A stretch of 53,595 bases of DNA from an uncultured Eubacteriales bacterium. GTDB lineage: Bacteria; Bacillota; Clostridia; Oscillospirales; Oscillospiraceae. Both the position numbers and the translations under genes were made by a program. Position 1 is the stretch's first letter, and every line of letters starts with the position of its first letter. The notes beneath the pieces are model-generated. The model searched no databases. It was not told the origin of the DNA and saw only the letters and a list, made by a program, of their open reading frames with translations. Positions 1 to 53,595 of this stretch are shown here, one piece after another. The stretch lies in NCBI GenBank assembly GCA_900319695.1, contig ONPN01000029.1:1-53595 (forward strand). Reading direction: 5' to 3'.

Positions 1-1
1 C

Positions 2-1237
2 ACCTTCTTCTACTTCCTGTTCATCAATACCAGCGTCCAGCCCTGGACCATCCTGCAAAAGGTGATGAACTCCACGCAGTCCTTCTCCATGCTGGCCATT
101 CCCTTCTTCGTCATGTCCGGCTCGGTTATGAACTTCGGCGGGATAAGCGACAAGATGATGGACTTCTGCGAGTGCGTGACCGGCCACATGAAGGGCGGTC
201 TCGCGCAGGTCAACGTGCTTTTGAGCATGCTGATGGGCGGCTGCTCGGGCTCGGCCAACGCCGACTGCGCCATGCAGTCGAAGATGCTGGTGCCTGAGAT
301 GGAAAAGCGCGGCTATTCCAAAGCCTTCTCCGCCGCCATCACGGCGTCCAGCTCCGCGGCCACACCCGTCATCCCCCCCGGCGTCAACCTCATCGTCTAC
401 TCCCTGATCGCGCAGGCGTCCCTGGGCCGCATCTTCGCCGCGGGCTACGTCCCCGGCATCCTGATGAGTATTTCGATGATGATCGTCGTGTCCATCATCG
501 CCCACAGGCGCCATTACCCCACCACGCGCGACAAGTTCCCGCCGATGAAGGTGGTTTTGAAGCAGGCGTTCATCTCCTTCTGGGGCCTGTTCTTCCCCTT
601 CGGCATCATCCTCGGTATGCGCTTCGGCCTGTTCACCCCGGCCGAGGGCGGCGCGGTGGCGGTGCTGTACTGCTTCGTGATCGGCAAGTTTGTCTACAAG
701 AAGCTCAACTTTAAAGAGCACTTCATCCCCATCCTGCTCGACACCATCGCCGGGACCTCCAGCGTCGTGCTGATCATGGTCTCCGCCTCCACCTTTGGCA
801 ACTACATGAGCTACATCAACCTTCCGAAGATCGTCGCGGCCTCGATCACCACGCTCACCAGCAACAAGTATGTCTTCCTCATGCTGGTCAACGTCGTGCT
901 GCTGGTCATGGGCATGTTCCTCGAGGGCGGCGCGGCCCTGATGATCGCGACCCCGCTGCTGCTGCCGGTGGCACAGAGCCTCGGCGTCGACACCATCCAC
1001 TTCGGTCTTGTCTGCATCGTCAACATCATGATCGGCGGCATCACGCCTCCCTTCGGCTCCATGATGTTCACCACCTGCGGCATCACCGGCTGCCGGATCG
1101 GAGACTTCATCAAAGAGGTCTGGCCCTTCATCCTGTGTCTGTTCCTCGTGCTGCTGCTGGTCACCTTCATCCCGGTGCTTGTCACCTTCGTCCCCGACCT
1201 GATCTACGGCCCGATCAACACGACCATCTCGATGTAA
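2..1237 (+). CDS. TRAP transporter large permease, DctM family (5' end cut by window)
   Basis: This is the large membrane subunit of a tripartite ATP-independent periplasmic transporter, which moves an organic anion with an ion gradient. The open frame runs from base 2 with no start in the window, so the N-terminus is missing; the 411 visible residues compare with about 430 in the complete paralogue at 3222-4514. It is hydrophobic throughout. The hallmark loops GHMKGGLAQVN, GGCSGSANADCAMQSKMLVPEM and VIPPGVN are present, and the C-terminal GGITPPFGSMMF segment matches the paralogue almost residue for residue. A strong terminator follows directly, so it is the last gene of a first TRAP operon. 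The substrate cannot be told. Confidence 0.95.
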   Translation, partial: TFFYFLFINTSVQPWTILQKVMNSTQSFSMLAIPFFVMSGSVMNFGGISDKMMDFCECVTGHMKGGLAQVNVLLSMLMGGCSGSANADCAMQSKMLVPEMEKRGYSKAFSAAITASSSAATPVIPPGVNLIVYSLIAQASLGRIFAAGYVPGILMSISMMIVVSIIAHRRHYPTTRDKFPPMKVVLKQAFISFWGLFFPFGIILGMRFGLFTPAEGGAVAVLYCFVIGKFVYKKLNFKEHFIPILLDTIAGTSSVVLIMVSASTFGNYMSYINLPKIVAASITTLTSNKYVFLMLVNVVLLVMGMFLEGGAALMIATPLLLPVAQSLGVDTIHFGLVCIVNIMIGGITPPFGSMMFTTCGITGCRIGDFIKEVWPFILCLFLVLLLVTFIPVLVTFVPDLIYGPINTTISM

Positions 1238-1250
1238 ACCACTGCATACA

Positions 1251-1282
1251 AAAACGGAACGCTCCGCGCGTTCCGTTTTTTT
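1251..1282 (+). terminator. Intrinsic terminator after first TRAP operon
   Basis: The arms AAAACGGAACGC (1251-1262) and GCGTTCCGTTTT (1268-1279) are perfectly complementary over 12 bp, with a 5-base loop. The right arm runs into a T tract. Confidence 0.9.
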
Positions 1283-1384
1283 GTATGCCCCGAGGAGTTG
1301 ACCCTGGTTTTTGTCAAGAACGTATCTTCTCCAAAAACGGCGTGTCCTTTTTGCGTCCCGGCGTCGTGGAGGCGTAACGGTTTT

Positions 1385-1406
1385 GCATGTTAAACAATTA
1401 ACATGC
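1385..1406. promoter_or_regulatory. Perfect 22-bp palindrome, candidate operator for the TRAP operon
   Basis: GCATGTTAA (1385-1393) and TTAACATGC (1398-1406) are perfect inverted arms around ACAA. The site lies about 63 bases upstream of the -35 box at 1469. There is no T tract after it, so it is more likely a protein site than a terminator. The regulator is unknown. Apart from this palindrome and the promoter, the 390-base gap 1238-1627 shows only the terminator above and an unstructured leader. Confidence 0.4.
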
Positions 1407-1468
1407 CCAAAAAATCTGTGCAGCTTTTATGAAAATAGTCAAAACTTTTCCTGCAATATCTGGTAGTA

Positions 1469-1498
1469 TTGACAAAGCAATGCCATCGGGTGTAAATT
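1469..1498 (+). promoter_or_regulatory. Sigma-A-type promoter of dctP-dctQ-dctM-GDPD operon
   Basis: TTGACA at 1469-1474 and TAAATT at 1493-1498 are separated by 18 bases. The predicted transcript has a leader of about 120 bases before the ATG at 1628. Confidence 0.55.
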
Positions 1499-1627
1499 AG
1501 ACCTGTCTTAAAGGTTTGTTCACATTCTGCCGTTTTCCCCTTGCCCCACGCTGGTACAGGAGGGGCAGACGGCGGAGGCGGACGGCCTGAAACGGAAATC
1601 AAAAAAATAGAAAAGGAGCATCGGAAC

Positions 1628-2635
1628 ATGAAAAAAACACTTGCGCTGATCCTCGCACTGTGCATGGTATTCAGTTTCTGCGCAGTATCCGCCTATGCGG
1701 ACAACGACTTCAAGCTGACCATGAGACTTAGCCACGTCTTCGGTCCGACCGAGCAGCTCGCCATCTCCATCCAGGAAGCGGCCGACAACATCCGTGAGAA
1801 AACGAACGGCGCTATCGACATTCAGGTCTTCCACAGCAGCCAGCTCCCGACCTACAAGGACGGCCTTGAGCAGGTCGCCAGCGGCGCCAACTTCATCTCC
1901 GTTGAGGATCCGTCCTACATCGCCGACTATGTCCCCGACTTCAACGTCCTGGTCGGCCCGATGATGACCAGCAGCTCCGACGAGTATGAGTATCTCATCA
2001 ACACCGACACCGTGAAGGAGATGGTCAAGAAGCTCGAGGCCGACAACATCAAGGTTCTCGCGCTCGACTTCTTCTCCGGCTACCGTTTCATGAAGACCAA
2101 TAAAGAGATCTACACGCCTGACGATCTCAAGGGCATGAAGATCCGCGTTCCCAAGTCCCAGCTCTTTGTCGACACGCTCAACGCCATGGGCGCCAACGCC
2201 GTGCCTATCGGCTGGGATGAGACGCTCTCCGCCGTGACCCAGGGCGTCGTGGACGGCCTTGAGGGCACCATGGACGACTTCCTCAACGACGGCTCCGGCG
2301 AGGTCGCCTCTGTCGGCTCGCTGACGAACCACTTCATCGGCACCTGCGGCGTCTACTTCCCGCTGAACGTCTGGGAGACCATCCCCGAGGAATACCAGAC
2401 CATCATTCAGGAGGAGTTCACCGCCTCCGCCCAGCGCATGATTGAGAAGATCAACAGCAGCTACGAGGAGACCAAGGCCAAGCTCGAGGCCACCGGCCAC
2501 ACCTTCAACGAGGTCGACACCGACGCCTTTGCCAAGGCCGTCGCCCCCGTCTATGAGAACATGAAGGGCGTCACCCCGGGCCTCTATGACGAGTTCCGCG
2601 CCGCGATCGCCGAGTTCCACGCGGCTGAGAAGTAA
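1628..2635 (+). CDS. TRAP transporter substrate-binding protein, DctP family
   Basis: This is the extracellular receptor (335 residues) that captures the substrate for the membrane subunits encoded downstream. The start is the ATG at 1628, because AAAAGGAG sits 9 bases upstream and a clean signal peptide begins there (MKKTLALILALCMVF, cleavage expected after SAYA). There is no lipobox, so it would be released or held by the permease. The body has the DctP pattern: an early amphipathic helix (EQLAISIQEAADNIREKTNG), the GYRFMKTNKEIYTPDDLKGMKIRVP segment with the Arg that binds carboxylates in this family, and QGVVDGLEG. It opens a four-gene operon ending in a glycerophosphodiesterase. The ligand is not readable from sequence. 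Confidence 0.93.
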   Translation: MKKTLALILALCMVFSFCAVSAYADNDFKLTMRLSHVFGPTEQLAISIQEAADNIREKTNGAIDIQVFHSSQLPTYKDGLEQVASGANFISVEDPSYIADYVPDFNVLVGPMMTSSSDEYEYLINTDTVKEMVKKLEADNIKVLALDFFSGYRFMKTNKEIYTPDDLKGMKIRVPKSQLFVDTLNAMGANAVPIGWDETLSAVTQGVVDGLEGTMDDFLNDGSGEVASVGSLTNHFIGTCGVYFPLNVWETIPEEYQTIIQEEFTASAQRMIEKINSSYEETKAKLEATGHTFNEVDTDAFAKAVAPVYENMKGVTPGLYDEFRAAIAEFHAAEK

Positions 2636-2653
2636 ACGCAAATGAAACGCGGA

Positions 2654-2686
2654 GGGGAGTGGAGACTGCGCTTCACTCCCCTTTTT
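2654..2686 (+). terminator. Hairpin with T tract between dctP and dctQ
   Basis: The arms 2654-2664 and 2671-2681 pair over 11 bp (one G-T pair) around a 6-base loop and are followed by TTTTT. The position inside an operon, just after the binding-protein gene, suggests partial termination or 3'-end stabilisation, giving more receptor than permease. Confidence 0.75.
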
Positions 2687-2707
2687 ATTCCGGCTTCGAG
2701 GTGAAAC

Positions 2708-3217
2708 ATGAAAAAAATCACACCGAAATTTATCTTTGAGAATATTGAGGAGATCGTGGCCTCGCTTCTGTTTATCGTGACGCTGGTGCTGGTCATCATC
2801 AACGTGCTGACGCGCTATGTGTTCCGCACCGGCATCCCCTGGGCGGAGGAGATGGCGACGAGCTGCTTTGTCTGGACGGCCTTCATCGGCTCGGCGGCCT
2901 GCTACAAGATGCGCGCCCATGTAGGGGTGGATATTCTCGTCAACAAGCTGCCGCTGCGCACGCAGAATGTTGTCAAGATCATTGTCGATATTATGATGGC
3001 CTTCCTGTGCGCGTATCTGTTCTACCTCAGCTGCATCTATCTCAAGCGCTCCTACCGCAAGCCGACGGCGATCCTGGGCGTGTCCTCCGCGTGGGTGTCC
3101 TCGTCGCTCGCCATCAGCTTTGTGGACATGGCAATCTGGTCGGTGATCTTCATTTTCAGGGATCTGAAATCCATCCGAGAGCATGGCCGGGTGCTCGGCC
3201 CGGAAGAGGAGGCGTGA
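2708..3217 (+). CDS. TRAP transporter small permease, DctQ family
   Basis: This is the four-helix small membrane subunit (169 residues) that pairs with DctM. Hydrophobic segments lie at about residues 15-37, 48-66, 88-110 and 128-148. The WAEEMATSCFVWTAFIGSA region is the typical DctQ signature and gives a family-level call. The ATG at 2708 follows GAGGTGAAAC. The stop at 3215-3217 is 4 bases before the DctM start, so the two permeases are translationally coupled. Acidic residues end the protein in the cytoplasm (LGPEEEA). Confidence 0.9.
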   Translation: MKKITPKFIFENIEEIVASLLFIVTLVLVIINVLTRYVFRTGIPWAEEMATSCFVWTAFIGSAACYKMRAHVGVDILVNKLPLRTQNVVKIIVDIMMAFLCAYLFYLSCIYLKRSYRKPTAILGVSSAWVSSSLAISFVDMAIWSVIFIFRDLKSIREHGRVLGPEEEA

Positions 3218-3221
3218 GCAC

Positions 3222-4514
3222 ATGATAGGATATCTCCCCATTATCATCGCGTTTGTTCTGTATTTCTCGGGCTTTCCCGTCGCGTTCGCGCTGATCGGGT
3301 CGGCGCTCTTCTACTTCGGCGTGATCGACCACAACTCCCCGGTCGACCTGATCTTCCAGAAATTCGTCACGAGCGCCCAGTCCTTCCCGCTTCTCGCCAT
3401 CCCCTTCTTCGTCATGGCAGGCTCCATTATGAACTACGCCGGCATCAGCGGAAAGCTCATGAAGATGGCGGACGTGCTGACCGGCCACATGAAGGGCGGC
3501 CTTGCGCAGAGCAACGTCCTGCTGAGCTGCCTGATGGGCGGCGTGTCCGGCTCCGCCAACGCGGACGCCGCCATGGAGTGCAAGATGCTGGTGCCCGAGA
3601 TGGAAAAGCGCGGCTACTCCCGCGGCTTCTCCGCGGCGATCACGGCGGCCTCCTCCGCGGTCACGCCCATCATCCCGCCCGGCATTGACCTGATCATCTA
3701 CGCGCTGCTGGCCAAGGTCTCGGTGGCAAAGATGTTCGCCGCGGCTTATCTGCCCGGCTTTGTGATTGCGGCCTGCCTCATGGTGAGCGTGCACTTCATC
3801 GCCGTCAAGCGCGGCTACCAGCCCTCCCGCGACAAGAGGGCGACCGGAAGAGAGATCGCCCGGCAGTGCGCCGACTCCCTGTGGGCGCTGCTGTTCCCGC
3901 TCGGCATTGTGCTGGGCATCCGCATCGGCCTGTTCACGCCGTCCGAGGCGGGGGCGTTTGCCGTGGCCTACTGCCTGTTTGTCGGCGCGGTGATCTACAA
4001 GGGCCTCAAGTGGGAGCATCTGCCCAAAATCTTTGTCGAGACTATCAACGGCACCGCGACGGTCATTCTGGTCATCGTGGCCGCCAACGTCTTCGGCTAC
4101 TACCTGACCTGGGAAATGATCCCCATGCACATCACCACGGCTCTGCTGAACGTGACCTCCAACAAGTGGCTGATGCTGATGATGGTCAACGTCCTGCTGC
4201 TGATCATGGGCATGTTCCTCGAGGGCGGCGCCGCGCTCATCATCGTCGCGCCGCTGCTGATCCCGGTCGTCACCAAGCTCGGTGTCGACCCGATCCACTT
4301 CGGGGCCATGTGCATTGTCAACATCATGATCGGCGGCCTCACGCCGCCCTTCGGCTCGATGATGTTCACCTGCATGTCGATCACGGGCTGCAAGCTCAAC
4401 GAGTTTGTGAAGGAGTGCTTCCCCTTCATCATCGCGGAGATCATCGGTCTGCTGTTTGTCACCTTTATCCCCGGCATCTCCATGCTTTTGCCGAACCTGA
4501 TATTTGGATCATAA
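3222..4514 (+). CDS. TRAP transporter large permease, DctM family
   Basis: This is the complete large subunit (430 residues), which forms the transport path of the second TRAP system. I chose the ATG at 3222 rather than the in-frame upstream ATG at 3183. It has GAAGAGGAGGCG just upstream, follows the dctQ stop by 4 bases, and gives the usual hydrophobic start MIGYLPIIIAFVLYFSGFPV. Family loops include GHMKGGLAQSN, GGVSGSANADAAMECKMLVPEMEKRGYS and GGLTPPFGSMMF. It is a close paralogue of the permease at 2-1237, with near-identical loops, which suggests duplication of a whole TRAP operon. Confidence 0.95.
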   Translation: MIGYLPIIIAFVLYFSGFPVAFALIGSALFYFGVIDHNSPVDLIFQKFVTSAQSFPLLAIPFFVMAGSIMNYAGISGKLMKMADVLTGHMKGGLAQSNVLLSCLMGGVSGSANADAAMECKMLVPEMEKRGYSRGFSAAITAASSAVTPIIPPGIDLIIYALLAKVSVAKMFAAAYLPGFVIAACLMVSVHFIAVKRGYQPSRDKRATGREIARQCADSLWALLFPLGIVLGIRIGLFTPSEAGAFAVAYCLFVGAVIYKGLKWEHLPKIFVETINGTATVILVIVAANVFGYYLTWEMIPMHITTALLNVTSNKWLMLMMVNVLLLIMGMFLEGGAALIIVAPLLIPVVTKLGVDPIHFGAMCIVNIMIGGLTPPFGSMMFTCMSITGCKLNEFVKECFPFIIAEIIGLLFVTFIPGISMLLPNLIFGS

Positions 4515-4528
4515 TGAGGTAACGTGTT

Positions 4529-5266
4529 ATGAGAGTATTTGCACACAGAGGCTACAGCGGGGCCTATCCCGAAAACACCATGCTGTCCTTCCAAAAGGCG
4601 GTCGAGGTCGGGACGGACGGCATTGAACTGGACGTCCACGCCACCCGGGACGGCGTGCTGGTCGTCCACCATGACGAGCGCGTGGACCGCACCACCGACG
4701 GCGTCGGCCGCATCTGCGACCTGAGCTTCGAGGAACTCCGCCGTCTCAACGCGGCGAAGCTCTGGGCGGGCCGCCACGCGCCCCAGAAGGTTCCCGCCTT
4801 TGAGGAGTACTGCGAATGGGCGGCTTCTCAGGCGATCGTGACGAACATTGAGATCAAGACCGACAACACCTATTACCCGGATATTGAGCAGAAAACCTGG
4901 GACATGATCGTGAAATACGGCCTGGAAAAGAAGGTTCTGTTCTCCTCCTTCAACCACTTCTCCATGACGCGCATGAAGGAGATCGTCCCGGACTATGTGG
5001 AGCTCGGCGCGCTGGTCGAGCATGAGAGCGGCGTGAAGGTCTTCCCCGGCGCTTACTGTCGGGCTGCGGGCTTCCACTGCTACCATCCGCCCGTCGCGGG
5101 ACTCAACGACGAGAACGTAAAGGACTGCAAGGACCACGGGATCAAGATCAACGTCTGGACCGTCAACGACATGGACGCGCTGGAAAAGCTCTACGCCTGG
5201 GATGTGGACGGCATCTTCAGCAATTATCCGAGCATCCCCATGGCCTGGCTGGCCGCAAAGAAATAA
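4529..5266 (+). CDS. Glycerophosphodiester phosphodiesterase (GDPD family, UgpQ-like)
   Basis: This is a cytoplasmic enzyme (245 residues, no signal peptide) that would split glycerophosphodiesters into glycerol 3-phosphate and an alcohol. The TIM-barrel GDPD pattern is complete. It has His6-Arg7 in AHRGYSGAYPENT, the metal ligands Glu33 and Asp35 in GIELDVH, catalytic His48 in VVHHDE, the later acidic ligand in NIEIKTD, and the C-terminal NVWTVND motif. It starts 14 bases after dctM and is followed by a terminator, so it is the last gene of the TRAP operon. That context suggests the transporter may import a glycerophosphodiester, which is an inference only. Confidence 0.93.
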   Translation: MRVFAHRGYSGAYPENTMLSFQKAVEVGTDGIELDVHATRDGVLVVHHDERVDRTTDGVGRICDLSFEELRRLNAAKLWAGRHAPQKVPAFEEYCEWAASQAIVTNIEIKTDNTYYPDIEQKTWDMIVKYGLEKKVLFSSFNHFSMTRMKEIVPDYVELGALVEHESGVKVFPGAYCRAAGFHCYHPPVAGLNDENVKDCKDHGIKINVWTVNDMDALEKLYAWDVDGIFSNYPSIPMAWLAAKK

Positions 5267-5317
5267 TCCGCGAGCGGCTGTCAGCTTTTCGGAGAACAAC
5301 CGACTATCAAAAAGAAA

Positions 5318-5359
5318 GTACGGTGATATCGCCAGTTGACGAAATCACCGTACATTTTT
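5318..5359 (+). terminator. Intrinsic terminator after GDPD
   Basis: GTACGGTGAT (5318-5327) and ATCACCGTAC (5344-5353) are perfect 10-bp arms followed by ATTTTTG. Confidence 0.85.
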
Positions 5360-5384
5360 GTATCTCGGTTAAGCTTATATCACC

Positions 5385-6035
5385 TCAGGCTGTTGATCTT
5401 GCTGTTGTATGATTGGCGTATGTATCCCAAGTAGGCTCGTAATCCGCGTTTGCCTGGTTCCCCCACATATCCCAGCCCGGACGGTTTCCTCGAGCAAACA
5501 GTTCAAGATATGGGCCCGGAGAGCAGGCTTCTATCAGCGAGACAAATTCATCCGGCTTTCTGCTGTGTTCTCTCTTTTGCGTCCTGAGCAAATTAACTTG
5601 AGATCGGCCGGGATCAAGTGTCCTGTTATTTTCTCCTTTAATACCAAACAAAAGAATCTCGGTTGTATTTCTGAAGTAAAAACCTACGCCTCTTCCGTCA
5701 GGCATGCCATCTTTTCTGACTTTTTCCCATATTAAATTAGTCTTATACTCAAAGCCCCAGGCTTTCATTACTTCCAAACCGCTGGGGAGCAACGCATTGG
5801 GGACCCATAAATACAGGTGACTCTTTTCTGCCGCTGCTTCACTGACAGGAAGCCGTTTAATATCCTCCAGTTTCATGGTCGAATATCTGTTTAATCTTTT
5901 ATGTTCCGGAGCCATCTTCCCTGTCCTGTTTGCAAATTGCCATGGCGGATCCGCGTAAAGAGTTCTATATTTTTTCCCTTCAATAAACTTTAAAAAATCC
6001 TTTATTGTTTCATCAATGCTATAGTTATCATCCAT
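5385..6035 (-). CDS. MT-A70 family DNA adenine methyltransferase
   Basis: This is a likely N6-adenine methyltransferase (216 residues) that protects host DNA from the adjacent nuclease. The catalytic DPPW motif is at residues 29-32. The MT-A70 features that follow include LYLWVPNALLPSGLEVMKAWGFEYKTNLIWEK and, near the C-terminus, LELFARGNRPGWDMWGNQ, which shapes the AdoMet site. The ATG lies 2 bases past the nuclease stop, with its ribosome site GAGGG inside the nuclease gene, so nuclease and methylase are translated together, nuclease first. The base composition is visibly AT-richer than that of the neighbours, a sign of transfer. The target sequence is not readable from the gene. Confidence 0.9.
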   Translation of the reverse strand: MDDNYSIDETIKDFLKFIEGKKYRTLYADPPWQFANRTGKMAPEHKRLNRYSTMKLEDIKRLPVSEAAAEKSHLYLWVPNALLPSGLEVMKAWGFEYKTNLIWEKVRKDGMPDGRGVGFYFRNTTEILLFGIKGENNRTLDPGRSQVNLLRTQKREHSRKPDEFVSLIEACSPGPYLELFARGNRPGWDMWGNQANADYEPTWDTYANHTTARSTA

Positions 6036-6037
6036 GA

Positions 6038-6688
6038 TTATCCCTCTACAGCTTTCCTTTTAATTCCTACGGCTAAAACAGGGCATCCCCCGTTTCTTCT
6101 GGATTTTAGTCTGTAAAGCAGCTTTCCCATCCAGGTTGTGCTTGCTCCATACTTTGCTTTTATCCCCAACCTCTCAAAAATCTCATTAAGTTCTTGGGAC
6201 CTTGTGATAATAACTCCGACTTCAATCAGGCCACAATCAAAATAGGTCCTCATTGCCAGGAGATCGCGGTCAAAAGTTTGGTCCTTACTGTTCCATTCCA
6301 AGTCGAAAGCGACTTTTCCTTTAATGAAATCAATATTATGCCCGTCGATATAGCCTTCTATTATTTTTTCATCAAAAGGAACCTCTGAAAACCTGCCTTT
6401 TGATTTGCCGCGGGGATACATCTTTATCAGCAGATCTCCGGTTATTCTTATTTCTTTCCAGCCTCGCGGATATAGAACATCATCAAACTTCTTTGGAATT
6501 GCGGTTTCGTTTCCTCCCGAAGCAAGAAGGTCTCCCTCTGAGATTTTTAGCTTTCCCAGACAATCCTGCAAATCATTCCATTCCTCCGGAAATGCTTCGC
6601 TTAATATTTCTATTGCATGCCCGAAGCTGTGAAACTCGAATTTTTCCAGGAGCTCATCTCGAATATATTTATCAATTGTTTTCGCCAT
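6038..6688 (-). CDS. BglII/BstYI-like type II restriction endonuclease
   Basis: This is a probable restriction nuclease (216 residues). The ATG at 6688 has GGAGAATAATCACT before it. An open frame continues upstream to 6949, but only through hexamer-repeat DNA coding a His/Pro/Gln run, so I reject that extension. The core VAFDLEWNSKDQTFDRD followed by GLIEVGVIITR resembles the BglII/BstYI group, in which an acidic residue and an E-x-N/Q strand coordinate the metal. The linkage to an MT-A70 methylase fits that group. It is AT-rich, has no control (C) protein gene, and is the first gene of the pair. The family is assigned from memory of the group rather than a search. Confidence 0.75.
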   Translation of the reverse strand: MAKTIDKYIRDELLEKFEFHSFGHAIEILSEAFPEEWNDLQDCLGKLKISEGDLLASGGNETAIPKKFDDVLYPRGWKEIRITGDLLIKMYPRGKSKGRFSEVPFDEKIIEGYIDGHNIDFIKGKVAFDLEWNSKDQTFDRDLLAMRTYFDCGLIEVGVIITRSQELNEIFERLGIKAKYGASTTWMGKLLYRLKSRRNGGCPVLAVGIKRKAVEG

Positions 6689-6806
6689 AGTGATTATTCT
6701 CCATAATGAAATCTGATTTGTCAGCTTTCTATTGCTGTCCTGGAACCCTGCATAGTTTCTGTCTCCGCAACGGCAAAATCCCCTCTCCCTTGCATCCCTC
6801 TCCCGC

Positions 6807-6914
6807 TGCGGCTGCGGATGCGGTTGTGAATGGGGTTGCGGATGGGGATGCGGATGTAGTTGTGGTTGTAGATGTGGTTGTAGATGTGGTTGTGGATACG
6901 GATGTAGATGTAGA
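6807..6914. repeat. Degenerate hexamer array, about 18 copies of TGYRGW
   Basis: Eighteen consecutive 6-base units keep register: TGCGGC, TGCGGA, TGCGGT, TGTGAA, TGGGGT and so on to TGTAGA TGTAGA. The left half is rich in TGCGGA and TGGGGA, the right half in TGTGGT and TGTAGA. It lies 119 bases upstream of the nuclease start, between the restriction pair and a structured repeat. The rest of the 435-base gap 6689-7123 holds that repeat and the nuclease ribosome site. Confidence 0.9.
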
Positions 6915-6964
6915 TGGTAACGAGCGTGCACAGTCGTTAACGAAAACAACGGGCCGATGCGTTC

Positions 6965-7124
6965 ATACTAGAACCTCATGAAAACCTTTAATCCTTTAAA
7001 GGTTTTCATAGCGCCATAAGGCGCGTAGAGGTTCTTGTATGAGACGTGTTTTCAGCGTTTCGCGCTGAAAGCGCCGCAGGAACTGCGGCTTTCTTGATGA
7101 AAGAATTTCATCAAGAAATAGTAT
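6965..7124 (+). repeat. Dispersed structured element, family B copy 1
   Basis: This is a 160-base element running from ATACT to AGTAT. It contains a hairpin (ATGAAAACCTTT with its inverse), the conserved block TAGCGCCATAAGGCGCGT (7009-7026), an enclosing stem AGAACCTC/GAGGTTCT, the conserved TATGAGACGTG, then two further hairpins. It matches the layout of copies at 11124-11281 and 26595-26751 (reversed). The last base overlaps the stop codon of the MBL gene. Confidence 0.8.
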
Positions 7125-7756
7125 CAGTCGATCTTTAAGCAGACCTCGATCCCGCGGTCAAGGTGCTTGACGAAGCTGCGCGCGTCGTCCAGAGAGCCGA
7201 CAATGCTGCCGTAGTGGGTGGGGATGACCGTATGCGGGTGCATGGCGTTGACGAAGGCCGCGGCCTCCTCGGCGTTCATGGTGTAGGTGCCGCCGATGGG
7301 GACAAGGGCGATGTCGCACTGCACGGCCTCCCCCTCGGGGATGCGGTCGGTGTCGCCCGCGACGTAGACCATGTGCGGCCCGATCTCCAGCACATAGCCG
7401 AGCCAGCCCTTTGCTTTCGGGTGGTTTGGCTTGTTGGTGTTGTAAGACGGCACGCCCTCGATCTCGATGCCGAGGATGCCGAGGTTTTCCTCCGCCTCCA
7501 GCGTGCGGAGCTGGGCGGGGGCGATCCCGGCGTCCAGGGCCTCCCGCTTCATGGACAGGGGGCAGACGAAGATGGTCTCGGGCTTTGCCGCCTTGCGGAA
7601 GTCCTCGGGCGAGAAGTGATCATAGTGAGGATGGGTGAAGAGGATGAGATCGGCGTCGTGCCGCTCCTCTTTCAGACGGAAGGGGTCGATATAGGCGATG
7701 ACCTTGTCGTCGATGCGGATGCTGCTGTGTTCGTTGATGGTGATGTTGTCGAGCAT
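7124..7756 (-). CDS. MBL-fold metallohydrolase (UlaG/YtkL-like)
   Basis: This is a cytoplasmic metallo-beta-lactamase-fold hydrolase of 210 residues. The metal site His42-x-His44-x-Asp46-His47 (THPHYDH) is intact, with VAGDTD and PTHYG supplying the later ligands. It is the short form without extra domains, like the UlaG/YtkL group that acts on phosphodiesters or lactones; the substrate is unknown. It is one base from the thymidine kinase gene and last in the udk-tdk-MBL operon. Its stop codon falls on the edge of a dispersed repeat, so the transcript probably ends in that repeat. Confidence 0.88.
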   Translation of the reverse strand: MLDNITINEHSSIRIDDKVIAYIDPFRLKEERHDADLILFTHPHYDHFSPEDFRKAAKPETIFVCPLSMKREALDAGIAPAQLRTLEAEENLGILGIEIEGVPSYNTNKPNHPKAKGWLGYVLEIGPHMVYVAGDTDRIPEGEAVQCDIALVPIGGTYTMNAEEAAAFVNAMHPHTVIPTHYGSIVGSLDDARSFVKHLDRGIEVCLKID

Positions 7757-7757
7757 A

Positions 7758-8348
7758 TTACGCCTCTCCTTCCTCTGCCTCGCGTTTGATCCTGTCTTTC
7801 CAGCACTTGTGGCACATGGCGATATAGCGGTCGTTGCCGCCGAGCAGGACCTGGCTGCCCTCGGTGACGATATGGCCGCGCTCGTCGATGCGGGCGTTGA
7901 CGGTGGCCTTGCGTCCGCAGGCGCAGACGGTCTTGATCTCGGTCAGGGAGTCGGCCAGCTCCATGAGCCGCTGCGCGCCGGGGAAGAAGTGAGTCAGAAA
8001 GTCGGTGCGCAGACCGAAGCACAAAACCGGCAGATCGTCCTCGTCCACAAGCTCCCGCAGGCCGTCGATCTGGGCCGGCGTAAAAAACTGCGCCTCGTCG
8101 GCGATGATGACGTCGTGCTTTCCCGCCTTGCGGTAGGCCGCGACGATGTCCTCCTCGGGCGTGATGATCTGAGCCTCCGCGCTCAGGCCGATGCGGCTTT
8201 TGATGGTCGCGGCTCCGTCGCGGGTGTCGATGCTGGGCTTGATGAGCCAGACGGTCATGCCCAGCTCCTCATAGTTGAACCTGGTGATCAGGGCCTGGGC
8301 GGACTTGGACGAGCCCATCGCCCCGTATTTGAAATACAGCTTAGCCAT
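7758..8348 (-). CDS. tdk: Thymidine kinase (type II)
   Basis: This enzyme phosphorylates thymidine to dTMP in pyrimidine salvage. The 196 residues match the bacterial type II length. The P-loop is GAMGSSKS at residues 9-16, and the catalytic Glu85 lies in IIADEAQFF. The zinc-binding cysteines are the CACG pair near residue 142 and the CHKC pair near 177, and the lasso region GLRTDF is intact. The start overlaps the uridine kinase stop by 8 bases, so the two salvage kinases are coupled. Confidence 0.96.
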   Translation of the reverse strand: MAKLYFKYGAMGSSKSAQALITRFNYEELGMTVWLIKPSIDTRDGAATIKSRIGLSAEAQIITPEEDIVAAYRKAGKHDVIIADEAQFFTPAQIDGLRELVDEDDLPVLCFGLRTDFLTHFFPGAQRLMELADSLTEIKTVCACGRKATVNARIDERGHIVTEGSQVLLGGNDRYIAMCHKCWKDRIKREAEEGEA

Positions 8349-8967
8349 GCTTTCCCTCCAGATGAGCGCGGACGCGCTCCATCAGCAGCTCCAGCGCGAC
8401 CTTGTTGTGGCCGCCCTCGGGCACGATGATGTCGGCGTTGCGCTTGCTGGGCTCGACATAGCGCTCATGCATGGGCTTGACGGTGTTGAGGTACTGGTTG
8501 ACCACGCTCTCAAGGCTGCGGCCGCGATCCCGCACGTCGCGCACGATGCGGCGCAGGATGCGCACGTCGGCGTCCGCGTCGACAAAGACCTTGATGTCCA
8601 TGAGGTCGCAGAGCTCTTTGTTCTCGAAAATCAAAATGCCCTCCACAATGACGACGCGCGCGGGCTTGACCGTGATCGTCTCGTCCGAGCGGTCGTGCAC
8701 CGAGTAGTCGTAGACCGGGCACACCACGCTGCGCCCCTTCTTGAGCGCGCGCACCGCCTCGATGAGCTGGTCGGTGTCGAAGGCGTCGGGCTGGTCGTAG
8801 TTGAGCTTGGCCCGCTCCTCATAGGGCATGTTGTGGTGGGCCTTGTAGTAGTTGTCGTGATAGATGACGGAGACGTCGGAGCCGAAGCGCTGCATGAGGC
8901 GGCGGGTGATGGTGGTCTTGCCGCTGCCGGTGCCGCCGGCGATACCGATGACCATGACCTTGTCCAT
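8341..8967 (-). CDS. udk: Uridine kinase
   Basis: This enzyme phosphorylates uridine and cytidine in the cytoplasm. It has 208 residues, the usual length. The Walker A motif is GGTGSGKT (residues 11-18), followed by YHDNYYKAHHNMPYEERAKLNYDQPDAFD, the classic uridine kinase stretch that binds the nucleoside. The C-terminal NKVALELLMERVRAHL helix is also typical. It is first in the udk-tdk-MBL operon and divergent from deoD, so nucleoside salvage genes face each other across a 131-base promoter region. Confidence 0.96.
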   Translation of the reverse strand: MDKVMVIGIAGGTGSGKTTITRRLMQRFGSDVSVIYHDNYYKAHHNMPYEERAKLNYDQPDAFDTDQLIEAVRALKKGRSVVCPVYDYSVHDRSDETITVKPARVVIVEGILIFENKELCDLMDIKVFVDADADVRILRRIVRDVRDRGRSLESVVNQYLNTVKPMHERYVEPSKRNADIIVPEGGHNKVALELLMERVRAHLEGKHG

Positions 8968-9030
8968 GGGAAATACCCCCTGTTTCTTTTTCTCGCGCCT
9001 ATCTTACCATATCCAGCGCCGCGTTTCAAT

Positions 9031-9058
9031 TTGACTTTTCACATTTCTGCTATATAAT
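9031..9058 (+). promoter_or_regulatory. Promoter of deoD
   Basis: TTGACT (9031-9036) and TATAAT (9053-9058) have a 16-base spacer. The start codon follows about 40 bases downstream with AAGGAGG. Confidence 0.75.
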
Positions 9059-9098
9059 AGAAGAAAAACACAAAACAAAAAAACAAGGAGGCAATCAC

Positions 9099-9815
9099 AT
9101 GACCCCTCACAACAGTGCCAGACCCGGCGCCTTCGCCAAAACCGTCCTCATGCCCGGCGATCCCCTGCGCTCCAAGTACATCGCCGAGACCTTTCTGACC
9201 GATCCCGTCCTCGTCAACAACGTGCGCGGCGTACAGGGCTACACCGGCAAGTGGAAGGACGTGCCGGTGAGCGTGATGGCCTCCGGCATGGGCATGCCCT
9301 CCATCGGCATCTACAGTTGGGAGCTCTTTGAGAGCTACGGCGTGGAGAACATCATCCGCGTCGGCTCCGCCGGGGCTGTGCAGGATCGCGTCAACGTCAT
9401 GGATATCGTGATCGGGCAGGCCGCCTGCACCAACACCAACTACCTCCAGCAGTTCAACTTCCCCGGCACCTTCGCCCCGATCGGCGATCCGACGCTCATT
9501 CAGCACGCGGTCACCGCCGCCATGGAGCACAACGCCACCTGGCATGTGGGCAATCTCTATTCCTCGGATAACTTCTACCACCCCAAATCCTACGAGGGCA
9601 CCCGCGCCGTCAGAAGAATGGGCGTGCTGGCCGTGGAGATGGAGGCCGCCGCGCTCTACGGCAACGCCGCCTATCTCGGCAAGAAGGCCCTGTGCATCTG
9701 CACCATCTCCGATCACCTGTTCAAGGGGCAGGAGCTGGGCCCCGAGGAGCGCCAGACCGGCTTCAACGAGATGATCGAGATCGCCCTCGACACGGCGGTC
9801 AAGGCGTCGAAGTGA
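9099..9815 (+). CDS. deoD: Purine nucleoside phosphorylase, DeoD type
   Basis: This is the hexameric-type phosphorylase that splits purine (deoxy)nucleosides with phosphate into base and (deoxy)ribose 1-phosphate. The 238 residues match the family. Recognised segments are VLMPGDPLRSKYIAE (phosphate site), GMGMPSIGIYSWEL, RVGSAGA, AVEMEAAALYG (the ribose-binding Glu) and the catalytic Asp in TISDHL. AAGGAGG lies 7 bases before the ATG. It stands alone, followed by a palindromic repeat at 9838-9923. It can work with the deoC gene at 45358 in deoxynucleoside breakdown. Confidence 0.97.
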   Translation: MTPHNSARPGAFAKTVLMPGDPLRSKYIAETFLTDPVLVNNVRGVQGYTGKWKDVPVSVMASGMGMPSIGIYSWELFESYGVENIIRVGSAGAVQDRVNVMDIVIGQAACTNTNYLQQFNFPGTFAPIGDPTLIQHAVTAAMEHNATWHVGNLYSSDNFYHPKSYEGTRAVRRMGVLAVEMEAAALYGNAAYLGKKALCICTISDHLFKGQELGPEERQTGFNEMIEIALDTAVKASK

Positions 9816-9837
9816 GCCGACAGCTAAAAAAAGCAAG

Positions 9838-9923
9838 CCGTAGGGGCCGATGCCCTCATCGGCCCGCCGTTAAACGCCAACGTGCGTTATTTGGCGGGTC
9901 GATCCGGGGATCGACTCCTACGG
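9838..9923. repeat. REP-like palindromic repeat, family C copy 1
   Basis: CCGTAGGGGCCGATGCCC opens and GATCGACTCCTACGG closes an 86-base imperfect palindrome. It has inner hairpins on CGATG/CATCG and CGATCC/GGATCG. Copy 2 (20268-20353) is nearly identical and a variant is at 38327-38400. It sits directly after deoD and could act as a transcript end. Confidence 0.85.
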
Positions 9924-9951
9924 TCTTGTTATACATGCGGGAAGGTCGGCA

Positions 9952-10503
9952 TTATGTTTCCAACAGATAGGGCTTGAGCTTTTCGGGCATGCCCTGCTCC
10001 ATGTAATAGGCCAGGCGCTCGGCCGGGATGCCCTGGGTCTGGCGCGACCACTCGGAGAAGACGTGCAGACCCGCGGTGATGTACATGCGCAGGTAAAAAT
10101 CCATTTCCTCGCTCAGCTCCGTCTGGCCGGAACGCCTTTGGACAAAAGCCGCCATCAGCTTATAGACGATCTCGGCGCTGAGCTCGAGATAGCGGTTTTC
10201 AGGGCTCAGGCCAAAGCCTGTGCTGATATATCCGGCGTTTTCGCTGAATACGCGGATGACGTCCTCGGTCAGCTCGTGAAAGCTGTAGCTGCCCTTTTCG
10301 ATCTTTGCCAGGGTGCGCTCGCCCACTCTCCGGTGTATCCAGATGATCAGCTCGTTTTTATCGTGAAAATGGTTGTAGAAGGTCTGCAGCGACAGCCCGC
10401 TCTCCTCCACGATCTGCTTGACCGTGATGCGCTCCAGCGGCTCCTGCTTGGCAAGAGCCAGCAGCGTATCCGCAAAAATATCCTTCGATGTCCGTTTTTT
10501 CAT
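9952..10503 (-). CDS. TetR/AcrR family transcriptional regulator
   Basis: This is a one-domain DNA-binding repressor of 183 residues. The N-terminal helix-turn-helix is plain: ERITVKQIVEESGLSLQTFYNHFHDKNELIIWI, with the recognition helix at about residues 33-41. The remaining helical part would bind a ligand and dimerise, but has no recognised subfamily. It is 16 bases from the redoxin gene transcribed ahead of it, so it may be its second cistron. Its target is unknown. Confidence 0.92.
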   Translation of the reverse strand: MKKRTSKDIFADTLLALAKQEPLERITVKQIVEESGLSLQTFYNHFHDKNELIIWIHRRVGERTLAKIEKGSYSFHELTEDVIRVFSENAGYISTGFGLSPENRYLELSAEIVYKLMAAFVQRRSGQTELSEEMDFYLRMYITAGLHVFSEWSRQTQGIPAERLAYYMEQGMPEKLKPYLLET

Positions 10504-10519
10504 CGGCTCTCCCCCTCTC

Positions 10520-11044
10520 TCATTTCAAGACGCTGAGCACAAGCTCCTCCCAGCCCGCGTAATCGCGGCTGCCCACCAGGAGCTCCGACAGGATGTTCCC
10601 CTCTCCGTCGACAAAAACCGTCGTCGGTACATAGCCGGTGGCGAAGGCGTCAAAATCCTTACAGCTGCGCAGGATCGGGTAACTCGTCCCGGCGTCCGCC
10701 AGGACTTCATCCACCTTATCCTCCATCCCCTCTTCGCTGTACACGCCGAGGATCAGCAGCCCCCTGTCCTTATACGCCTCATAGAGCTTTTCAAGCTCCG
10801 GCATCTCCCCCACGCAGGGCGGGCACCAGGGCTCCCAGAAGTTGAGGATCACAAGGCTGTGCCCGGCAAGCAGAGACTCGTCCGCCGTATTCCCCGCGCG
10901 ATCCACGGTTTTGAACCGAAGAGCGGAGGCGGGGGCGGGCGCTGCGCCCGGCGCGCTGTCCCGATCCTGCCAGACTGCGCGCGACAGCGCCAGCGTAAGC
11001 GCAAGCACCGCGAGCAGCGCGGCCAGCACGGGAATCTTCTTCAC
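10520..11044 (-). CDS. TlpA-like thiol-disulfide oxidoreductase, membrane-anchored
   Basis: This is a thioredoxin-fold protein (174 residues) acting outside the membrane. I place the start at a GTG (11044) preceded by AAAGGAGG with 8-base spacing; the longer frame from 11095 lacks such a site. VKKIPVLAALLAVLALTLAL is a signal anchor, followed by a Pro/Ala linker and the redox motif WCPPC at about residue 77 in NFWEPWCPPCVGEMPELEKL. The later cis-proline loop reads YVPTTVFVD. The partner is unknown: no cytochrome maturation gene is near. It is cotranscribed with the TetR gene behind it. Confidence 0.9.
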   Translation of the reverse strand: MKKIPVLAALLAVLALTLALSRAVWQDRDSAPGAAPAPASALRFKTVDRAGNTADESLLAGHSLVILNFWEPWCPPCVGEMPELEKLYEAYKDRGLLILGVYSEEGMEDKVDEVLADAGTSYPILRSCKDFDAFATGYVPTTVFVDGEGNILSELLVGSRDYAGWEELVLSVLK

Positions 11045-11123
11045 GGGAGGTTCCTCCTTTCCAAGCGGCAGCGTATTTCCGATCAATTTTATCAAAAATC
11101 TGTTGTTTTCGCAAGAACGAATT

Positions 11124-11281
11124 ATACTGGTCTCCCATAAAACGGCTTAAAGCCGTTTTATAGCGCCAAAGGCGCGTCGGAGACCTATGAGACGTGTTTT
11201 GTGTCCAAGGACACAAAACTGGCAGCGCGCTTTGCGCGATGCCTTTTCGTTAAAACGAACCGTTTTAACGAAAAACAGTAT
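11124..11281 (+). repeat. Dispersed structured element, family B copy 2
   Basis: This 158-base element runs from ATACT to AGTAT. It has stem GGTCTCC/GGAGACC, an inner hairpin on AAAACGGCTT/AAGCCGTTTT, the conserved TAGCGCC...GGCGCGT block and TATGAGACGTG, then hairpins GTTTTGTGTCC/GGACACAAAAC and TTTTCGTTAAAACG with its inverse. The stems differ in sequence from copy 1 but still pair. It fills most of the 372-base gap 11045-11416; the rest is the pgm promoter. Confidence 0.8.
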
Positions 11282-11329
11282 TACACTGATTTCCGGATGA
11301 AAAAAAGTTTGTCTCCGCCGCAAAATCTG

Positions 11330-11358
11330 TTGTCGTGCATTTGACGCTATGGTATAAT
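11330..11358 (+). promoter_or_regulatory. Promoter of phosphosugar mutase gene
   Basis: TTGTCG (11330-11335) and a perfect TATAAT (11353-11358) have a 17-base spacer, 58 bases before the start codon. Confidence 0.65.
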
Positions 11359-11416
11359 AAGAACAGCAATTGCAGATTACGGATTTACCACCATCAATAA
11401 AACGAGGAGGAAACAC

Positions 11417-13099
11417 ATGTACAAAGAAGAATTTGAACGCTGGCTGGGCTTTGAGCTGGAGGACCCCGATCTTCTGCCGGAGCTGCTGCGCGTCAAGGAC
11501 AACGACGACGAGATCAAGGATCGCTTCGCGGTGTCGCTCAAGTTTGGCACGGCGGGTCTGCGCGGTACGCTCGGCGCGGGCACCAACCGCATGAACATCT
11601 GGGTGGTCCGTCAGGCAACCCAGGGTCTGGCCAACTGGGTGCTGACCCAGGGCGGTACGCAGACCGTGGCCATCTCCTTTGACAGCCGCCTCAAGAGTGA
11701 CGTGTTCGCCAAGGAGGCCGCCGGCGTCCTCGCCGCCAACGGCATCAAGGTCCGCATCTACGACGCGCTCATGCCCGTCCCCGCCCTCTCCTTCGCGACC
11801 CGCTACTACAACTGCAACGCCGGCATCATGGTCACCGCCTCCCACAACCCCGCCCGCTACAACGGCTACAAGGCCTACGGGCCCGACGGCTGCCAGATGA
11901 CCGACGACGCGGCCGCCATCGTCTATGACGAGATTCAGAAGACCGACGTGCTGACCGGGGCCAGGCGCATGTCCTTTGCCGAGGGCGTGGAGCAGGGCCT
12001 GATCCGCTTTGTCGGCAACGACTGCAAGAAGGCCTTTTATGAGGCGATCGAGGCCAGGCAGGTCCGTCCGGGCCTTGCGGCAAGCTCCGGCCTCAAGCTG
12101 GTCTACTCCCCGCTCAACGGCAGCGGCCTTGTCCCCGTCACCCATGTGCTGGGCGACATGGGCATCACCGACATCACCATCGTGCCCGAGCAGGAGTACC
12201 CCAACGGCTATTTCACCACCTGCCCCTACCCGAACCCCGAAATCTTCGAGGCTCTGAAGTATGGTCTGAAGCTGGCCGAGGAGACGGGCGCCGACCTCAT
12301 GCTCGCCACCGACCCGGACGCCGACCGCGTCGGCATCGCCATGCGCTGCCCGGACGGAACTTACGAGCTGGTCTCCGGCAATGAGATGGGCGCGCTGCTG
12401 CTCGACTACATCTGCGCGGGCCGCATTGAGAAGGGCACCATGCCCAAGAACCCCGTGGCCGTCATGTCCATCGTCTCCACCCCCCTGGCCGACGCCATCG
12501 CCGCCCACTACGGCGTGGAGCTGCGCCATGTGCTGACCGGCTTCAAGTGGATCGGCGACCAGATCGCCCAGCTTGAGGCGGCGGGCGAGGTCGACCGCTT
12601 CATCTTCGGCTTTGAGGAGAGCTACGGCTACCTCGCGGGCCCCTATGTGCGCGACAAGGACGCCGTCATCGCCTCCATGCTCATCTGCGAGATGGCCGCC
12701 TACTACCGCAGCATCGGCTCCTCCATCAAGCAGCGCCTTGAGGAGATTTACGCCCAGTACGGCCGCTACCTCAACAAGGTCGACTCCTTTGAGTTCCCGG
12801 GCCTCAGCGGCATGGACAAGATGGCCGGCATCATGTCCGGTCTGCGCGAGAACGCCCCGAAGGACTTTGCCGGTATCCCCGTCGTCTCCGTCACGGACTA
12901 TGCAAAGCCCGAGGAGACCGGTCTGCCCAAGGCAAACGTCCTCATCTACAAGCTGGAGGACGGCTCCACCGTCATCGTGCGCCCCTCCGGCACCGAACCC
13001 AAGATCAAGACCTACTTCACCACCAAGGGCGCGGATTTGGCCGAGGCCCAGGCGAAGAAGGACACTCTCGCCGAAGCCTGCAAGCCCATCCTCTCCTGA
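11417..13099 (+). CDS. pgcA: Phosphoglucomutase/phosphomannomutase
   Basis: This enzyme interconverts hexose 1- and 6-phosphates. At 560 residues it is the long bacterial PgcA type. The four family signatures are all present: the phosphoserine loop TASHNP (Ser142), the metal loop DPDADRVG (about residue 299), the sugar-specificity loop GFEESYGYL, and the phosphate-binding RPSGTEPKIK near the C-terminus. GAGGAGG precedes the ATG. It stands alone between a repeat and terminators. Glucose 1-phosphate released by the GH94 phosphorylase locus at 21-23 kb, or galactose metabolism through galK, would feed it. Confidence 0.95.
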   Translation: MYKEEFERWLGFELEDPDLLPELLRVKDNDDEIKDRFAVSLKFGTAGLRGTLGAGTNRMNIWVVRQATQGLANWVLTQGGTQTVAISFDSRLKSDVFAKEAAGVLAANGIKVRIYDALMPVPALSFATRYYNCNAGIMVTASHNPARYNGYKAYGPDGCQMTDDAAAIVYDEIQKTDVLTGARRMSFAEGVEQGLIRFVGNDCKKAFYEAIEARQVRPGLAASSGLKLVYSPLNGSGLVPVTHVLGDMGITDITIVPEQEYPNGYFTTCPYPNPEIFEALKYGLKLAEETGADLMLATDPDADRVGIAMRCPDGTYELVSGNEMGALLLDYICAGRIEKGTMPKNPVAVMSIVSTPLADAIAAHYGVELRHVLTGFKWIGDQIAQLEAAGEVDRFIFGFEESYGYLAGPYVRDKDAVIASMLICEMAAYYRSIGSSIKQRLEEIYAQYGRYLNKVDSFEFPGLSGMDKMAGIMSGLRENAPKDFAGIPVVSVTDYAKPEETGLPKANVLIYKLEDGSTVIVRPSGTEPKIKTYFTTKGADLAEAQAKKDTLAEACKPILS

Positions 13100-13117
13100 T
13101 CTGTCCCGCATGTTATG

Positions 13118-13144
13118 CACGCCGCCGGGTTTCCGGCGGCGTGT
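13118..13144. repeat. Hairpin, first of two identical 27-base copies
   Basis: CACGCCGCCGG...CCGGCGGCGTG forms a GC-rich hairpin just after pgcA. The identical 27 bases recur at 13308-13334, where a T tract follows. Here the right arm runs into a second palindrome at 13141-13177. Confidence 0.85.
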
Positions 13145-13177
13145 CAAGCTGTCGACAAAGTGTCGACAGCTTGACAC
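13141..13177. promoter_or_regulatory. 37-base perfect palindrome with 3-base centre
   Basis: The arm GTGTCAAGCTGTCGACA (13141-13157) is perfectly repeated in inverse at 13161-13177, a 17-bp stem with loop AAG. No T tract follows. It shares 4 bases with the preceding hairpin, so the two folds would compete. Protein site or RNA hairpin cannot be decided. Confidence 0.5.
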
Positions 13178-13214
13178 GCAAAAATGGGAACTTCCGAAAA
13201 GTTCCCATTTTTGC
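13178..13214. terminator. Bidirectional intrinsic terminator
   Basis: The arms 13178-13192 and 13200-13214 pair perfectly over 15 bp, with A and T tracts on the two sides (GCAAAAATGGGAACT and its inverse). Confidence 0.75.
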
Positions 13215-13307
13215 ATGGATTGTACGTGAAGGGGGACTCCCCGTCCCCCTTCACAAATCCCCCTTACAAGTCCAACTTGGTTTGCAAGGGTTTGTCTGCA
13301 GTCTGCA

Positions 13308-13340
13308 CACGCCGCCGGGTTTCCGGCGGCGTGTTTTTAA
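13308..13340 (+). terminator. Intrinsic terminator, second copy of 27-base hairpin
   Basis: This has the same CACGCCGCCGG/CCGGCGGCGTG hairpin as at 13118, here followed by GTTTTTAAA. The 317-base gap 13100-13416 consists of these hairpins plus a possible promoter TTTACT-17-TATAGT ending near 13381. Confidence 0.7.
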
Positions 13341-13416
13341 AGGCAAAGCTCTTTACTTTTTCCGCGCTTGACGATATAGTAAAGATGAACAATCACGACG
13401 AAAGGATGTGCTCTCC

Positions 13417-14949
13417 ATGAAAAAACTGTGCCCGGCGCTCTGCCTCGTTCTGCTGTTTGCGCTCCTTCTCGCACCCGCGTCATACGCAGAGGGGAGCAAT
13501 ACCGACACGCTGCTTCACTGGGACATCAAAATCGCCGTGCCCGACGGCGCGACCGCCGCGCTTGAGGGCTCGTCCTACTACATCTATGCGGACGAGGCGG
13601 GCTATCTGCCCTATGTCATGCTGACAAGCTATACGCGCGACTCGGCCAGGGACTTTGTCGACGAGTTTACCGACTACATGCGCACGCAGTACGCTGATCT
13701 TCGGGTGACGTCCGAACCCCGGTCTGTCCGCATCGGGGGCAAGGCCTGCTGGGAGGTCGACTACGCCTATTCGATCAGCGGCTATGAGGCGAAGGACCGC
13801 CGCATCGCCGCCGAGAACAACGGCCGGGTCTACCTCTTCTGCTCCAAGGAGATCGAAGAGCTCGGTATGACCGTCGGGACCATGCTCGAGGACGTGATCG
13901 CAGACAGCGTCTTTCTCACCGACGGCAAAGAGCCGGAGCAGACGCAGAGCTCCTCAAAATTTGCCGATGCCTATCTCTACTGTCTGGACAGCGGGATGCC
14001 GAAGTACTGGCTGGATCTCAGCGGCCGCATGTCGGACAGCCCGGTGCTGCACTGCTGGTTCCGTTCGGGCGATCCCACCTTCTATGAGACCTGGTACATC
14101 CTGGACCTTGACACTGCCGACTATCATAACGGCGTGGTGGACATCCACAAGGTCACGGACGCCTACGGCTTTGACCACTCCGACTGGTTCAAGACCCTGC
14201 GCTTCCGGCTGGACGGGGACGAGCTGCTCCTTGAGGTTGAACGGGACGAGCGCACCCTCGCGGGCGGCGCGGAGGACAACGTGCTGACCGGACTCTACCG
14301 CATGAAGGAGGCCGGTGTCGGCTGCCTCTACCAGTACCGCGAAAACGGCCTGCTCCTTAAATACTGGCTGGACACGGACGGACGGAATCTCCTCCTGCAC
14401 GCCCTGTTTCGCGGCGAGGGCCCCGATTTCTACGAGAGCGTTTTCACCCTCGATCTGGCAAGCGCCGAGAGCACGGACGACAGGACGCTTGTCTTCCGCA
14501 AGGTTTACGACAGCATGGGGCTTGACGTGTCGAAGCGCTTCAAAGCCCTGCGCCTTGTGGTGTCCGACGGCAGCCTGACACTCGAGGTGGAGCGGGACGA
14601 GAGCACCATGGCCGGCGGCACGGAGAATAACATTCTCACCGGTTCCTATGAGTTCACGCCCAAGACCGTCCTCGCCCCGCCGGAGCCCGGCCCCTACAGT
14701 GAGGAGCAGCTCGGCACACTCGCGCAGATTTACTACTTTACAAATAACGGCTTCTACCCACCCAGAGCCGAGGTCGCCGCCAACGGGGACGGGAGCTATA
14801 ACATTCACCTCTTTGAGGTGGTGAGTTTGGGCGGCCTCACCCACACCGCCACCTCCGCCTGGTATACGGTGGACGCTTACGGCGCGGGCTTTAACGACAT
14901 CACCGGCGAGGAAGTCTCGCTTGTCCCCATGACGCTTAACATTTCATAA
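13417..14949 (+). CDS. Secreted protein with a duplicated ~110-residue domain, function unknown
   Basis: This is an exported protein of 510 residues. The ATG at 13417 opens a standard signal peptide (MKKLCPALCLVLLFALLLAP, cleavage near SYAEG); the frame also allows a GTG at 13408. The N-terminal third resembles no family I can name. Residues about 185-295 and 300-410 are two copies of one domain, each with KYWLD near its start, a FYE..(Y/F)xLDL strand, a K-alpha-LR(F/L) turn and an almost identical end, LEVERDE-x-T-(L/M)-AGG-x-(E)(D/N)N-(V/I)-LTG. It is followed 15 bases later by the glucosidase gene and probably cotranscribed with it. Confidence 0.85.
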   Translation: MKKLCPALCLVLLFALLLAPASYAEGSNTDTLLHWDIKIAVPDGATAALEGSSYYIYADEAGYLPYVMLTSYTRDSARDFVDEFTDYMRTQYADLRVTSEPRSVRIGGKACWEVDYAYSISGYEAKDRRIAAENNGRVYLFCSKEIEELGMTVGTMLEDVIADSVFLTDGKEPEQTQSSSKFADAYLYCLDSGMPKYWLDLSGRMSDSPVLHCWFRSGDPTFYETWYILDLDTADYHNGVVDIHKVTDAYGFDHSDWFKTLRFRLDGDELLLEVERDERTLAGGAEDNVLTGLYRMKEAGVGCLYQYRENGLLLKYWLDTDGRNLLLHALFRGEGPDFYESVFTLDLASAESTDDRTLVFRKVYDSMGLDVSKRFKALRLVVSDGSLTLEVERDESTMAGGTENNILTGSYEFTPKTVLAPPEPGPYSEEQLGTLAQIYYFTNNGFYPPRAEVAANGDGSYNIHLFEVVSLGGLTHTATSAWYTVDAYGAGFNDITGEEVSLVPMTLNIS

Positions 14950-14964
14950 AAGGGAGAGATACAC

Positions 14965-16635
14965 ATGGAAGAAAAATGGTGGCAGAGAAGCGTGGTCTAT
15001 CAGATTTATCCGCGCAGCTTTCAGGACTCCAACGGCGACGGCATCGGCGATCTGCCCGGCATTACGAGCCGTCTGGAATACATCCGGGATCTGGGCACGG
15101 ACACGATCTGGCTCTCCCCGATCTACAAGTCCCCGAACGACGACAACGGCTACGACATCAGCGACTATCAGGACATTATGACCGAGTTCGGCACCATGGC
15201 GGATTTCGACGTGATGCTCGAGAAGGCCCACAGCCTGGGACTCAAAATCGTGATGGACCTGGTGGTCAACCACAGCTCTGACGAGCATAAATGGTTCGTC
15301 GAATCCCGCTCCTCCCGGGATAACCCCTACCGCGACTACTACATCTGGCGTGAGGGGAAGAACGGCGGCGCGCCCAACAACTGGGGCTCCTGCTTCGGCG
15401 GCAGCGCCTGGAAGTACGACGAGCAGACCGACATGTATTTCCTGCATCTCTTCTCGAAGAAGCAGCCGGATCTCAACTGGGATAACCCCGTCGTGCGCGA
15501 CGAGGTGTTCAACATGATGGACTGGTGGCTTCAAAAGGGCATCGACGGCTTCCGCATGGACGTCATCAGCCTCATTTCCAAGCCCGAGGGTCTGCCCGAC
15601 GGCGAGCCCGGCCCCACCGGCTACGCGCCCTTCCTGCTCACGGCCAACGGCCCGCATGAGCATGAGTACCTGCGTGAGATGAACCGCCGCGTCCTGTCGA
15701 AGTACGACCTGCTGACCGTGGGCGAGTGCGCTGGCGTGACGCTCGAGGAGGCCAAAAACTACGCAAATCTCGACGGCTCGGAGCTCTCGATGGTCTTCCA
15801 GTTTGAGCACATGGACGCGGACTTTCACCCGGTCTACGGCCGCTATGCCGAACAGTGCAAGAACCTGCCGAGGCTCAAGGCCACCCTCGCCCGCTGGCAG
15901 AAGGAGCTGGACGGCGTGGCCTGGAACAGTCTCTACTGGGACAACCACGACCAGCCCCGCGTTGTCTCCCGCTATGGCAGCGAGAAGCCGGAATACCGGG
16001 AGCTGTCGGCCAAAATGCTGGCGACCTGCCTGCACATGATGCAGGGCACGCCCTATGTCTATCAGGGCGAGGAGCTCGGCATGACCAACTATCCCTGGAC
16101 CAGCATCGACCAGATCAACGACATCGAATCTCTGGGCAACTACCGCGACCTCCACGCCAGGGGCTACATGTCCGAGGAGCAGGGCGTCGCCATGATGCGC
16201 CAGCGCAGCCGCGACAACGCCCGCACCCCCATGCAGTGGGACGACGGCCCCAACGCGGGCTTCAGCTCCGGCACGCCCTGGCTGCCCGTGAACCCCAACC
16301 ACACCGTCATCAACGCCGCCGAGCAGGTCAAGCGCCCCGACTCCGTCTTCTGCTTCTATCAGAAGCTGATCCGACTGCGCAGGGAGCTGGACGTGATCGT
16401 CCACGGCCACTTTGAACTGCTTGAGCCCGAGGACCCCGAGCTCTTCATCTACACCCGCACGCTGGGTGACGAGGGGCTTCTGGTGATGTGCAACTTCTCG
16501 GAGAACGCGCGCGACTGGGCCGTCCCGGCAGACTACGCGGGCGCGGACGTGCTGCTCGCAAACTATCCGACGCCCGCCGAATCCGGCAGGCTGCGCCCCT
16601 GGGAGGCCATTGTTCTCCGCAAGGGCGCGAAGTAA
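14965..16635 (+). CDS. malL: Oligo-1,6-glucosidase (GH13)
   Basis: This is a cytoplasmic alpha-glucosidase (556 residues) that removes glucose from short alpha-1,6- and related oligosaccharides. The four GH13 regions are intact: DLVVNHSS, GFRMDV with nucleophile Asp199, VGEC with acid/base Glu254, and WDNHDQPR with Asp329. Residue 200 after the nucleophile is Val, which in this subfamily marks isomaltase-type rather than maltase-type specificity. GGGAG precedes the ATG. Trehalose-6-phosphate hydrolase is a related alternative, but no trehalose PTS is near. No signal peptide is present, so the substrate must be imported. Confidence 0.93.
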   Translation: MEEKWWQRSVVYQIYPRSFQDSNGDGIGDLPGITSRLEYIRDLGTDTIWLSPIYKSPNDDNGYDISDYQDIMTEFGTMADFDVMLEKAHSLGLKIVMDLVVNHSSDEHKWFVESRSSRDNPYRDYYIWREGKNGGAPNNWGSCFGGSAWKYDEQTDMYFLHLFSKKQPDLNWDNPVVRDEVFNMMDWWLQKGIDGFRMDVISLISKPEGLPDGEPGPTGYAPFLLTANGPHEHEYLREMNRRVLSKYDLLTVGECAGVTLEEAKNYANLDGSELSMVFQFEHMDADFHPVYGRYAEQCKNLPRLKATLARWQKELDGVAWNSLYWDNHDQPRVVSRYGSEKPEYRELSAKMLATCLHMMQGTPYVYQGEELGMTNYPWTSIDQINDIESLGNYRDLHARGYMSEEQGVAMMRQRSRDNARTPMQWDDGPNAGFSSGTPWLPVNPNHTVINAAEQVKRPDSVFCFYQKLIRLRRELDVIVHGHFELLEPEDPELFIYTRTLGDEGLLVMCNFSENARDWAVPADYAGADVLLANYPTPAESGRLRPWEAIVLRKGAK

Positions 16636-16645
16636 AGGAGCCCCC

Positions 16646-16957
16646 ATGTTTCAATGGAACACAACGCGCGAGCTGACCGTCTTTATCTCCAGCGACGAGG
16701 CGGCGTTTCGCCGGGTGGAGGCGGCGCTTGAGGAGGACGGCGTGCGCCGCCGGGTCTGGACCACATCGGAATACCCGGTGCTGGGCTGGACAAGGCTCGA
16801 CCCCCGCCTCATGATCCGAAAGGAATCGCGTCTGCGCACGATATGGCACATTGAAGTCGCGGAGAACGACCGGCAAAATCTGATGCTTGCCAACATGGCC
16901 GTCCGCCGCGCCACGGGCCGGATTCAGAACGCCGTCCCCGTGAGCGAGATCATTTGA
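16646..16957 (+). CDS. Small conserved-looking protein, function unknown
   Basis: This is a soluble 103-residue protein with no signal peptide, starting 10 bases after malL with AAAGGAG before the ATG, so it is probably in the malL transcript. The N-terminal half, TVFISSDEAAFRRVEAALEEDGVRRRVWTTSEYP, has the look of a small alpha/beta fold, and the second half is basic. I recognise no family. DUF2007-like signal-transducing proteins have a similar opening, but I would not press that. Confidence 0.7.
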   Translation: MFQWNTTRELTVFISSDEAAFRRVEAALEEDGVRRRVWTTSEYPVLGWTRLDPRLMIRKESRLRTIWHIEVAENDRQNLMLANMAVRRATGRIQNAVPVSEII

Positions 16958-17005
16958 GTTTTTTTTTCTTCCCAACGCTGCGGGAAGACAGGAAGGAGAA
17001 GCAAA

Positions 17006-17599
17006 ATGAATAGACGTCGGCTGTTTTGTTTGGCCCTGCTTCTGCTCCTTCTGCTGCCCGCCTGCTCCCGAACGGTCAGGCCGTCCGACACGCCGGCACC
17101 GACGCCGACGGCGACGCCCGCGCCGACACCCACACCTGTACCGACACCGGTCCCAACGCCGGTTCCGACGCCGATCCCGACGCCGATCCCGACGCCGGTT
17201 CCGACGCCCAGTCCCGAACCGACGCCTCCGCCGGTCACACCGCTGCGGACAAACTACGTCCCGCAGATCACCCAGCCGCCTGCGGGCTATCCCGTCATCA
17301 TTAAAAGCCCGACGAGCGAGTGGGTGTATATTGAGGGCTCCTGCTGGATGCAGGCGAACACGCTGGACGAGGCGGTGGCGGCCTGGATTTTTGTATCGCC
17401 GGATTTTGTGGATTACCGTTATGACGAAATCAACACGGTCTTTCCCGATCTGATCGTCCGGGACGGCGGCAGCCGGAGTATGCAGATTCTCAACATTCCC
17501 TATGAGCTCGACGGCTGGTACTGCTACTGCCATTTCTATAACGGCGTCGGCACCGCCGATTCCCAGCCCGCGCAGATCCGCGTGTACCCGGACTGGTAA
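17006..17599 (+). CDS. Lipoprotein with Pro-Thr repeat stalk, function unknown
   Basis: This is a surface lipoprotein of 197 residues. The signal peptide ends in a lipobox, LLPAC, with lipidated Cys20. Residues about 28-78 are an extended stalk of PTP-type repeats, coded by a GC-rich 12-18-base repeat at 17093-17230. A compact C-terminal domain of about 110 residues follows (PVIIKSPTSEWVYIEGSCWMQ onward), beta-rich with three Cys, like a small Ig-like or carbohydrate-binding module, without a family I can name. GAAGGAGAAG precedes the ATG. Confidence 0.85.
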   Translation: MNRRRLFCLALLLLLLLPACSRTVRPSDTPAPTPTATPAPTPTPVPTPVPTPVPTPIPTPIPTPVPTPSPEPTPPPVTPLRTNYVPQITQPPAGYPVIIKSPTSEWVYIEGSCWMQANTLDEAVAAWIFVSPDFVDYRYDEINTVFPDLIVRDGGSRSMQILNIPYELDGWYCYCHFYNGVGTADSQPAQIRVYPDW

Positions 17600-17647
17600 A
17601 CTGCGCCTGTCTGCTGCTCAGTCTTTTGTGAATCTTTCGTTCATTCC

Positions 17648-17946
17648 CGTAGGGGCGACCCTTGCGGTCGCCCGGCTGCGAGACGTGAAGGAAACGAAAA
17701 ACGCACGGCGAATTCGTACGCGCTGCGAATTTACCGTGCGTTTACATTATACGAATCTCTAATAGAACCCTTTAAGTCTTCCCGGCAAAAATTGTGCCAA
17801 GCATCGTGAAAGCCCTTGGCCATATATCTCCATTATGCCCTGCGGGCTTTGCCTCGCCTGACGCAATTTTTGCTCAGAAATCCATTAAAGTTTTCTATCA
17901 GAGCTTCGTATTACATTGCAGGCGGTCGCAAGGGTCGTCCCTGCGG
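17648..17946. repeat. Composite inverted repeat enclosing a family A element
   Basis: GTAGGGGCGACCCTTGCGG at 17648 and its near inverse at 17918-17946 (GGTCGCAAGGGTCGTCCCTG) bracket 300 bases. Between them lie a second hairpin (17697-17743, AACGCACGG.../...CCGTGCGTTT) and the 163-base family A element 17749-17911. This accounts for nearly the whole 357-base gap 17600-17956. Confidence 0.75.
17749..17911 (+). repeat. Dispersed structured element, family A copy 1
   Basis: This 163-base element has an outer stem ATACGAA...TTCGTAT, a middle stem GCAAAAATTG/CAATTTTTGC and an inner stem AAAGCCC/GGGCTTT. The inner stem encloses a core of which CCATATATCTCCATTATGC (17820-17838) is identical in all three copies. 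Confidence 0.85.
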
Positions 17947-17956
17947 AAACTTACGA

Positions 17957-18844
17957 TCACGTCCACAGCCACCGGCACGCCTTTTCCACGTTCTCGTCCG
18001 AGTATTCGATCTCGGCGGAAAAGAGGCGCAGGGCGTCGGGGCTGTATTTATCCAGCGCGCAGACGAGGCGCACAGCATAGAAGCAGAATTGCAGACGCCG
18101 CCCCGCCTCCGCTTCGTCCTCCGCCGCGGCGAAGTGGCGGTAGACCAGATACGCCGCGATACGCGCGTAACGCCAATTGCTCAGGCGAGGCCCGAGCTCT
18201 TCCGTCTCTGCGGCGGCGAGGGTTTCAAGCAGCGCCGTCCAGCTCTCGTCCATGCGCTCAAGCGTGAGGAAAAAGCGCGCCGCCTCTTTCGCGTCAAACG
18301 CTTTGAGCGGCAGGCCCATCAGCGCGAGCGCGTCCGCCATCCGCTCTGTGAGAGAGCGCATGTCGTCGGCCAGGATCGTGAAAATCTCCTCCCGCAGTTT
18401 GAGCAGCGGCGTCGGCTCCGCGTTGTCCTCCCCGTCCCTCTCGGCGACGAGGCGCAGCGGCCCCTCCCCTTCCGTCAGCAGGCGCGCCGCCTCCTCGCAG
18501 CAGAGGCCGAGCCCCATCTCCGTCCGGCCTGGGTAATCGTTAAAAAAGCGCGGATGCAGGGCGCAGATGTCGCAGAGCCCGTCCTCCCCGAGGGCGAGGA
18601 TCAGGCGGCACAGGCCCTCTTGATTCAAGAAGGGGCAGCGCTCGTCCTCCGTGAGGCGAAAATGCGGCGTCGGCTCCGGGTCGATGTGCCTTTTCAGCTC
18701 CGCCCCGAGGGCGCCGCCGAGCTCCCGGTAGTACGCCAGAGTCTCCGTGTCCACGTCGATCTCCCAACCGACGCAGCAGTTGTGACGGCACGCCGCGGCA
18801 ATACAGTGAAACTCGTCATAGAAATCGGGTCGGACAGTGAGCAT
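17957..18844 (-). CDS. FliB-like flagellin lysine N-methylase family protein
   Basis: This is a cysteine-rich protein of 295 residues. It resembles FliB, an enzyme known to methylate flagellin lysines, possibly through an Fe-S centre. The start at 18844 has CGGAGG 8 bases upstream. The Cys pattern is diagnostic: C-x(3)-CCVGW near residue 20, a Cys in CPFLNQEGLC, and CDICALHPRFF at about 91-101, with a further CC near 114. No flagellar genes occur in the window, and such homologues are common in non-motile clostridia, so the substrate here is uncertain. It is a single gene. Confidence 0.85.
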   Translation of the reverse strand: MLTVRPDFYDEFHCIAAACRHNCCVGWEIDVDTETLAYYRELGGALGAELKRHIDPEPTPHFRLTEDERCPFLNQEGLCRLILALGEDGLCDICALHPRFFNDYPGRTEMGLGLCCEEAARLLTEGEGPLRLVAERDGEDNAEPTPLLKLREEIFTILADDMRSLTERMADALALMGLPLKAFDAKEAARFFLTLERMDESWTALLETLAAAETEELGPRLSNWRYARIAAYLVYRHFAAAEDEAEAGRRLQFCFYAVRLVCALDKYSPDALRLFSAEIEYSDENVEKACRWLWT

Positions 18845-18930
18845 GGCAGAACCTCCGCGGAATGTTTTTTTCAGCATACCACAGGTCAAAGCGGTTGACA
18901 AGGCAGCCCCTTCCGCGGTATGCTCATAGA

Positions 18931-18990
18931 GTAAATCCCCATGCGGCAAGCCTCGCCACAATGAATAAAAGCTGATTCATGGGGATTTAC
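18931..18990. repeat. Inverted repeat GTAAATCCCCAT / ATGGGGATTTAC
   Basis: These are perfect 12-bp arms at 18931-18942 and 18979-18990. Just inside and outside lie a second complementary pair (GCGGCAAGCC... and ...TTGCCGC). The AAATCCCCATGCG word recurs in the 112-base tandem repeat at 42349-42572, so these may be relatives. It lies in the fliB-galK divergent gap. Confidence 0.6.
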
Positions 18991-19007
18991 ATGTGCATGA
19001 AATCCGG

Positions 19008-19035
19008 TTGCCGCGTGAGCGGCGAGGATTATAGT
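19008..19035 (+). promoter_or_regulatory. Promoter of galK
   Basis: TTGCCG (19008-19013) and TATAGT (19030-19035) have a 16-base spacer, 36 bases before the ATG. AAAGGAGAAGG is the ribosome site. Confidence 0.5.
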
Positions 19036-19070
19036 AAAAATTCCTCCGGATAGAGTGAAAGGAGAAGGAC

Positions 19071-20261
19071 ATGAACGAGAGAATCGACAAGCTGCTCAAG
19101 CAGTTTCATGCGCTGTTCGGCGACAGGGAGGCCCGCGTCTGGTCGGCCCCCGGAAGAACCGAGATCGGCGGCAACCATACCGATCATCAGCACGGCAAGG
19201 TGGTAGCCGCGTCCGTAGATATGGACATGCTGGCCGCGGCGGCGGCAAACGGTGAAAACATCGTCCGTGTCAAGTCGGACGGCTACGATATGATCACCCT
19301 CACCCTCGACACGCTGACGCCCGTTGCGGGCGAGGAGGGGACGACCCGCGCCCTCATCCGCGGCGTCTGCGCCGAGGCGGCGGCCAGGGGCTATGCGGTC
19401 GGCGGCTTTGACGCCTGCGTGACCTCCAACGTTCTGCAGGGCAGCGGCCTGTCGTCCTCGGCGGCCTTTGAAATCCTGATCGGCGCGGTGGTCAACGGCC
19501 TCTTCTGCGACAGCCGCCTCACCGCGACGGAGCTTGCGATCATGGGGCAGGCGGCCGAGAACAAATTCTTCGGCAAGCCCTGCGGTCTGATGGATCAGAT
19601 GGCCTCGGCCTGGGGCGGCGCCATCGCCATCGACTTTGCCGACCCCGCCGCGCCTGTGGTGACGCCGGTGGACTATGACTTCTCCGCCTCCGGGCACAGC
19701 CTGTGCATGATCAATCTCCACTCCGACCACGCCGATCTCACCGCCGAGTATGCCGCCATCCCCGCGGAGCTCGGGGCTGTCAGCGCCCACTTCGGCAAGA
19801 AGTACCTGCGCGAGGTGGACGAAAATGAGTTTTACGCCGCGATTCCCGAGCTGCGCCGCGAAGCGGGCGACCGGGCGGTGCTGCGTGCCATGCACATCTA
19901 CAGCGACAACCGCCGGGTTGAGCAGATCGTGGAAGCCCTGGGGGCAAACGACTTTGACCGCTTCCTCTCCCTGGTGCGGGAGTCTGGCCGTTCCTCCTGG
20001 GTGTATCTGCAAAATGTCACCGTCCGCGGCAGCTCGCGCGAGCAGGCCGCGGCCGTCGCCCTCGCCCTGTGCGAAAAGGTACTCGGCAGCCGCGGCGCGT
20101 TCCGCATCCACGGCGGCGGCTTCGGCGGCACCGTCCAGGCCTTTGTGCCCGACGACATGCTGGAGACTTTCCGCGCTCAGATTGAGCATGTCTTCGGCCC
20201 CGGCAGCTGCCACGTCATGCACATCCGTCCGGTCGGGTTTACCGAGATTGAGCTCAAATAA
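19071..20261 (+). CDS. galK: Galactokinase
   Basis: This GHMP kinase (396 residues) phosphorylates galactose at C1 as the first step of the Leloir pathway. The sugar-binding signature reads APGRTEIGGNHTDHQHG rather than the common GRVNLIGEHTDYN; this variant is typical of a clostridial galactokinase branch. The ATP loop is GSGLSSSAAFE (about residue 124) and the third motif is GGGFGGTVQAF. There is no galT or galE in the window, so the rest of the pathway lies elsewhere. A family C repeat follows the stop within 7 bases. Confidence 0.95.
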   Translation: MNERIDKLLKQFHALFGDREARVWSAPGRTEIGGNHTDHQHGKVVAASVDMDMLAAAAANGENIVRVKSDGYDMITLTLDTLTPVAGEEGTTRALIRGVCAEAAARGYAVGGFDACVTSNVLQGSGLSSSAAFEILIGAVVNGLFCDSRLTATELAIMGQAAENKFFGKPCGLMDQMASAWGGAIAIDFADPAAPVVTPVDYDFSASGHSLCMINLHSDHADLTAEYAAIPAELGAVSAHFGKKYLREVDENEFYAAIPELRREAGDRAVLRAMHIYSDNRRVEQIVEALGANDFDRFLSLVRESGRSSWVYLQNVTVRGSSREQAAAVALALCEKVLGSRGAFRIHGGGFGGTVQAFVPDDMLETFRAQIEHVFGPGSCHVMHIRPVGFTEIELK

Positions 20262-20267
20262 ATAAAG

Positions 20268-20353
20268 CCGTAGGGGCCGATGCCCTCATCGGCCCGCCGT
20301 CATACGCCAATGTGCGTTGTTCAGCGGGTCGATCGGGGGGATCGACTCCTACG
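20268..20353. repeat. REP-like palindromic repeat, family C copy 2
   Basis: This has the same 86-base length as copy 1 and differs at only a few positions (CATACGCCAATG for TAAACGCCAACG, for example). It opens with CCGTAGGGGCCGATGCC and closes with ATCGACTCCTACG, right after galK. Confidence 0.85.
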
Positions 20354-20367
20354 ATTTTCCGGTGTAC

Positions 20368-20628
20368 TTACTTCTTGTACGCAAGATAATTCTCGGCGGT
20401 TTTGGTCAGACCCTTCTCCTTCAAAAGCGCGCCCATGCAGACGCGCACGTCCTGCGTGGAGATGATCTCCGACTTCTTCGTCAGTCTCTGGAACACCTCG
20501 TCCGCGAGGATGGCGGCCTTCTTCCGGCTCAGGCTCTCCCCTGTCCCGGCGTTTGCCTTGAGTATGGAGTTGATGACCTTCTCGTCGTCATAGACTACGA
20601 CCTTGCCGTTTTTCTTGGTGATTTTCAT
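20368..20628 (-). CDS. Free-standing ATP-cone domain protein
   Basis: This is a protein of 86 residues that is almost entirely one ATP-cone, the nucleotide-binding module found at the N-terminus of ribonucleotide reductases and in NrdR. It shows VVVYDDEKVINSILKANAGTG, the central helix KKAAILADEVFQRL, ISTQDVRVCMGALLKEKG and the closing TAENYLAYKK. AAAAGGAGGG precedes the ATG. There is no Zn-ribbon (as in NrdR) and no catalytic domain. It might sense ATP/dATP levels for a partner in trans. It is monocistronic between galK and GH94. Confidence 0.85.
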   Translation of the reverse strand: MKITKKNGKVVVYDDEKVINSILKANAGTGESLSRKKAAILADEVFQRLTKKSEIISTQDVRVCMGALLKEKGLTKTAENYLAYKK

Positions 20629-20766
20629 TTCTGTTCCCTCCTTTTATTTTCTCATCCGCTGCCCCAATCGGGGCTGTCTCTGTCTATAGTATACCACATG
20701 TTTATCCCCGTCACAAGCGCACAGCGTCAAAATCCCCCGGCCTCGGCCGGGGGATTTCCTATGTTT

Positions 20767-23159
20767 TCAGCCCAGGAGGACTTCGACCCTGACCGTCGCG
20801 CCGGGGGCGCTGACGGGGATGAGATCGCCCTGAAAGAGCTCGCCGTCGACGCGCAGCTCTTTGACGCCGTGCTGGGCGCCCTCCGGGTTATTCACCGTGA
20901 TCTCATAGACCGCGCCGCGGTATTGGCGCGTCAGCGTGAAGCCCTTGCAGCCGGAGGGGACGCAGGGGTCGATGCGCAGGCCGTCGAGCGTCGGCTTGAC
21001 GCCGAGTATGGCCTGGGAGATGGACAGGAAGGTCCAGGCGGCGGTGCCGGTGAGCCAGGAGTTTTTGGCCTCGCCGAAGCTGGGTGCGTCCTTGCCCGCG
21101 ATCATCTGGCTGTAGACGTATGGCTCGGTGCGGTGGATGTCGCTGATGTCCTCGATAAAGGCCGGGGCGGTGCGGCGATAGACCTGAAAGGCCCGGTCGC
21201 CGTGGCCGAGCTCGGTCTCCGCGCAGACGATCCAGGGGTTGTTGTGGCAGAAGATACCGGCGTTCTCCTTGTAGCCGGGGGGATAGCTCGAAATCTCGCC
21301 AAGCTCGAGGTGGTAGCGGGTATAGGCGGGGTTCAAAAGCACGATGCCGTATTTGGTATCCAGCCGCTGCTCCACGCTTTCAAGCGCCCTGGCCGCCTCG
21401 CCGCTCTGAACGCCGATCCCGGCCATGACGCACATACCCTGCGGCTCGATGAAGATCTGGCCCTCCTCGCACTCTTTGCCGCCGACCACATGGCCGAAGG
21501 CGTCGTAGGCGCGGCGGAACCACTCGCCGTCCCAGCCCGCGTCCAGCACGGCCTTCTCCACAGCCCCGATGGCCTCCAGGGCTTCGTCCGCCTCGCTGTC
21601 AAGGCCGACGTGGCGCAGGATATTTACCCAGTCGCGCCCGTACTTGACGAACATGCCGCCGATGAAGACGCTCTCCGCCACGGGGCCCTCGCTGGGGCCG
21701 GTGATCTGGAAGCTCTCGCCGGGGTGCTCGGAGAAGCAGTTGAGGTTCAGGCAGTCGTTCCAGTCGGCCCGGCCGATGAGCGGCAGGCCGTGGGGGCCGA
21801 GGTGGGTGCGGGTATAGGTAAAGCTGCGGCGCAGATGCTCCAGCAGCGGCCGGGCGAGGGCGTGGTCGTTGTCGAAATCGACCTGCTCGTCCAGGATGCC
21901 GAAGTCCCCCGTCTCGCGCAGATAGGCGTCGGTGCCCGCGATGAGCCAGAGTGGATCGTCGTTAAAGCCGCTGCCCACGTCCAGATTGCCCTTTTTGGTG
22001 AGGGGCTGGTACTGGTGGTAGGCGCTGCCGTCGGGAAACTGCGTGGCCGCGATGTCAAGGATGCGCTCACGCGCCCGCTCCGGGATCATGTGGACGAAGC
22101 CCAGCAGATCCTGGCAGGAGTCGCGAAAGCCCATGCCGCGGCCCATGCCGCTCTCGTAGTAGCTGGCCGAACGGCTCATATTGAAGGTGACCATGCACTG
22201 GTACTGGTTCCAGATGTTTACCATGCGGTCAAGCCGTTCGTCTCCGGTGGCGACCTGATATTTGCCCAGCAGGCCGCTCCAATGCGCCCGCAGGGTCTCC
22301 ATCGCCCGATCAAAGGAGGTGTCGTCGGCGTAGCGGGCGATCATGGCCTCGGCGCGGGTCTTGTTGACGACGCCCGGGGCCGCCCACTTCTCGTCCTGTG
22401 GGTTTTCGATATAGCCGAGGCCGAAGAGGATGCTCTCGCTCTCGCCGGACTTGAGCTCCAGGTCGAACTCCTGCGCGGCGATGGGCTGCCAGCCGTGGGC
22501 CACGCTGTCGGTGCAGCCGTCTCCGAAGACGGCCTCGGGCCGCGCGGGGCTGCCGTAGACGCCGAGGAAGGCTTCACGCTGCGTGTCGAAGGCGTCGGGC
22601 TCGCGGTTGGCCCAGAAGACGGCGTAGTGATCGCGGCGCTCGCGGTACTCGGTCTTGTGGTAGATGGCCGCGCCCACGACCTCCACCTCGCCGGTGGAGT
22701 AGTTGCGCCCAGGTACGGGAAGAGCTTGATCGCCTTGTCCGCCCCGCTGTCGTTTTTGACGGTGACGCGCATGAGCAGGCAGTTCTCCCCCAGTGGAACC
22801 ATCAGCTCCTGCCGGACCTCGACGCCGTCCTTCGCGCCCTCGATGATCGAATAGCCCAGGCCGTGGCGGCACTCGTAGCGGTCAAGCTCCGTCTGCGCAG
22901 GCTGCCAGCCGGGATTCCAGACAGTCTCACCATCCTTTATATAGATATGAAAGCCCTCCTGGTCGAGCGGCGCGTTGTTGTAGCGGTAGCGGGTCAGGCG
23001 CCGCAGGCGGGCGTCGCGGTAAAAGCTGTAGCCGCCCGCGGTATTGGAAAGCAGGGTGAAGAAATCCTCACTCCCCAGATAGTTGATCCAGGGCAGCGGG
23101 GTGCGCGGCGTCGTGATGACATACTCGCGCCGGGCGTCGTCAAAGAAACCGAATTTCAT
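20767..23159 (-). pseudogene. GH94 cellobiose phosphorylase, frame-broken by a short deletion
   Basis: GH94 enzymes split cellobiose with phosphate to glucose 1-phosphate and glucose. The start MKFGFFDDARREYVITTPRTP (ATG 23159, GGAGGGAG upstream) and the rest, including [17 protein letters not shown] with its catalytic Asp, [17 protein letters not shown] and [15 protein letters not shown], follow clostridial cellobiose phosphorylase closely. Near 22707-22715 the frame changes: IKLFPYL is followed at once in another frame by [10 protein letters not shown]. From memory of the family, about 13-15 residues (an FCLWNA...DD.TNF segment) are missing there, consistent with loss of roughly 43 bases. 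All else is intact. It is either a fresh pseudogene or an assembly error. It diverges from the LacI gene with a shared operator. Confidence 0.8.
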
Positions 23160-23171
23160 ATTTCTCCCTCC

Positions 23172-23187
23172 GCGTAATCGTTTAAGT
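23172..23187. promoter_or_regulatory. LacI-type operator 1 (in front of GH94)
   Basis: GCGTAATCGTTTAAGT matches operator 2 at 14 of 16 positions and has the CG-centred near-palindrome TTAAwCGwTTA typical of LacI-family sites. It lies 13 bases before the GH94 start codon. Confidence 0.65.
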
Positions 23188-23348
23188 ATAACTATAGAGT
23201 AACGCATCCCCTGTAAAAAAGCAAGCGTTATTTTGAATAAAGTGGAATTATTTTGGAAAAACGTCTATTCTTCGGTATCTGCTCTCTGCATTTGATTAAC
23301 GCTGTTACTCAGCCCTTGTGAGAAATTTACAAAAAGCGAAACGCCCGA

Positions 23349-23376
23349 TTGTCCAATGCGCCGATTTTCTTAAAAT
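23349..23376 (+). promoter_or_regulatory. Possible promoter of lacI-GH3 operon
   Basis: TTGTCC (23349-23354) and TAAAAT (23371-23376) have a 16-base spacer. The 309-base gap 23160-23468 holds this, the two operators and AT-rich DNA. Confidence 0.4.
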
Positions 23377-23436
23377 ATTGGAATTTTTCTGCAAAAGTAC
23401 TTGAAAAGCACGCTGTAAAAGAGTAGATTTAAGTCA

Positions 23437-23452
23437 GCGTAAACGATTAAGT
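23437..23452. promoter_or_regulatory. LacI-type operator 2 (in front of lacI)
   Basis: GCGTAAACGATTAAGT, with the 10-base core TAAACGATTA shared exactly (inverted) with operator 1, lies 16 bases before the regulator start. This suggests autoregulation and joint control of GH94. Confidence 0.65.
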
Positions 23453-23468
23453 CAAGGGGCTGATTTTC

Positions 23469-24479
23469 GTGGTTTCCATGAAAGATATTGCCAAACGCTG
23501 CGGCGTCTCGACAGCCACCGTCAGCAAGGCTCTCAACGGTCAGCCCGACATCGGCGAGGAGACGAGAGAGCGCATCCTGCGCACGGCGGACGAGCTGGGC
23601 TACATGGCCAACGCCTCGGCCCGCGCGCTGAAGACGAAGCGCAGCTATGACATCGGCGTCCTCTTTGTCGACCCCATGCACGGCGGCCTCGCGCATGAGT
23701 TCTTCTCCACCATGCTCGACGGCATACGCCGCGAGGCCGAGAAGCACGGCTACGACATCACCTTCATCAACAGCTCTGTCGGCCAGCGCCAGACAAGCTT
23801 TCTGCAGCACTGCCGCTACCGGGGTCTGGACGGCGTGGTGATCGCTTCGGCGGACTACTTCGACCCCATGGTGGCGGAGCTGGTGCAGTCCGAGCTGCCC
23901 GTCGTCACCATCGACCATGTGTTCAACAACCGCATCTCCGTGGTCTCCGACAATCTGGTCGGGATGGACACGCTGGTGCGCTACGTTTTCAATAAGGGGC
24001 ACCGGAAACTTGCCCTGATCCACGGCGAGGTGACCAGCGTCACGCGAAACCGCCTGACGGGCTTTCACCGCGCATGCGAGGAGCTGGGTCTCACGGTTCC
24101 GGAAAAGTGGATGCGCCGCGGTGTGTTCCACGATCCCAAGGGCTGTTATCAGATCACAAAAGAGCTTCTGAGTCAGCCGGAAATCCCGACCTGCATTTTC
24201 TTTCCCGACGACTATTCCTATATCGGCGGCTACAACGCCATCACGGAGGCGGGGCTGCGCATTCCGGAGGACATCTCCGTCGTGGGCTACGACGGCATCC
24301 CGCTCTCCCGGATCATCAGTCCCGTGCTCACCACTTGGCGGCAGGACGCGGACGGGCTCGGCACCGTGGCGACGGCCCGGCTGATCGAGCAGATCGAGCA
24401 TCCGCGCACCGCGATCCTCGACCGCGTGATCGTGACAGGCCAGCTCCAGGAGGGCGGCTCGGTCAAACAGATCGATTGA
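23469..24479 (+). CDS. LacI family transcriptional regulator of the beta-glucoside locus
   Basis: This is a sugar-responsive repressor of 336 residues. The N-terminal DNA-binding part MKDIAKRCGVSTATVSKALNGQPDIGEETRERIL is a textbook LacI helix-turn-helix and hinge. It is followed by a periplasmic-binding-protein-like effector domain (YDIGVLFVDPMHGG..., SVVGYDGIPLSRIISPVLTTWRQD). A GTG start at 23469 is favoured by AAGGGG 10 bases upstream; an ATG at 23478 is the alternative. It is 13 bases from the GH3 gene, so it is cotranscribed. The two matching operators in the divergent gap indicate control of both GH94 and its own operon. Confidence 0.93.
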   Translation: MVSMKDIAKRCGVSTATVSKALNGQPDIGEETRERILRTADELGYMANASARALKTKRSYDIGVLFVDPMHGGLAHEFFSTMLDGIRREAEKHGYDITFINSSVGQRQTSFLQHCRYRGLDGVVIASADYFDPMVAELVQSELPVVTIDHVFNNRISVVSDNLVGMDTLVRYVFNKGHRKLALIHGEVTSVTRNRLTGFHRACEELGLTVPEKWMRRGVFHDPKGCYQITKELLSQPEIPTCIFFPDDYSYIGGYNAITEAGLRIPEDISVVGYDGIPLSRIISPVLTTWRQDADGLGTVATARLIEQIEHPRTAILDRVIVTGQLQEGGSVKQID

Positions 24480-24492
24480 AGGAGCGCATGTA

Positions 24493-26595
24493 ATGGACAG
24501 ACAAAAAGCAAGAGAACGGGCCGAAGCCCTTGTCGCGCAGATGACAGTGGAAGAGCGCGCCTCGCAGCTTCGCTTTGACGCCCCCGCGATCGAGCGGCTG
24601 GGTATTCCCGCCTACAACTGGTGGAACGAGGCCCTGCACGGTCTGGCCCGCGGCGGCACCGCGACGAGCTTTCCCCAGGCCATCGGCATGGCGGCCATGT
24701 TCGACGACGCGCTGCTCGGGAATATTGCGGAAGCCATCTCCACCGAGGCCCGCGCCAAATACAACGCCGTCTCCAAAGAGGGCGACCGGGACATCTATCA
24801 CGGCTTGAACATGTGGTCCCCGAACATCAACCTCTTCCGCGATCCCCGCTGGGGGCGCGGCCACGAGACCTACGGCGAGGACCCGTATCTGACCTCCCGC
24901 CTCGGCAAAGCCTTTGTGAAGGGCCTGCAGGGCGACGGCGAGACCCTGCGCGCGGCGGCCTGCGCCAAGCACTTTGCGGTGCACAGCGGGCCGGAATCCC
25001 AGCGCCACCACTTCAACGCCGTATCCAGCAAAAAGGATCTCGAAGAGACCTATCTGCCGGCCTTCAAGGCGCTGGTGACGGAGGCCGGGGTCGAGGCCGT
25101 GATGGGCGCCTACAACCGCACCAACGGCGAGCCCTGCTGCGCAAGCTCCATGCTGATGCAAAAGCTGCGCGGCGAGTGGGGCTTTGAGGGCCACTTCGTC
25201 TCGGACTGCTGGGCGATCAAGGACTTTCACGAAAACCACAAGGTCACCTCCGGACCGACCGAGTCCGTCACCAAGGCGCTGAAAGCGGGCTGCGATCTCA
25301 ACTGCGGCTGCACCTATCAGCACATCATGGCGGCCTTCGACGCGGGCATGATCACGGAGGAGGACATCACCCGCTGCTGTGTGCGCCTGTTCACGACGCG
25401 CTTTCTGCTGGGCATTCTCGGCGATGAGGGCAGCGAGTACGATTCGATCCCCTACGCCGTCATCGACTGTGACGAGCACCGCGCCCTCGCGCGGCAGGCC
25501 GCGCTGGAAGCCTGCGTGCTGCTCAAAAACGACGGCCTGCTCCCGCTGGACCCGGATAAGTGCGGGACGCTCGGCGTGATCGGCCCGAACGCGAACAGCC
25601 GCTCCGCCCTGATCGGCAACTACCACGGCACCGCCTCCCGCTATGTCACGGTGCTGGAGGGGGTTCAGGATCTCACCGCCGGCAGGTGCCGCGTGCTCTA
25701 CTCCGAGGGCTGCGCCCTGGGCAAGGACCGGGTCGAGCATCTGGCCCAGCCGGGTGACCGCCTCGCCGAGGCCGTCGCCGTCGCGAAGGCCAGCGACACG
25801 GTGCTTCTGGTTCTCGGCCTGGACGAAACCCTGGAGGGCGAAGAGGACGACAACGACACCCGTGAGCTCTGCGGCGACAAGGCCGACCTGCTGCTCCCCG
25901 AAAGCCAGCGCCTCCTGCTCGAGCGCGTACTCGCCGTCGGCAAGCCCACCGTTGTTATTCTGATGGCGGGCAGCTCCATCGACCTGAGCGCCGCACAGGA
26001 GAAGGCCGACGCGATCCTGCTGACCTGGTACCCCGGCGCGGGCGGCGGCCGTGAGGTCGCGGAGCTTCTCTTCGGCAAAGCCTCCCCCTCCGGCAAGCTC
26101 CCCGTCACGTTCTATTACAATACCGCGCTTGAGGAGATGCCCGCCTTCACGGATTATGCCATGCGGGGCCGCACCTACCGCTATTACGGGGGCGAACCCC
26201 TCTACCCCTTCGGCTACGGGCTGAGCTACGCGAGGTGTGAGGTTCTCGGTCTCGAGGCCGACCGTGAGGCCGCCTCCGTCCGCGTCCGCAATACCGGCGC
26301 GGTCGACACGGATGAAGTCGTCGAGCTCTATCTCCACGACGAGCGCTCGCCCCTCGCCCCGCCGAACCCCATCCTCTGCGGCTTTCAGCGCGTCCATCTC
26401 AAGGCCGGTGAGGAGGCTGCCGTCCGCGTCCCGATCAACTCGGACGCTTTCACCGTTGTGGACGACGACGGCAAGCGTATCCCCGGCAGCGGCAAATGGA
26501 CGCTGTACGCGGGCTTCGGCGCGCCGGACAAACGCACCGAGGAATTGACCGGCCGCAAAGCCGCGGCTGTCTCGCTTGAAGGCACTTCCGTCTGA
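24493..26595 (+). CDS. GH3 beta-glycosidase (beta-glucosidase or beta-xylosidase)
   Basis: This is an intracellular exo-glycosidase of 700 residues with no signal peptide. The GH3 N-terminal barrel shows NWWNEALHGLAR, DPRWGRGHETYGEDP, KHFAVHSGPE and the nucleophile Asp238 in GHFVSDCWAI. The (alpha/beta)6 sandwich (LLKNDGLLPLD, GPNANSRSALIGNYHG) and a fibronectin-III-like C-terminus (FGYGLSY... to YAGFG) follow. The NWWNEALHG start is frequent in both xylosidases and glucosidases. The GH94 neighbour favours beta-glucosides, but this cannot be settled by reading. Confidence 0.93.
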   Translation: MDRQKARERAEALVAQMTVEERASQLRFDAPAIERLGIPAYNWWNEALHGLARGGTATSFPQAIGMAAMFDDALLGNIAEAISTEARAKYNAVSKEGDRDIYHGLNMWSPNINLFRDPRWGRGHETYGEDPYLTSRLGKAFVKGLQGDGETLRAAACAKHFAVHSGPESQRHHFNAVSSKKDLEETYLPAFKALVTEAGVEAVMGAYNRTNGEPCCASSMLMQKLRGEWGFEGHFVSDCWAIKDFHENHKVTSGPTESVTKALKAGCDLNCGCTYQHIMAAFDAGMITEEDITRCCVRLFTTRFLLGILGDEGSEYDSIPYAVIDCDEHRALARQAALEACVLLKNDGLLPLDPDKCGTLGVIGPNANSRSALIGNYHGTASRYVTVLEGVQDLTAGRCRVLYSEGCALGKDRVEHLAQPGDRLAEAVAVAKASDTVLLVLGLDETLEGEEDDNDTRELCGDKADLLLPESQRLLLERVLAVGKPTVVILMAGSSIDLSAAQEKADAILLTWYPGAGGGREVAELLFGKASPSGKLPVTFYYNTALEEMPAFTDYAMRGRTYRYYGGEPLYPFGYGLSYARCEVLGLEADREAASVRVRNTGAVDTDEVVELYLHDERSPLAPPNPILCGFQRVHLKAGEEAAVRVPINSDAFTVVDDDGKRIPGSGKWTLYAGFGAPDKRTEELTGRKAAAVSLEGTSV

Positions 26596-26751
26596 TACTA
26601 TTTTTCAATAAAAAGTTGACACTTTTTTTGAAAAGATGCCACCTGCGGCGGCATACAGTTGCTGACGCAACTGACGTCTCATACGATTTTCAACGCGCCA
26701 TAAGGCGCTATAAAAAGTAGATGTTGTCTACTTTTTAATGAAAATCAGTAT
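26595..26751 (-). repeat. Dispersed structured element, family B copy 3 (reversed)
   Basis: Read on the minus strand it runs ATACT-GATTTTCA, then a hairpin on AAAAAGTAGA/TCTACTTTTT, TAGCGCCTTATGGCGCGT, TGAAAATC closing the first stem, TATGAGACGT, then CAGTTGCG/CGCAACTG-type and GATGCC/GGCATC hairpins, and TTCAA...TTGAA to AGTAT. The layout is the same as copies 1 and 2, with different stem sequences. Confidence 0.8.
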
Positions 26752-26854
26752 GAAGAGGTCCCCCCGGACAGCATCCGCTGTCCGCCGTTATCAAGGTGAT
26801 TAGCAGGGCTGCCTGCAACACATAAACCACTATTTTTTACAGGAGGAAAACACC

Positions 26855-28105
26855 ATGAAAAAAGCGTTGTCTCTTGTCCTCGCACTCTGCATGATCGTGG
26901 CGCTGTTCACCGTGGGCTCCACGGCGGCCTACGCCGACGACGACGTGACGCTGACCCTGTGGTCCATCGCCACCGAGAGCGACTCCAGCCACCAGGCCTT
27001 CATTGACGCGATTGCCGCCTTTGAGGCCGCACACCCCGGCGTTAAGATCGAGCATGTCACCACCGAAAACGAAGCGTACAAGACCAAGATCAAGGCCGCC
27101 ATGTCCTCCGGCGAGGGCCTGCCCGACATCTTCTTCACCTGGGGCATGGGCTTCCTTGGTGAGTTTGTCAATGCCGGCCGCGTCTACTGCGTCGACAACG
27201 AGTACGAGGCCTACAAGGACGAGCTCCCCGTGGCCATGACCGGCAACGTCCGCTACGACGGCAAGATGTACGGCGTGCCCTACACCATGTCCCTGATCAC
27301 CCTGTATGCCAACATGGACCTGCTGGCCGAGGCCGGTTATACCGAGATCCCCGCCACCTATGAGGACATGATGGCCTGCTGCGAGGCCCTCAAGGCCAAG
27401 GGCATCATCCCCTTCGGCGTTGCCGGCAAGGAGAAGTGGTGCCTGTCCGAGTATGTTGAGCCCCTGGTCATCAAGTCCGTCGGCGGCGACAAGCTGCGCG
27501 ACATGTACAACGGCGCCGCTTCCTGGAACGATCCCGGCGTGGTCAAGGCCATCGAGGCTTTCCAGGGCATGGTTGACAACGGCTACTTTGATCCCAGCGC
27601 CAACGCCCTCAGCAACGACGAGGTCAAGAACAACTTCATCGCCGGCAAGACCGCTTTCTATCAGAACGGCTCCTGGAACAACAAGGACATCGGCGAGAAG
27701 GCCAATTTCACCGTGAAGGCCGGCACCTTCCCCGTCCTTGACGATTCCATCCCCCTCTACTCCATGATCGGCGGCCCCAACAACACCCTGGCCGTCACCG
27801 AGAGCAGCGAGCACAAGGATCTGGCCGTCGCCGCGGCGTTTGAGCTGGCCCGCTTCATGTCCGACGCGGATTACAAGAGCGGCGCGAACCTGCCCTGCTG
27901 GGCCGCCGACCCCAACGCTGAGGTCAACGATCTGATCCAGGCCGCCGCGGACATGGCTTCCAAGGCTGAGAACATGGTGCTCTTCGGCGACAACTTCCTC
28001 AATGCCGACGCCGCGAACACCTACCTCGATTACATTGAGATGGCCTGGGCCGGCGACGTCACTCCCGAGGAGTACGTTGAGGGTCTGGACAGCGATCTCG
28101 GCTGA
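26855..28105 (+). CDS. ABC transporter sugar-binding protein (family 1, MalE-like)
   Basis: This is the extracellular receptor of a carbohydrate ABC importer, 416 residues. The signal peptide MKKALSLVLALCMIVALFTVG ends near AYADDD with no lipobox, which is unusual for a Gram-positive binding protein: anchoring is not evident. The family-1 pattern is clear: VTLTLWSIATESD, FEAAHPGVKIEHVTTEN, LPDIFFTWG, YGVPYTMSLITLYANMDLL. The ribosome site AGGAGG is 9 bases upstream. It opens a three-gene operon beside the GH3/GH94 locus, so a beta-linked oligosaccharide is the likely ligand. Confidence 0.92.
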   Translation: MKKALSLVLALCMIVALFTVGSTAAYADDDVTLTLWSIATESDSSHQAFIDAIAAFEAAHPGVKIEHVTTENEAYKTKIKAAMSSGEGLPDIFFTWGMGFLGEFVNAGRVYCVDNEYEAYKDELPVAMTGNVRYDGKMYGVPYTMSLITLYANMDLLAEAGYTEIPATYEDMMACCEALKAKGIIPFGVAGKEKWCLSEYVEPLVIKSVGGDKLRDMYNGAASWNDPGVVKAIEAFQGMVDNGYFDPSANALSNDEVKNNFIAGKTAFYQNGSWNNKDIGEKANFTVKAGTFPVLDDSIPLYSMIGGPNNTLAVTESSEHKDLAVAAAFELARFMSDADYKSGANLPCWAADPNAEVNDLIQAAADMASKAENMVLFGDNFLNADAANTYLDYIEMAWAGDVTPEEYVEGLDSDLG

Positions 28106-28147
28106 TCACAGCACTCCCGGTATTTTGCACTGATCCATAAGTTGAAC

Positions 28148-28177
28148 GGGGACGGTCCCCTGCACGGGGCCGTCCCC
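28148..28177 (+). terminator. Hairpin between binding protein and permease genes
   Basis: GGGGACGG (28148-28155) pairs with CCGTCCCC (28170-28177), and CCCC/GGGG stacks inside. There is no T tract, so it is more likely an mRNA-stabilising or partial-termination hairpin. Confidence 0.6.
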
Positions 28178-28213
28178 TTCCACACTATCCGCACCGTAAG
28201 GGAGTAACAGACC

Positions 28214-29092
28214 ATGAAAAAACCGCTTTCCTACAAGCTGAACATTTTCCTGTTCCTGCTGCCCGCGCTGCTGCTGTTCATCTGCGTGCTGATCGCCCCG
28301 ATCATCATGTCCTTCGTGTACAGCCTCACCAAGTGGAACGGATTTACCACCCCGGAATTTATCGGCTTCAAGAACTATGTGGAGCTTTTCACCAGCAAAT
28401 CCATCAACATCTTCAGAGCCCTGAAGAACGTCTTCCTTCTGGCTCTGCTCTCCTGCTGCATTCAGCTTCCCTTTGCGCTGTGGCTGGCTCTGCGCCTCTC
28501 CCGTCCGATCAAAGGGAAATCCGCGCTGCTGTCCATTTACTTTATGCCGGTTCTGATTTCCACGGTTGTTATCGGCCAGCTGTGGCTGAAAATCTACAAC
28601 CCGGATTACGGCGTGCTGAATGTCCTGCTCCGCTCCCTCGGTCTGGACAGTTGGACGCGCATCTGGCTGGGCGATAAGAAAACGGCGCTGGCCGCCGCCT
28701 TCGTCCCCGTCCTGTGGCAATATGTCGGCTATCATATGCTGCTCATGTATGCCGGTATCAAGGGCGTCCCCACCGATCTGATCGAGGCCGCCATGCTGGA
28801 CGGCGCGACCGATTCGCAGATCAGCCGCTATATCATCATCCCCTACATCCGTCCGATCCTCCGGGTCAGCGTCATCTTCGCCGTGACGGGCTCTCTCAAA
28901 TCCTTCGACCTGATCTACGTCCTCACCAACGGCGGCCCGAGCCACGCCACCGAGGTGCCGAGCACCCTGATGATCAGTATGCTGTTTCTGCGAAACCGCT
29001 ACGGCATGGGCTCCGCCATCGCCGTCATGCTGATCGTCCTCTGCTTTGTGTTCGCCCTGCTGATCAATATGCTGTTTAAGGAGGAAAAGTGA
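28214..29092 (+). CDS. ABC sugar transporter permease (MalF/UgpA type)
   Basis: This is the first membrane subunit (292 residues, six helices) of the importer. The start is the ATG after AAGGGAG. Helix 1 covers about residues 8-32. The EAA loop that docks the ATPase is DLIEAAMLDGATDSQISRYIIIPYIRP, at about residues 190-216. A gap of one base separates it from the next permease. Confidence 0.93.
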   Translation: MKKPLSYKLNIFLFLLPALLLFICVLIAPIIMSFVYSLTKWNGFTTPEFIGFKNYVELFTSKSINIFRALKNVFLLALLSCCIQLPFALWLALRLSRPIKGKSALLSIYFMPVLISTVVIGQLWLKIYNPDYGVLNVLLRSLGLDSWTRIWLGDKKTALAAAFVPVLWQYVGYHMLLMYAGIKGVPTDLIEAAMLDGATDSQISRYIIIPYIRPILRVSVIFAVTGSLKSFDLIYVLTNGGPSHATEVPSTLMISMLFLRNRYGMGSAIAVMLIVLCFVFALLINMLFKEEK

Positions 29093-29093
29093 G

Positions 29094-29939
29094 ATGTATA
29101 ATAACCTCTCCAACAAGCGCAGCCTGAACAAGACTGTTATATATATCATCCTGATCCTCTGGGCACTGATCAGTATTTTCCCCGTCTACTGGATGCTGAC
29201 CTTCTCCTTGAAAACAAACGCCGAAATCTTCGGTGAAAACGTGGCGGGTCTGCCCCGTGAATGGGTGTGGGAAAACTACAAAAGAGCGTTCAACACGGGC
29301 AATATGCCCCGCTACTTTATCAACAGCCTGATCGTCGCCATTTCGACCATCGTCATCACCTTGGCGGCCTCCGTCATGGCGACCTACGCGATCACCCGGC
29401 TCAAGTGGAAGGGCCGCAAGCGCATGAACAGCTTCTTCATGCTGGGCCTCACGATCCCGATCCACGCCTCCATCGTCCCTCTGTACACGACCCTCGCCAA
29501 GCTCAAGCTGCTGGACACGCTCTGGGCGCTGATCATTCCCTACTCCGCCTTCTCGCTGGCCATGGGTATTCTGGTCTGTACCGGCTTCATGGGCGATATC
29601 CCCTATGATCTGGACGAGGCCGCCATGCTGGACGGCTGCGGCACCTGGGGGATCTTCTTCCGCGTGATCGTGCCGCTGATGAGGCCCGCCGTGGCCACCG
29701 TCGGCATTTACACCTTCCTCCAGTGCTGGAACGAGCTGATGTTTGCCAACGTCTTCATCAACTCCGACAAATGGCGCACCCTGCCTGTGGGCGTGCAGTC
29801 CCTGTCCGGCCAGTATACGACGGACTGGGGGCCCATCGGCGCGGCTCTGTCCATCGCCACGATCCCGACGCTGATCTTCTACATCTTTATGAGCAAGAAG
29901 ATTCAGGACAGCTTTGTCGCCGGTGCGGTCAAGGGCTGA
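29094..29939 (+). CDS. ABC sugar transporter permease (MalG/UgpE type)
   Basis: This is the second membrane subunit, 281 residues. The EAA loop reads DLDEAAMLDGCGTWGIFFRVIVPLMRP (about residues 169-195), and the C-terminus ends KKIQDSFVAGAVKG, as is common in this family. GGAGG in the end of the preceding gene is its ribosome site. No ATPase gene follows; the operon ends at a family A repeat. The importer must borrow an MsmK-like ATPase coded elsewhere. Confidence 0.93.
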   Translation: MYNNLSNKRSLNKTVIYIILILWALISIFPVYWMLTFSLKTNAEIFGENVAGLPREWVWENYKRAFNTGNMPRYFINSLIVAISTIVITLAASVMATYAITRLKWKGRKRMNSFFMLGLTIPIHASIVPLYTTLAKLKLLDTLWALIIPYSAFSLAMGILVCTGFMGDIPYDLDEAAMLDGCGTWGIFFRVIVPLMRPAVATVGIYTFLQCWNELMFANVFINSDKWRTLPVGVQSLSGQYTTDWGPIGAALSIATIPTLIFYIFMSKKIQDSFVAGAVKG

Positions 29940-29945
29940 TCGTTC

Positions 29946-30090
29946 ATACTATCCCCTAATAGAAACAGCAAAATCTTTCCGGCAGAATTGGTGCCATACT
30001 GCGTTGCCTTCCTTGACCATATATCTCCATTATGCTCTGCGGAAGGCGCCTTGTCTGGCGCAAATTCTGCTCGGAAATCTAATTGCACTT
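29946..30090 (+). repeat. Dispersed structured element, family A copy 2, 3' end truncated
   Basis: It contains the invariant core CCATATATCTCCATTATGC (30017-30035) inside stem GCCTTCC/GGAAGGC, with middle stem GCAGAATT/AATTCTGC. The 5' outer arm starts CATACTATC; the matching 3' arm is missing, because the LCP gene begins to be coding there. The LCP stop codon at 30079-30081 lies inside the element. Confidence 0.8.
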
Positions 30091-31356
30091 CCAGCTCCCC
30101 GGCGCGGGCGGCGCTTCCTCCTCCGGCTCGATCGTCACTTCTTCGACCATCTCCTCCGGCTCCTCGGCGGGGGTCTCCTCCCGTCTGCCGAGGGAGAAGT
30201 AAGAGATGCCCTTGAGGGCCGTGGTGCAGCAGACCTCGCCCCCGCGCAGGTACACGAGGTCGAGCATGCCCTCGCTCACGGGCTGGGTGCCGGGGTTGAG
30301 GCAGTCGTTGACCATGTCGATCCAGTTGTAGAGGTCGAGGAAGGTATAGCTCAGATCGTGCACATAGGCGGGGGTGTTCGGCGCGGTGTAGAAGTGGACG
30401 TCCTCGCCCCGGCAGCGCAGGAACTGGCGGGCAAACCACGCCATGTTGGCGGCCGTCATATTGGTGTCCATGCTCTCGGCCAGGATCGCGGCGACCTCCG
30501 GGATGTTCGGGATGCTGCCGAGGCCGAGGAACTGGTTTGCGGCGGCCTTGAGGAAGTCGTGCTGCACCTTGATGCGGTCGAGATCGCCGTTGACGTAGCC
30601 GCTGCGGTAGCGGCAGAGCCACATGGCCTGCTCCCCGTTGAGAAGCTGAAAGCCCGGCCACAGGTCGATCACCGGCCCGTCCTCGTAGTACATGCGCTTC
30701 GGCACGTCGTACCAGATCCCGCCCAGGGCGTCCACCGCCCGCTCGAAGCCCTCGAGGGAAATGACCGCGTAGCAGTCTACATCAAAGCCGGTGAGCTTTT
30801 TGACGTGCCGCCGCAGGGCCTCGCTGCCGCTGGCCCCGCTGTAGACCGCCGTCCAGTATACGCCGTTGAGCTTGCGGATGGGTGTGTCGACGTTGATGAG
30901 CGTGTCACGCGGGATGCTGACAAAGTTTGCCGTGTGCCGCACGGTGTCGAGCTTTGCGACCATGATGGTGTCGGTGTTGCCGGTGCCGTCGTCGCTGCCC
31001 GCGAGCAGCAGGGTATAGACCCCGTCCTGCCGCTCGGTCTCAAAGGCCGTGCCCCGGTCCGGCGTAGGCGTCGGCGCGTCGGTGGGCGCCGCGCTCTCCT
31101 GCGTCTGGGCGATCTCCGTCAAAACGGGGTTGCCCGCCGCCAGCTCGGGCGGCTTTTCCCACAGGAAATACGCGCCCAGCGTCGCAGCGGCCAGCGCCGT
31201 GAGAGAGCTGCCGGCAATAATCAGCAGCCGCAGAAGACTTTCTTTCGACAGGTGCAGCCTGACAGCCGGCCGTAAAGGCAGCCTGATTCCCTTCATGCGC
31301 CGCAGCCAGGTCTCCCACAGCCGCCGCAGCCGGTCCAGCCATTTCTTTTTGTCCAT
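30079..31356 (-). CDS. LytR-CpsA-Psr (LCP) family protein
   Basis: LCP proteins transfer lipid-linked wall polymers onto peptidoglycan outside the membrane. The ATG at 31356 (AAAGGCGG upstream) gives 425 residues with a basic cytoplasmic tail of about 40, one membrane helix (RLLIIAGSSLTALAAATLGAYFLW) and a PT-rich linker. The catalytic domain shows LLLAGSDDGTGNTDTIMVAKLD, FVSIPRDTLI (the Arg/Asp pair that binds pyrophosphate) and CRYRSGYVNGDLDRIKVQHDFL. The acidic C-terminus (EETPAEEPEEMVEEVTIEPEEE) is unusual. The last residues and stop are coded by a repeat remnant. Confidence 0.9.
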   Translation of the reverse strand: MDKKKWLDRLRRLWETWLRRMKGIRLPLRPAVRLHLSKESLLRLLIIAGSSLTALAAATLGAYFLWEKPPELAAGNPVLTEIAQTQESAAPTDAPTPTPDRGTAFETERQDGVYTLLLAGSDDGTGNTDTIMVAKLDTVRHTANFVSIPRDTLINVDTPIRKLNGVYWTAVYSGASGSEALRRHVKKLTGFDVDCYAVISLEGFERAVDALGGIWYDVPKRMYYEDGPVIDLWPGFQLLNGEQAMWLCRYRSGYVNGDLDRIKVQHDFLKAAANQFLGLGSIPNIPEVAAILAESMDTNMTAANMAWFARQFLRCRGEDVHFYTAPNTPAYVHDLSYTFLDLYNWIDMVNDCLNPGTQPVSEGMLDLVYLRGGEVCCTTALKGISYFSLGRREETPAEEPEEMVEEVTIEPEEEAPPAPGSWKCN

Positions 31357-31434
31357 ATTTCCGCCTTTCCGCCCCGTCGGAGCGTTTTGGATTTCCTTTA
31401 TCGTCACTCGGGAGTATGGCCGCTTTTGCGCGGA

Positions 31435-31463
31435 ATCATACAGAGACGCTGAATAATTCACAA
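31435..31463 (-). promoter_or_regulatory. Promoter of LCP gene
   Basis: On the minus strand TTGTGA (31463-31458) and TATGAT (31440-31435) are 17 bases apart. Confidence 0.5.
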
Positions 31464-31532
31464 AAGAAATTTCGCCCTCCCGTTCTTTCCTGTTGCATTT
31501 TACCGAAATGGCCGGATGCTTCAAAAACGGCA

Positions 31533-31561
31533 TTGACTTTAGCACCAAAAAGTGCTAAAGT
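31533..31561 (+). promoter_or_regulatory. Promoter of the Tyr/Phe leader and importer operon
   Basis: TTGACT (31533-31538) and TAAAGT (31556-31561) have the ideal 17-base spacer. The transcript would start near 31568, just before the leader ribosome site AAAGGGAGAGG. Confidence 0.7.
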
Positions 31562-31562
31562 C
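31535..31562. promoter_or_regulatory. Perfect 11-bp palindrome covering the -35 to -10 region (candidate operator)
   Basis: GACTTTAGCAC (31535-31545) and GTGCTAAAGTC (31552-31562) are exact inverses around CAAAAA. A bound dimer here would block the polymerase, adding transcription-start control to the attenuator downstream. Confidence 0.6.
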
Positions 31563-31590
31563 TGCTTATCAACCAAAGGGAGAGGCTGTC

Positions 31591-31671
31591 ATGTCCGGAT
31601 TCCGATTTGCTTACGCAACCAGCTATTATTTCTATTATCGCCGTGATAATAGCGGTCTGCGCTGCAAGTGA
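31591..31671 (+). CDS. 26-residue leader peptide rich in Tyr and Phe
   Basis: This is a short frame with its own ribosome site (AAAGGGAG, 8-10 bases before the ATG). Eight of 26 residues are aromatic: Phe4, Phe6, Tyr8, Tyr12, Tyr13, Phe14, Tyr15 and Tyr16; there is no Trp. The five-codon run Tyr-Tyr-Phe-Tyr-Tyr (31624-31638) is the expected stall site when charged tRNA-Tyr or tRNA-Phe is short. Codons 22-24 (Gly-Leu-Arg) contain the antiterminator strand. The stop is at 31669-31671. It is too short to be found by usual gene callers. Confidence 0.8.
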   Translation: MSGFRFAYATSYYFYYRRDNSGLRCK

Positions 31672-31724
31672 TCGTCCCGACAGGACAGATGACGGGGCCC
31701 GTTCCCGATCAGCGCCGCGCAGAC
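31632..31724 (+). promoter_or_regulatory. Attenuator: pause hairpin and antiterminator
   Basis: CTATTATC (31632-31639) pairs with GATAATAG (31645-31652), a perfect 8-bp hairpin overlapping the last Tyr codons. GTCTGCGC (31655-31662), inside the leader codons, is the exact complement of GCGCAGAC (31717-31724), the 5' arm of the terminator. A ribosome stalled on the Tyr/Phe run would free 31655-31662 to pair and prevent termination; one that reaches the stop codon would cover it. Confidence 0.7.
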
Positions 31725-31743
31725 TGCCGTCTGGCGGCGTTTT
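31713..31743 (+). terminator. Attenuator terminator
   Basis: CGCCGC-G-CAGAC (31713-31724) pairs with GTCTGGCGGCG (31729-31739) over 11 bp with one bulged G and loop TGCC, followed by TTTT. Confidence 0.8.
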
Positions 31744-31749
31744 CACTTT

Positions 31750-31912
31750 ATACTGATCTCCCATAAAAACAAGCCAATCTTTGCGGTCAAAAATGCGCCA
31801 TGCTTCGTTATCGGCCTTGACCATATATCTCCATTATGCTCTGCGGCCGCTGCCTCGCCTGACACATTTTTGCCTCGCAAATCTTTGTCTGCTTTCTATG
31901 GAAGATCAGTAT
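31750..31912 (+). repeat. Dispersed structured element, family A copy 3
   Basis: This element is 163 bases, the same length as copy 1. Outer stem ATACTGATC.../...GATCAGTAT, middle stem CAAAAATG/CATTTTTG and inner stem CGGCC/GGCCG enclose the invariant core at 31821-31839. It lies between the attenuator terminator and the binding-protein gene. With the promoters, leader and attenuator it explains the 610-base gap 31357-31966. Confidence 0.85.
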
Positions 31913-31966
31913 CAGGCCCCCATCCCCCCCGTTTGAAATCAAAACAGATAAAAGGAGAACACGCAC

Positions 31967-32923
31967 ATGAAAAAGCTCATTACCATGCTTCTCACGCTGT
32001 CCCTCGTCTTCAGCTTTGCCGCCTTCGGCGCAAGCGCCTACGCCGCTGACTCCTACACCGTCGGCATCTGCCAGCTCGTGCAGCACCCCGCGCTTGACGC
32101 CGCCACCCAGGGCTTCAAGGACGCGCTGACCAAGGCCCTCGGCGACAAGGTCAGCTTTGTCGAGCAGAACGCCTCCGGCGACTCCGCCACCTGCGCGGTC
32201 ATCTGCAACCAGTTTGTCTCCGATGACGTGGACCTGATCATGGCCAACGCCACCCCGGCCCTGCTGGCCGCCCAGGCTGCCACCAACAAGATCCCCGTGC
32301 TGGGCACCTCCGTCACCGACTACGCCTCCGCCCTTGACATCGACGACTGGAAGGGCTCCACCGGCACCAACATCTCCGGCACCTCCGACGGCGTGCCCGC
32401 CGCCGAGCTTGCCGCCGTTTTGAACGAGCTCTTCCCCGACGCCAAGAACGTCGGCCTGCTCTACTGCTCCGGCGAGCCCAACTCCAAGTTCCAGGCCGAG
32501 GAGATGCGCCCCGCCCTTGAGGCCTTCGGCTACAAGGTCTCCGACTACACCTTTGCCGACTCCAACGACGTGGCCGCCGTCACCAACAACGCCTGCGACG
32601 ACTGCGACGTGCTCTACATCCCCACCGACAACACCGCCGCCTCCAACGCGGAGCTGATCAACAACGTCGCCATCGCCAAGAAGGTCCCCATCGTCTGCGG
32701 TGAAGAGAACCTCTGCTCCGGCTGCGGCGTGGCAACCCTCTCCATCTCCTACTACGATCTCGGCACCGTGACCGGCGAGATGGCCGCGAAGATCCTCTCC
32801 GAGGGCGCCGACGTCTCCACCATGGAGATCGAGTACGCCCCCTTCGCCAAGAAGTTCAACAAGACCAACTGCGACATTCTGGGCATTGAGGTTCCCGAGG
32901 CCTACGAAGCCATCGCCGAATAA
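31967..32923 (+). CDS. ABC transporter substrate-binding protein, TrpX/CD0873-like (aromatic amino acid?)
   Basis: This is the extracellular receptor, 318 residues, of the ABC_sub_bind type. The signal peptide MKKLITMLLTLSLVFSF ends near AYAAD without a lipobox. Family features are YTVGICQLVQHPALDAATQGFKDAL at the start, LIMANATPALLAAQAATNKIPVLGTSVTDYASAL, NVGLLYCSGEPNSKFQAEEM and ALSISYYDLG-like VATLSISYYDLGTVTGEMA. Relatives include TrpX and, as I recall, the tyrosine-binding CD0873 of Clostridioides difficile. The Tyr/Phe leader upstream supports an aromatic amino acid ligand. It is first of a three-gene operon. Confidence 0.88.
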   Translation: MKKLITMLLTLSLVFSFAAFGASAYAADSYTVGICQLVQHPALDAATQGFKDALTKALGDKVSFVEQNASGDSATCAVICNQFVSDDVDLIMANATPALLAAQAATNKIPVLGTSVTDYASALDIDDWKGSTGTNISGTSDGVPAAELAAVLNELFPDAKNVGLLYCSGEPNSKFQAEEMRPALEAFGYKVSDYTFADSNDVAAVTNNACDDCDVLYIPTDNTAASNAELINNVAIAKKVPIVCGEENLCSGCGVATLSISYYDLGTVTGEMAAKILSEGADVSTMEIEYAPFAKKFNKTNCDILGIEVPEAYEAIAE

Positions 32924-32945
32924 TATCCCCGCATTAGAAAGCAAA

Positions 32946-32972
32946 GCCCCGGCGGGGTTTCCCCGCCGGGGC
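32946..32972 (+). terminator. Perfect 12-bp hairpin between binding protein and permease genes
   Basis: GCCCCGGCGGGG (32946-32957), loop TTT, CCCCGCCGGGGC (32961-32972). No T tract follows. Its position matches the hairpins at 2654 and 28148. Confidence 0.65.
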
Positions 32973-32991
32973 ATCATATGAGGTGTAATCT

Positions 32992-33936
32992 GTGACATTA
33001 ACAAGCTATTTCGCTTCATTGAATATATTGAAGCTCTTCCGCAATATGCCGGGCGGCGTGTCCCAGGGCATCATCTGGGGCATCATGGCACTGGGCATTT
33101 ACATCACCTTCCGCCTGCTGGACGTGGCCGACCTGACCGTGGACGGCTCCTTCACCACGGGCGGCGCGGTGACAGTCATGCTGATCCTGGGCGGCTGGCC
33201 CGCGTGGGCGGCGCTCCTGGTGGCCATGCTGGCGGGTCTGCTGGCGGGTTTCGTGACCGGCACGCTCCACACCAAGCTGGGCATTCCCGCGATCCTCGCC
33301 GGTATCCTGACGCAGTTTTCCCTGTACTCCATCAACCTGCACATCATGGGCATGGCTGCCAACAAGGCGGTCAGCGTCGATAAATACAATCTCCTGCTCT
33401 CCTCCCGCAACATCCCCTCCGCCATCCTGACCGGCTGCATCATCGCGCTGGCGCTGGTGTCCGTCTTCTACTGGTACTTCGGCACCGAGCAGGGCTCCGC
33501 CATCCGCGCGACCGGCAACAACCCCGCCATGAGCCGCGCCCTCGGCATCAACATCGACAACATGAAGGTGCTGGGTCTGTCCCTCTCCAACGGCATTGTG
33601 GCTCTTGCGGGCGGTCTGCTTGCCCAGTATCAGGGCTTTGCGGACATCAACATGGGCCGCGGCGCGATCGTCATCGGCCTGGCCGCCGTCATCATCGGCG
33701 AGGTGGTGGGTGGCGCGATTCTCGGCAAGCGCCTCAACTTCTACGGCACGCTGAGCTTTACCGTCGTCGGCGGCATTGTGTACTATCTGGTCATCGTCAT
33801 CGTGTTGTGGCTGCGCCTCAACTCCAACGATCTCAAGCTCTTCACCGCCGTGGTGGTGGCGCTGTTCCTGGCCGTCCCCTACCTGCGAGGACAGAAGAAG
33901 AGCTCCTTTGCCAAGCTCAGGCGGAAGGGAGGCTGA
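32992..33936 (+). CDS. ABC transporter permease (TrpY/LivH-like)
   Basis: This is the membrane subunit, 314 residues with 8-9 hydrophobic helices. The start is a GTG at 32992 with GAGGTG 6 bases upstream. The segments GIIWGIMALGIYITFRLLDVADLTVDGSF and GSAIRATGNNPAMSRALGINIDNMKVLGLSLSNGIVALAGGLLAQYQGFADINMG are characteristic of the branched-chain-type permeases paired with TrpX-like receptors. The basic C-terminus is cytoplasmic. It is 4 bases from the ATPase gene. Confidence 0.92.
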   Translation: MTLTSYFASLNILKLFRNMPGGVSQGIIWGIMALGIYITFRLLDVADLTVDGSFTTGGAVTVMLILGGWPAWAALLVAMLAGLLAGFVTGTLHTKLGIPAILAGILTQFSLYSINLHIMGMAANKAVSVDKYNLLLSSRNIPSAILTGCIIALALVSVFYWYFGTEQGSAIRATGNNPAMSRALGINIDNMKVLGLSLSNGIVALAGGLLAQYQGFADINMGRGAIVIGLAAVIIGEVVGGAILGKRLNFYGTLSFTVVGGIVYYLVIVIVLWLRLNSNDLKLFTAVVVALFLAVPYLRGQKKSSFAKLRRKGG

Positions 33937-33940
33937 CACG

Positions 33941-34741
33941 ATGCTGGTTTTACAGAACATTTCCAAGACCTTTAACCCCGGCACCATCAACGAGAAGAAG
34001 GCCCTCGACGGGCTGAATCTGCATCTCAGGCCCGGCGACTTTGTCACCGTCATCGGCGGCAACGGCGCGGGCAAGTCCACCATGCTCAACGCGGTGGCGG
34101 GCGTCTGGCCCGTGGACGAGGGGCGCATCCTCCTTGACGGGCAGGACATCACCGCCCTGCCGGAGCACAAGCGCGCCCACCTGATCGGCCGCGTGTTCCA
34201 GGACCCCATGATGGGCACCGCGCCCAACATGCAGCTCGAGGAGAACCTGGCCCTGGCTGCCCGCCGCGGTCAGCGCCGCGGCTTGAGCTGGGGCGTCACC
34301 AACGCCGAGCGCGAGGAGTACCACGAGCGCCTCAAAATCCTCGGCCTCGGCCTTGAGGACCGCATGACCTCCAAGGTCGGCCTGCTCTCCGGCGGTCAGC
34401 GCCAGGCGGTCACGCTGCTGATGGCCGTGCTGAGAAAGCCGAAGCTCCTGCTCCTGGACGAGCATACCGCCGCTCTCGACCCCGGCACCGCCGCGAAGGT
34501 GCTGGAGCTGTCGGACAAGATCGTGCAGGAAAACGGTCTCACCACCCTGATGATCACCCACAACATGAAGGACGCCATCCGCCACGGCAACCGCCTCATT
34601 ATGATGAACGAGGGACACATCATCCTCGACATCGAGGGCGAGGAGAAAAAGAAGCTCACCAAGCAGCAGCTCATCGACATGTTTGCCCAGAAGGGCGCCT
34701 CCATCGACTCCGACGAGGCCCTGCTCACCAAGGGCGGCTGA
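33941..34741 (+). CDS. ABC transporter ATP-binding protein (TrpZ-like)
   Basis: This is the ATPase subunit, 266 residues. The ATG at 33941 has GAAGGGAGG before it; the longer frame from 33776 is overlap with the permease. Walker A is GGNGAGKST (about residue 39), the Q-loop FQDPMMG, the signature LSGGQRQ, Walker B LLLLDEHTAALDP, and the switch His is in MITHNM. It completes receptor-permease-ATPase in one operon that ends at a strong terminator 17 bases on. Confidence 0.95.
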   Translation: MLVLQNISKTFNPGTINEKKALDGLNLHLRPGDFVTVIGGNGAGKSTMLNAVAGVWPVDEGRILLDGQDITALPEHKRAHLIGRVFQDPMMGTAPNMQLEENLALAARRGQRRGLSWGVTNAEREEYHERLKILGLGLEDRMTSKVGLLSGGQRQAVTLLMAVLRKPKLLLLDEHTAALDPGTAAKVLELSDKIVQENGLTTLMITHNMKDAIRHGNRLIMMNEGHIILDIEGEEKKKLTKQQLIDMFAQKGASIDSDEALLTKGG

Positions 34742-34752
34742 TGATCTCAAAC

Positions 34753-34785
34753 AAAAAGCACGCACGGAAAACCGTGCGTGTTTTT
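34753..34785. terminator. Bidirectional terminator
   Basis: CACGCACGG (34759-34767), loop AAAA, CCGTGCGTG (34772-34780), flanked by AAAAAG and TTTTT, so it serves both the importer operon (+) and the adenylating enzyme operon (-). Confidence 0.9.
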
Positions 34786-34787
34786 GT

Positions 34788-36206
34788 TTATTTCATGGCA
34801 TAGTCCCGGAGCGCGGAGAGATTGGTTTTCCCGGATTCGGTCATGGGCAGCTTTTCAAAGAAGAGCAGCCGCTGCGGCAGCATGTACTTCGGGAGCCGCT
34901 CTTGGAGCGCCTCCACCGTCACGACGGGCGCCCCGTTCTCGCTCTCGACGGCGGCGCAGATATCCTCTCCGTGCGTCCTGGACGGAACGGCAAAGACGAC
35001 GGCGGCATTCACGCCCGGCAGGCTCCTGAGCACCCGCTCAATGTCTTCCGGGAGAATTTTTTCCCCGCTTCGGTTGATGACGCTCCCGCTTCGGCCGACA
35101 TAAAACAGCAGGCCGTCCTTCATGTAGCCCATATCGCCGGTATCATAAAACACATTGCCCTGCCTGACATACATGGTATTTGTGCGAGCAAAGATTTCGC
35201 CGATCTCCCCCTCGCCAAGCGTTTTCCCGTCTCTCATAATTCTGATCTCGACATTCTTCATCGGGGTTCCCAGGCAGCCCGGTATGTAGGTTTTTTTATT
35301 AAACACCGCTTTCTTCACCGAAACCGCGCTGATGATCGCTGCGACAAGTCTCCCAAACGGTCTGATGTCGTCGAACAGATACAACATATTGGCGGCGCCC
35401 CCAATTTCGGTCGAGCCGTAGTCGTTTATCATCCACTGTGCGCCTCCGCGCTGTTCCAGCAAGGTAATCGTCTCGGGAGCCAGCTTTTCCCCGGTGCAGA
35501 CCATAAACGCCGGGAGTGTGATTTCCCCTGTTTCCACGCATCTTGTGAGCATTGTCGGCGTGCCGAACCAGATGTCCGGATGCGTACGGTTGATATTTCT
35601 GCGCATGTTGTCCGGGTTGAATTTCCCGGCCGTGATATGCGTGAACGGAACGCCGCAGAGGGCGAGCAGCAGCATGAAAATACCCGCGTTGTGATACCAG
35701 GGGAAACAGGTATAAAGTCTGTATATCCTGATCGCCGCGACAAGCCGCCAGTAGGGGCGAACGCCGTTTTTCCCAAAAAAGCTCTGCAGGCTTTTCCCTA
35801 CCGTTTTCTGCGCCCCACTGCTGGTTCCCGACGTGGACATGAGGATCATTGTCTCGTTCAGCCTCCACTCATAAGGCGCAAAGCTCGCCTGCGAGGTCAG
35901 GCGGCTTTGGAGGATGCGCTCCGTTGTCTCCTCATCAAACACCGGCAGCTCGCTTTTCTCCGCATTCAGTACATTGAGCAGCATCACCTTAACGCCCGCC
36001 CGCAGCGCGCCGGTCAGCAGATAGGCAAAAGCGGGACAGTTGCGCATTTGAATCGCGATCTCCGTATACCCCTTCTCCTGCAGCCAGGCGGCGAGTATAC
36101 CGCTCTTGCGGCGCAGATCGGCTCCCGTTATAGAATAATCCAATTCAGGAAAAAGGCATACCTCAAAGGCATCCGGAAACAGCGCTATTGTTTTGCTGAA
36201 ATCCAT
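34788..36206 (-). CDS. AMP-binding (ANL superfamily) acyl-adenylating enzyme
   Basis: This enzyme activates a carboxylic acid with ATP. It has 472 residues from the ATG at 36206; a TTG at 36221 is possible but has a poor ribosome site. Core motifs are complete though drifted: P-loop STSGTSSGAQK, YGSTEIGG, YDTGDMGY, GRSGSVINRSGEKILPEDIE and the C-terminal catalytic Lys in LPMTESGKTN. It has no carrier domain. It overlaps the acyltransferase gene by 44 bases, so the two probably act in one pathway, activation then transfer. Both are AT-richer than the neighbours. The acid is unknown. Confidence 0.85.
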   Translation of the reverse strand: MDFSKTIALFPDAFEVCLFPELDYSITGADLRRKSGILAAWLQEKGYTEIAIQMRNCPAFAYLLTGALRAGVKVMLLNVLNAEKSELPVFDEETTERILQSRLTSQASFAPYEWRLNETMILMSTSGTSSGAQKTVGKSLQSFFGKNGVRPYWRLVAAIRIYRLYTCFPWYHNAGIFMLLLALCGVPFTHITAGKFNPDNMRRNINRTHPDIWFGTPTMLTRCVETGEITLPAFMVCTGEKLAPETITLLEQRGGAQWMINDYGSTEIGGAANMLYLFDDIRPFGRLVAAIISAVSVKKAVFNKKTYIPGCLGTPMKNVEIRIMRDGKTLGEGEIGEIFARTNTMYVRQGNVFYDTGDMGYMKDGLLFYVGRSGSVINRSGEKILPEDIERVLRSLPGVNAAVVFAVPSRTHGEDICAAVESENGAPVVTVEALQERLPKYMLPQRLLFFEKLPMTESGKTNLSALRDYAMK

Positions 36207-37191
36207 TTTCTGCAATTCCAATCACCTTTTGTTTTTTACTTTTTCGGCGGCAATACCATAAGATCACTGTGGCGAAAGCATGGACGGCGAGCACCAGCAG
36301 CAGATTGGTCGTATCGTTTGTCCTCAGGTTTCGCTGCAAAAACAGCAGTTCGGACATATGCATAAAAAACAGCGTCGAAGAGAAGAAAGAGATCTCTGGG
36401 TGATATGGGCGCAAAAACTGCCCGGGGAGCCGCGTAATGCCGTCAAACAACAGCAGGCTCAGCAACACGCGCGCCATGCCGACATATTTGACCGTCAGTT
36501 CAAAGACGATCAGGGGGATTGCCGCCAGCAGGAGATATCCTCGTCTGATTTTCCAGGTCTTGATGTCAAATCCGATCGTCGTGAAAAGCAGGCCCTCAAG
36601 CGCGTATACCCATATTCGCTGTAGCTCTGTGGCCAAAAACACTTTTTCAATGGATGGAAACGCCGCGGTCAGCCGCTCAAAAAAAGTTCCCATGTCGATC
36701 AGATTGGCGGTTGTCGCGAGGAGAACAAGCAGCGTTGCCAAAATCACGGGCTTTCGCGATTTTCTGCTCAGAAAGGCGTTGAGCATCATCGGGTAAAGCA
36801 GCGCGGGAATAAACCAGAGCTGATAGGAATCCTTATATCGGTCGACAAAGCATTTCAGATAATCGATCGTAAACTGGGCGGTATTGAACATCCCTGTCTC
36901 GCGATACTCGGTGATATGATCGTGCAGAACCAGTGCAAATTCAAAAGCCAGGTAGATTGCGGCGTATTTGATAACCTGTTTCTTGATTTTGCTTTTGGAT
37001 TTGTCCATGTCACGCGTGCTGAGATAACCCGACATATAGAAGAACGTCGGCACCACAACGCCGACCATACTGTATACCAACGGGTACATGCTGTTAAAGG
37101 TTTGAAAGCAGTTGAAATGAGCCATCGTGACCAGCAATGCTCCGATAATCCTTACCCAGTCAAAGCCCGGAATATATCTTGATTTCTCCAT
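36163..37191 (-). CDS. Acyltransferase family 3 membrane protein (OafA-like)
   Basis: This is an integral membrane O-acyltransferase of 342 residues with about ten helices. The N-terminal signature FDWVRIIGALLVTMAHF carries the expected Arg and the conserved His, followed by VPTFFYMSGYLSTRD and YQLWFIPALLYPMML, as in acyltransferase-3 enzymes that decorate surface polymers. The ATG at 37191 follows GGGGGCGGGGTG. It is first of the two-gene operon with the adenylating enzyme. The acceptor is unknown; the terminal KSKKQK tail is cytoplasmic. Confidence 0.85.
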   Translation of the reverse strand: MEKSRYIPGFDWVRIIGALLVTMAHFNCFQTFNSMYPLVYSMVGVVVPTFFYMSGYLSTRDMDKSKSKIKKQVIKYAAIYLAFEFALVLHDHITEYRETGMFNTAQFTIDYLKCFVDRYKDSYQLWFIPALLYPMMLNAFLSRKSRKPVILATLLVLLATTANLIDMGTFFERLTAAFPSIEKVFLATELQRIWVYALEGLLFTTIGFDIKTWKIRRGYLLLAAIPLIVFELTVKYVGMARVLLSLLLFDGITRLPGQFLRPYHPEISFFSSTLFFMHMSELLFLQRNLRTNDTTNLLLVLAVHAFATVILWYCRRKSKKQKVIGIAENGFQQNNSAVSGCL

Positions 37192-37325
37192 CACCCCGCC
37201 CCCTTCCTTTGACACAGAATACCGAAATATTTTACTACTGTTTATCTCTGTTGTCAAACCATTATCCGGGCAGCAAAACGCCCGGCTGTACATCACACAG
37301 CCGGGCGTACATAACGCGCTTCGCT

Positions 37326-37964
37326 TCAAATCCCCTTCCGGTAAAGTACATAGGAATACGCCGTCGGGACTGCGACCATCACCGCGAGGATGATGAAAAA
37401 GGCCGCCATGCTCCATCCTATAAAGCTCATCACGATAAAAGCGACGCCGCCGAGCACCCAGAGAAAGCCCGCGAGGCGGTGCGTACGGTTCCAGTTCTCC
37501 TCGCTGTGGAGCGTCCAGGGCAGGCGTATGCCCATGGTATAGCTCTGCTTGGTCTTGGGCAGATAGTTGCCGATGAAGACGAACAGCAGCCCCATGAGAA
37601 CCGGGATCACCAGGTCGATCCGCAGCTCATACCCCAGCCCCCAGGCGATCGTCGCCCCGCCTGCGAGGACGGCAACCGCGGCGGGCGTCCAAAGCGCGAT
37701 TGTGCGCAGCGTTGCATTCATGTTCTGCCGCTTGGGATCCGAGCCGAGGCCGAAGTGCAGCAGCAGATTCAGTGCGGCTACAACTCCCGGCAGGCCGAAG
37801 ACCGCGAAAGCGCGGCTCGACCAGCCGTCGGGCGTACCGTCAAAGCCCCAGTGCGTCGCCATCGTCTCGGGCAGACGGCTGTAGACCGCCGCGCCGACGG
37901 CCGCCGGCAGCAGGCAGATCAGCGTCGTGAGGATCAGGGTTTTCTTGTCAGCTTTCATGTTCAT
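37326..37964 (-). CDS. SdpI family membrane protein (DUF1648)
   Basis: This is a six-helix membrane protein, 212 residues. SdpI of Bacillus protects against the SdpC toxin and signals to its repressor. Family marks are LPETMATHWGFDGTPDGWSSR (about residues 31-51), the central IGNYLPKTKQSYTMGIRLPWTLHSEENWNRTHR and the helix GFLWVLGG. It overlaps the ArsR-type gene by 17 bases, the usual sdpR-sdpI order. No sdpC-like toxin is nearby, so the physiological signal is open. Confidence 0.9.
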   Translation of the reverse strand: MNMKADKKTLILTTLICLLPAAVGAAVYSRLPETMATHWGFDGTPDGWSSRAFAVFGLPGVVAALNLLLHFGLGSDPKRQNMNATLRTIALWTPAAVAVLAGGATIAWGLGYELRIDLVIPVLMGLLFVFIGNYLPKTKQSYTMGIRLPWTLHSEENWNRTHRLAGFLWVLGGVAFIVMSFIGWSMAAFFIILAVMVAVPTAYSYVLYRKGI

Positions 37965-38226
37965 CCACTCCTTTCAGACTCTGAATCCAGAGCAAAACCT
38001 CCTCCAGCACGGAGGCATTCAGACTGTAATAAATGAAATTCTTCTCCCGGCTCTCAAAGATGAGACCGGCTTTTTTGAGCTGCGACAGGTGGTAGGACAC
38101 CGTCGCGCCCGTCATGTCGAAGCGGCTGCCGATCTCCCCCGCCGTCATGCGTCCGGCTTTGAGCATGTTCAAAATCTCCCGCCGCGCGGGATCGGACAGG
38201 GCCTTCATCGTCTCGCTGAAGCCCAT
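37948..38226 (-). CDS. ArsR/SmtB family repressor, SdpR-like
   Basis: This is a 92-residue winged-helix repressor. It shows FSETMKALSDPARREILNMLKAGRMTAGEIGSRFDMTGATVSYHLSQLKKAGLIFESREKNFIYYSLN, with the recognition helix at about residues 41-53. There are no metal-binding Cys, so it is not a metal sensor. AGGAGGGAGG precedes the ATG. Two identical-geometry palindromes flank its promoter, so it very likely represses itself and sdpI. By analogy with Bacillus, the SdpI protein would sequester it at the membrane when a toxin is bound. Confidence 0.93.
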   Translation of the reverse strand: MGFSETMKALSDPARREILNMLKAGRMTAGEIGSRFDMTGATVSYHLSQLKKAGLIFESREKNFIYYSLNASVLEEVLLWIQSLKGVDEHES

Positions 38227-38239
38227 GGGCCTCCCTCCT

Positions 38240-38259
38240 ATTTAGAAATCTTTCTAAAT
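38240..38259. promoter_or_regulatory. SdpR operator 1
   Basis: ATTTAGAAA-TC-TTTCTAAAT is a perfect palindrome just downstream of the -10 box and upstream of the sdpR ribosome site. Confidence 0.75.
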
Positions 38260-38261
38260 AG

Positions 38262-38290
38262 ATAGTAGCACAGGGGCGGTCTGTTGTCAA
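38262..38290 (-). promoter_or_regulatory. Promoter of sdpR-sdpI
   Basis: On the minus strand a perfect TTGACA (38290-38285) and TACTAT (38267-38262) have a 17-base spacer, with operators immediately on both sides. Confidence 0.8.
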
Positions 38291-38294
38291 CAGG

Positions 38295-38316
38295 TATTTA
38301 GATTTTTTTCTAAATA
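38295..38316. promoter_or_regulatory. SdpR operator 2
   Basis: TATTTAGA-6-TCTAAATA has outer half-sites spaced exactly as in operator 1 (ATTTAGA...TCTAAAT over 20 bases), lying directly upstream of the -35 box. Confidence 0.7.
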
Positions 38317-38326
38317 CTTTAGAGCA

Positions 38327-38400
38327 CATAGGGGCCGATCCCGCCTTGACGCCGCCGTCCTTTTCCGGACAACGGGTCGATCAGGGGATCGACCCCTATG
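38327..38400. repeat. REP-like palindromic repeat, family C copy 3 (variant)
   Basis: CATAGGGGCCGATCCC opens and GGGATCGACCCCTATG closes, sharing the GGGGCCGAT and GGGTCGATC words with copies 1 and 2 but with a shorter, altered centre (GTCCTTTTCCGGAC hairpin). Confidence 0.8.
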
Positions 38401-38415
38401 ACTTGTTCTCTGTGT

Positions 38416-39114
38416 TCAGCGTTTCCGATTGTTGACCAGCATGATGAAGCGCAAAAGCTGGGCAAGCGTGGTGGCGAGGGCGGCCACATAGGTCAGTGCC
38501 GCGGCGTTGAGCACCTTCTTTGCGCCCTGGTACTCCTCTCCCTCGAGCAGGCCCATGCCCTCAACGCTTCTCAGCGCCCGGCGGCTGGCGTCGAACTCCA
38601 CCGGCAGGGTGATGATCTGGAAGATGGCGCACAGCGCGTACAGCGCGACGCCCGCGTAGGCGAGATAGATGAGCTTCGGGCTGAAGCCCGCCAGCAGCAG
38701 ACCCGCAATCAGCAGCGGCACCGAGAGCTTCGCGCCGATGTTGGTGGCCGGGATGATGGCCTGACGGATCTGGATGGGCAGATAGCCCTCGGCGTTCTGG
38801 ATGGCGTGGCCCACCTCATGGCAGGCGACGCCCACCGCGGCGGTGGAGCAACTGCCGTAGACGCTGTCGGACAGGCGCACGACGCGCGCCTCCGGGTCGT
38901 AGTGGTCGCTCAGCTCCCCGCTGACGCGCTCGACCGGCACATCGCGCAGGCCGTTCGCGTCAAGCACGCGCCGCGCCGCCTGGGCTCCGGTGAGGCCGCG
39001 GGAGTTCATCACCTTTGAATACTTCTCAAAGGTCCTCTTGACGTTCCAGCTCGCCCACAGCGAGAGGATCACCGCCGGCAGGACGAGGATGATATAGGTC
39101 ATGTCGATATACAT
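38416..39114 (-). CDS. Zinc metallopeptidase, YugP family
   Basis: This is a membrane-bound neutral zinc peptidase, 232 residues. The ATG at 39114 has GAAGGGAG upstream. Helix 1 is at residues 6-24. The active site is ACHEVGHAIQNAEGY (HExxH at about residues 100-104), following VRLSDSVYGSCSTAAVGV. Two more hydrophobic segments lie at about 133-170, and a C-terminal helix near 205-225. The role is not well defined in any species. It is a single gene between a repeat and a divergent lipoprotein gene. Confidence 0.92.
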   Translation of the reverse strand: MYIDMTYIILVLPAVILSLWASWNVKRTFEKYSKVMNSRGLTGAQAARRVLDANGLRDVPVERVSGELSDHYDPEARVVRLSDSVYGSCSTAAVGVACHEVGHAIQNAEGYLPIQIRQAIIPATNIGAKLSVPLLIAGLLLAGFSPKLIYLAYAGVALYALCAIFQIITLPVEFDASRRALRSVEGMGLLEGEEYQGAKKVLNAAALTYVAALATTLAQLLRFIMLVNNRKR

Positions 39115-39260
39115 GGTATTGTCTCCCTTCTTAAACCTTAATATTATTATACCGCCCCTTCTCTCCCGGCGCAAGCCGGGAAACGCGCTTCCTGTTGAAA
39201 ATGGATGTAAAATATGATAAGGTAAGTGCAAGAGATTTTATGCAAGGGAGTGGTCTTTTC

Positions 39261-39992
39261 ATGAGCCGCCGCATCCGTCTTTCCTGCGTTGTTTTGCTGC
39301 TCGCCGCGCTGCTTTTAAGCGCGTGCGCCAAAAAGGAGGCTCCGTCCCCGGCCTCAGCGCCGTCGCCATCCCCGGCCGCTGTCGAGACCGCAGAACCGGC
39401 GGAACAGGCCCCGCCTGCGGAGACGGCCCCGGAGGTGAGCGAAACGCCCGCCCCGACGGAGCAGCCGGGGCCAAACGTTCCCGCCTTCGACGACATCCGA
39501 GCCCTCATCACGGACGGCCAGTACTATGAGGCCTTCCGGGAGATGCTGGCCTTTGAGGAGTCGACAGAGGACGAAGCCGAGCGCGCCGCCTGCGAGGCGC
39601 TCTTTACGGAGCTCGACCAGGTGCTGCGTGAGATTGAGCCGGAGACCGGCACGGAGCTTGAGCGCGGCTTCACGGTACAGGGCGGCGGCGTGCTGGAGGT
39701 CTACGCTTTCAACGGCCCGGCACTTGTGACGGTCACCGCTGACGGGGTGGAGGCGCAGCCGGAGCTTGCCTCCAACTATGTCAGCTTCTATGTCCGCCAG
39801 GGGGAGCGCGGCGAAACCCATGTGCCTGCCGGGACCTACCGCGTCCGCTATCAGGTCGGCTACCGCTGGTTCGGCGAGGAGGACGGCTTCGGCGAATACT
39901 GCACGGAGGGCGAGCTGCCCGAGCCGTTGTACTTTGACTTCTACATGGACGGCCAGTGGGCCAACAACGCAAAATTCAGCATCACTCTATAA
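39261..39992 (+). CDS. Lipoprotein, function unknown
   Basis: This is a surface lipoprotein of 243 residues. The ATG at 39261 (AAGGGAG upstream) gives a clear signal peptide and lipobox, LLLSAC. A low-complexity Pro/Ala/Glu linker covers about residues 22-78. It is followed by an acidic helical segment (ALITDGQYYEAFREMLAFEEST) that could be a TPR-like helix pair, and a beta-rich end (GGGVLEVYAFNGPALVTVTADG, THVPAGTYRVRYQVGYRWFGE). Possible promoter TTGAAA-17-TAAGGT at 39195-39223. No family is recognised. Confidence 0.82.
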   Translation: MSRRIRLSCVVLLLAALLLSACAKKEAPSPASAPSPSPAAVETAEPAEQAPPAETAPEVSETPAPTEQPGPNVPAFDDIRALITDGQYYEAFREMLAFEESTEDEAERAACEALFTELDQVLREIEPETGTELERGFTVQGGGVLEVYAFNGPALVTVTADGVEAQPELASNYVSFYVRQGERGETHVPAGTYRVRYQVGYRWFGEEDGFGEYCTEGELPEPLYFDFYMDGQWANNAKFSITL

Positions 39993-40029
39993 AATGATTG
40001 CGGATCGCCCGGAGGCGATCCGCAAATTT

Positions 40030-40710
40030 TTAACCGCGCTCTGACGCGACGATCAGGAGACGGTTGTCGTGCATACCGGAGATGCAGGTGGAGAGAGTGA
40101 TGATGGGCCTGTCGGTGCTGACCTCCACGTCGGTAAGAAAGATCGAGCCCTCCAGCCCCCATTCCGCCAGCGACTGCAAAAATCCCTGGCGATAGGCGTA
40201 GTTGTCGTCCGGGAAGTAGTCGGTAATGCGTCTGTCGTTGTAGATCACAACGGCGAAAATATCATAGACATGCTTCGCGTCCACCGCGTAAATGTCGATC
40301 TCCCGGTGAGAGGCCAGATAATCCGCGTCCAGAAAATTTTTCAGGCTGCCGAAGAAGCTGCCGTCCTTCATGTTGTGGCCGTAAATCACGGTGTTCCAGG
40401 TGCTGAAGTTCTGACCCTCCACCTTGTTGGTGTAGATGGAACCGGGGTAACCCTCCGTCCCGTCGAAGCAGATGTTGAGGTAATAGTCGTCAATCGTCGG
40501 ATGCTGCAGAATGGGATAGTTGATCCCTGCGCGGGGGATGGAAATGGCGCCGATCAAGTGATGGTTCTGTTTCCACAGCTCGATGATCTCCCTCGGGGGC
40601 TGATAGTCGGCGCTCGCCGTCAGGGCTGTCAGCGGGCTGAGGCAGACAATGAGCGCAAAGAGTACGGACAGCGCGATCCGCAGCGTTCTGTTTTCAAGTA
40701 CTGTGTTCAT
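40030..40710 (-). CDS. Class B sortase (copy 1)
   Basis: This is a membrane-anchored transpeptidase of 226 residues. The ATG at 40710 follows GGAGGAGC. One N-terminal helix (LRIALSVLFALIVCLSPLTALTASA) is followed by the sortase B core: SIPRAGINYPILQHPT, NTVIYGHNMKDGSFFGSL with the catalytic His, the catalytic Cys in ITLSTC and the Arg in DNRLLIVAS. It is about 60 percent similar by eye to the next gene. No protein with an obvious sorting signal is in the window. It has its own promoter (extended -10 TGTTATACT on the minus strand near 40770). Confidence 0.93.
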   Translation of the reverse strand: MNTVLENRTLRIALSVLFALIVCLSPLTALTASADYQPPREIIELWKQNHHLIGAISIPRAGINYPILQHPTIDDYYLNICFDGTEGYPGSIYTNKVEGQNFSTWNTVIYGHNMKDGSFFGSLKNFLDADYLASHREIDIYAVDAKHVYDIFAVVIYNDRRITDYFPDDNYAYRQGFLQSLAEWGLEGSIFLTDVEVSTDRPIITLSTCISGMHDNRLLIVASERG

Positions 40711-40833
40711 AGCTCCTCCAATCTTTGTACGCAATCCGCCTTGCGGCGGGGAATATTTCCTGTGGAGGCAGTATAACACAGTTTTTCAAAAATTGCGATA
40801 GGGTTACAAAATATTTCTAAAAAATTTCAATAA

Positions 40834-41649
40834 TCAAGCTGACGTTGCGGCGGGCTCGGTCTCGCGCCGGGCGGCGACGATCAGCAGGCGGTTGAGCGGC
40901 ATGTCGGCTATGCAGGTGGAGAGCGTGATGATATGCCCGTCGGGGCTGACCGGAACATCGTCCAGGATCGTCGCGCCCATCTCTGTCAGAGAACGCAGAA
41001 AGGCCGCGCGGTCACCCGGCTTGCTGTCGTCATAAAAATCGGTGATATAGCGGTCATCATAGACCGCGACCGCGAAAATGTCGTAGACATATTCGGCTGT
41101 CGGTGTGTAGATGTCGATCTCCCGGTGCGTATCCAGGAAGCTCCGCTCGTGATAGTTTTTCAGGCTGCCGAAGTAGGTCCCGTTGCCCATGTTGTGGCCG
41201 TAGATCACCGTGTTGAAGGTGTCGAAGTCCCGGCCCTCCATGCTGTTGGTGTAGATCGAACCGGGGTAGCCGTAGCCGCCCTCGATCGTGATGTCCAGAT
41301 AGTGGTTGTCCTCCGTGGGATGCTGGAGGACAGGGTAGCGGATCTCGGTCCCGGGGATCTCCAGCCAGGCAATGACATGGGGGTTGACGTGCTGCGCCGC
41401 CGTGAGCTCGGGAGGCGGATCATAGGGGATCGGCGTCGGGGTAGGTTTCGGCGTGGGTTCGGGCGTCGGCTCCGGGGTTGGTTTCGGCGTCGTATGCACG
41501 ATCGGGTTCAGCGCGGGCTGCGGCGTCGCTTCGGGCATTGGGGCGTCCTTCGCGCTCACGGCGCCCAGGACGACGCAGGCCGTCACCAGTACGGCGCACA
41601 GGCAGATCATGGACGCAAGAAAAAGCCTGTCCCTTTTCTGTTTTTCCAT
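40834..41649 (-). CDS. Class B sortase (copy 2) with PT-rich stalk
   Basis: This is a second sortase B, 271 residues. The N-terminal helix (LFLASMICLCAVLVTACVVLGAVSA) is followed by a Pro/Thr/Glu stalk at about residues 50-75, which copy 1 lacks and which would lift the catalytic domain from the membrane. The catalytic His is in VIYGHNMGNGTYFGSL, the Cys in ITLSTC and the Arg in LNRLLIVAARR. All are intact. Adjacent to copy 1 and to a small secreted protein, it suggests a local duplication that then diverged in stalk length. Confidence 0.93.
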   Translation of the reverse strand: MEKQKRDRLFLASMICLCAVLVTACVVLGAVSAKDAPMPEATPQPALNPIVHTTPKPTPEPTPEPTPKPTPTPIPYDPPPELTAAQHVNPHVIAWLEIPGTEIRYPVLQHPTEDNHYLDITIEGGYGYPGSIYTNSMEGRDFDTFNTVIYGHNMGNGTYFGSLKNYHERSFLDTHREIDIYTPTAEYVYDIFAVAVYDDRYITDFYDDSKPGDRAAFLRSLTEMGATILDDVPVSPDGHIITLSTCIADMPLNRLLIVAARRETEPAATSA

Positions 41650-41672
41650 GGAGTTCCTTCCTTTCCCTGAGC

Positions 41673-41704
41673 AAAAAGCTCCCCGGGCGTAACACCCGGG
41701 GAGC
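41673..41704 (-). terminator. Terminator after the small secreted protein gene
   Basis: Arms GCTCCCCGGG (41678-41687) and CCCGGGGAGC (41695-41704) are perfect. Read on the minus strand the hairpin is followed by TTTTT. Confidence 0.85.
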
Positions 41705-41747
41705 CGTCATGTTTTATGATACCCGACCGCCGCAAGGGAGGATTCCC

Positions 41748-42206
41748 TTACTTGACGCCGCTGGATTTGTAGACCAGTTCGCTGTAATCAAAGGTGCAGG
41801 AGACAACCCCGTAGTCGTCGTCATCGCAGATATAAGCCCCGGGATACAGACCGCTTTTGCCGGGGAAGACGAAGGTATAGTAGATGCACTCTTCCGGCCC
41901 GATCGTGAAGTTGTTGAGCGTCCCGAAAACACCGCTGGCGACGAGATTGCCGTCCATGACGACGCCAAGGCCGAAGTCACGGAAGTTGGAAACCGAGCAG
42001 TCCGGGTTCAGGTTTGTGAAGAAGCCGTAGACCATCACGCTGTCGGTGTCGACAGTGATCGCCACCGGGATATAGTGGATCAGATCGCCGCGGGTGGGCA
42101 TAATGGCATAAGCCGCGGGCGCGAGCGTCCCGAAAGCCAGAACAAGGATCAAAACCAGCGCGATCAGCCTGGGCATCGCGCGGCGCGTTCTCTTGACAGT
42201 GTACAT
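41748..42206 (-). CDS. Small secreted protein, function unknown
   Basis: This is an exported protein of 152 residues. The basic start and long hydrophobic stretch (MPRLIALVLILVLAFGTLAPAAYA) form a signal peptide. The mature part is acidic and beta-rich (DLIHYIPVAITVDTDSVMVYGFFTNLNPD, IYYTFVFPGKSGLYPGAYICDDDDYGVVSCTFDY) and recalls SLAP-type domains. There is no LPXTG-like motif or C-terminal helix, so it is not a standard sortase substrate despite its position upstream of two sortase genes. AAAGGGGGATG precedes the ATG. Confidence 0.8.
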   Translation of the reverse strand: MYTVKRTRRAMPRLIALVLILVLAFGTLAPAAYAIMPTRGDLIHYIPVAITVDTDSVMVYGFFTNLNPDCSVSNFRDFGLGVVMDGNLVASGVFGTLNNFTIGPEECIYYTFVFPGKSGLYPGAYICDDDDYGVVSCTFDYSELVYKSSGVK

Positions 42207-42257
42207 GACAGCATCCCCCTTTAAAGGTGAGAAAATAAGAGTTCATTATTTAATAAT

Positions 42258-42286
42258 ATTTAATCACACACGCGCGCTGTTGTCAA
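42258..42286 (-). promoter_or_regulatory. Promoter of the small secreted protein gene
   Basis: On the minus strand TTGACA (42286-42281) and TTAAAT (42263-42258) have a 17-base spacer. Confidence 0.6.
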
Positions 42287-42348
42287 GTAAAGGAGATGGA
42301 AAATCTTGTGGAAACCTTTCGGTAAACCGCAAAATCCTGTATTTTTAC

Positions 42349-42572
42349 CATGAAAGCTGGCGCTTCCATAGTAAAAATTGATTCAACCGCGCCATTCTCG
42401 CCCCTGGTGGGGCAACCGAATGGCATGCGAAAAAATCCCCATGCGCATGGGGATTTAACTATGAAAGCTGGCGCCTCCATAGTATAAATTGATTCAAACG
42501 CGCCATTCTCGCCCCTGGTGGGGCAACCGAATGGCATGCGAAAAAATCCCCATGCGCATGGGGATTTACTGC
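42349..42572. repeat. Tandem repeat, two copies of a 112-base structured unit
   Basis: Copies 42349-42460 and 42461-42572 differ at only a few positions. Each unit has three potential hairpins: CTATG...CATAG, GCCATTC...GAATGGC with inner GCCCC/GGGGC, and AAATCCCCATGCGCATGGGGATTT, a perfect palindrome. The open frame across it on the minus strand is a by-product. This covers the 494-base gap 42207-42700 together with the promoter above; 42573-42700 shows no further feature. Confidence 0.9.
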
Positions 42573-42700
42573 AATCGCCCGTCACACCGTGTCGAAAAGC
42601 CGCTCTTGACGCGGCGGGCCCGGAATGATAAGGTGATACAGAAAACGCAAAAGCTCTCCCCCTTGGGAGGGGCGAGGTGACATCGGAAAGGACGGGCGGA

Positions 42701-43918
42701 ATGAAAGCGGAAAAGAAACAGCCGGGCGATTGGCGCAGGCGCATCGCCCATGTGGTGGACATCGGCTCGACCGAGGATGTGCCGAGCCGCGCCTATGATT
42801 TTACCATCACGGCCTTTATCGCAGTAAATCTGATCGTCTCGGTGCTGAGCACCTTCGACAGCGTCGTGGGCCGCTGCGGCCTCCTGCTGGACAGGCTTGA
42901 ATCGGTCACGGTGGCCTTCTTTGTGCTGGACTATGTACTGCGCCTGCTGTCGGCAAAGTGCCTCTATCCCCGTCCGTCGGAGCTGCGCTCGGTCTGCGCG
43001 TATGTGTTCTCGTTTTCCGGTATTGTGGATCTGCTGAGCTTTCTGCCGCACTATCTGCCCTTCTTTTTTCCGGCGGGCGCGGTCGCCTTCCGTATGTTCC
43101 GCGTTGTGCGCATCTTCCGCCTCTTCCGCATCACCGCCTACTACGACTCCCTCAACGCCATCGCGGAGGTGCTCAGCGGCAAGCGGCAGCAGCTCATGTC
43201 CTCCGTGTTCATCATCCTCGTGCTGATGCTGGGCTCGAGTCTGTGCATGTACAGCGTGGAGCATGAGGCCCAGCCGGAGGTCTTCAAAAACGCCTTTTCC
43301 GGCATCTGGTGGTCCGTGTCCACCCTGCTGACCGTGGGTTACGGCGACATCTACCCCATCACCCCGCTGGGCCGGGCGCTCGGTACGCTCATCACCTTTC
43401 TCGGCGTGGGCATGGTGGCCATCCCCACCGGCATTATCAGCGCCGGTTTTGTGGAGCAGTACGCCCGCGCCCAGTCCGACGCCACCATGGCGAGAGAGCG
43501 CGAGCTGCGCTTTGTCAAGTTTCGCCTGGAGGGTGACGACGGGTGGGTCGGCAAAAGCGTGGAAGCGCTTGCCCTCCCGGGAGATATGATCCTGGCCGCC
43601 GTCCACCGCGGGCATGACGTGCTCATCCCCGACGGCGCGCTGCGGCTGGAGGCGGGCGATCTGCTGATCCTCTGCGCGGAGCCGCCCGCGGACAGTGACC
43701 CCGTCGTTCTGCGTGAGCTGGAACTGTTGGACAAAAGCCCCTGGAACGGGCAGCTTATCCGCGATCTGGATATCTCGCGCCAGACGCTGATCGTGCTGAT
43801 CCGGCGCGGCGGCAGCCTGATCGTCCCCAAGGGCTCCACCCGGCTGAAGACGGGCGACGTGCTGCTGCTGCACACGAGAGAGGGCGCCGTGCCCGACAGC
43901 ACGGCGTATGAGATATGA
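42701..43918 (+). CDS. Voltage-gated-type potassium channel with RCK/TrkA-C regulatory domain
   Basis: This is a membrane channel of 405 residues. Segments S1-S4 lie at about residues 30-150, with S4-like Arg spacing in FRMFRVVRIFRLFRI. The pore follows with the potassium filter TVGYGD and an S6 helix (IPTGIISAGFVEQYA). The soluble C-terminus carries two TrkA-C-like halves (VGKSVEALALPGDMILAAVHRGHDVLIPDGALRLEAGDLLIL and the parallel ISRQTLIVLIRRGGSLIVPKGSTRLKTGDVLLL). The start is the ATG at 42701 with GGAAAGGA upstream; a GTG at 42677 is possible. It overlaps the next gene by 4 bases. Confidence 0.92.
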   Translation: MKAEKKQPGDWRRRIAHVVDIGSTEDVPSRAYDFTITAFIAVNLIVSVLSTFDSVVGRCGLLLDRLESVTVAFFVLDYVLRLLSAKCLYPRPSELRSVCAYVFSFSGIVDLLSFLPHYLPFFFPAGAVAFRMFRVVRIFRLFRITAYYDSLNAIAEVLSGKRQQLMSSVFIILVLMLGSSLCMYSVEHEAQPEVFKNAFSGIWWSVSTLLTVGYGDIYPITPLGRALGTLITFLGVGMVAIPTGIISAGFVEQYARAQSDATMARERELRFVKFRLEGDDGWVGKSVEALALPGDMILAAVHRGHDVLIPDGALRLEAGDLLILCAEPPADSDPVVLRELELLDKSPWNGQLIRDLDISRQTLIVLIRRGGSLIVPKGSTRLKTGDVLLLHTREGAVPDSTAYEI

Positions 43919-44511
43919 CGGCGCTTCAAGCGCTCACGGGTGAGCAGCGCCTCCTGCTGTTCGGCAACATCGTCTCCTTTGCCGCCGCCTGCTTCACAAT
44001 CGCGAGCGCGTGGAGCCGCGACAGGCGGCGCATCTATCTCTATCAGGCGGGACAGTGCCTGCTGCTGGCTTTTGCCAATATCCTGTTCGGCTCCGTCAGC
44101 GGCGTGACCACCTTCGCCCTGTGTACGGCGCGCAATCTGCTGCTGGCCTATGACCGCTTTACGCCGAGACGCTGTTGGTTCTTCGTATCGGCGGTGGCGC
44201 TGCTCGGCCTCTATGCAAACAACCGGGGCGCGGTCGGACTGATCCCCGTCGTCACCACCGCCCTCTACACCGTGGTCTGCCTCTACGCAAAGAGGACGCG
44301 CGACATCAAGCTCAACCTCATCGTGAACCTCCTGCTCTGGGCGGTCTACGATTTCTTCATTCTCGATCTGGTCTCCTGCGCCGTCGACGCCGTGTCGGCG
44401 GGAACGGCGGTGGTGTCCCTGTTTCGCGCTCAAGACAGCCGCTCAATGTCGGAGGCTGAGACCTCAAAGGCGACGCGGCGCTCCAGTCCGTCCTCGCGCA
44501 GTTTGAGATAG
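43915..44511 (+). CDS. YgjV-family membrane protein
   Basis: This is a small integral membrane protein of 198 residues with about six helices, coupled to the channel gene by an ATGA overlap. Segments such as LYQAGQCLLLAFANILFGSVSGVTTFALCTARNLLLAY and LIVNLLLWAVYDFFILDLVSCAVDA match the YgjV pattern, a family of unknown function. The last 27 residues are polar and overlap the SSB gene on the other strand by 82 bases, so the true C-terminus is odd compared with the family. Confidence 0.8.
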   Translation: MTALQALTGEQRLLLFGNIVSFAAACFTIASAWSRDRRRIYLYQAGQCLLLAFANILFGSVSGVTTFALCTARNLLLAYDRFTPRRCWFFVSAVALLGLYANNRGAVGLIPVVTTALYTVVCLYAKRTRDIKLNLIVNLLLWAVYDFFILDLVSCAVDAVSAGTAVVSLFRAQDSRSMSEAETSKATRRSSPSSRSLR

Positions 44512-45038
44512 CTCCGGCTCTGAAAGCGCCCCTCGAGGCGCAGCACCGTGCCCACAGTCCAGCGGGACGCCTCGCGGGCGCGGCTGCCCCAGCAGATGCA
44601 GGGCAGGTAGTCCGAGCGGCCCGTGTGCCGGTTGACCGCCAGCAGCAGGTCGCAGACGTCGCGGCCCAGCGGCGTCACGCGCGGATTCGGCGCCTTGCAG
44701 AGCGTGCCGACGAGACTGACGCGGTTGTCGTCCGGCTCGTCCGTCAGCTCGAGAGAGCGCGCCAGCACCGTGAGGACAAGGCGCGCGCCCTCGCCGTGCC
44801 GGTTGTTGAAGCTGCGCACTTCCCCGGTGACAAGCAGGCGCTCCCGCTCCTCCGCCCCGACCGCCTCGAGCTGCTCGCGCCGCAGGATGATATTGAGCAC
44901 GTCGCTGCTGCCCGAAAGCCGCCGCACCTCCAGCGGAAAGGTATAAAACGCCTGTCCCCGCGCGCTGTGGGAATAACGCGGCGCGTCCGCCATCGTCCCG
45001 CAAAGCCGCACCCGGTTGTTTTCCTGACCCATATCCAT
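44430..45038 (-). CDS. Single-stranded DNA-binding protein with two OB folds
   Basis: This is a protein of 202 residues with two SSB-like OB folds in tandem: residues about 6-100 (NNRVRLCGTMADAPRYSHSARGQAFYTFPLEVRRLSG) and about 104-195 (DNRVSLVGTLCKAPNPRVTPLGRDVCDLLLAVNRHTGRSDYLPCICWGSRA). The second half keeps the SSB core better. The acidic C-terminal tip that recruits partners in housekeeping SSB is absent (ends SDIERLS). It is probably an accessory SSB rather than the replicative one. It converges on and overlaps ygjV. Confidence 0.85.
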   Translation of the reverse strand: MDMGQENNRVRLCGTMADAPRYSHSARGQAFYTFPLEVRRLSGSSDVLNIILRREQLEAVGAEERERLLVTGEVRSFNNRHGEGARLVLTVLARSLELTDEPDDNRVSLVGTLCKAPNPRVTPLGRDVCDLLLAVNRHTGRSDYLPCICWGSRAREASRWTVGTVLRLEGRFQSRSYLKLREDGLERRVAFEVSASDIERLS

Positions 45039-45062
45039 AGCACATGCCGTCCTTTTCGTTTA

Positions 45063-45259
45063 GTCAATTGCGAATAATATTCGCAATTGAGGACTCGCGC
45101 TCATCGCACGCGGCGATACGTGATACGCCGCGTTTGGTCGGCGCGAGGCCTCGCTTGGCTCGGCTTAAGGTGTTTTTGAGGCGGCAAAGCTGCCCCAAAA
45201 ACCGATTTGAAATATACAATACGCCTCTCGCCCGCCTGCCCCTGATTCTCACAATTGAC
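45063..45259. mobile_element. MITE-like palindromic element
   Basis: This is a 197-base non-coding stretch bounded by GTCAATTGCGAAT and the inverse ATTCTCACAATTGAC (terminal repeats with one 2-base difference). The left end is itself a perfect 12-bp hairpin (45064-45075 with 45079-45090). Inside are hairpins on GCGGCGATACG/CGTATCGCC-like arms and GTTTTTGAGGCGGC/GCTGCCCCAAAAAC. There is no transposase. It accounts for most of the 319-base gap 45039-45357; the deoC promoter fills the rest. Confidence 0.55.
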
Positions 45260-45293
45260 TTTTGAGATGGTTCATTTTATTCCGGAACGGTAC

Positions 45294-45322
45294 TTGAATA
45301 TGACCGGGCCGCGCGTTATAAT
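45294..45322 (+). promoter_or_regulatory. Promoter of deoC
   Basis: TTGAAT (45294-45299) and TATAAT (45317-45322) have a 17-base spacer. Confidence 0.75.
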
Positions 45323-45357
45323 AAATTGTTATATTTTATTGAAAAGGAGCCGTTTTC

Positions 45358-46041
45358 ATGGATATCAAGGATATACTCAAAAAATGCGACCACACTCTTC
45401 TGCGTGTCGACTGCACAAGCGGGGAGATCCGCGCTCTGTGCGACCAGGGCATCAAATATAACTGCGCCAGCGTCTGCATCCCGCCCTGCCATGTGGCCGG
45501 GGCCAAGCGCTACGTCGGCGACAGGCTGAAAATCTGCACGGTCATCGGCTTTCCCAACGGCTACATGACCAGCGCCGCCAAGGCCTTTGAGGCCGCCGAC
45601 GCCGTGAAGAACGGGGCCGACGAGATCGACATGGTCATCAACGTCTCCATGGTCAAGGACGGCTGCTGGGAGGATGTGGCGAACGACATCCGCGCTGTGC
45701 GCGAGGCCACCCGCGGCAAGATCCTCAAGGTCATCATTGAGTGCTGCCTGCTGACCGAAGAGGAGAAGATCCATCTCTGCAAGACCGTCGCGGACTGCGG
45801 CGCGGACTATATCAAGACCTCCACCGGTTTCTCGAAGGGCGGCGCGACCCGTGAGGACGTGGCTCTCATGCGCAAAAATTCCCCGGCTTCTCTCAAGGTC
45901 AAGGCTGCCGGCGGCATTTCCAGTCTCCAGGACGCGGAGGACTTCATCGCTCTCGGCGCGGACCGTCTCGGCACCAGCCGCATTGTCAAGCTCGCCATGG
46001 AGCAGGAGAAGCTCGACGGCGCGCCGAATGAGAATTACTGA
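45358..46041 (+). CDS. deoC: Deoxyribose-phosphate aldolase
   Basis: This enzyme splits 2-deoxyribose 5-phosphate to glyceraldehyde 3-phosphate and acetaldehyde. At 227 residues it is the standard short form. The Schiff-base Lys153 is in YIKTSTGFSKGGAT, the general acid-base Lys in LKVKAAGGI, and Asp in EIDMVIN. The start CDHTLLRVDCTSGEIRALCDQG is typical, with Arg where many have Lys/Ala after HTLL. AAAAGGAG precedes the ATG. It stands alone but complements deoD, tdk and udk at 7.7-9.8 kb. Confidence 0.96.
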   Translation: MDIKDILKKCDHTLLRVDCTSGEIRALCDQGIKYNCASVCIPPCHVAGAKRYVGDRLKICTVIGFPNGYMTSAAKAFEAADAVKNGADEIDMVINVSMVKDGCWEDVANDIRAVREATRGKILKVIIECCLLTEEEKIHLCKTVADCGADYIKTSTGFSKGGATREDVALMRKNSPASLKVKAAGGISSLQDAEDFIALGADRLGTSRIVKLAMEQEKLDGAPNENY

Positions 46042-46140
46042 TACTGTTTTTCAATCAAAAGAAGACTTTAATGAAGGCGCCGCTTGACTCGCCGCTTACA
46101 GCATACACGCCGCGGCGTGTATGCTGTATTACCCATAGTT
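46041..46140. repeat. Degenerate family B remnant plus hairpin
   Basis: ATACTGTTTTTCAATCAAAAG resembles the plus-strand start of the element at 26595 (ATACTATTTTTCAATAAAAAG). It is followed by GGCG-rich DNA and a perfect hairpin ACAGCATACACGCCG/CGGCGTGTATGCTGT at about 46100-46130. The right-hand conserved blocks are missing. Confidence 0.5.
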
Positions 46141-46164
46141 TTACGGAAAGGCTTTTTAATTATA

Positions 46165-47859
46165 ATGAGAGCATCATCCAAAAAGCGGGAGCTGCTGTCC
46201 GCCCTGCTTCTGCTGCTCTGCCTCGGCTTCTGCGTCTGGAAGCTCCCCTACGGGGCGGCGGTCACGGACGAGGCTCTGTATCTGTCCATCCCCTACCGAC
46301 TCTGGCAAGGCGACCGGCTGCTGCTGCATGAGTGGCATGTGACGCAGCTGGCGGGACTGCTGCTGCTGCCGCTGCTGCGCGTATGTCTCGCCCTGACCGG
46401 GAGCACAGTCGGCGTGCTGCTTCTTTTCCGGCAGCTCTATCTTGTCTTCCATGCAGGTGTGACACTGTACCTCTACCGCTGCCTCCGCCGCGTCTCGGAG
46501 CAAGGCGCGCTGTGGGCCGCGCTGCTGTTCCTCGTATTCTGTCCCTTCAACATCCCTGCCTTGTCCTATAACAGTATGGGCATCGACCTGCTGTCTGTCT
46601 CGCTCGTGACCCTCGCCATCTGCCGGAGGAAAGGCCGGGAAGCCGTGTTGGCCGGTCTGTGCTTTGCGGGGGCGGTACTCTGCAACCCCTATTATTTTCT
46701 GCTCTATCTTCTCTATCTCGCGGCGGTGATTGCTGCCGCCCTGCGCAAAAGCGGGCGCTATGCCTGCCTTGCCCCCCGTGTCTTTCTGCTCTTTTCCGCA
46801 GCGGGAGCGCTGATCGCCCTCGCCGTGTGCGTAAAGCTCTTTGCAGGCGCAGATCTTTCCCTCCTGCGGCAAACCCTGCCTGCGGTCGTCTCCGGCGACA
46901 CGGCAGAGCATCCCTCCCGAAGCCTGCCCGGCGTGCTCTACGGCATGTGGGCGAGCTTCGGCAAAAACCGGCTCTTTCTTCCGACCCTGGGGCTGAGCGC
47001 CGCGCTCTGCCTATGCCGCGTACTGGACCGGAGCTGGCGCAGGCACAGGCCGCTGTATCTGGCACTCGCTGCCCTGCTCGGTCTGAGCTATGGGCTTTGG
47101 TTTCGCCTGTACGCCAACCTCAGCCTGAACTATCTGATGTTCGCCGTCAATATTCCCGGCTTCTTCGCCTGGTACTTCTCGGAGGACAGGCACAGCCCTC
47201 TCTTTTTTTTCGTGTATCTGCCGGGGGTAATCTGCTGGTTCTGCTCTGCCATGGCCTCAAACCTCGGCTTTATCAACATCGCCTCGGTCTCGACGATCAA
47301 CATGCTCGCAAGCGCTGTACTGATTACCGAGGCCGCCCTGCCTCTGCTGCGGGACAGGACGGCAAAGAAAGCCGCAGGCGCCGTCCTTCTCCTGGCGATC
47401 GCTGCGCAGCTCGGTATGCTGATCGAGTTTCGGGCGGTAAACGTCTACCCCCTGTCCCCCGTGAGCGCCGCGACGGCGCGTGTTGAACACGGCGCGCTGC
47501 GCGGGCTGCGCGTGACGCAGGAGGAGCGGGATCGACTGGAAAACGCCTGGTCAGCCTGCGAAAGTGTACGCGAGAGCGAGGGCGGGACGGTGGCCTATCT
47601 CACGGAGATCCCCGGCCAGTACCTGGACGACGGCAAGCCCTGCGGCGCGTATTCCCCATGGTTTCCCAGCGTGTCCGTGTCCGAGAACCTGCCGCGCCTG
47701 CGCCTCTACTGGTCGCTCTTCCCGGAGCGCATGCCGGAGCGCATCGTCCTGGGGATGGACGATCCGAGAGCCGACTCGTATCTCCTTCAGGAGCTTGCGC
47801 CGGAGTACGAGGTTTCGGAGCTTTCTGGCGGCTATCGCCTGCTGACGCGGCGCAAATAA
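46165..47859 (+). CDS. Polytopic membrane protein, GT-C glycosyltransferase-like
   Basis: This is an integral membrane protein of 564 residues with about 11 helices and a C-terminal extracytoplasmic region of about 130 residues. The first loop, AAVTDEALYLSIPYRLWQGDRLLLHEWHVTQLAG, has the Asp-Glu and PxRLxxGD style of lipid-linked-sugar glycosyltransferases (ArnT/PMT fold). I chose the ATG at 46165 with GGAAAGG 13 bases upstream; the longer frame from 46084 covers hairpin DNA. It converges on an SGNH/MBOAT pair, which fits a role in surface glycans. The exact donor and acceptor are unknown. Confidence 0.75.
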   Translation: MRASSKKRELLSALLLLLCLGFCVWKLPYGAAVTDEALYLSIPYRLWQGDRLLLHEWHVTQLAGLLLLPLLRVCLALTGSTVGVLLLFRQLYLVFHAGVTLYLYRCLRRVSEQGALWAALLFLVFCPFNIPALSYNSMGIDLLSVSLVTLAICRRKGREAVLAGLCFAGAVLCNPYYFLLYLLYLAAVIAAALRKSGRYACLAPRVFLLFSAAGALIALAVCVKLFAGADLSLLRQTLPAVVSGDTAEHPSRSLPGVLYGMWASFGKNRLFLPTLGLSAALCLCRVLDRSWRRHRPLYLALAALLGLSYGLWFRLYANLSLNYLMFAVNIPGFFAWYFSEDRHSPLFFFVYLPGVICWFCSAMASNLGFINIASVSTINMLASAVLITEAALPLLRDRTAKKAAGAVLLLAIAAQLGMLIEFRAVNVYPLSPVSAATARVEHGALRGLRVTQEERDRLENAWSACESVRESEGGTVAYLTEIPGQYLDDGKPCGAYSPWFPSVSVSENLPRLRLYWSLFPERMPERIVLGMDDPRADSYLLQELAPEYEVSELSGGYRLLTRRK

Positions 47860-47861
47860 CA

Positions 47862-47916
47862 GAAAATGACGAAGGATCTTCCCCTCATGTCAAGGGAAAG
47901 ATCCTTCGTCATTTTC
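47862..47916. terminator. Bidirectional terminator with 19-bp perfect stem
   Basis: GAAAATGACGAAGGATCTT (47862-47880) is exactly inverted at 47898-47916. It overlaps the stop codon of the SGNH gene by two bases and ends both convergent transcripts. Confidence 0.9.
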
Positions 47917-48904
47917 ATAATTGCGACTCGAGCAGCGCGATCAGCTCGTCCACGTTTTCCGACGTGACATACATGCCGAAGCCGTCATCGGACGCGCTCT
48001 CCCCACCGCACATGCGAGCCAACAGGATGTCGCCCAGCTCCGCGGTGTAGTGGCTCGCGTCGAAAAACCAGGAGGAATCCCGCGCGTAGGAGCTGCACCC
48101 GCTGAAGTTGTAGAAGTCCGTCACCTGCGCAAGCCCCTTGAGGAAGAGGAAAAAGTTTCGCTCCACCGAGGCCCGGTAGGTCACCTCGTACATGGGATTT
48201 ATGAAGATCGTCAGCTCAATGCCGTTGTCCCGGCACAGCCGAACGATCCCGGCAATCGACTCGAGGGTCTGCGGGATCATCATGCCGCCGGGGATAATGG
48301 GCACGGCGCGGCTGAAATCGTAGGCGCTGACATAGCCGTAGTCGTGATCCCAGCCATAGGCATAGAAATTTTCCGCAAAGCCCGGTGTCTTTTTATGGCC
48401 GAGCATCACATCGAATACAGAGTCGCGGGTGAGATCCGGATTCAGGTAGGTTCGCCAGAACAGCAGCGGCTCCGCCTTCGCCGTCTCATAAGGCATGCGG
48501 ATGGGCTGATCCCGGTGCAATGCCGGATCCTCGGTATAGGAGATGCTGTCAAGCCCGATGAAAACGCGCCTGGGCACGATCCCCGCGGCAATCAGGGTCC
48601 TGAGATTTGCCAGATGCTCCGCCGGGACGCCGCCCGAGTAGCTCATGTTGTAGCAGCGCAGGCCCGGGATGTTCTCGGCGTGGATGCTCCCGACGCGGGA
48701 GGAGCCGAAAAGCAGTGCGTCGAAGCGGTCCGGCTCGTGCAGCAGCCAGGTCATTTTGATGTAGTTTTTGTTCGGCTCCACCCCGTTATCCCGGATGGAC
48801 AGCGGGTGCAGCACGTTGAAGGGGTCGATCGCCGCGCTTGTCCCCGCCAGCAGAAGCCCAAAGCCGAGCAGGTAGCACAAAACGCGGGTGAGGAATTTTT
48901 TCAT
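47915..48904 (-). CDS. SGNH-hydrolase-like extracytoplasmic protein, partner of MBOAT
   Basis: This is a 329-residue protein with one N-terminal helix (LTRVLCYLLGFGLLLAGTSAA) and an outside domain. LLFGSSRVGSIHAENI carries the nucleophile-type Ser of the SGNH fold, and FDASHYTAELGDILLARM provides a D-x-x-H catalytic pair. This resembles AlgJ/AlgX/DltD-type partners that complete O-acylation of surface polymers together with an MBOAT. It lies 13 bases behind the MBOAT gene in the same operon. The start is set at the MKKFLTRV ATG; the frame runs further up but would enter the MBOAT gene. Confidence 0.82.
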   Translation of the reverse strand: MKKFLTRVLCYLLGFGLLLAGTSAAIDPFNVLHPLSIRDNGVEPNKNYIKMTWLLHEPDRFDALLFGSSRVGSIHAENIPGLRCYNMSYSGGVPAEHLANLRTLIAAGIVPRRVFIGLDSISYTEDPALHRDQPIRMPYETAKAEPLLFWRTYLNPDLTRDSVFDVMLGHKKTPGFAENFYAYGWDHDYGYVSAYDFSRAVPIIPGGMMIPQTLESIAGIVRLCRDNGIELTIFINPMYEVTYRASVERNFFLFLKGLAQVTDFYNFSGCSSYARDSSWFFDASHYTAELGDILLARMCGGESASDDGFGMYVTSENVDELIALLESQL

Positions 48905-48917
48905 GGCAGGGCCCGCC

Positions 48918-50348
48918 TTAAAACTGGAAGTAGACAAACGCAACCTCACCGCCCGCGTGGAAGAGCAGGATCGCAAGCAGCAGCGCACAGCAGATGAGAT
49001 GGCGCAGGGCGAAGGGTCTTTCCCGCACCCAAGCAATCACGTCGGTTTTGAGCGCGGCCCGGTCCACCAGAAACAGGGGCAGCAGGAAAACCAGCAGATA
49101 CTCGGCAAGCTTTCCTTTTCCGACCTGCACGGCAAGAAAGCCCTCCCGCAGATAGCTCAGGGGCTGCCCGATCCCGCGGAAGCAGTGCGTGAGCACGTAG
49201 ACCGCCTCGGAGAGCGTCTGTGCCCTGAAGAAGACCCAGGCGAAGGCGCTGAACAGGAAGACAGCGAAGGCCCGCAGAACGCGGGCGGGTCTCTTTTCCG
49301 GCGGCCTGTGCAGGCCGAGGCGTCTCTCCAGCACCTGGGCCGCGCCGTGGACCGCGCCCCAGATGACGAAGCTCCAGCTCGCGCCGTGCCACAAGCCGCT
49401 GGCCAGGAAGGTGAGCATGAGGTTCGCCTCGGCGCGCGGACGGCTCACCCGGCTGCCGCCGAGGGGGATGTACACATAGTCCCGAAACCAGGTAGACAGG
49501 GAGATGTGCCAGCGGCTCCAGAACTCCCGGAGGCTTGCGGAGAGGTAAGGGCTTCTGAAGTTCCGCATCAGTTCCACGCCGAACAGCCGCGCCGCGCCGC
49601 GCGCGATGTCCGAATAGCCCGAGAAGTCGCAATAAATCTGCACTGTGAAGCAGAGCGTGGCGAGGATCAGGGCAAAGCCTCCGAAGGCGTACACATCGTC
49701 GTAGACAAGGTCCGCCGTGACAGCCAGGTTGTCGGCCACGACGGTCTTCTTGAAAAAGCCCCAGGCCATCAGCAGCATTCCGCGGGCAGCCTGCTCGTAA
49801 TCAAAGGCCGCGGGGCGATTGATCTGCGGCAGGAGGTTTTCCGTGCGCTCGATCGGCCCTGCCACGAGCTGGGGGAAGAAAGACACGAAGGCCGCGTATC
49901 GCCCGAAGTGCCGCTCGGCCCTCACGCCGCCACGGTACACGTCGATCACGTAGCTGAGCGTCTGGAAGGTATAGAAGGAAATCCCCACCGGGAGCGCCAG
50001 CCTCAGCGTCAGCGGCGAGAGCGGCAGTCCGAAGCGCCGCAATAGTGCGGCCACGCTCTCGGAGACAAAGTTGAAATATTTAAAAAAGAACAGCACTCCA
50101 AGGCAGACCAGCAGCGACAGCACAAGCCAGGGCTTTTTGTGCGCCCTGTCCCGTTCGATCAGCAGCGCGCAGCCGTAGGACACCGCCGTCGTCAGCAGGA
50201 TCAGCACGACGTAGCGTACGTTCCAGCTCATATAAAAATAATAGCTGGACAAAAGCAGGACAAGCCATCTGCGCTTCGGCGGCGTCAGCCAGTACAGCAG
50301 GAAAACCGCAGGGAGAAAGACGGCAAAAGCCAGAGAGTTGAACAGCAT
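48918..50348 (-). CDS. MBOAT family O-acyltransferase (AlgI-like)
   Basis: This is a membrane-bound O-acyltransferase, 476 residues with about 11 helices, which would pass acyl groups across the membrane to a surface polysaccharide. Hallmarks are FFKYFNF, LALPVGISFYTFQTLSYVIDVYRG, FFPQLVAGPIERTENLLPQI, FWSRWHISLSTWFRDYVYIPLGGSR and the catalytic His in ASGLWHGASWSFVIWG. It is first of the two-gene operon; the minus strand has an extended -10 (TGCTATAATC) near 50385. Acetylation is the most common reaction of this group. Confidence 0.95.
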   Translation of the reverse strand: MLFNSLAFAVFLPAVFLLYWLTPPKRRWLVLLLSSYYFYMSWNVRYVVLILLTTAVSYGCALLIERDRAHKKPWLVLSLLVCLGVLFFFKYFNFVSESVAALLRRFGLPLSPLTLRLALPVGISFYTFQTLSYVIDVYRGGVRAERHFGRYAAFVSFFPQLVAGPIERTENLLPQINRPAAFDYEQAARGMLLMAWGFFKKTVVADNLAVTADLVYDDVYAFGGFALILATLCFTVQIYCDFSGYSDIARGAARLFGVELMRNFRSPYLSASLREFWSRWHISLSTWFRDYVYIPLGGSRVSRPRAEANLMLTFLASGLWHGASWSFVIWGAVHGAAQVLERRLGLHRPPEKRPARVLRAFAVFLFSAFAWVFFRAQTLSEAVYVLTHCFRGIGQPLSYLREGFLAVQVGKGKLAEYLLVFLLPLFLVDRAALKTDVIAWVRERPFALRHLICCALLLAILLFHAGGEVAFVYFQF

Positions 50349-50437
50349 AAGCCCTCTCCTGTCACTCGGACGGATGATGTGTGATTATAGCATAGGGCCG
50401 CGGTATTCGCAAGTGGAGGAAAAAAGCAAAAAAGCAC

Positions 50438-50466
50438 TTGACATTGTTCAGAGATGCTGTTATATT
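50438..50466 (+). promoter_or_regulatory. Promoter of infC-rpmI-rplT
   Basis: A perfect TTGACA (50438-50443) and TATATT (50461-50466) have a 17-base spacer. Confidence 0.8.
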
Positions 50467-50472
50467 ACATAA

Positions 50473-50626
50473 GCTAAAACAAAGAAGGTACGGCATCCCC
50501 TTACCTCACCCGGCGGCGAATGTGCCAGCCGCGGTCAATAAAAGCACCGCCTCATTGGGGCGAGACTGTGTTTTTTACGCTCGGATGCCGTGCATCCGAG
50601 CTTTTCATTTTCCGGAGGTGTTCACA
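50473..50626 (+). ncRNA. infC-rpmI-rplT leader (L20-type) with intrinsic terminator
   Basis: This is a 154-base structured leader. The terminator GCTCGGATGC (50579-50588)/GCATCCGAGC (50592-50601) followed by TTTTC stands just before the infC ribosome site. An upstream GC-rich region (50510-50575) could form a competing fold and ends in TTTTTT. In Bacillus the same operon is controlled by L20 binding its leader; that mode is assumed here from position and structure. Confidence 0.65.
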
Positions 50627-51211
50627 ATCGCAAACGCTGCTCATCAAATCAACGAAGAGATCCTTGACAAGGAAGTGCGCCTGATCGGCGATCAGGGCGA
50701 ACAGCTTGGCATCATGTCCGCCGCGCAGGCCATGGACATCGCCGCCGAGCGTGAGCTTGATCTCGTCAAGATCGCTCCGGGCTCCAATCCCCCCGTCTGC
50801 AAGATCATGGACTACGGCAAGTTCCGCTTCGAGCAGGCCAAGAAAGAGAAGGAAGCCAAGAAGAATCAGCGCGTGATCGAGATCAAGGAGATTCGCATGT
50901 CTCCCGGCATCGACACGAACGACTTCAACACCAAGCTGAAAAACGCCCAGAAGTTTCTGAGCGATGGGGACCGCGTCAAGGTCAGCGTGCGTTTCCGCGG
51001 CAGAGAGATGGCGCATACCGAAATCGGCGCCGACCTGCTCAAGGACTTCGCCGCCCAGTGCGCGGAGATTGCCAACATGGATAAGGCCCCGAAGCTGGAG
51101 GGCCGCAACATGTCCATGTTCCTCTCGCCCAAGCCCCAGGCTCCGGCCAAGAAGCCGGCAAAGCCCAAGCAGCCCAAGGCGCCCGCCGAAGCGCCCGAAG
51201 GCGAAGCTTAA
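50627..51211 (+). CDS. infC: Translation initiation factor IF-3 (ATC start)
   Basis: IF-3 binds the 30S subunit and checks start codons. The 194-residue protein begins at an ATC codon: GGAGGTG lies 7 bases upstream, there is no ATG, GTG or TTG at this point, and homology starts immediately ([27 protein letters not shown]). IF-3 genes classically use such rare starts because IF-3 rejects them, giving self-control. Both domains are present (N-terminal to about 80, linker [12 protein letters not shown]-terminal [23 protein letters not shown]). A Lys/Pro/Ala tail of about 25 residues is an extension. Confidence 0.95.
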
Positions 51212-51263
51212 TACGTATACAGCGGGAGCATTCCCTGTATTGATTACGGAAGGAGAAATTACC

Positions 51264-51461
51264 ATGCCCAAACTGAAGACCCACAGTGGCGCCAAGAAGA
51301 GATTCAATCTCACCAAGTCCGGTAAGGTCAAGCGCGCACACGCTTTCAAGAGCCATATCCTCACCAAGAAGAGCACCAAGCGCTGCCGCCGTCTGCGCGA
51401 CGCCGCTTACGCCGACGTCACCAACGAGGCGACGATCAAGAAAATGATCCCTTACAAATAA
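51264..51461 (+). CDS. rpmI: 50S ribosomal protein L35
   Basis: This is a 65-residue basic ribosomal protein. [20 protein letters not shown] and [24 protein letters not shown] are unmistakable. AAGGAG lies upstream. It is the middle gene of the infC operon. Confidence 0.98.
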
Positions 51462-51490
51462 GGGTCCACGCTATATAGGAGGATATTGAA

Positions 51491-51844
51491 ATGGCAAGAG
51501 TCAAAGGCGCAATGATGACCCGCAAGCACAGAAGCAAGGTCCTCGGTCTTGCAAAGGGTTACTGGGGCAACAAGTCCCGTCACTATAAGATGGCCAACGA
51601 GCAGCTGATGAAGTCCGGCCGTTACGCTTACGTCGGCCGCAAGCAGAAGAAGAGAGACTTCCGTCAGCTCTGGATCACCCGTATCTCCGCCGGCTGCAAA
51701 ATGAACGGCATGAACTACTCCACCTTCATGCACGGTCTGAAGCTCGCCGGTGTCGACATGAACCGCAAGATGCTCTCCGAGATGGCGATTCACGACGCCG
51801 CCGCCTTCACCGCCCTGTGCGAGATGGCCAAGGCCGCAAAGTAA
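51491..51844 (+). CDS. rplT: 50S ribosomal protein L20
   Basis: This is a 117-residue protein needed early in large-subunit assembly, and in many Firmicutes the repressor of its own operon by binding the leader. [50 protein letters not shown] and [24 protein letters not shown] match the family end to end. ATAGGAGGATATTGAA precedes the ATG. It is last in the operon, with a strong terminator after it. Confidence 0.98.
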
Positions 51845-51867
51845 GCGTCTGATCTTATAGGTATTAT

Positions 51868-51918
51868 AAAAGTACTCGCGCGGAACGCCGATCGTTCTGC
51901 GCGGGTACTTTTATTTTT
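51868..51918 (+). terminator. Terminator of the infC operon
   Basis: AAAGTACTCGCGCGGAAC (51869-51886) pairs with GTTCTGCGCGGGTACTTT (51894-51911) with few mismatches, followed by TATTTTT. Confidence 0.9.
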
Positions 51919-52045
51919 AAAATGAACCCCCGGCTCTGTAAAGCGGCTTTATAGAACTTCCTTCTTTACTTTGGCGTTTTGCACAATTCCCGCCCTGTAA
52001 AACCAGCAAAATGCACGAAGCATTCAAAATGCCTATAAAATTCAC

Positions 52046-52074
52046 TTGACAGTACCGCACGGCATTAGTAAAAT
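52046..52074 (+). promoter_or_regulatory. Promoter of the galactose-type binding protein gene
   Basis: A perfect TTGACA (52046-52051) and TAAAAT (52069-52074) have a 17-base spacer. The ribosome site GAAAGAGGA lies before the ATG at 52129. Confidence 0.8.
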
Positions 52075-52128
52075 TGTCTACAGAAGTCTGAGAAACTTCA
52101 ATTTTTTGATCGGAAAGAGGAATACCAA

Positions 52129-53595
52129 ATGAAAAAGACGTTAGCACTTCTCCTCGCGCTGGTCATGATTCTCGGTCTGGCCGCCTGTGGTCAGAGCGCT
52201 GCCCCCGCCGCCGCGACTCCCGCGCCGGCTGCCGAGCCCGCTCCCGCTGAGGCTGCCCCCGAGGCCAAGACCTACAAGGTCGGCGTCGCCATCTATCAGT
52301 TTGACGACAACTTCATGACCCTCTACCGCAACGAGCTCCAGGATTACTTCAAGTCTCTGGAGACCGACGACGTCAAGTATGACGTGACCATCGTCGACGG
52401 CAAGAACGACATGGCCGAGCAGAACAACCAGATCGACAACTTCATCACCCAGGGCATGCGAGAAGATCGTGGCCGCCGGCATCCCCTGCATTCTGATCAA
52501 CCGTGAGCCCCTCGGCGACAAGGGCGACGAGTCCTACGAGGGCATCCTCAACAACGCCAAGGTCTGCTACGTCGGCGCTGACGCCCGTCAGTCCGGCACC
52601 TACCAGGGCGAGATCATTGCTGAGCTTGCCAACCACGGCGACATCAACGGCGACGGCAAGGTCAGCTACATCATGATCGAGGGCGATCCCGAGAACATCG
52701 ACGCCCAGTACCGCACCGAGTTCTCCGTCAAGGCTCTCAAGGACGCCGGTATCGAAGTCGAAGAGCTCGACGACCAGATCGGCAACTGGGCCCAGGCCAA
52801 GGGCGGCCAGGAGATCTGCTCCAATGACCTCGCCAAGTTCGGCGACAAGGTCGAGGTTGTCTTCTGCAACAACGACGCCATGGCTCTGGGCGCTGCCACC
52901 GCGATCACCGCGGCGGGCCGCACCGTGGGCAAGGACATCTACCTCGTGGGCGTTGACGCGCTTGAGGAGTGCCAGCAGATGGTCAACGAGGGCACCATGA
53001 CCGGTACCGTCCTGAATGACCATATCGGCCAGTCCCATGCCGCTGTCGACGTGACCGTCAAGGCCCTCAACGGCGACGCCATCGACAACTACTACTGGGT
53101 CGACTATGTGAAGGTCACCAACGCCGAGGCCGCTGCTGCCGCTGCTGCTGCAGCTCCTGCCGCTGCCGAGGCCGCGCCCGCAAAGGGCACCTACAAGGTC
53201 GGCATCGCGATCTATCAGTTCGACGACAACTTCATGACGCTCTACCGCAACGAGATGCTCAACTACTTCAAGAGCCTCGAGACCGACGACGTCAAGTATG
53301 ACGTGACCATCGTCGACGGCAAGAACGACATGGCCGAGCAGAACAACCAGATCGACAACTTCATCACCCAGGGGACGCCGCGATCGACAAGATCGTGGAG
53401 GCGGGCATCCCCTGCGTCCTCATCAACCGCGAGCCTCTCGGCGACAAGGGCGACGAGAGCTACGAGGGCATCCTCAACAACGCCACCGTCTGCTATGTCG
53501 GCGCTGACGCCCGTCAGTCCGGCACCTACCAGGGCGAGATCATTGCCGAGCTGCCGAACCACGGCGACATCAACGGCGACGGCAAGGTCAGCTAC
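52129..53595 (+). pseudogene. Galactose/methyl-galactoside ABC binding protein (MglB-like), tandem and frame-broken, cut by window end
   Basis: This is a lipoprotein receptor for a sugar ABC importer: signal peptide with lipobox LGLAAC (Cys20), an Ala/Pro linker, then YKVGVAIYQFDDNFMTLYRNEL and the MglB fold (ADARQSGTYQGEIIAEL, VFCNNDAMALGAATAI, VGVDALEECQ). Right after NNQIDNFITQG (near 52455) the frame shifts and about 15-20 expected residues are missing; the rest continues from EKIVAAGIPC. At 53100-53170 the first unit runs without a stop through a poly-Ala linker into a second copy, which breaks again directly after NFITQG (near 53373). The breaks fall just where the copies stop being identical, so misassembly is likely. 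The frames used are 52129-52458, 52460-53373, then 53374 onward. Confidence 0.7.

Follow-up and report, generated by a model that had tools for sequence, protein, structure and literature searches.

In the window analysed here, a stretch of 53,595 nucleotides of contig ONPN01000029.1 from an uncultured Oscillospiraceae bacterium, an ABC importer operon is preceded by what is very probably a transcription attenuator of the pheL/trpL type, ribosome-mediated and induced by starvation, which senses the charging of tRNA-Tyr and tRNA-Phe; stalling, read-through, ligand and co-induction are predictions. The preliminary description of this DNA had proposed such a switch, and the proposal passed checks on the aromatic codon run, on compensated pairing and on orthologous operons, with induction by starvation itself still a prediction. 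The device is not isolated, as the usual target of its family in the loci read is aroF, the gene for DAHP synthase. We consider it probable that a single, hitherto undescribed family of Tyr/Phe attenuators is old enough to reach from the Clostridia into classes nearby, that it governs DAHP synthase in some of these bacteria, and that one or a few copying events placed it before a tyrosine importer. One and the same cell would then read a single shortage in two ways, with T-boxes that sense uncharged tRNA for its synthetases and with stalled ribosomes for its supply genes.

The leader region and its parts

The features of the leader (window positions 31533-31966) and of the operon behind it are as follows.

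31533-31561, plus strand: promoter-like hexamers TTGACT-17-TAAAGT with an extended -10, overlapping the dyad 31535-31545/31552-31562
31575-31585, plus strand: ribosome binding site of the leader ORF, AAAGGGAGAGG, recognised by sequence
31591-31671, plus strand: leader peptide ORF of 26 codons, MSGFRFAYATSYYFYYRRDNSGLRCK-stop; aromatic leaders also occur in relatives
31614-31629, plus strand: strand 1 of the protecting hairpin, from arm pairing; 1:2 covaries in relatives
31624-31638, plus strand: control codons Tyr-Tyr-Phe-Tyr-Tyr
31646-31665, plus strand: strand 2, of which 31646-31661 pairs with strand 1 or, alternatively, the antiterminator arm 31652-31665 pairs with strand 3
31714-31727, plus strand: strand 3, antiterminator partner and 5' arm and loop of the terminator
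31713-31743, plus strand: intrinsic terminator, 11 pairs in 31713-31739, then TTTT
About 31747-31914, no strand assigned: dispersed repeat, its ends inverted, that separates the attenuator from the importer and has partial matches in the genome
31967-32923, plus strand: substrate-binding protein (ABC_sub_bind), CD0873-like, with putative tyrosine-selecting residues E246 and Y262
32992-33936, plus strand: ABC permease (BPD_transp_2)
33938-34741, plus strand: ABC ATPase, start codon taken as 33938

Every part that the preliminary description had listed is present, namely promoter-like hexamers, the 26-codon aromatic leader (5 Tyr, 3 Phe and 0 Trp codons), an 8-bp hairpin (31632-31639/31645-31652), the complementarity of GTCTGCGC (31655-31662) to GCGCAGAC (31717-31724), and an 11-bp terminator with TTTT. 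Three elements were not in that account: an arm pair of 16 nt (31614-31629/31646-31661), whose formation competes with that of the antiterminator; a dyad within the promoter, perfect over 11 bp, ACTTTAGCAC-N6-GTGCTAAAGT (31535-31545/31552-31562); and the dispersed repeat behind the terminator. The complementary match is enclosed by a longer arm pair, 31652-31665/31714-31727, in which 12 of 14 positions are paired. The leader RNA has a folding z-score of -4.08, and none of 200 shuffles was equally stable. Relatives carry variants of the 29-mer 31533-31561 that forms the promoter-like region. Divergent from the importer, a LytR-CpsA-Psr family gene occupies 30079-31548 on the minus strand.

The repeat at 31747-31914 has 28-nt inverted ends that are 82% complementary. 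Partial matches to it recur at no fewer than 26 other places in the genome, of which 17738-17882 and 29943-30080 lie in the window. It looks like a MITE, it is missing from the close relative L134, and it probably lies outside the switch.

The attenuators of E. coli pheL and trpL are built, in order, from a leader peptide with control codons, a protecting hairpin 1:2, an antiterminator 2:3 and a terminator 3:4. The window leader has the same order of elements: a short ORF with a ribosome site and a run of regulatory codons, a hairpin 1:2 that overlaps the antiterminator strand, and an antiterminator and intrinsic terminator that are mutually exclusive. By homology, the targets of its family (aroF, pheA, tyrA and the CD0873-like receptor) make or import the amino acid sensed. 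Unlike the E. coli leaders, it belongs to another lineage, has another sequence, stands before an ABC importer or aroF, and mixes Tyr and Phe in its run. The type of device is known; the lineage and the genes that it precedes are new for it.

With both tRNA-Tyr and tRNA-Phe charged, the ribosome would pass the aromatic codons to the stop and mask strand 2, strand 3 would then pair with strand 4, and transcription would end after 31743. With no ribosome nearby, hairpin 1:2 would hide strand 2 and termination would follow likewise. Under a shortage of charged tRNA-Tyr or tRNA-Phe, the ribosome would be expected to stall at codons 12-16 and cover strand 1, and strand 2, now free, would pair with strand 3, block the terminator and allow transcription of the importer operon.

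Conservation before the importer

A DNA search for the leader in 99 genomes, the own genome included, gave matches in 22, all from one genus. Among the matches outside the own genome, 21 of 22 precede the receptor gene, and the receptor products are 52-91% identical; the L031 match, which lies at neither aroF nor a receptor, was taken as chance. A covariance model (R1) built from the window leader and the 21 DNA-matched leaders found matches in 72 of 102 genomes of the genus. A match at L268 (20.8 bits), again at neither aroF nor a receptor, was likewise put down to chance. The 80 receptor matches across 75 genomes of the genus have an R1 match within 600 nt upstream in 63 cases, or in 41 of 58 once the 22 leaders that trained the model are left out of the count. 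The aromatic run is kept before orthologous operons, as the attenuator proposal expected. The other 17 receptors comprise three with a diverged Tyr-rich leader that the model search missed (L239, L240, L243), eight with no recognisable leader (L232, L233, L235-L238, L241, L242), three distant paralogues and three contig ends, two of the last judged from coordinates.

Several of these loci deserve mention in their own right. In L232 and L233 the importer orthologues retain the promoter, have neither leader nor terminator, and perhaps represent a natural constitutive version. The distant receptor paralogues (L244, L245, L246; about 40% identical) have T-box-like sequences upstream, as judged by eye, and receptors of this family may therefore switch sensor type. 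The importer leaders of L019, L022, L184 and L185 are dominated by Phe, not Tyr, and their receptors are more diverged (52-59% identical).

In a scan of named genomes, R1 matched at 13 of the 80 best receptor loci and not at the other 67, a few of which have less than 270 nt of upstream sequence; within these 80, no locus titled Lachnospiraceae had a match.

A wider family before aroF, pheA and tyrA

The window genome carries a second leader of the family, before the DAHP synthase gene aroF (MKSSLVFASYYTFTGVRG). This aroF scores above the cut-offs of two DAHP synthase models, TIGR01361 and NF006421, and the leader itself was not reported by R1 at E 0.01 in the whole-genome search. Elsewhere in the genus R1 gave 49 matches away from the receptor, and 38 of the 40 examined precede aroF. 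Across the order, R1 matched 65 of 394 genomes (E ≤0.01). Besides the own locus, the 29 order loci read are the stronger matches, many of the others lying near E 0.01; all 29 have Tyr/Phe-rich leaders, 28 preceding aroF and one preceding a receptor gene.

A second model (R2), built from 75 leaders with the own aroF leader among them, was used at E ≤0.001. It matched 61 of 394 order genomes (training genomes among them, own counted), 36 of 391 class genomes (own counted) and 5 of 398 phylum genomes (own counted), four of these last lying outside the class. The 29 class loci read, none of them in R2 training and with 7 further places left out, have aroF just after the leader on the same strand in 27 cases, L289 among them; at one locus the leader precedes pheA (chorismate mutase/prephenate dehydratase) and at another tyrA (prephenate dehydrogenase). 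Beyond the class, all four loci show aroF and then tyrA. The distribution is wide-ranging but scattered, since most genomes searched have no match, although the searches overlook diverged leaders such as those of L239, L240 and L243. As a control device the family thus seems to range widely and to have gone largely unrecognised. Similarity among the leaders suggests that the importer leader may descend from an aroF leader. The aroF promoters of L177 and L178 are similar to that of the importer and contain TTGACTTT and GTGCTAAAGT.

Since the same leader family stands before aroF in the own genome and, in relatives, before aroF and in single cases pheA or tyrA, synthesis and uptake are probably induced together.

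Codons probably sensed

In the 22 DNA-matched leaders, where the ORF taken was the most aromatic of those that have a ribosome site, Tyr and Phe account for 145 of 438 codons in frame (33.1%), compared with 35 and 42 of 416 (8.4% and 10.1%) in the other frames. For 66 leaders the figure is 527 of 1481 codons after the start (35.6%), against 10.2% and 12.7% in the other frames, a count biased upward because the leader caller kept only Tyr/Phe-rich ORFs. TGG occurs just 3 times in these 66 leaders, as against the 527 Tyr and Phe codons. The importer leaders are richer in Tyr (19.3% Tyr vs 15.7% Phe) and the aroF leaders in Phe (19.0% Phe vs 17.0% Tyr). Apart from this richness in Tyr and Phe, the leader peptide sequences differ widely.

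Pairing and predicted switching

The 31655/31717 pairing that the preliminary description had pointed out is conserved with compensatory changes. RNAalifold, given no structure, picked the antiterminator helix. In 22 leaders, 97.9% of 242 cells of this helix are paired and double changes occur in 5 of 11 pairs; none of 500 shuffles, which ignore the relatedness of the leaders, was as high in either respect. The number of further pair types was equalled by 12 of 500 shuffles. The window leader itself has one antiterminator double change, U-A to C-G. In a 75-sequence alignment, which was fitted to the model and so leans toward it by construction, 94.9% of 798 cells are paired and 8 of 11 pairs show double changes.

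Arm swaps between species point the same way. They were made in the 66 non-redundant leaders (33 importer, 33 aroF) that remained after L068, L075 and L110 (by eye, another kind of leader) and L146 (terminator mis-called) had been dropped. When antiterminator arms are swapped, mean pairing weakens from -20.7 to -17.0 kcal/mol in the importer set and from -18.4 to -13.1 kcal/mol in the aroF set, and in either set none of 20,000 permutations, which again disregard relatedness, is as good as the leaders' own arms. Because the leaders share the core motif, the own 5' arm outranks all other partners, out of 33, in no more than 5 importer and 4 aroF cases. Swapping the arms of the protecting hairpin 1:2 gives the same average result. 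In the 65 leaders left when L164 is set aside from the tests of hairpin 1:2 and strand overlap (its strand is too short), hairpin 1:2 and antiterminator 2:3 share at least 3 paired nucleotides in 51 and fewer than 3 in 14, with none shared in 4.

Predicted folding gives states that match the proposed switch. In RNA cut before the 3' arm of the terminator, with a ribosome on some aromatic codon, the antiterminator can form in 66 of 66 leaders. In full-length RNA, the terminator is predicted in 66 of 66 with a ribosome at the stop, and without antiterminator in 64 of 66 when the RNA is naked. For RNA reaching to the terminator loop, the predicted antiterminator pairing is 0.92 (importer) and 0.88 (aroF) with a ribosome stalled in mid-run, 0.25 and 0.34 in naked RNA, and 0.12 and 0.11 once the ribosome has reached the stop. 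Values above 0.5 occur in 65, 19 and 4 of the 66 leaders under these three states, respectively. As naked RNA favours the antiterminator in 19 of 66, ribosome-free RNA may permit some basal read-through. Relative to the first paired base of the antiterminator arm, the start of the stop codon lies within a range from 43 nt downstream to 15 nt upstream in 65 of 65 leaders.

The receptor and its likely substrate

The preliminary description had called the importer TrpX/CD0873-like. The likeness to CD0873 stands, being borne out by tyrosine-type residues; the reading as a TrpX tryptophan transporter does not, with the receptor scoring 219.3 bits on NCBIfam TrpX (NF041285), below the curated cut-off of 390. 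The best PDB match of the receptor is 6hni (3e-44), which we take to be CD0873; the residue numbering agrees. In CD0873 of C. difficile, the hydroxyl of tyrosine is bound by Glu-263, and Tyr-279 keeps tryptophan out (PMC6816091). The window receptor aligns E246 and Y262 to these two residues, a numbering offset of 21 also placing Val-235 and Pro-236, and both positions are invariant across 14 receptors. By alignment, the receptor thus has the CD0873-type pair, a Glu for the tyrosine hydroxyl and a Tyr against tryptophan. The other two PDB matches, 3lkv and 3lft, have Ala/Tyr and Ala/Gln at the E246/Y262 positions and are reported with Phe and Trp bound (PMC6816091).

On these residues, the importer most likely carries tyrosine and possibly phenylalanine. 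The assignment is strengthened by the targets of the leader family, aroF, pheA and tyrA, together with the tyrosine-type receptor, and the earlier proposal of a tyrosine and/or phenylalanine importer is supported to this extent, with the substrate a prediction.

T-boxes and alternative explanations

No Rfam family reached the gathering score in the window, where the leader stretch gave just two chance-level matches, nor did any at the leader in 20 further loci; the leader gave no match to the T-box family RF00230. The window genome has 8 T-box matches (E ≤5e-10), two of them above the curated cut-off, and in 14 control genomes the T-box search (E ≤1) gave matches in 7 and passed the cut-off in 2. 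The genes after the 8 matches are tyrS, alaS, thrS and a gene for a TrpB-like enzyme, all above cut-off in a family search; a leuA-like gene and valS (cut by the locus end), below cut-off; a pheS-like frame (L196, 929-1459, minus strand, 177 residues, 2e-23), also below cut-off; and, by eye, a helix-turn-helix/ligase gene. Importer and aroF are not among them. That the leader is itself a T-box or another known riboswitch might seem attractive in a genome with T-box matches before tyrS and a pheS fragment, and given that S. suis trpX has a T-box (PMC9382623), but the covariance-model searches contradict it, and we give this reading next to no credence. Slightly less negligible, and still highly improbable, is the view that leader and terminator are debris of a 5' UTR, conserved through close relatedness. 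The importer version is indeed concentrated in one genus, and the tests take no account of relatedness; against this stand the compensatory changes, the frame-specific aromatic codons and the matches in other orders before expected genes, and the permutation and shuffle results largely contradict it.

Short translated leaders with a conserved run can also signal nascent-chain arrest, and on this view the leader would be an arrest peptide of the TnaC or erm type that stalls in response to a drug or to a surplus of free amino acid, with the opposite sense of induction. Yet the peptides share little beyond richness in Tyr and Phe, and the same leader family stands before biosynthetic aroF, pheA and tyrA, which fits starvation and not excess; we regard arrest as very unlikely. 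The alternative with most in its favour, though in our judgement unlikely, is that a DNA-binding repressor at the promoter dyad exerts the main control and the attenuator merely fine-tunes. The dyad is perfect over 11 bp and lies inside the promoter, its core has no other copy in the genome at ≤2 mismatches, and a similar dyad can be made out by eye before the importer genes of L235-L238 and L241, which have no leader. The same search offers no further site for a regulon operator in the own genome, and no regulator was identified. In relatives the 29-mers vary in their left half with the right half mostly fixed, so paired changes do not maintain the symmetry. Such a repressor would in any case be compatible with attenuation, not exclusive of it.

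Relation to known systems and biological meaning

Full-text searches of an open-licence library gave no description of the Tyr/Phe leader family. A 2003 comparative study reportedly treated aromatic amino acid regulation in low-GC Gram-positives. Several known systems come near to the attenuator. In C. glutamicum, the aroF leader (aroR) encodes a Phe-Tyr-Phe leader peptide before DAHP synthase (PMC4046766, PMC11802643); unlike the present family it is actinobacterial, has three aromatic residues, and has no importer target in the text consulted. The uORFC-13-1 motif, before Acholeplasma aroF, combines a uORF with Phe codons and a terminator and has been proposed as an attenuator; it differs in comprising 24 sequences from Acholeplasma and unassigned environmental sources (PMC8632094). 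Histidine leaders of Firmicutes, including C. difficile, share classical leader-peptide attenuation and differ in controlling histidine genes (PMC2965389, PMC9413887). The trpX T-box of S. suis, which reads uncharged tRNA-Trp directly, likewise places the receptor of a related ABC importer under control by aminoacylation, but does so as a T-box RNA, with no leader peptide in the text consulted (PMC9382623). For CD0873, the likeness lies in the Glu-263 and Tyr-279 positions, conserved in the window receptor by alignment (PMC6816091).

The Tyr/Phe leader helps to assign a substrate in a receptor family that databases label as tryptophan or sugar binding. With it one can also test why a genome that has T-boxes retains attenuation by leader peptide for further genes concerned with the same amino acid. 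The window organism is a relative of animal-gut Clostridia. In gut-type Clostridia, the metabolism of tyrosine and phenylalanine yields host-active compounds, and the leader is a marker, readable from sequence, of the genes that supply aromatic amino acids in these bacteria.
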